Source: a virus
IMG/VR virus record: IMGVR_UViG_3300025096_000147
Location: 1-22,590 of that record
Direction: 5' to 3' (one strand)
Length of the DNA stretch: 22,590 nucleotides
The notes under the pieces are model-generated. The model was not told the origin of the DNA and searched no databases. It worked only from the letters and a program-made list of their open reading frames with translations. Positions 1 through 22,590 of the stretch are shown piece after piece (position 1 is the stretch's first letter; every line of letters starts with the position of its first letter). A program made the translations under genes and the position numbers.

Positions 1-2
1 TC

Positions 3-179
3 TCCCTAAATACGCTTAAGCTTCACAACGAAAGAGTTGATGAACTGTTTAAGAAAGTGGAGGACAATTTCAAATGGAATCCTGTCCACCCTAAAGAACC
101 ACTTGAATCAATCATGTACCGTGCTGGTCAGGCCAGCGTGGTAGAATATATACGAAACTTATTAGAGGAAGAAAACTAA
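3..179 (+). CDS. 3' end of an unidentified phage gene (partial)
   Basis: An open frame enters from the left edge and stops at TAA 177-179. The visible 58 residues end in the amphipathic stretch GQASVVEYIRNLLEEEN. The segment is charged and probably helical, with no membrane segment or signal. The next gene's ATG starts on the last base of this stop (TAATG), so translation is probably coupled. Position upstream of the small virion genes and the portal suggests a late-region gene. I do not recognise the family, and the start lies outside the window. Confidence 0.75.
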   Translation, partial: SLNTLKLHNERVDELFKKVEDNFKWNPVHPKEPLESIMYRAGQASVVEYIRNLLEEEN

Positions 180-451
180 TGTGCGTAGGTAATTTATTTA
201 AACCACCAAAGCCTCCTGCTGCACCGCCACGGATGAGACCAGCACCTCCTATTAAATCTGCTGCGCCTCCTGCTGAAGTAGCCACACCAGAAAAGATTAA
301 GGATGAAACTGGTGATGATGAACTGGTGGATACACGTAAGAGAAAGGCTTTAGAAGTACAGAAAACACAAGAAGGCGTTGGACAATTAGGTGCTATCAAA
401 CCTAAGGCTCTACCTAAAACTCCTGCTGGTGGTATAGCTGCCCCAGAATAG
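179..451 (+). CDS. small virion/ejection-type protein, T7 gp6.7/gp7.3-like
   Basis: This is a 90-residue protein. It begins Met-Cys, continues with a Pro/Ala-rich low-complexity segment (residues about 8-33), then an acidic linker, then the basic patch TRKRKALEV near residue 52. T7 gp6.7 is of similar size, also starts Met-Cys, and has a comparable basic patch (GRKGLKVER) followed by a Gly/Ser/Lys tail. T7 gp6.7 and gp7.3 are small virion proteins linked to ejection, and gp7.3 is encoded just upstream of the gene 8 portal, the same position as here. The start is fixed by the TAATG overlap with the preceding gene. No TM segment or enzyme motif is visible. The assignment rests on composition, the N-terminus and position, so it is inference. 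Confidence 0.6.
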   Translation: MCVGNLFKPPKPPAAPPRMRPAPPIKSAAPPAEVATPEKIKDETGDDELVDTRKRKALEVQKTQEGVGQLGAIKPKALPKTPAGGIAAPE

Positions 452-461
452 GAGATATAAT

Positions 462-644
462 ATGTGTTTAGGAGGCGGTGGCGGTAGCACCCCACAACCA
501 AAGTACTTAGCAAGAGTTGACCCAGAACCTGGTCCTGCATCTCCAGCAGATGCTGTAAACAATCAGGTGATAGAGGGAACAGAACCAAAGAAAAAGAAAT
601 TAGAAGTAAAAAAAGGAAAGGCACAATCTAGTTTATACACATGA
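462..644 (+). CDS. second small virion/ejection-type protein, T7 gp7.3-like
   Basis: This is a 60-residue protein. It begins MCLGGGGG, has a Pro-rich middle, and ends with the basic segment KKKKLEVKKGKAQSSLYT. The Met-Cys start and the RK/KK-x-LEV patch match the preceding gene, so the two look like diverged paralogues. T7 gp7.3 also ends with a basic KKSL.V segment followed by a Gly/Ser tail. The Shine-Dalgarno GGAG at 451-454 lies 7 nt before the ATG. The stop overlaps the portal start by 4 nt (ATGA at 641-644), so it is probably coupled to portal translation. A role in tail assembly or DNA ejection is inferred from position and resemblance only. Confidence 0.6.
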   Translation: MCLGGGGGSTPQPKYLARVDPEPGPASPADAVNNQVIEGTEPKKKKLEVKKGKAQSSLYT

Positions 645-2278
645 AAGCACGTGATAGATACACCCAACTAACAAGAGGTAGAACTCAGTTCCTTCATACC
701 GCAGTTGAGTGCTCTAGATTAACGTTACCTTATCTTGTTCAGGAAGATCTTAGTTCAAGACCTGAACATCAGAAGCTACATACTCCATGGCAGTCAGTAG
801 GATCTAAATCGGTAGTCAATTTAGCAGCAAAATTAATGCTTGCACTACTACCACCTCAGACTAGTTTCTTCAAACTACAAATCAGGGATGATAAATTAGG
901 AGAAGAAATTCCAGCGGAAGTAAAGAGTGAGTTAGATCTATCCTTCTCCAAAATGGAAAGGATGGTCATGGATTACATCAATGCTTCTAGTGATAGAGTT
1001 GTAGTCCATCAAGCATTGAAACATCTGATTGTATCAGGCAATGCGTTAATATTTATGGGCAAAGAAGGTCTTAAAAACTATCCCTTAAATCGTTACGTAA
1101 TTAATCGTGATGGTAACGGAAATGTTTGTGAGATTGTAACAAAGGAACTTATTAGTCGAAGGATGCTTGGTACAGATCTGCCACTTCCTACACCTAACTC
1201 CCCAGGGGATGATGGGTACAAGACAGGATCTGATGATCATGACGTTGAGGTATACACCTACGTCCGACTCGATGAAAATGGTAGATGGATATGGCATCAA
1301 GAAGCACAAGATATGATACTTCCTGGCAGCCGTAGCACTGCTCCTAAGAATGCATCTCCCTGGCTAGTATTGAGATTCAATACAGTGGACGGAGAAGATT
1401 ACGGAAGGGGTAGAGTCGAAGAGTTCTTAGGGGACATTAGATCCCTAGAAGGTCTCTCCCAAGCCTTAGTTGAAGGCTCTGCTGCAGCTAGTAAGGTAGT
1501 CTTCCTTGTGTCTCCTAGTTCCACTACGAAACCAAAGACTATAGCCGATGCTGGTAACGGTGCCATCGTTCAGGGTAGACCTGATGATGTTGGTGTTATA
1601 CAGGTTGGAAAGACAGCTGACTTTAGAACAGCAGCTGAACAAATGCAGAACTTAGAACGTAGGGTTAGCGATGCTTTCCTTGTGTTACAAGTTCGTCAAA
1701 GCGAGAGAACAACTGCGGAAGAGGTACGCCTCACGCAGATGGAATTAGAACAACAGCTGGGAGGTTTATTCTCCTTGTTAACTGTTGAGTTCTTGATACC
1801 CTATCTCAATAGAACATTACATATACTACAACGAAACAAGGAACTTCCTAAGATTCCTAAAGATTTGGTACGTCCACAGATCGTTGCTGGTGTTAATGCA
1901 TTAGGTAGAGGACAAGATCAACAGAGTCTTGTTATGTTTATACAAACTCTTGCTCAAACCCTTGGGCCTGAAGCAATCGCTCAGTTCTTAGATCCTGGTG
2001 AGTATATTAAACGACTCGCTGCGGCACAAGGCATCGATGTACTAAATCTTGTTAAGTCTGCAGAGACTATGGAACAAGAGAAGCAAGCACAGATGCAAGC
2101 CGCACAACAACAGGCATTAATGGAACAAGCTGGTCAAATTGCAGGATCACCTATGGCTGACCCTAGTAAGAACCCCGCTTTAGGTAGAGGATTAAACGAT
2201 GGATACGATCAACTAAATGGACAAAATCAAGGCGAGCCGCCCCCAGAAGGTGCGGAAGAAACCCCTGCCGAAGGTTAG
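641..2278 (+). CDS. gp8: head-tail connector (portal) protein, T7 gp8-like
   Basis: This 545-residue protein is close to T7 gp8 (536 aa). The portal forms the dodecameric ring at one capsid vertex, through which DNA is packaged by terminase and later ejected, and it docks the tail. T7-type signatures are visible in order: TPWQSVGSKSVVNLAAKLML from residue 48 (T7 has TPWQAVG...LASKLML), an ALKHLIVSGNALIF segment, YGRGRVEEFLGDIRSLEGL from residue 254 (T7 YGRSYIEEYLGDLRSLENL), then GRPDDVGVIQ and ERTTAEEVRLTQMELEQQLGG. The C-terminus is Gln/Ala-rich and then acidic and Pro-rich, which is usual for this family. The ATG overlaps the upstream stop (ATGA), and I see no separate strong ribosome site. 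Confidence 0.95.
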   Translation: MKARDRYTQLTRGRTQFLHTAVECSRLTLPYLVQEDLSSRPEHQKLHTPWQSVGSKSVVNLAAKLMLALLPPQTSFFKLQIRDDKLGEEIPAEVKSELDLSFSKMERMVMDYINASSDRVVVHQALKHLIVSGNALIFMGKEGLKNYPLNRYVINRDGNGNVCEIVTKELISRRMLGTDLPLPTPNSPGDDGYKTGSDDHDVEVYTYVRLDENGRWIWHQEAQDMILPGSRSTAPKNASPWLVLRFNTVDGEDYGRGRVEEFLGDIRSLEGLSQALVEGSAAASKVVFLVSPSSTTKPKTIADAGNGAIVQGRPDDVGVIQVGKTADFRTAAEQMQNLERRVSDAFLVLQVRQSERTTAEEVRLTQMELEQQLGGLFSLLTVEFLIPYLNRTLHILQRNKELPKIPKDLVRPQIVAGVNALGRGQDQQSLVMFIQTLAQTLGPEAIAQFLDPGEYIKRLAAAQGIDVLNLVKSAETMEQEKQAQMQAAQQQALMEQAGQIAGSPMADPSKNPALGRGLNDGYDQLNGQNQGEPPPEGAEETPAEG

Positions 2279-2444
2279 TAAACCAGAGCCACTGGTTTCA
2301 GAGAATGATATTGCTAAGCCAACACCTATTGTAGGTCAACCTTCTATAGGTTTAGACCCTAACTTTGTAGAGACAATTGGCTTAGGTAATCTAAAAGTAG
2401 TTACTGCTAAAGGAATTAAAGATGACGGAAAAACTGACGTATGA
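2217..2444 (+). CDS. possible small overlapping gene between portal and scaffold
   Basis: This 75-codon frame starts inside the last 62 nt of the portal gene in another frame, crosses the 143-nt portal-scaffold gap, and ends 23 nt into the scaffold gene. The N-terminal part is Lys/Pro-rich (KVRKKPLPKVSKPEPL). The part lying outside its neighbours has more protein-like composition (IGLDPNFVETIGLGNLKVV). No strong Shine-Dalgarno precedes the ATG, and a GTG at 2250 is an alternative start. The frame is +1 relative to the portal, so a frameshifted portal extension is a less likely alternative. I recognise no family. The main argument for a gene is that the gap would otherwise be empty in a very compact operon. 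Confidence 0.45.
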   Translation: MDKIKASRPQKVRKKPLPKVSKPEPLVSENDIAKPTPIVGQPSIGLDPNFVETIGLGNLKVVTAKGIKDDGKTDV

Positions 2445-3207
2445 TCCCACCCCTGCAGATGCTCCCGAACTTTCCGAAGATGAGCAGAACTCTCTGGAGG
2501 TGGCAGAGAAACTGGGAGAAGAAGAAGCTAAACAATATGCTGGTAAGTTTGAGAATGCTCAAGAATTAGAGAAAGCATACTTAGAACTACAAAAGAAATT
2601 AGGTTCAGAAGATGATGAGGATGTTGAGAAAGCTGCTGAAGCTGAGACTCCCAAAGAAGAACCTGAACAATCTGAAGGTGCTTCTCTTATTAATAATGCA
2701 TCAAAAGAATACTATGATAATGATGGCAAGATCTCTGAAGACACGATGTCAAAATTTGCAGAGATGTCTAGTCAAGATTTAGTCAATGCTTTTGTAGAAT
2801 TCCAAGAGTCTCAACCTAAACAAGAAGCAGCTACTGAAACTGCTGACTTAACTGATGCTGAAATAAACACAGTTTATAATTCAGTTGGTGGAGAGTCTGC
2901 TTATAATAAGATGATTTCTTGGGCAGGTGATAATATGGGAGAAGCTAAATTAGATGCATTCAATTCAATCATACAATCTGGTAATGCAGACGCTGTTAAA
3001 ATAGCAGTGTCTGGTTTACGAGCTGAGTATGAAATCTCTGAAGGATATGAAGGTAAGATGTTAACTGGCAAGGCAGCAAGGACTTCGGATGTTTTCCGTA
3101 GTCAAGCTGAAGTTGTCCAGGCTTTATCAGACCCTAAGTATGATAGAGATCCTGCTTATCGTCAGGATATATACGATAAATTAGAACGATCTCAAGTAAA
3201 TTTTTAG
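2422..3207 (+). CDS. gp9: capsid assembly (scaffolding) protein, T7 gp9-like
   Basis: This 261-residue, strongly acidic protein compares with 307 aa for T7 gp9. Scaffolding proteins guide coat subunits into the procapsid and then leave. The first 100 residues are Glu-rich and likely coiled or disordered (runs such as LEVAEKLGEEEAKQ). The C-terminus ends SDPKYDRDPAYRQDIYDKLE...NF, which parallels the T7 gp9 end (SDPRYRTDANYRRQVEQK...NF), the coat-binding end in this family. The Shine-Dalgarno AAAGGA at 2409-2414 sits 7 nt before the ATG and decides this start. Its place directly after the portal matches T7 gene order. Confidence 0.92.
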   Translation: MTEKLTYDPTPADAPELSEDEQNSLEVAEKLGEEEAKQYAGKFENAQELEKAYLELQKKLGSEDDEDVEKAAEAETPKEEPEQSEGASLINNASKEYYDNDGKISEDTMSKFAEMSSQDLVNAFVEFQESQPKQEAATETADLTDAEINTVYNSVGGESAYNKMISWAGDNMGEAKLDAFNSIIQSGNADAVKIAVSGLRAEYEISEGYEGKMLTGKAARTSDVFRSQAEVVQALSDPKYDRDPAYRQDIYDKLERSQVNF

Positions 3208-3217
3208 GAAAAAAATT

Positions 3218-3397
3218 ATGCCAATGGCTTATGACCCTAAAGCATTTCATGCTAGGGATAGTGCAATTAAGCACGTTAAATATTATGTTAATAGGACTAA
3301 AGATAAGTGGTTTAGAACCTCTATCAATGATGGCATCAACAACGCTACACACAATGCAGTTGTCAGCCCTAGCGGAGTAGAAACCGTAGCCTCATGA
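3218..3397 (+). CDS. 59-aa protein of unknown function, coupled to psbA
   Basis: ATG 3218 is preceded by AGGAA in TTTTTAGGAAAA. It opens a 59-codon frame beginning [20 protein letters not shown] and stopping at TGA 3395-3397. The protein is soluble and basic (pairs such as NRTKDKW and [10 protein letters not shown]), with no TM helix or signal. The stop overlaps the psbA start by 4 nt (ATGA), so ribosomes finishing this gene could restart on psbA. In related phages an hli gene often neighbours psbA, but this sequence has no Hli signature (ExxNGRxAM) and no TM helix, so it is not hli. It fills the whole scaffold-psbA gap with a ribosome site, which argues that it is real. I do not recognise the function. 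Confidence 0.72.
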
Positions 3398-4443
3398 GCA
3401 CACTCACCCTAACCGAACAATCCAATTGGGAGAAGTTCTGTGACTGGGTTACAAGTACCGATAACCGCCTCTATGTGGGGTGGTTTGGTACCTTAATGAT
3501 ACCCGCACTCTTAACAGCGACGACCTGTTTTATAATAGCATTCATCGCTGCACCGCCTGTCGATATCGACGGCATTCGTGAACCAGTCTCAGGATCTCTA
3601 CTCTATGGAAACAACATTATCTCAGGGGCTATCGTCCCATCATCTAACGCAATCGGTCTTCACTTCTACCCAATCTGGGAAGCTGCAACCATCGACGAAT
3701 GGTTATATAACGGAGGACCATATCAACTTATTGTGTTCCACTTTCTCATCGGTATCGCAGCATACTTGGGACGACAATGGGAACTTAGTTATCGATTAGG
3801 AATGCGACCATGGATATGTGTAGCTTATTCTGCACCAGTCTCAGCAGCATTTGCTGTGTTCTTGGTGTACCCCTTTGGACAAGGGAGTTTCTCTGATGGT
3901 ATGCCTCTTGGTATTTCCGGTACTTTCAATTTTATGTTCGTCTTTCAAGCCGAGCATAATATCCTCATGCATCCATTCCATATGCTTGGTGTTATTGGGA
4001 TGTTCGGGGGAGCTTTATTCGCTGCTATGCACGGAAGTCTCGTTACTTCCTCGCTCATTAGAGAGACAACTGAAACTGAGTCTCAGAACTATGGATATAA
4101 ATTTGGTCAAGAAGAAGAAACTTACAACATCGTTGCAGCTCATGGCTACTTCGGTAGATTAATTTTCCAATATGCTAGCTTTAATAATAGCCGTGCTCTT
4201 CATTTCTTCCTTGCTGTTTTCCCAGTCACTTGCATATGGTTCACCTCTATGGGAGTCTCAACTATGGCTTTTAATCTCAATGGTTTTAACTTCAACCAGT
4301 CAGTGGTTGATGCCAATGGTAAGATTGTTCCCACCTGGGCTGACGTGCTCAACAGGGCTAACCTAGGTATGGAAGTAATGCATGAGAGGAACGCACATAA
4401 CTTCCCACTCGACTTAGCATCAGGCGGCTCGGAGATAATCTAG
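3394..4443 (+). CDS. psbA: photosystem II D1 protein (viral psbA)
   Basis: This is a 349-residue D1 reaction-centre protein, intact over its whole length, with the usual five TM helices. It would be inserted in host thylakoids to replace photodamaged D1 during infection. Numbering is two below the Synechocystis standard because the N-terminus is shorter. The Yz/Mn-cluster and P680 region is present, with SFSDG (Asp170), [11 protein letters not shown] (Glu189, His190, His198) and [14 protein letters not shown] (His332, Glu333, His337, Asp342, Ala344). The residue equivalent to 130 is Gln (GRQWEL), the D1:1 form. Segments such as [18 protein letters not shown] and [15 protein letters not shown] resemble marine Prochlorococcus/Synechococcus D1. 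The C-terminal extension after Ala344 is only SGGSEII, shorter than the usual cyanobacterial ~16 residues. The start is coupled to the upstream 59-aa gene. Confidence 0.98.
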
Positions 4444-4472
4444 TAGAAGCCACCTCAATCCACGTCCGTTCA

Positions 4473-4489
4473 ACCTTGAATCTCAAGGT
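4473..4489 (+). promoter_or_regulatory. short hairpin downstream of psbA
   Basis: ACCTTGA and TCAAGGT form a perfect 7-bp stem with a 3-nt loop (ATC), 30 nt after the psbA stop. No T-run follows, so it is not a classical intrinsic terminator. It could protect the psbA mRNA 3' end or mark a processing point. A second weaker stem, ACCACA 4498-4503 with TGTGGT 4518-4523, follows immediately. Confidence 0.45.
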
Positions 4490-4537
4490 CGCATGAAACC
4501 ACAGCATGGAACGGGGTTGTGGTATCGGAGATTTACT

Positions 4538-4588
4538 ATGACAGTAAAACTAAGATATCGTGGTATTGAGTACACAAAAACAAAGTAA
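4538..4588 (+). CDS. 16-aa mini-gene resembling the DUF4278 N-terminus
   Basis: GGAG at 4527-4530 sits 7 nt before ATG 4538, which opens a 16-codon frame, MTVKLRYRGIEYTKTK, ending in TAA. The pattern M-x-x-x-L-x-YRG-x-x-Y is the hallmark start of small cyanobacterial DUF4278 proteins, as I recall them. Here the frame stops after the motif, so it is either a genuine mini-protein or the remnant of a longer gene. The same frame is open back to ATG 4493, which would give 31 aa, but the ribosome site favours 4538. The location directly behind psbA suggests co-transcription with it. Function is unknown. Confidence 0.5.
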   Translation: MTVKLRYRGIEYTKTK

Positions 4589-4599
4589 CTTAATTTAAC

Positions 4600-4959
4600 A
4601 TGAAAACAATTGCACTAGCTCTAGCAGCAACTTCATTTGCTTCTGCTCCTGCAATGGCTGGCGTTTATCTTAACGCTGAGTCAAATGCATCTTACTCTGG
4701 TACAGATTATACTTCTACCACAACCGATCTACACATAGGCTACGAAGGTGATATTGGTAAGCTTGGATACTATGTCCAAGGTGGACCTTCTTTCGCCGCA
4801 GCTGATGGAGTAGATGGTACATCAAATCTTTCTGGTAAGCTCGGAGGTTCCGTAGCAGCATCAGAGAAATTTGATATCTATGGAGAAGTATCATTCGCAC
4901 AAGTAGATGATGCTGATAATACTTATGGTACCAAGATAGGTGCCAAGTACAAGTTCTAA
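4600..4959 (+). CDS. secreted small outer-membrane beta-barrel (porin-like) protein
   Basis: This 119-residue protein has a clear Sec signal peptide: MK, hydrophobic IALALAATSFASA, then an AxA cleavage site after Ala20 (AMA|GVY). The mature 99 residues show alternating polar/hydrophobic strands rich in Gly, Tyr, Ser and Asp (for example TTTDLHIGYEGDI, KLGYYVQGG, KFDIYGEVSFAQV). They end TKIGAKYKF, and the terminal Phe with preceding alternation is the known C-terminal signal of outer-membrane barrels for BAM-type insertion. I count about six candidate strands, fewer than OmpX-like eight-stranded barrels. I recall similar short sequences in marine phages, without known function. It likely acts on the host envelope and not in the virion. 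It follows psbA and is closed off by a strong terminator. Confidence 0.8.
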   Translation: MKTIALALAATSFASAPAMAGVYLNAESNASYSGTDYTSTTTDLHIGYEGDIGKLGYYVQGGPSFAAADGVDGTSNLSGKLGGSVAASEKFDIYGEVSFAQVDDADNTYGTKIGAKYKF

Positions 4960-4973
4960 ATTTAATGAACTAT

Positions 4974-5004
4974 GGTTAGGGGTCTTCGGACTCCTAATCT
5001 TTTT
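4974..5004 (+). terminator. strong intrinsic terminator with a UUCG tetraloop
   Basis: Bases 4974-4984 pair with 4989-4999 as an 11-bp stem containing two G-U pairs, closed by the extra-stable C(UUCG)G tetraloop (4985-4988). TTTTT follows at 5000-5004, then a further T-rich stretch. It starts 15 nt after the stop of the secreted barrel gene, so it ends the psbA block and separates it from the capsid group. Confidence 0.85.
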
Positions 5005-5079
5005 CATCTTTATAGAAACAATGCACTTGAATTACCATCGTAATGAAGTGCCGTGCGCAACCACAGAAAACTATTAAGT

Positions 5080-5102
5080 CTTACGTGGCGGAACTACGTA
5101 AG
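5080..5102 (+). promoter_or_regulatory. leader hairpin upstream of the 176-aa protein gene
   Basis: CTTACGT (5080-5086) and ACGTAAG (5096-5102) form a perfect 7-bp stem with a 9-nt loop, 26 nt before ATG 5129. No T-run follows. It lies at the start of the transcription unit downstream of the UUCG terminator, so it may be a 5' stabilising stem, an RNase III-type processing site or a protein-binding site. No clear sigma-70 promoter was recognised around it. Confidence 0.5.
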
Positions 5103-5128
5103 GTCACTCAACCTATAACTATTTAATC

Positions 5129-5659
5129 ATGGCTTTTTATGCTAACGAATCTGCAGGCACTGTACACTACAGCAATGCTGACTGGCAAACTGCAGGTATT
5201 ATAACGAATGACTACATCATCGACTCAGCTGATACAGGTGGAAACCTACCAACTGATGGAACTAATGGTGAAACATATCGTGCACCACTAAGCTTCCCGC
5301 TTGGTAAGTATGAGCGTGCTCGTATACGTGGTCTTGTTGATATCACCTATCTTGATGGTGACTTCAAGTATAAGCTTACTGTCCCTGCATCTTCTACATC
5401 TGCAAGGATTATTACTAAGAGCTCAGAGACTCCTATTTCTGGTGACACATCTGAAGTTACTGCTCTTTCAACAAATACCGCTGGTGTTGTTGAAGTTGCT
5501 GTGACCGCAGCTGATGGAGCTGGTTATGTCTTCTTTGAAGGTACAATTGAAGCTGGCGGTACTGCAGGTACTGTAGCTTTTGAAATCGGACAGCGTGCTA
5601 ACCACTCTAACGACACTGTACTTAAGGAAGGATCATACCTAGAATATCTTAAGTTCTAA
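5129..5659 (+). CDS. beta-rich putative virion (head-associated) protein
   Basis: This 176-residue protein has no signal or TM segment. The composition is Gly/Thr/Ser/Ala-rich with many short predicted strands (DFKYKLTVPASS, VVEVAVTAADGAGYVFFEGT). The C-terminal part, AGGTAGTVAFEIGQ...LKEGSYLEYLKF, resembles an end motif I recall from uncharacterised structural proteins of marine phages. The gene is directly upstream of the capsid gene and separated from it only by a tRNA and leader. It shares the capsid gene's richer use of C-ending codons, which suggests high expression. A head decoration, head fibre or other virion role is a reasonable inference, but an auxiliary non-virion protein is not excluded. 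Confidence 0.7.
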   Translation: MAFYANESAGTVHYSNADWQTAGIITNDYIIDSADTGGNLPTDGTNGETYRAPLSFPLGKYERARIRGLVDITYLDGDFKYKLTVPASSTSARIITKSSETPISGDTSEVTALSTNTAGVVEVAVTAADGAGYVFFEGTIEAGGTAGTVAFEIGQRANHSNDTVLKEGSYLEYLKF

Positions 5660-5665
5660 ATACAT

Positions 5666-5683
5666 AGGAGGTTCACCCCTCCT
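5666..5683 (+). promoter_or_regulatory. hairpin immediately 5' of the tRNA
   Basis: AGGAGG (5666-5671) pairs perfectly with CCTCCT (5678-5683) around a 6-nt loop. It starts 7 nt after the preceding stop codon and ends 3 nt before the tRNA. No T-run follows, so it could be a weak terminator or a 3' stabilising stem left on the upstream mRNA after RNase P cuts the tRNA out. AGGAGG also matches an anti-SD-binding sequence, but no start codon follows at a usable distance. Confidence 0.5.
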
Positions 5684-5686
5684 TCC

Positions 5687-5757
5687 GCGAGCTTAGTTTA
5701 GCGGTAAAACTGTAGCCTTCCAAGCTATTGTCATCGGTTCGATTCCGATAGCTCGCT
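5687..5757 (+). tRNA. trnG: tRNA-Gly (anticodon UCC)
   Basis: This is a complete 71-nt cloverleaf. The acceptor stem is GCGAGCT/AGCTCGC (7 bp) and the D-stem is GTTT/AAAC. The anticodon stem GTAGC/GCTAT has a 7-nt loop CTTCCAA with anticodon TCC. The T-stem is ATCGG/CCGAT with loop TTCGATT. The discriminator base is U, as expected for bacterial tRNA-Gly. CCA is not encoded (TTTGG follows) and would be added by the host. It reads GGA, and by wobble GGG. It lies in the same orientation between two structural genes, so it must be cut out of the late transcript by RNase P and 3' processing. Confidence 0.95.
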
Positions 5758-5876
5758 TTGGCTTTAGGCCCTTACGAGGATACCCTTAAGCTGTCTAGAC
5801 GGTGGGATAGACCACAACAATATAAAATTTTCTCAACGTTGAGAGTCTGTAAACTTATACAAACTCTTTTAATATA
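5758..5876 (+). promoter_or_regulatory. capsid-gene leader with a perfect palindrome
   Basis: This is a 119-nt non-coding stretch between the tRNA and the capsid ATG. It contains the perfect 14-nt palindrome TCTCAACGTTGAGA at 5831-5844, usable as a 5-bp stem with an ACGT loop or as a dyad protein site. It also has a weaker stem GTCTA 5793-5797 / TAGAC 5808-5812. The last 30 nt are AT-rich and lack a Shine-Dalgarno, so capsid initiation probably relies on an unstructured A/U-rich leader. A TATAAT at 5873-5878 overlaps the start codon and cannot serve this gene. No recognised phage promoter was identified. Confidence 0.5.
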
Positions 5877-6887
5877 ATGGCTAACGCCACACAGTCAGTA
5901 CTCGGTGCCCTGAATAAGGCGGTCTCAAACACCGCTGGGTCTCAGGATTATGATACCAAGTACGCGACTTATCTGAAGCTGTTCTCAGGTGAGCTATTCA
6001 AAGCTTATGAGTCAGCAACAATAGCACGTGAAACCGTGCAAAGACGTACCCTAAAGAACGGTAAATCATTACAGTTCATCTTCACGGGACGCATGCAAGC
6101 TGCCTATCATGAGCCAGGGACACCTATCCTTGGATCAGGCGATCCTCCAGTAGCTGAGAAGACCATCCAATGTGATGACCTTCTTATCTCTAGTGCTTTC
6201 GTATATGATTTAGATGAAACACTTGCACATTACTCATTAAGATCAGAGATCTCCGCTAAGATCGGTCACGCTTTGGCTGAAGCATATGATAAGAAAGTCT
6301 TCCGTACAATTGCACTAGCTGCAAGGGAAGCTCATCCTATCACTGCATCACCAGGACCAGAACCAGGTGGTACTCAGATCAGACTAGGATCTGGTAAAGA
6401 GTATGACGCTCAAGCTCTAGTAGATGCCTTCTTCGAAGCTGCTTCAGTTCTCGATGAAAAGAATCTACCTAAGACTGGACGTACTGCTGTACTATCTCCT
6501 CGCCAATACTATGCTTTAGTATCTCAGGTATCTTCCAACATCCTTAACAGGGACTATGGTAACAGCCAGGGTAACTTAACATCAGGTGAAGGACTAGTTG
6601 AAATTGCTGGTATCTCTATCAAGCGTTCTAACAACCTACCTTTCCTTGCTGGTACAGTTAACCCAGTATCTGGTGAGAACAACACCTACAATGGTGACTT
6701 CACAAACAGCTGTGGACTTATCTATCAGCGTGATGTAGCTGGAATTGTAGAGGCAGTTGGACCACAAGTCCAAGTCACAGGCGGTGACGTGTCAGTTTTA
6801 TACCAAGGAGACGTATTAGTGGGAAGGCTCGCAATGGGCGCCGGAACACTAAACCCTGCTGGGGCTATCGAACTTCTTAACACATAA
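5877..6887 (+). CDS. gp10: major capsid protein, T7 gp10-like
   Basis: This 336-residue protein compares with 345 aa for T7 gp10A. It is the shell protein with the HK97-type fold expected for this family. Matching segments are visible: YLKLFSGELFKAYESATIA near residue 30 (T7 LFLKVFGGEVLTAFARTSV), SLQFIFTGRMQAAYHEPG (T7 SAQFPVLGRTQAAYLAPG), IQCDDLLISSAFVYDLDETLAHYSLRSE (T7 ITIDGLLTADVLIYDIEDAMNHYDVRSE), and LVGRLAMGAGTLNPAGAIEL at the C-terminus (T7 YAMGHGGLRPEAAGAV). One coding line (6301-6360) is 52% GC by hand count, well above the tail and ejection genes. This fits codon selection for very high expression. A gp10B-type frameshift product was looked for and not supported. Confidence 0.97.
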   Translation: MANATQSVLGALNKAVSNTAGSQDYDTKYATYLKLFSGELFKAYESATIARETVQRRTLKNGKSLQFIFTGRMQAAYHEPGTPILGSGDPPVAEKTIQCDDLLISSAFVYDLDETLAHYSLRSEISAKIGHALAEAYDKKVFRTIALAAREAHPITASPGPEPGGTQIRLGSGKEYDAQALVDAFFEAASVLDEKNLPKTGRTAVLSPRQYYALVSQVSSNILNRDYGNSQGNLTSGEGLVEIAGISIKRSNNLPFLAGTVNPVSGENNTYNGDFTNSCGLIYQRDVAGIVEAVGPQVQVTGGDVSVLYQGDVLVGRLAMGAGTLNPAGAIELLNT

Positions 6888-6898
6888 GGAGGTATATT

Positions 6899-7051
6899 AT
6901 GTCAGTTGCACCTGGCAAATGTAAGAAGCAGACTCATACCACAGGTATGGGTACTGCTCGTTCAGTAACAACAAACATGCCAAGCCCAATAGAGTATGGA
7001 CGTACAGTACAATCCGATGGATTGTCTGCACTTAAATATGGTGCTTGCTAA
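6899..7051 (+). CDS. 50-aa capsid-adjacent protein of unknown function
   Basis: The near-perfect Shine-Dalgarno AAGGAGGT at 6887-6894 lies 4 nt before ATG 6899. This is the strongest ribosome site in the window. The frame encodes 50 residues, starting MSVAPGKCKKQTHTTGMG and ending SALKYGAC, with Cys at positions 8 and 50. No TM segment is visible. It starts 12 nt after the capsid stop on the same message and upstream of the next terminator, so it should be made in large amounts with the capsid protein. A small head-decoration or capsid-accessory role is inferred from that placement only. I do not recognise the family. Confidence 0.75.
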   Translation: MSVAPGKCKKQTHTTGMGTARSVTTNMPSPIEYGRTVQSDGLSALKYGAC

Positions 7052-7067
7052 TTAATCATTTATAACT

Positions 7068-7241
7068 ATGGCCGTTTCTGTAGCTAAAGGGAACGCTGGT
7101 GTATGCACAACAGATGCAACACGTGAAAGCGTATCTCGTACAAATGGTGACGGTACAGATATTCGTTCGTCTAATGCTATATACTCAGTAACTAAAAATC
7201 TGAGGTTAGCATATCCAGGCGTTGAATGCAACGTTACCTAA
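7068..7241 (+). CDS. 57-aa capsid-adjacent protein of unknown function
   Basis: ATG 7068 opens a 57-residue frame starting MAVSVAKGNAGVCTTDATRE and ending AYPGVECNVT, with Cys at positions 13 and 54. It lies 16 nt after the previous small gene and 12 nt before the intrinsic terminator, so it is the last gene of the capsid transcript. No good Shine-Dalgarno is visible. Codon use is like that of the capsid gene (AAC, GTT, GGT). Like its 50-aa neighbour it is small, polar and has two cysteines near its ends, and the pair may work together. Function is unknown. A minor capsid or head-tail accessory protein is a guess from position. Confidence 0.7.
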   Translation: MAVSVAKGNAGVCTTDATRESVSRTNGDGTDIRSSNAIYSVTKNLRLAYPGVECNVT

Positions 7242-7250
7242 TCAATTAAT

Positions 7251-7279
7251 AAGGGGAGTCTCTGTACTCCCTTTTTTTT
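7251..7279 (+). terminator. intrinsic terminator after the capsid gene group (T-phi position)
   Basis: GGGAGT (7254-7259) and ACTCCC (7266-7271) form a GC-rich stem with a 6-nt loop, followed by eight T (7272-7279). Flanking A bases (7251-7252) can extend pairing into the T tract. It lies between the capsid gene group and the tail tube gene, the same place as the T7 late terminator T-phi. It would make the capsid unit more abundant than the tail and ejection genes, which are reached by read-through. Confidence 0.92.
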
Positions 7280-7299
7280 ATTCACAAATATTTATACCT

Positions 7300-7935
7300 A
7301 TGACTACCACAACCGTTGATATCGATACCGAACTATCCGCAGTCAATGCGATCCTTGGTAGCATCGGACAGTCTCCTATTAATGGGATAGACTTCGCTAA
7401 CCCTGAGATATCATTTATTTATAACATACTGAAAGAAGTAAATCAAGATGTCCAGAGCGAAGGTTGGACTTTCAATTTAGAATACCATATAAAAGAGACT
7501 GTAAGTCCTACAGATAATAAAATAATTATTGAATCTGATGTGATCCGTATAGATATGGAAGATGCATGGGATCGAACTCGTGACTTTGTAAGGAGAAGAG
7601 ATAGTACTGATGGGTTATGGAAAATATATGATAGAGTAAATCATACATTTGAGTATCCAGATAATGATTATTTCTATGTTAATAAAGTTAGACTGTTAAC
7701 CTTTGAAGATATACCAACAGTGTTCCAAAGATATATAATATATAAAGCATCAGGTAGAGCAGCTGTACAGTTAGTATCTAATGCTCAACTACAGCAGATG
7801 TTACAGACATATGAGTTACAAGCTAGAGCTGCTTGTATGGAATACGAATGCAATCAAGGTGACCATAACTTTATGGGTTGGCCTGATGAATCTGCATACC
7901 AATCTTACAAACCTTATACAGCATTGAGACGCTAA
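7300..7935 (+). CDS. gp11: tail tubular protein A, T7 gp11-like
   Basis: This 211-residue protein compares with 196 aa for T7 gp11, the gatekeeper ring joining portal and nozzle. TELSAVNAILGSIGQSPI at residues 10-27 parallels T7 AELSAVNDILASIGEPPV. DVQSEGWTFNLE parallels QIQSRGWTFNIE. The C-terminal ARAACMEYECNQGDHNFMG parallels ARRLCMEYEMDYGGYNML. The frame is open back to ATG 7222, but that would place the intrinsic terminator inside the gene and add 26 residues absent from the family, so ATG 7300 is chosen. No clear Shine-Dalgarno precedes it. The stop shares one base with the next start (TAATG). Confidence 0.95.
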   Translation: MTTTTVDIDTELSAVNAILGSIGQSPINGIDFANPEISFIYNILKEVNQDVQSEGWTFNLEYHIKETVSPTDNKIIIESDVIRIDMEDAWDRTRDFVRRRDSTDGLWKIYDRVNHTFEYPDNDYFYVNKVRLLTFEDIPTVFQRYIIYKASGRAAVQLVSNAQLQQMLQTYELQARAACMEYECNQGDHNFMGWPDESAYQSYKPYTALRR

Positions 7936-10900
7936 TGGCAAGTGTAACACAAAAAATCGGTAACTATGTTCTTGGTATTTCTACTCAACCAGACGAGAAG
8001 AAATTACCAGGACAAGTAACTGATTTAGTCAATGGCGTACCAGACGTAGTACGTCAATTAATCAAACGACCAGGTAGTAATTTAGTAACTTCAATCACAC
8101 CATCTACTGCAGCTCATACTAAATGGTTTAATATCTATACAACTAGCTCGGAGCAATACATTGGACAAGCAGGTGCAGATGGTGCTGTTAAGATATGGAG
8201 ATGTAACGACGGTGTTGAAATACCCGTGGATTATGCAAATATTCCTGGAACAAATAAAGCTACTTACCTAGATAATACTGCTTTACTAGATGAGAAATCA
8301 TCTGACATACAGGTCTCAACAGTTAATGAAAGTACTTTCTTTATTAACAGACGTAAGACCGTAGCTATGAAGACTGGTAAATCTGATTTATCACCTGCTA
8401 AAATCTACGAAGCTTATATAGAACTTGATACTATAGCTTATGGTAAGCAATACTCTTTAGATATTTATGATCCAGATGATAATACAGAATATGTACATAC
8501 ACGTGCTACTGCTATAGTAGTAGATGAGACTACAAGTTACAGTGGTTCTAGTAATGGAGATTGTAAAGGTATGGGTAGAGAGACAGTAAATGTCAACTCT
8601 ATCAATACTGCTTCCCCTGCTATATATGCAACTTCACCTCCTAACGCAAGTTCAGGTGGTAAGACTAATCTTAGGTATGAGATGGACACTCGTTGTACTC
8701 CTCAACCTACTGATGACGACGATAATGATAATTACCATGATGCCTATGCTCCATATTCTAAACTACAATTCGGAGGAGAAGGCTGGAAAACAGATGATAC
8801 TCATCAATATACATCTGAGAAAGGCATCACAACTACTGTAACAATAACAGCTCATGGAGATATATACTCTAGAGCTAATGTTGCTATGGTTAGACCAGCC
8901 CCTACATCTTCTAATAATGAAGAGCATGTATCTTCTGGTGGTATATTAGGAGGTATGAAATCTGCATTAGATGCTATACCAGGTACAGGTATAACATGTA
9001 AAATCGTTGGCAATGGTTTACATTTATACAGAGCTACTCCTTTTGGTGTAACTACACCAGAAAAAACTTTAATGAATATAGCCACTAGTGAAGTTAATAA
9101 TATAGGAGATTTACCACGTAATTGCAGGCATGGTTATACTGTTCGCGTCGTAAATAGTGGCGAGGATATGGATGATTATTACCTTAAGTTTCAAGCTGAA
9201 GGTATTGCATCTGAGATAGCAAAGAGTGGTACATATACAAGAGCAGCAAGTGGATCTATAAGTGGTAACTATACAAGAGGTGTAGGCCATACTATTGCAA
9301 CTAGTGCTGTTAATACTAGCAACGAACAAATCACCATTTCAGGGCATGGTATGTCCACTGGTGATGCTATAAGATATGATGATGGTGGTGGAACAGCACT
9401 TGCTGGGCTAACAGATAATACGACTTATTATGTTATTTACGTTAGTGTAGATGTAATTAAACTCGCGACCTCTGTATCTAATGCAGCAGCTGGGACAACT
9501 ATTAATTTAACAGGAACTGGTAATAATTCTCAGACATTAACACATCTCCCAACTACCATTACTATTACAGATGCTGCTCATGGTCTGGCACATGGAGATC
9601 AAATTGTTGCAGCATTTTCAGGTGCCGCTACTGACGGTACATATACTATACAGAATGTAACAACAGATACCTTTGATGTTATTGATGCTACACCAGGTGC
9701 AATTACATCTACATCCATGACCTATACACATGGTCTTTGTACTGTTACGACTGCAGCTGCTCATAACCTAACTACTGGTGATGATATTATCATGGACTTC
9801 ACTAGTGGTGGAGCATCTGATGGGTACTATTATGTAACAGTAACTGGTGCTACAACCTTCACAGTTAACCAACCTGTAGCAACTGGTATTGATGCTACAC
9901 CTGATGATACATGCACATACCAGCCCTACTACGCCGGAGAGGGCGTGTGGGAAGAGGTAGCAGCACCTGGTATAGAAACTACCTTTGATGATGATACGAT
10001 GCCCTTACAGCTCGTTAGAGTCGAAGGTAGTACACAGTACACAGTCGCTACATCTTCTGTTAATGTTAGTAATGAACAAATTACTATTAGTAATCATGGT
10101 ATGGTTACAGGAGTTACAGTATTATATAACAATGGTGGAGGTACAACTTTAGCAGGACTAACAAATGATACTATTTATTATGTAATTAAAGCCTCGGCTA
10201 ATAATATAGCCTTAGCTTCATCAGCAGATAATGCTACAAATGGTATTGCTGTTAACCTTACAGGTACTGGTAATAATGCTCAAACATTTACATGGGGATA
10301 TTTCGATATTAATGGAGGTGCTAACGCACACTATATTAATGGTGCCTTTAGATTTAAGTATCCAGATTGGGGTCAACGTGATGTAGGTGATGATATCACT
10401 AACGCACCACCATCCTTTGTAGGGGATACTATTCAAAATATGACCTTCTTTAGGAATAGAATAGCTCTACTTAGTGAGGAGAATGTTATATTATCTAGAG
10501 TTAATGACTTCTTTAACTTCTGGGTTAAAACTGCTATGGCAATATCTAATGCAGACCCTATTGATTTACAGTCGAGTTCCACATACCCTACTAAATTATA
10601 CTCTGCAGTAGAAGCTAACTCTGGTTTAATTATATTAAGTGCTAGTGAACAGTTCTTACTTAGTTCAGGTGCTGAAGCACTCTTAACTCCTGAAACAGCT
10701 AAGGTTAGTTACTTATCTTCTTATGCATTTAACTCTGATACAAACCCTATATCATTAGGTACAACTATAGGTTTCTTGAATAGTACAGCTAGAGATGCTA
10801 GATTCTATGAATTAGCAGGTGCCTCTTCAAGAGAGCCTCCTGTGTTAATGGAGCAAAGTAAAATCATCGGTAGATTATTCCCACAAAATATAACAAATAT

Positions 10901-12095
10901 AACTGGTTCTACTGAAAATGATTTGATTCTATTCTCAGTTGATAGTACATTATATGATGCTACGAATGAAGTGTGGGGATATAAGTGGTATGAGGCTGAT
11001 GGTAAACGTGCTCAGTCAGCATGGTTCAGATGGACTATGCCTAATAATGTAGTGTTCCATAGTATTATGGATGATGTATATTATGTGATATTAAATACAG
11101 GCTCTACATATACATTAGAAAAATTTGACATAAAATTGAGTGCTGATACTTTAATGTTAGGTGATAAACCTGATGAAAATAGAGTACATTTAGATACTAA
11201 GAAAACTATTGCAACAGGTGATCTAACCTATTTAGATGCTAGTGATACAACCACATTTACACTAGGTGCTGGTTATTATAGTTCAAGGACTCTGACTGCA
11301 TACTGTATTCAAGCTGGTATCTCAGCAGGTAGAAGTTATGATATACCAAAACCTGCAGCCGATGGGTTAGGTATAACAGGTACAGCTCCTAACGAACTTG
11401 TTACCTTACCTGGTAACTGGAAGTATGATACACATGAATTTGAACATACTGCTGTAACAATAGCAACTGAAACTATAACTGTAACAGGTCATGGATTTGC
11501 AACAGGTGAGTCAGTTATTTATAAAGCTCCTACAACAACTGGATCGTCAGCTATAGGTGGTTTATCAAATGACACTACTTACTATGTAATTGTAGTTGAT
11601 TCAAATAGTATTAAATTAGCAACTAATGCTGTTAATGCTACAGCTGGTACTGCTATAAATTTAACAAATACAGGCTCAGGTACACATAGCCTTCAAAGAC
11701 ATATGGATATAGTCATAGGCTATGAGTATGAATTTGAAGTTGAATTACCTAAAGTTTATATGACTCAATCAAGTGGAGATCAAACTAGATCTGAAACTCG
11801 TGGGTCCTTAGTTATCCATAGAATGAACTTTGACTTTGGTGATGTAGGTGTTATAGATGTTACACTTAAGAGAAGAGGTAGAGATGATTATACTTATACA
11901 GTTGAATCATTAGAATGGGATAATGTGTCAGCAAGTACAGCAACTATTGCAGATGGATACATGCACACTATTCCAGTGTATGATAGAAATGTAAATTTAG
12001 CTGTACTTATAAAATCTAATCACCCATCTCCAGCTACAGTTCATTCAATGAATTGGGAAGGAGATTATTCACCAAGATACTATTCACGTGTCTAA
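7935..12095 (+). CDS. gp12: enlarged tail tubular protein B (nozzle), T7 gp12-like
   Basis: This 1386-residue protein is far longer than T7 gp12 (794 aa). The tail-nozzle core is recognisable at both ends of the insertions. The N-terminus has QKIGNYVLGISTQPD and a QVTDLVNGVPDVVRQLIKRPG segment near residue 35 (T7-type NGVSQQP...R-R-PG). Later come GDTIQNMTFFRNRIALLSEENVILSR and residues 880-1100 with nozzle-type beta structure. Inserted in it are three copies of an ~85-residue module and two shorter related modules, listed separately. Such modules suggest surface-exposed, host-contact or glycan-facing decorations on the nozzle. The gene is AT-rich. Its start overlaps the gp11 stop by one base, and it ends 8 nt into gp13. 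The core assignment is strong, while the module function is unknown. Confidence 0.92.
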   Translation: MASVTQKIGNYVLGISTQPDEKKLPGQVTDLVNGVPDVVRQLIKRPGSNLVTSITPSTAAHTKWFNIYTTSSEQYIGQAGADGAVKIWRCNDGVEIPVDYANIPGTNKATYLDNTALLDEKSSDIQVSTVNESTFFINRRKTVAMKTGKSDLSPAKIYEAYIELDTIAYGKQYSLDIYDPDDNTEYVHTRATAIVVDETTSYSGSSNGDCKGMGRETVNVNSINTASPAIYATSPPNASSGGKTNLRYEMDTRCTPQPTDDDDNDNYHDAYAPYSKLQFGGEGWKTDDTHQYTSEKGITTTVTITAHGDIYSRANVAMVRPAPTSSNNEEHVSSGGILGGMKSALDAIPGTGITCKIVGNGLHLYRATPFGVTTPEKTLMNIATSEVNNIGDLPRNCRHGYTVRVVNSGEDMDDYYLKFQAEGIASEIAKSGTYTRAASGSISGNYTRGVGHTIATSAVNTSNEQITISGHGMSTGDAIRYDDGGGTALAGLTDNTTYYVIYVSVDVIKLATSVSNAAAGTTINLTGTGNNSQTLTHLPTTITITDAAHGLAHGDQIVAAFSGAATDGTYTIQNVTTDTFDVIDATPGAITSTSMTYTHGLCTVTTAAAHNLTTGDDIIMDFTSGGASDGYYYVTVTGATTFTVNQPVATGIDATPDDTCTYQPYYAGEGVWEEVAAPGIETTFDDDTMPLQLVRVEGSTQYTVATSSVNVSNEQITISNHGMVTGVTVLYNNGGGTTLAGLTNDTIYYVIKASANNIALASSADNATNGIAVNLTGTGNNAQTFTWGYFDINGGANAHYINGAFRFKYPDWGQRDVGDDITNAPPSFVGDTIQNMTFFRNRIALLSEENVILSRVNDFFNFWVKTAMAISNADPIDLQSSSTYPTKLYSAVEANSGLIILSASEQFLLSSGAEALLTPETAKVSYLSSYAFNSDTNPISLGTTIGFLNSTARDARFYELAGASSREPPVLMEQSKIIGRLFPQNITNITGSTENDLILFSVDSTLYDATNEVWGYKWYEADGKRAQSAWFRWTMPNNVVFHSIMDDVYYVILNTGSTYTLEKFDIKLSADTLMLGDKPDENRVHLDTKKTIATGDLTYLDASDTTTFTLGAGYYSSRTLTAYCIQAGISAGRSYDIPKPAADGLGITGTAPNELVTLPGNWKYDTHEFEHTAVTIATETITVTGHGFATGESVIYKAPTTTGSSAIGGLSNDTTYYVIVVDSNSIKLATNAVNATAGTAINLTNTGSGTHSLQRHMDIVIGYEYEFEVELPKVYMTQSSGDQTRSETRGSLVIHRMNFDFGDVGVIDVTLKRRGRDDYTYTVESLEWDNVSASTATIADGYMHTIPVYDRNVNLAVLIKSNHPSPATVHSMNWEGDYSPRYYSRV
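9288..9545 (+). repeat. gp12 inserted module, copy 1 (~86 aa)
   Basis: Residues 452-537 of the gp12-like protein. The core pattern is EQITISGHGMSTGDAI...GGGTALAGLTDNTTYYVI...IKLATS...NAAAGTTINLTGTGNN. It shares its HGM/HGF-tG, GGLT-TTYYVI, IkLA and aGt-iNLTgTG landmarks with copies 2 and 3. The likely fold is a small beta domain, and the function is not known. Confidence 0.85.
9549..9885 (+). repeat. two tandem short FCCH-like modules in gp12
   Basis: Two adjacent units of about 50 residues span residues 539-651. The first contains ITDAAHGLAHGDQIVAAF...DGTYTIQNVTTDTFDV and the second VTTAAAHNLTTGDDIIMDF...DGYYYVTVTGATTFTV. The HGL/HNL-x-x-GD...DG-Y-V...TF-V layout matches what is often labelled a ubiquitin-E1 FCCH-type domain in phage tail proteins, as I recall. 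This is a fold label, not an enzymatic claim. Confidence 0.7.
10038..10295 (+). repeat. gp12 inserted module, copy 2 (~86 aa)
   Basis: Residues 702-787, the same length as copy 1. It contains EQITISNHGMVTGVTVLY, GGGTTLAGLTNDTIYYVI, NIALASSADNA and VNLTGTGNNAQTF. It is closest to copy 1 (shared VATSSVN/IATSAVN lead-in and TGTGNN end), which suggests a more recent duplication of this pair. Confidence 0.85.
11445..11693 (+). repeat. gp12 inserted module, copy 3 (~83 aa)
   Basis: Residues 1171-1253, near the C-terminus and separated from copy 2 by the nozzle core. It contains ETITVTGHGFATGESVIY, GGLSNDTTYYVI, SIKLATNAVNATAGTAINL and NTGSGTHSL. It is more diverged from copies 1 and 2 than they are from each other, by visual comparison. 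Confidence 0.85.
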
Positions 12096-12519
12096 TTATA
12101 TACACCCAATTACAATTGAGGCTGCTGTAGAAGTGGCCTCTAATCTTCGATCTGATGATTATAGAGAAGTCTATGAAGGCCATGGTGTCTTCCCACTTCT
12201 CCATATTCCTCAAGCTGCTTTTAATGGAGATACAGTTTGGTTTGAAGTGCCTAACGGCAAGACTGCCGGATTAGCCGGAGTACAGGAAGGTGGTAAAATA
12301 TGGATGTTATGCACACCAGCTATACATGACTACCCACTCACCTTTGCACGAGAAGCTAAACGATTCGTAGAAAGTAGAGAAGAGAAATTATTATGGAATA
12401 TAGTAGATAAACGAAATATTGTTCATTTAAAACTACTCAAATTTTTGGGCTTTAAATTCTTAAGAGAGTTTAAATATGGTCCTAACCAAATAACCTTTAT
12501 AGAATTTTGCCGTGTGTAA
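12088..12519 (+). CDS. gp13: gp13-like internal/assembly protein
   Basis: This 143-residue protein compares with 138 aa for T7 gp13. The C-terminal half aligns with T7 gp13: GGKIWMLCTPAIHD (T7 CWFVTSDQVW), REAKRFVESREEKLLWNIVDKRNIVHLKLLKFLGFKF (T7 FRKLIMEYRDKMLEKYDTLWNYVWVGNTSHIRFLKTIGAVF). This region has the look of a degenerate GNAT acyltransferase fold, and no catalytic claim is made. T7 gp13 is needed for proper internal core formation. The start is GTG at 12088, overlapping the gp12 stop by 8 nt. No in-frame ATG lies near the N-terminus, so translation is probably coupled to gp12. Confidence 0.85.
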   Translation: MSNYIHPITIEAAVEVASNLRSDDYREVYEGHGVFPLLHIPQAAFNGDTVWFEVPNGKTAGLAGVQEGGKIWMLCTPAIHDYPLTFAREAKRFVESREEKLLWNIVDKRNIVHLKLLKFLGFKFLREFKYGPNQITFIEFCRV

Positions 12520-13393
12520 TCCCGCAGTATTATCATTTGGAGTTCAATCTGCCGGCGCAGTCTTCCAACATGGTGAGCAAAAAAAACAAGTTGCTGCTAG
12601 AAATAGAGCTAAGCTAGCTAATTTCGATGCAGAAAACTCAGCATATATAAGAGAAGTAACATTAAGTAATGCTTCTTATAAAGATAAAGTCATACAACAA
12701 GAAGTTGCTATTGACAATATCTTCAGTCAGACCGCCGAGCAATGGCAAAGCCAAGATCTGGAGATGCAAGAAGTATATGACAAACATGCTTTTAATGTAC
12801 AAGATATATTAATAGCAAAAGCTAAGGGAGCTTACGCTGGTACTCAAACAGGACGTACTGCAGGCAGACTTTCAGCTGAAGCTAGTAGACAAGCAGGAAT
12901 ATCATTCACCAAATCAGTTAGTTCTGTTGTATTAAATCAAAACAAAGCTCAACTTAATAAAGAGATATTAACTAACGAAGCTAATCGTAAGAATCGTCAG
13001 CAATGGGAGCAAGTAAGGCAATCACCTATACCAGGTCATACACCACTAGCACCAGAATTAGAAGCAGGACCAGGTATTGGAGGGCTATTATTGAATATTG
13101 GTATGGCTGCAGCAGGAGCTTATACACAGCATACTCAAATGGCAAAGATGGATAATATGATGAATCAGGTAAAAACAGGCTTGCTGGAGAATAGACAATC
13201 ATTAGCAGCTGATTCTTTCACAAAAGGTCGGACACCACTAAGCTCTTATGGGGGATTCGAACCCATTAATGTTTGGAATCAACAAGGCTCAGCATATAAG
13301 GTCACCCCACCCGTTCTTGCAATAGCTAGCCCATTATTGGGTGACGACATATATTCTGGATTTGGTAAGGACCCATACCTCTCAACTTCTTAA
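12512..13393 (+). CDS. gp14: internal virion (ejection) protein, T7 gp14-like
   Basis: This 293-residue protein compares with 196 aa for T7 gp14, the ejected protein that forms the outer-membrane pore in the infected cell. It begins MCNPAVLSFGVQSAGAVFQ. T7 gp14 also begins Met-Cys followed by a hydrophobic Ala/Gly stretch. A long Gln/Ala-rich helical region follows (residues 25-165), then a Gly/Ala hydrophobic segment (GIGGLLLNIGMAAAGAY, about 188-205) that could insert in a membrane. The C-terminal ~90 residues are an extension beyond T7. The start is GTG 12512, which overlaps the gp13 stop by 8 nt, repeating the gp12/gp13 junction layout. Confidence 0.88.
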   Translation: MCNPAVLSFGVQSAGAVFQHGEQKKQVAARNRAKLANFDAENSAYIREVTLSNASYKDKVIQQEVAIDNIFSQTAEQWQSQDLEMQEVYDKHAFNVQDILIAKAKGAYAGTQTGRTAGRLSAEASRQAGISFTKSVSSVVLNQNKAQLNKEILTNEANRKNRQQWEQVRQSPIPGHTPLAPELEAGPGIGGLLLNIGMAAAGAYTQHTQMAKMDNMMNQVKTGLLENRQSLAADSFTKGRTPLSSYGGFEPINVWNQQGSAYKVTPPVLAIASPLLGDDIYSGFGKDPYLSTS

Positions 13394-13402
13394 TCACTAA
13401 TC

Positions 13403-16000
13403 ATGGCATCACAAGACGCAATAGCCCAACTACAACAGAATAGTTGGAGGACACTTTCTCAAGAGAAAGCTATTAATAATGACATCATGGAAATGGATGT
13501 CAGAAGATCTCAAAAGTTAGAGAAATTAGCAGGATTAGGATCTAAAGCTGCAACTCAGTTGATACAAACTCATCATAAAATGAGGATGTCTAATCTACAA
13601 TCCGAAGCATACAATGACTTTTATGAGAATTACTATGAAGATTATCTGAATACAGATGAAGCAAAAGAAGCTTCTGGTATACTTTTAGATACTAATGAGT
13701 CCAGTTCTATATTACATAATAATCTAGGAATGGCTAGATCGAAGGGTCTTAGTGGTGACATGACTACTAAGATTGCTGAGAAGCATCCAATGTATGCATA
13801 CACTGTAGCTAAACTTCACTTAGGTCAATTAGCTGGACGCTTTGAAGGGTATATAGGTTCAGAGATGGCTAAGTCAGAAGAGTGGGTAACTTTACCTAAT
13901 GTAATGGATCCTAACACAGGACTAGCTAAGCAGTTTCAGATAAAGAATGCAAAGACTTTACAAGAAAAGATGGCCGCTCATCGGTATCTACGTGGTAAGT
14001 TTTTTACACAACCTTCTGCTTTAGCACCTAATGGAATTGGAGCATTTGGAAAAGCTTTCTTAGCTTTACCTGCTGACCAAGGTGGATCAAATTTTCTAGG
14101 ATCTATTTCTTCTGCTGAAAACGGTAAGGATGGTATGTTTGCTAAATACGCTTTAGAAGCAGATATCCATGCATCGGGAGAACGTTTAGCAATGCATGCG
14201 CTGGCCTTAAGTACAAACCCTAATGCACTTACTATGCAAGCCTTTCTTGACGCAAATCTAGTTGCTAGAACTAAGAATGGTAGAATTACTGCTGAAAAGG
14301 CTTGGAAAAATGTTGACTCTGCCATAGAAGGTTTGATAAAATCAGGACAATTAACATATAGTGATCTTGTAAAAATAGGTACATCAATAGTACCTGGTAG
14401 TAAATCTGCTAAGTATCCTAATGGACTTACCTATGCACAGAAATGGCCTCAGAGATTTGGATTTGTAGGTGATGGTAGACCGAAAGATGGTGACGGATTA
14501 TATATGCGTACATGGTCAGAGAGTGTAACTAGAAATGCTACCCAAGATCTGAAGTTAAAGAAAGCTCAATTCCCAAAGGATTTTGAGGATGCAAAAGAAG
14601 CCATTGGAGCAGCTGCATCTAAAAATGAAGCTTATGAAGTTATAGGTGATTTAAAACAGGTCTATGGATCAGATGAGGATTTTGATTATGGTTCACTTTT
14701 CACTTTAATAGAAGACGGTGCTCTTACTTTTGAGGATGTACCAAATGAAACTAAGGTATTACTAAAAAGAATAGATGAAGGTTTACCACTAACTGGGATA
14801 AATATTGTCGTATCTGATGCAGCAAAAACAAACCCAATTATTTCTGCAGCTATTGAAGCAGAGGGGAAACTAAAAGGTACAGATGAATATAAGGAAGGAA
14901 TGAAAATGGTAGAAAAGTCAATACCAAACCATACATTTAACTTACTTAGTGGAAAAACAACCTGGAAAGAAGGTACAGGAAGTAGCGATGAGAAGATGGT
15001 ATTACAAGAGTTAAGAGAGATGTATTTCCAAAAGGTTCGAAGTGGAAAAGTGTCACCATTAGATGCTGCTATAGCTGTAAATGAACACTACGTGTTAAAT
15101 GGAGGAGGGGAATTGAACGTAACAAAGGAGGTTCTCGCTGAAGGTGTAGACACACCTTACGGGCCAATGCAAAGCAATAAGTACTCTATGACAGATAAGC
15201 AAGGGATTTCGGTACTAGTAAATGGAGAAGACAGTAAAGTCAGACAAGGTGCTTATAAAACACCAATAGATGCAAGTGTTTTAGCTTTTAACCGTCCTAT
15301 AGATTTTGGAATTAAAGGACAACTAGGAGCAAACCCATTAGAGACATTATCACAAAGAGGTGCTGATGGATTACCTACTTATAGAGGTATAGCCGGTGAA
15401 AACGCAGAAAATACAAACTATAATGAAATCTTATGGAATACTAGGATAGTAGATAATAAGTTAATTGACCATGCAGTAGCAGCTGGTGTATCACTAACTG
15501 ATGTTATAGAAGCTAGACTTCAAGCTTGGGGTCACCCTCCATTAAGTGATGAAGTCAAGAATTTATTAGGTTCAGACTTAGTTAAATATCTACCTGGTGG
15601 AATACAGAATAGATTATTTGGTGATGACGATGGTTTTTATAACCCTTATCAAGTTACACATCAAATTGCAAGTCAAGCTAAAAGCCCTACTGCAATAGCT
15701 GAGACCCTAGGTTTTGAGGAATTAACACTTGGTGCTGATGCCTATAAAGGAGTAGAACCAAATGCAGCAGCAGCTTTCTTCTTAAGTTCTTTTGGTCAAA
15801 ATGCATTTAAAGATCTCTCAGGAGCTGGAGCTGGCTACGAGTGGTCGGAATACTTCTCTGATAAATTCACAAATGATTGGGACTTTAAAGAAGCATTAGA
15901 AAAAGATGACGAGTATAATTGGCAATTATATGGATTATCTGGGGATAAGACTCTCCTAAACAGACTTCTATTAGACAGTTTAAAAGCTAACATAACATAA
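13403..16000 (+). CDS. gp15: internal virion (core) protein, T7 gp15-like
   Basis: This 865-residue protein compares with 747 aa for T7 gp15. In T7, gp15 and gp16 form the ejection conduit across the periplasm and inner membrane. The protein is mostly helical by composition, starts MASQDAIAQLQQNSWRTLSQ, and has no signal peptide or TM helix. I see no enzyme motif. The assignment rests on size and on its place between the gp14-like and gp16-like genes, plus general helical character. Only 9 nt separate it from gp14 and 8 nt from gp16, so all three are on one message. Confidence 0.85.
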   Translation: MASQDAIAQLQQNSWRTLSQEKAINNDIMEMDVRRSQKLEKLAGLGSKAATQLIQTHHKMRMSNLQSEAYNDFYENYYEDYLNTDEAKEASGILLDTNESSSILHNNLGMARSKGLSGDMTTKIAEKHPMYAYTVAKLHLGQLAGRFEGYIGSEMAKSEEWVTLPNVMDPNTGLAKQFQIKNAKTLQEKMAAHRYLRGKFFTQPSALAPNGIGAFGKAFLALPADQGGSNFLGSISSAENGKDGMFAKYALEADIHASGERLAMHALALSTNPNALTMQAFLDANLVARTKNGRITAEKAWKNVDSAIEGLIKSGQLTYSDLVKIGTSIVPGSKSAKYPNGLTYAQKWPQRFGFVGDGRPKDGDGLYMRTWSESVTRNATQDLKLKKAQFPKDFEDAKEAIGAAASKNEAYEVIGDLKQVYGSDEDFDYGSLFTLIEDGALTFEDVPNETKVLLKRIDEGLPLTGINIVVSDAAKTNPIISAAIEAEGKLKGTDEYKEGMKMVEKSIPNHTFNLLSGKTTWKEGTGSSDEKMVLQELREMYFQKVRSGKVSPLDAAIAVNEHYVLNGGGELNVTKEVLAEGVDTPYGPMQSNKYSMTDKQGISVLVNGEDSKVRQGAYKTPIDASVLAFNRPIDFGIKGQLGANPLETLSQRGADGLPTYRGIAGENAENTNYNEILWNTRIVDNKLIDHAVAAGVSLTDVIEARLQAWGHPPLSDEVKNLLGSDLVKYLPGGIQNRLFGDDDGFYNPYQVTHQIASQAKSPTAIAETLGFEELTLGADAYKGVEPNAAAAFFLSSFGQNAFKDLSGAGAGYEWSEYFSDKFTNDWDFKEALEKDDEYNWQLYGLSGDKTLLNRLLLDSLKANIT

Positions 16001-16008
16001 AAGTAATT

Positions 16009-19000
16009 ATGGCAAACATTCCTTACGAGGACAATACACTTCTAAATATTGAAGTGCCTGATATGGAGATAAATCAAGATGAGCTTACTGGTCCTACGGG
16101 ACAAGAAGAAGAGGTAGTAGTACCTGTTGATTCAGAAGAAGCTCCGTCTCCAGAACTAACACCTAATTCTGTCGTTGAACCAGTAGAAGAAGTTCAACCT
16201 GTAGAGCCTACAGGAGGCTCAGGATGGACAGTTCCTGACCTACCTAAAAGATCAGATCGTGTAGAGTATTTTAAAGGTCTGAAAGAAGCACGTAAGTTAC
16301 CTCATGGAGACCCAGGTAAAGATGCCTGGGCTTTAGCAAACCATGGAGTAACTTGGGACGCTTACGAGAAAAAAATGAATCCTGATAAAGATAAGCATAT
16401 TGGAGAGTTATTAAAAGATCGTAGTATCCTATTTAATCAAGAAGCCATGATGTCTGGTGCAGTAGGCGCATTAGATTGGGCAACCGATTTGACAAACTGG
16501 GTAACACGTCAGAACATTCCTAAAATTCCTAAATTTGAACAAGAAGGTGCACAAGCATTTAGAGAGATATCATCCTTAGTAGTACCTTTCTATTTTCTTA
16601 AAGGTAGAGGTATGGGACTTGGTGCTAATATACATAAGTCAGGAGTGGCTGCACCATGGTTAGTACGGTTAGGTAATAATCCTCTATTCTCTAGATTTGC
16701 TAAAACTGGATTAGACTTGGGAGTAGGCGGCTTCACAGATTATATAAATAAACTGAATGAAACTGATGATACCCTCATGACTGTTTGGAAAAGAGGCAGG
16801 TGGTGGGGTCATAATCTTATTCCAGAAGCTTGGATGTCTGATGGTTTAGGACCAGATGATAAAACAAGGGCTAATGTATTAGAAGGTGTTACATTTGGAT
16901 TTTACGCTGAGGTAGCAGAAGGTTTAGTTAAACTACTCCGTGCAGGAAAAAGCACTCAAGAGGTTACAAAATATTTATCTGAAGTTAATAACCAAAAAGG
17001 ATTGGATTCTGTAACTATTGATCCTTTAGATTCTAAAGTATATAAGAGTGCAGATGGTGGCGATGCATCACCAATAGAAGAAGCTTTACAAAGATCACAT
17101 GATAAATATGAACGAGATCTAAATCTATTAACTGATTACTATAAATTGCAAGGTGATCTACCGACTACACCTACAGTAGGCGTTCATAAAATACAAGATT
17201 CATTACAAACTGGACAGATTGTAAAAGATAATGACGGTATCTTAGGTGTAGCAAGAAGGCAAGCTCAAATTGCTACAAATACAGGCACTAGTCAAGGTAG
17301 TTTAGGCACTACTATTACAGAAGCTTTTCGTAAATTAAGTACTGAACCTATAGAAGTTCAGAAAAGAACTCTTATTAATAAATTAAGAGATGTTCTTACA
17401 AATGCAGGGCCATATAAGGTTGAATTACCTAATGGTAAAAAACTATCTTGGAAACAGATAGACCAAGAAGGTACTATATTAGCAGAGATTTTAGCTGACC
17501 CTACTCTACCTAGAGGTCAGATGTTAAAAATATTAGAAAACTTCAAAGTAAAAGTAAATGATTTTAAAACAATTAATCCAGTAGCTTATAAAGCTTTAAG
17601 CAAAGCTTCTATAAAATTACTTGATGATTGGGCTGATCTTAATACACATAAAGCAAGTGCATATTTCATAGCTTCAGAAGGCGGTCAAATAGCTGGTATA
17701 TCAGAAGGAGCTAGATATGCAGATGGCACTACAGCTGTAGGAAGAGCTAATGAATTAATAATGGATCGTCTAGAGTTATTTGAAATTGAAACTTCTCTTT
17801 CTGAGTTCAATTGGAAATCTAGAAATTCTTTATTGAATGCATTAGAAGGTAATCCAAAAGATGTCAATAAAAAACTTAAGAAATTAAAGAATAATTTTGA
17901 TGATAAATTAACTGATATTATACCTAAAGCTAAGAGATTTAGAGAAACCTTATCAAGTATTCAAGAGAATAGCCCTGAATTTGCTAAAGTTTTGAGAATG
18001 GCTTATGAAATGTCAGAGGGTGATATACAATCTATTAAAGGTATTAATAATTATATCCAAAATAAATTTGGTACATTTTCAAAGATAATATATGATGGAT
18101 CTCCTGAAATACCTGCAATGGTTAATAAGGCGTTAACTACTAATATATTCAACTCGATGTTATCTGCAATAGGTACTCCTGTAAGAGCTTTGACTGGTAA
18201 CTTTGGTGGATTAATAGCTGAACCAGCTCATGTATTTTACGGTGCTTTAAGAAGTGGTGATGCACAACAATTACGTAGAGCATCTTGGATGTACTTTGGT
18301 TTAACAGATACATTCCAAAGAGGTTTTTCATATATGGGTACTGTGTTTAGAAAAGCAGCAACCGAACCTGATGAATTAGGATCAATCTTTAGAGCTGATA
18401 TTAAGTTAGAGAAATCTAAGAATATGGATCTTGCTGAAGAGATCGCTGCAGCAGCTGCTAAAAATAATGAATTTGGACCACAAGCTCTGTTAGGACTTAC
18501 AAAAGAATTAGAAGCAATGGGATCTAATCCTGTTCTTAGACTCGGTCCAAATACGATGACTGCTTTAGATGGTTTTACTGAAGCTACTCAGAAGGTTGCA
18601 CATGATAGAGGATTAGCATTCGACTTCTTAGAATCTAAATTCCCTAATGGTAACTGGGGTGAGAAAGAATTCCAAGAAGCATTTGAAGATTTCTGGAAGA
18701 AAGGTTGGGATGACAATGGTACAATCAGCCAATCTGCTGTTGAATGGTCTAGACGAGAGATCGCTCTTAACTTAGATACACCTTTAACTAAGCGTTTAAA
18801 TCCATTATTGAAATCTTTCCCAATACTAAGATCCGTATTTTGGTTCCCTAATACTCAAATGAATGTACTTGATATGTTCGGGAAATATGGAGCATCTAGT
18901 CGCGTACAAGTTGGTACTAATTTTGCTGGTGAGTATGCTGAACTCTTAGGATCAAATGGGAAAAGAGCAATAGAAGACTTCACAACTGGTGAGATACAAG

Positions 19001-20181
19001 CAGCTCTAAATAAACGTGGTATAGATATGTCTGGTGATTATATATCTAAGTTTAAACATCTTAGAAATAAGATTAGAGGTAGAGAAGCTACTGGTAATGT
19101 AGCTGTAATGGGTGCATGGCTTATGTTTACCCAAGATCGTATAAGAGGTGATGGTCATTGGGATAGAAAAACACAGAGAGTAAGAGATAATCAAGGATAT
19201 GTCAAAAGAACTTATCAAGGTTTGGATGGTAAATGGCACAGTTATGAATTTATGGGACCACTAGCTGACTGGCTTGCATTAACTATTAATGTAATGGATA
19301 ATTTTAACTCTGTATCTACATCAACATTTGAGAAATTTGGTAAGAAAATGGCATTTATTTTAGGTGCAAGTCTTACTGATAGATCTTTCTTAGGTAATTT
19401 AGAACCTATGTTTAATATTCTAGGTGGTAATCCACAGGCTCAAGCACGTTGGGCAGGACCATTAGCAAACTCAATGTTCCCATTAGCTGGTTTCAGAAAT
19501 GAAATAGGTAAAGTTATGTTTGGTATGTTACGAGAAGTAGAGAAAGGTGATATAAGTGAAATGATAAGGAATAGAAATAACTTTTTAGATCTTGTAGATA
19601 GAGATGGAGCACTTCCTAGTGTTGTAGATTATGTTACTGGTAAAGAGGTTAATAAAAATGGCGGTACATTCTTCCGTAGAGCTAGAAATACATATACACC
19701 TTTTAAAATTTATGAAGAACCGACTAAAGAAGGTCAGTTTTTAATAGATATGGAGTATAGTGGAATGCCACATTTTAACGTTTCACCTGGTGGAATACCT
19801 TATACTACTTCTCAGAAAGAAGAATTATCATCTCTTGTTGGAGAAGATGGGAATTTTAATAGAAAACTAAAGTCTATTATGCGTTATGCTACAAGGATGA
19901 CCTTTACAACCGATGAAGGTAAAACTTTAAAAGGTTATGTTGATATAATGTCCCACTTAAGATCTAAAGGTTATACATCAGAAGATCTCCCTGAATTCTC
20001 AAGAGTTAGAAGTATGTTAGATGCAGCATTATCTGAATCGATACGTAGAGTAAGTAATCGTATTTCTGATGCTAATAGTATTAAGAAGCAAGAGCTTCAA
20101 AAACGTCAAAAAGTACGCCTAGGTGAGAGCAAGAACATAGAAGGACTCGATAGGTTACTTCAACTAAATAACAGCAACTAA
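16009..20181 (+). CDS. gp16: internal virion (core) protein, T7 gp16-like, without a visible transglycosylase domain
   Basis: This 1390-residue protein compares with 1318 aa for T7 gp16. In T7 it is ejected first, carries an N-terminal lytic transglycosylase domain, and spans the inner membrane in the conduit. Here residues 1-75 are acidic and Pro-rich (EEEVVVPVDSEEAPSPE, EPVEEVQPVEPTGG), and no SLT signature (catalytic Glu in an ES-x-F...GxMQ context) is visible. The C-terminal third shows the family's pattern of membrane-associating segments (FPILRSVFWFPNTQMNVLDMF, GPLADWLALTINVMDNF, AGPLANSMFPLAGFRNEIGKV). One line (17821-17880) is 25% GC by hand count, the lowest I counted. The stop overlaps the tail fibre start by one base. 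Confidence 0.88.
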   Translation: MANIPYEDNTLLNIEVPDMEINQDELTGPTGQEEEVVVPVDSEEAPSPELTPNSVVEPVEEVQPVEPTGGSGWTVPDLPKRSDRVEYFKGLKEARKLPHGDPGKDAWALANHGVTWDAYEKKMNPDKDKHIGELLKDRSILFNQEAMMSGAVGALDWATDLTNWVTRQNIPKIPKFEQEGAQAFREISSLVVPFYFLKGRGMGLGANIHKSGVAAPWLVRLGNNPLFSRFAKTGLDLGVGGFTDYINKLNETDDTLMTVWKRGRWWGHNLIPEAWMSDGLGPDDKTRANVLEGVTFGFYAEVAEGLVKLLRAGKSTQEVTKYLSEVNNQKGLDSVTIDPLDSKVYKSADGGDASPIEEALQRSHDKYERDLNLLTDYYKLQGDLPTTPTVGVHKIQDSLQTGQIVKDNDGILGVARRQAQIATNTGTSQGSLGTTITEAFRKLSTEPIEVQKRTLINKLRDVLTNAGPYKVELPNGKKLSWKQIDQEGTILAEILADPTLPRGQMLKILENFKVKVNDFKTINPVAYKALSKASIKLLDDWADLNTHKASAYFIASEGGQIAGISEGARYADGTTAVGRANELIMDRLELFEIETSLSEFNWKSRNSLLNALEGNPKDVNKKLKKLKNNFDDKLTDIIPKAKRFRETLSSIQENSPEFAKVLRMAYEMSEGDIQSIKGINNYIQNKFGTFSKIIYDGSPEIPAMVNKALTTNIFNSMLSAIGTPVRALTGNFGGLIAEPAHVFYGALRSGDAQQLRRASWMYFGLTDTFQRGFSYMGTVFRKAATEPDELGSIFRADIKLEKSKNMDLAEEIAAAAAKNNEFGPQALLGLTKELEAMGSNPVLRLGPNTMTALDGFTEATQKVAHDRGLAFDFLESKFPNGNWGEKEFQEAFEDFWKKGWDDNGTISQSAVEWSRREIALNLDTPLTKRLNPLLKSFPILRSVFWFPNTQMNVLDMFGKYGASSRVQVGTNFAGEYAELLGSNGKRAIEDFTTGEIQAALNKRGIDMSGDYISKFKHLRNKIRGREATGNVAVMGAWLMFTQDRIRGDGHWDRKTQRVRDNQGYVKRTYQGLDGKWHSYEFMGPLADWLALTINVMDNFNSVSTSTFEKFGKKMAFILGASLTDRSFLGNLEPMFNILGGNPQAQARWAGPLANSMFPLAGFRNEIGKVMFGMLREVEKGDISEMIRNRNNFLDLVDRDGALPSVVDYVTGKEVNKNGGTFFRRARNTYTPFKIYEEPTKEGQFLIDMEYSGMPHFNVSPGGIPYTTSQKEELSSLVGEDGNFNRKLKSIMRYATRMTFTTDEGKTLKGYVDIMSHLRSKGYTSEDLPEFSRVRSMLDAALSESIRRVSNRISDANSIKKQELQKRQKVRLGESKNIEGLDRLLQLNNSN

Positions 20182-22256
20182 TGGCACATCAAAAAGTAAC
20201 AGTCTTAGGCAATGGAAATGTTGCTGGCGACGCAAATACATATACCTATTCAGGTAGTTTCACTGTATTTAAAGGAGAAGAAGTTGTAGTAACTCTCGAT
20301 GGAATTGCTTTAACACGTACTTCTTCTACCATAAATGAATCCGCCTCCCCACGTGAATATACTGTAAATACGACTGCTAAAACTATCCATATAGGTGGAG
20401 CGGATTTAGGTAGTGGTAATTCAATAATCATTAGACCCCAGACAGATATGGGTCTACCAACTCCTAGAGCTACGTTTAGCCCAGGAGCTTCTATTACATC
20501 TTCTGATCTGAATAATAACCAACTCCAACTCATGCGTAAAGCAATGGAGTATGATGATACTAAGATGTCATCTACTGGTGATACCATGACGGGTCACCTA
20601 ACAATGGGTGAAGACCAGACAATTATATTTGAAGGTGCAACAGATGATGGATATGAGACAACTCTTACGGTTGCTGATCCTACTGCTGATCGTACAATTA
20701 CTCTTCCTAACGTAACAGGAACAGTAGTAACGACTGGAGATACAGGAAGTGTAGCAACAGCTATAATAGCAGACGATGCAGTTGATAATGATAAATTAGC
20801 AAACTCAATTGTTTCTGCTATATCTGCTAACACAGCTAAAGTTACAAACGCAACTCATACTGGAGATGTAACTGGAGCTACTTCATTAACTATTGCAAAC
20901 GATGCGGTTGGTGCAGATCAATTGGATTCAAATGCAGTTGTTAATGATTCTGTAGCATCAGGTGCAGCTATTGAATTTACTAAACTTGAAAACTTAGATA
21001 GTACTAAGATCTTAGTTGGTAACGGTAGTAACAAAGCAGCTGAAGTCAGTATGTCTGGTGATATTGCTATTGCTAATACTGGTGCAACAACCATCCAAGC
21101 TAATGCAGTAGAAATTGGAATGATAGGTTGTGAACAAACAACTATCTCTGACAGTGATTCTCATCTTCCTACATCAGGAGCTGTTGTAGATTATGTAGCA
21201 GCACAAATCACCCCACTTGGTGGTTTTGAAGCTATTGCAGATGAAGATAATTTCCCAACAACTGAACCAGCTGCAGGTGTTATAATTAGTATTGCTGATG
21301 CTACAGGCATCCAAGTTGATAATGCATCTCCTGCAAAATCTACGAATTGTAGAACAGCTGGAAACGGTTCAGATAACGTAACAATCTCAGGCTTCCCAGA
21401 TTCTTTAAAAGGTGGAGCCACACATGATGGTATCACAAATGCTAATCCATTTACCTTACCAGCTAGTACTGGTTTATTATGTATATCAACTGGCTCAAGT
21501 CATACTTATACATTCCATAGATTATTACCAACTTCAAATGATGTCAGACAATTATCTGATGATGTAAACGATTTCTTTGCTAGATATCGTATTGCAGGTT
21601 CAGAACCGGGATCTGATAATGAAGCTGGTGATTTATATTTTAATACAGGTGATAATACTTTATATGTAAGAAATGGTGCTAATGATGCTTGGGTTGCAGG
21701 TGTTTCAACAACACCAGGTGCTGGTAGTGTAGATTCAGCTCAGATAGCAACAGGTGCAGTAGATCTTGCTCATATGTCTTCTGAGTCAGTTGATGAAGAT
21801 AATCTACATATATCTAATGCTGGATCTAATGGTCAATTCCTATCTAAACAATCTGGTGATAATGGAGGTTTAACGTGGGCTACCGTAGCACAAGGTACAC
21901 CAACTGATATAACAGTTGCAGATGAATCAAGTGATACAACATGCTATCCATTATTTGTTACAGCTGCTACTGGTGATCTTGGACCTAAGAGTGGTTCTAA
22001 CTTAACCTTTAACTCTAACACTGGTGCATTAGGAGCTACAAGCTTTACTGGTGATGGATCTAACTTAACAGGATTAGCAGCAGGTGCTTCCGGTGGTAAC
22101 TCAGGTGCTAACGCTGTATTCTGGGAAAACCAACAAACAGTTACCCATGACTATACCATCCAAAACAATTATAACGCAGGTTCATTTGGACCTATAACAA
22201 TTAATTCTGGAGTTACTGTAACGGTAGGCTCTGGTGAATACTGGACTATCGTATAA
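20181..22256 (+). CDS. gp17: tail fibre protein, T7 gp17-like
   Basis: This 691-residue protein compares with 553 aa for T7 gp17. The N-terminal ~125 residues match the T7 fibre attachment domain in layout: a beta-rich start (TYTYSGSFTVFKGEEVVVTLDGIAL), then RPQTDMGLP...FSPGASITSSDLNNNQLQLMRKAMEYDD (T7 [38 protein letters not shown]). The shaft is rich in Thr/Ala/Asp repeats such as ADDAVDNDKLANS, ANDAVGADQLDSN and TGAVDLAHMSSESVDEDNL, typical of triple-beta fibre shafts. GDLYFNTGDNTLYVRNG is a common fibre motif. The C-terminus (from VFWENQQTVTHDYTI) resembles ends seen in other cyanophage fibres. It binds the host surface and determines host range. Confidence 0.93.
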   Translation: MAHQKVTVLGNGNVAGDANTYTYSGSFTVFKGEEVVVTLDGIALTRTSSTINESASPREYTVNTTAKTIHIGGADLGSGNSIIIRPQTDMGLPTPRATFSPGASITSSDLNNNQLQLMRKAMEYDDTKMSSTGDTMTGHLTMGEDQTIIFEGATDDGYETTLTVADPTADRTITLPNVTGTVVTTGDTGSVATAIIADDAVDNDKLANSIVSAISANTAKVTNATHTGDVTGATSLTIANDAVGADQLDSNAVVNDSVASGAAIEFTKLENLDSTKILVGNGSNKAAEVSMSGDIAIANTGATTIQANAVEIGMIGCEQTTISDSDSHLPTSGAVVDYVAAQITPLGGFEAIADEDNFPTTEPAAGVIISIADATGIQVDNASPAKSTNCRTAGNGSDNVTISGFPDSLKGGATHDGITNANPFTLPASTGLLCISTGSSHTYTFHRLLPTSNDVRQLSDDVNDFFARYRIAGSEPGSDNEAGDLYFNTGDNTLYVRNGANDAWVAGVSTTPGAGSVDSAQIATGAVDLAHMSSESVDEDNLHISNAGSNGQFLSKQSGDNGGLTWATVAQGTPTDITVADESSDTTCYPLFVTAATGDLGPKSGSNLTFNSNTGALGATSFTGDGSNLTGLAAGASGGNSGANAVFWENQQTVTHDYTIQNNYNAGSFGPITINSGVTVTVGSGEYWTIV

Positions 22257-22259
22257 ATT

Positions 22260-22590
22260 ATGACAATAACAATTAATGGAAGCGGTACCGTTACTGGTTT
22301 AGCCGTAGGTGGCTTGAACGATGGTGTTGTACAGCTTGCAGATTTAGGAGCTACAACTGGAAAAAATGGTCCAATTCTTCAAATTCTGCAAACAGTAAAA
22401 ACAGACGTAGCAAGTACAACAAGCTCAACTTTTGCAGCAATTTCTGGTCTCTCAGTTGACATTACACCTTCATCAAGTTCAAGCAAAATTCTCATTACTG
22501 TAGATACTAAAATTGGTAATCCTGGTGCTGGTGCTTATATAAAATTGGTAAGAGATAGTACAGATATTTATGACGGAGATAGTGGAGGGG
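22260..22590 (+). CDS. second fibre/adhesin-like protein (5' part, runs off window)
   Basis: ATG 22260 is 3 nt after the tail fibre stop and opens a frame that continues to the window end (110 residues visible). It starts MTITINGSGTVTGLAVGGLN, followed by a Ser/Thr-rich beta segment and ITVDTKIGNPGAGAYIKLVRD. Sequences of this type occur in fibre-tip or adhesin proteins of marine phages, as I recall. A fibre tip, a receptor-binding accessory or a fibre chaperone are possible roles. The C-terminus is missing. Confidence 0.8.
   Translation, partial: MTITINGSGTVTGLAVGGLNDGVVQLADLGATTGKNGPILQILQTVKTDVASTTSSTFAAISGLSVDITPSSSSSKILITVDTKIGNPGAGAYIKLVRDSTDIYDGDSGG

Follow-up and report, generated by a model that had tools for sequence, protein, structure and literature searches.

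T7-like phage heads are textbook shells without cement proteins. The heads of the cyanophages P-SSP7 and P-SCSP1u consist of the major capsid protein (MCP) only, with no cement proteins (PMC10575957). In Syn5, knob densities on the capsid have been assigned to gp58 and gp55 (PMC9207676, PMC10575957), and in a later re-analysis based on AlphaFold gp58 is the preferred candidate, its C-terminal domain being placed in the two-fold surface density, an assignment stated as unproven (PMC9207676). In the Agrobacterium phage Milano, the 38-aa LP2 (gp128) resembles the N-terminal strand of LP1 (gp16), which adds an Ig-type domain hanging off the capsid; the arms of both extend across the capsid, where disulphide bonds tie them to the minor capsid protein (mCP), and reduction weakens the virion (PMC10491603).

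Here we analyzed a stretch of 22,590 nt (the window) that contains the late region of a T7-like cyanopodovirus. Its 5′ part encodes the portal, scaffold, psbA, a Phage_OMP protein, a 176-aa protein, tRNA-Gly and the MCP, which matches the capsid structures of P-SSP7 (2xd8) and Syn5 (4bml). The MCP is followed by two small genes (ORF1 and ORF2), a terminator-like hairpin, tail tube A and B, the internal virion proteins and the fibre. An earlier note on this DNA had placed two small genes between the MCP and a strong terminator, and both their coordinates and their order were confirmed:

5877..6887, + strand: major capsid protein (MCP, T7 gp10A-like), 336 aa; Pfam Gp10A-like 6.5e-83, PHROG 267 1.1e-77
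6885..6893, + strand: Shine-Dalgarno (SD) sequence of ORF1, TAAGGAGGT, matching at 9/9 nt; its own TAA is the MCP stop codon (stop at 6887)
6899..7051, + strand: ORF1, 50 aa, ATG start, short form of a modular family (F1), with Cys8 and Cys50
7068..7241, + strand: ORF2, 57 aa, ATG start, family F2, which equals PHROG 23669, with Cys13, Cys54 and the motif S.TKNLR.AYPGVEC
7251..7282, + strand: intrinsic terminator-like hairpin (7251-7274) and T-run, at the end of the MCP/ORF1/ORF2 transcript
7300..7935, + strand: tail tube A (gp11), the downstream border of the cassette; Pfam Tube 3.2e-30, PHROG 446 4.7e-53

Upstream of the MCP, a gene for a Phage_OMP beta-barrel (4600-4959; Pfam PF24653, E 9.4e-43) adjoins psbA within the structural region. 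The gene for the 176-aa protein (5129-5659) and the tRNA-Gly (UCC; 5687-5757) lie in this order before the MCP; NATL1A-7 keeps the position of the tRNA and has a 184-aa gene at the same position as the 176-aa one. The 176-aa protein matched PHROG 24062 weakly and is possibly a further virion surface protein; ORF1 and ORF2 showed no relation to it above noise.

ORF1 and ORF2 are real coding genes under purifying selection. Only 3 of 2,000 shuffles of the 412-bp gap between the MCP and gp11 contained two ORFs of this size, and in comparisons among related sequences the pooled pN/pS was 0.24 for ORF1 (pN<pS in 656/656 pairs) and 0.20 for ORF2 (631/632 pairs). The SD sequence of ORF1, located 5 nt ahead of the ATG, forms a duplex of -13.5 kcal/mol, against -7.3 kcal/mol for the runner-up among 19 window genes, and is indeed the best of the window, as the earlier note had said. 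An SD sequence is retained in the F1 relatives (median -6.3 kcal/mol), and none that reaches -6 precedes the MCP or gp11 gene of any relative. ORF2 has no SD sequence in the window, and about 70% of its relatives lack one at -6 or better. High expression of both genes had been expected; because ORF2 lacks an SD sequence this is only partly supported, with the perfect SD sequence of ORF1 speaking for that gene. Folding of the hairpin at 7251-7274 gave -11.5 kcal/mol (z -2.8).

We compared the cassettes of every fetched locus that held both the MCP and gp11, with an MCP at least 72% identical to that of the window as the limit. An F2 gene lies between the MCP and gp11 in all 112 distinct cassettes within this limit, and an F1 gene in 101 of them, always between the MCP and F2, so that the order is fixed as MCP-[F1]-F2-terminator-gp11. 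A terminator follows the last cassette gene in 104 of the 112. Part of these cassettes came from loci fetched via ORF1 or ORF2 themselves; the 60 distinct cassettes fetched via the MCP alone all carry both F1 and F2. Conservation next to capsid genes, whose lack the earlier note had set as a refuting result, was thus observed for F2 throughout. ORF1 has no homologue in 11 of the 112 cassettes and is therefore not essential. Among isolates, F2 is encoded by NATL1A-7, S-CBP1, S-CBP3, S-CBP4 and S-SRP01, and F1 by NATL1A-7 and S-CBP4, with F1 absent from the whole genomes of S-CBP1, S-CBP3 and S-SRP01; the assembled genome of the lake phage DSL-LC07 encodes both. Whole-genome profile searches of 13 outgroup records, including P-SSP7, P-SSP2, Syn5, P60, S-TIP37, 9515-10a, P-GSP1 and S-RIP2, found neither the F1 arm nor F2, and no bacterial chromosome encoding ORF2 was found. 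In one locus (L067:3223-3894), a 223-aa ORF lies between the ORF2 homologue and gp11, behind the terminator position, and judged by eye it looks like a homing endonuclease of the GIY-YIG type.

Alignment of the F1 proteins revealed a constant N-terminal arm of ~35 residues (MSxxPG...GxG...T.NxPxPxEYGR), the start of which is shortened in freshwater forms. Short forms, such as ORF1, consist of the arm and a short tail after GR and reach a total of 48-66 aa, whereas long forms add 70-200 aa in the form of one of two mutually unrelated types of beta domain. In the first type, which includes the DSL-LC07 protein, the arm is joined to a GGDGYRVGD domain of ~70 aa (109-121 aa in total); in the second, it is joined to one or two HGL..GD..Y domains (124-141 and 233-241 aa). 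One cassette (L043:2094-2975) carries a short copy (48 aa) and a long copy (241 aa) in tandem. In another (L033:2608-2981), a long F1 gene is apparently split over two frames, which could stem from decay or from faulty assembly; the near-identical copy in L034 is intact. In an AlphaFold2 model of a 239-aa F1 protein, built on 9 sequences, residues 1-37 had a pLDDT below 50 and were followed by beta domains.

The best family matches of the add-on domains were virion proteins (baseplate wedge, tail fibre, virion structural and head decoration proteins). Foldseek and VIA searches with the long-form model returned only a common small beta-barrel arrangement (a ubiquitin E1 half-domain and tailspikes, with Z up to 7), which says little, and its named BFVD matches were mostly tail and baseplate proteins. 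Domains of this kind are common in phage virion proteins, and taken by themselves they indicate a virion location, not specifically the head. The GGDGYRVGD domain of the freshwater long forms matches the C-terminal half of Syn5 gp58 (E 0.0026 at genome level, pairwise z up to 9.4). This evidence from long forms is extended to the short ORF1 via the common arm, as ORF1 itself carries none of the beta domains, the gp58-like GGxGYRxGD domain included. Syn5 resembles the window in having a cyanopodovirus head and in this homologous domain, but gp58 and gp55 are encoded far from its capsid gene and neither the F1 arm nor F2 was found there. A search of solved structures (PDB) with the ORF1 profile returned no relevant chain and one chance match to an antibody; ORF1 and ORF2 were also unrelated, above noise, to Syn5 gp53, gp54 and gp55.

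The HGL..GD domain leads to a different comparison, as it matches repeats in gp12 of the window (z 21). This tail tube B protein of 1386 aa has inserted beta repeats (HGM..GD..Y..GGGT) at residues ~452-784 (window 9289-10286). The MCP of P-SSP2 (L007) contains a 95-aa insert at residues ~264-358 that matches the window's gp12 (z 15.5), although its direct similarity to the long F1 domain is modest (z 3.9-4.6). In P-SSP2 the module is built into a loop of the MCP and not carried on a separate arm protein. This loop is longer in P-SSP7-type MCPs, which have neither F1 nor F2, than in the window's clade; other P-SSP7-type MCPs have shorter inserts there, and the MCP of the window's clade has none. 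Judged by these matches, related phages seem to have two ways of equipping the head with similar modules, an arm protein or an insert in the MCP.

ORF2 matches PHROG 23669 along its whole length (residues 1-56 against profile positions 1-56 of 59, E 2.7e-18), a family with no annotated function. AlphaFold2 modelled the single chain with low confidence (pLDDT 59.8), and its profile had no homologue among solved structures. That ORF1 and ORF2 are homologous, as their common S.TKN motif might suggest, was considered and rejected (hhalign probability 0.9%). A role of ORF2 as a capsid clip is suggested by its position, its conservation and its cysteines. The earlier note had seen no resemblance of either protein to a familiar T7 protein and had taken both as candidates for undescribed proteins. 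They are not entirely new, as ORF2 belongs to PHROG 23669 and one S-CBP4 record labels an ORF1 homologue 'minor capsid protein 10B'; as far as our sources show, within the open-licence literature searched, they are undescribed as capsid linking or decoration proteins, and we found no published virion data for this MCP clade in that literature.

One cysteine near each end of both proteins had also been noticed, and these are C8 and C50 in ORF1 and C13 and C54 in ORF2. Cysteines make up 4.0% of ORF1 and 3.5% of ORF2, compared with at most 0.95% of the other structural proteins counted in the window. A single cysteine was seen in none of 59 distinct short F1 proteins, of which 34 lack cysteines and 25 contain two. 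Of 88 distinct F2 proteins, 84 contain exactly two; the sequences within each family are related, so this parity represents events in a few lineages only. Where a short F1 form has a pair, its cysteines are C8 and the C-terminal residue, or both lie near the C-terminus. We saw no link between the cysteine state of F1 and cysteines in the MCP, and pairing within or between F1 and F2 is therefore likelier than bonding to the MCP. The paired cysteines probably reflect disulphides in F1 and F2.

We consider it probable, though well short of certain, that ORF1 and ORF2 are minor capsid linking or decoration proteins, probably locked by disulphides. Both would be made from the mRNA of the capsid gene, ahead of its terminator, and would bind the outer face of the capsid lattice, linking or cementing it. 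ORF1 would be an extended arm (about residues 1-35) lying on the capsid and ending in a short tail, and in relatives the same arm would carry a beta domain displayed outside the capsid. ORF2 may be a companion clip, as it is present in every relative, including those without ORF1. After exit of the particle from the reducing environment of the host, the cysteine pairs would oxidise and either lock each clip or tie clips to one another. Capsid binding, the outside location, cementing, and the formation and timing of disulphides are what we infer here, and the capsid cement, minor head and disulphide-linked accessory proteins proposed in the earlier note are inferences of the same kind. Adjacency to and co-inheritance with the capsid gene, a trait that is common but not universal in cement and linking proteins, was found for both F1 and F2. 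A more specific version is possible, and we hold it only tentatively: a clade-specific, two-part, disulphide-locked system in which ORF2 is the obligate clip and ORF1 an arm with exchangeable display domains, and in which the cysteines stay reduced until the particle is released into oxygenated water and then oxidise, hardening it.

By analogy, we propose that F1 may work in the way of LP1 and LP2 of Milano, with F2 as a second clip. The short F1 form is equivalent to the arm at the start of the long forms, which end in a beta domain; this arm is unstructured and carries cysteines, and the tandem short and long copies described above stand side by side like LP2 and LP1. This is a likeness of design, as no homology was detected when the F1 profile was compared with PDB chains. 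Moreover, Milano, a myophage of T=9, has its jellyroll mCP as a separate protein, and the cysteines of its linking proteins have been shown to bond to that mCP, whereas for F1 and F2 disulphide bonding is a prediction. Counting against capsid clips, the P-SSP7 and P-SCSP1u capsids suggest that T7-like cyanophage heads do not need cement proteins. However, both phages fall outside the capsid clade that carries ORF1 and ORF2: P-SSP7 lies outside the window's MCP clade and its genome was searched, and the MCP of P-SCSP1u is much more distant (from a comparison of the MCP only).

Virion proteins of the tail or of the head-tail junction, aiding gp11 and gp12 or the portal instead of clipping the whole lattice, are a rather unlikely alternative. 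It would fit the position of both genes directly before gp11 and the nature of some long-F1 domains, which are of the gp12 repeat type or also occur in baseplate and tail-fibre families. Nevertheless, the terminator separates ORF1 and ORF2 from gp11, and the SD sequence of ORF1 is far stronger than that of any tail gene, suggesting a high copy number. F1 protein distances also track those of the MCP (partial 0.43) over those of gp11 (0.21), while F2 distances do so barely better for the MCP (partial 0.25) than for gp11 (0.20), and the resemblance of the freshwater F1 domain to gp58 points to a candidate for a capsid knob.

Lattice clips are also to be weighed against an assembly role, as a prohead chaperone or scaffold helper, or a place in the capsid interior, so that the mature shell would lack or conceal the proteins. 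The adhesin- or display-type beta domains of the long forms make little sense for a transient chaperone, and the paired cysteines suggest an oxidised, extracellular state; we therefore find this improbable, even though the proteins are small, come from the late capsid transcript and show no confidently predicted stable fold in ORF2 or the ORF1 arm. Tiny phage proteins without an assigned function often act on the host, and ORF1 and ORF2 could be non-structural late proteins of this type, concerned with takeover or lysis timing and merely riding on the capsid transcript. We regard this as quite improbable, as their position beside the MCP is invariant in all relatives, they occur only with this MCP clade among the genomes searched, long F1 forms carry virion-type domains, and no match to defence-related families was found. 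Finally, we rejected as barely conceivable that -1 frameshifting lengthens the capsid protein by ORF1, as happens in T7 gp10B, which is also a minor component of the capsid and comes from the end of gene 10. The S-CBP4 label and the -1 frame of ORF1 relative to the MCP in the window and 80 of 101 relatives would fit this reading. Against it, ORF1 is an independent gene that starts at an ATG of its own behind a perfect SD sequence, the end of the MCP is open in the -1 frame for 2-20 nt or not at all, the other 21 relatives use another frame and no canonical slippery heptamer lies near the MCP stop.

If ORF1 and ORF2 are indeed capsid clips, they would be candidates to explain density still unassigned, and as few as 35-50 residues could suffice to anchor a protein on the capsid. 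The cassette would then represent a natural experiment in the reinforcement of phage shells and the addition of surface domains, carried out across a large marine and freshwater clade.
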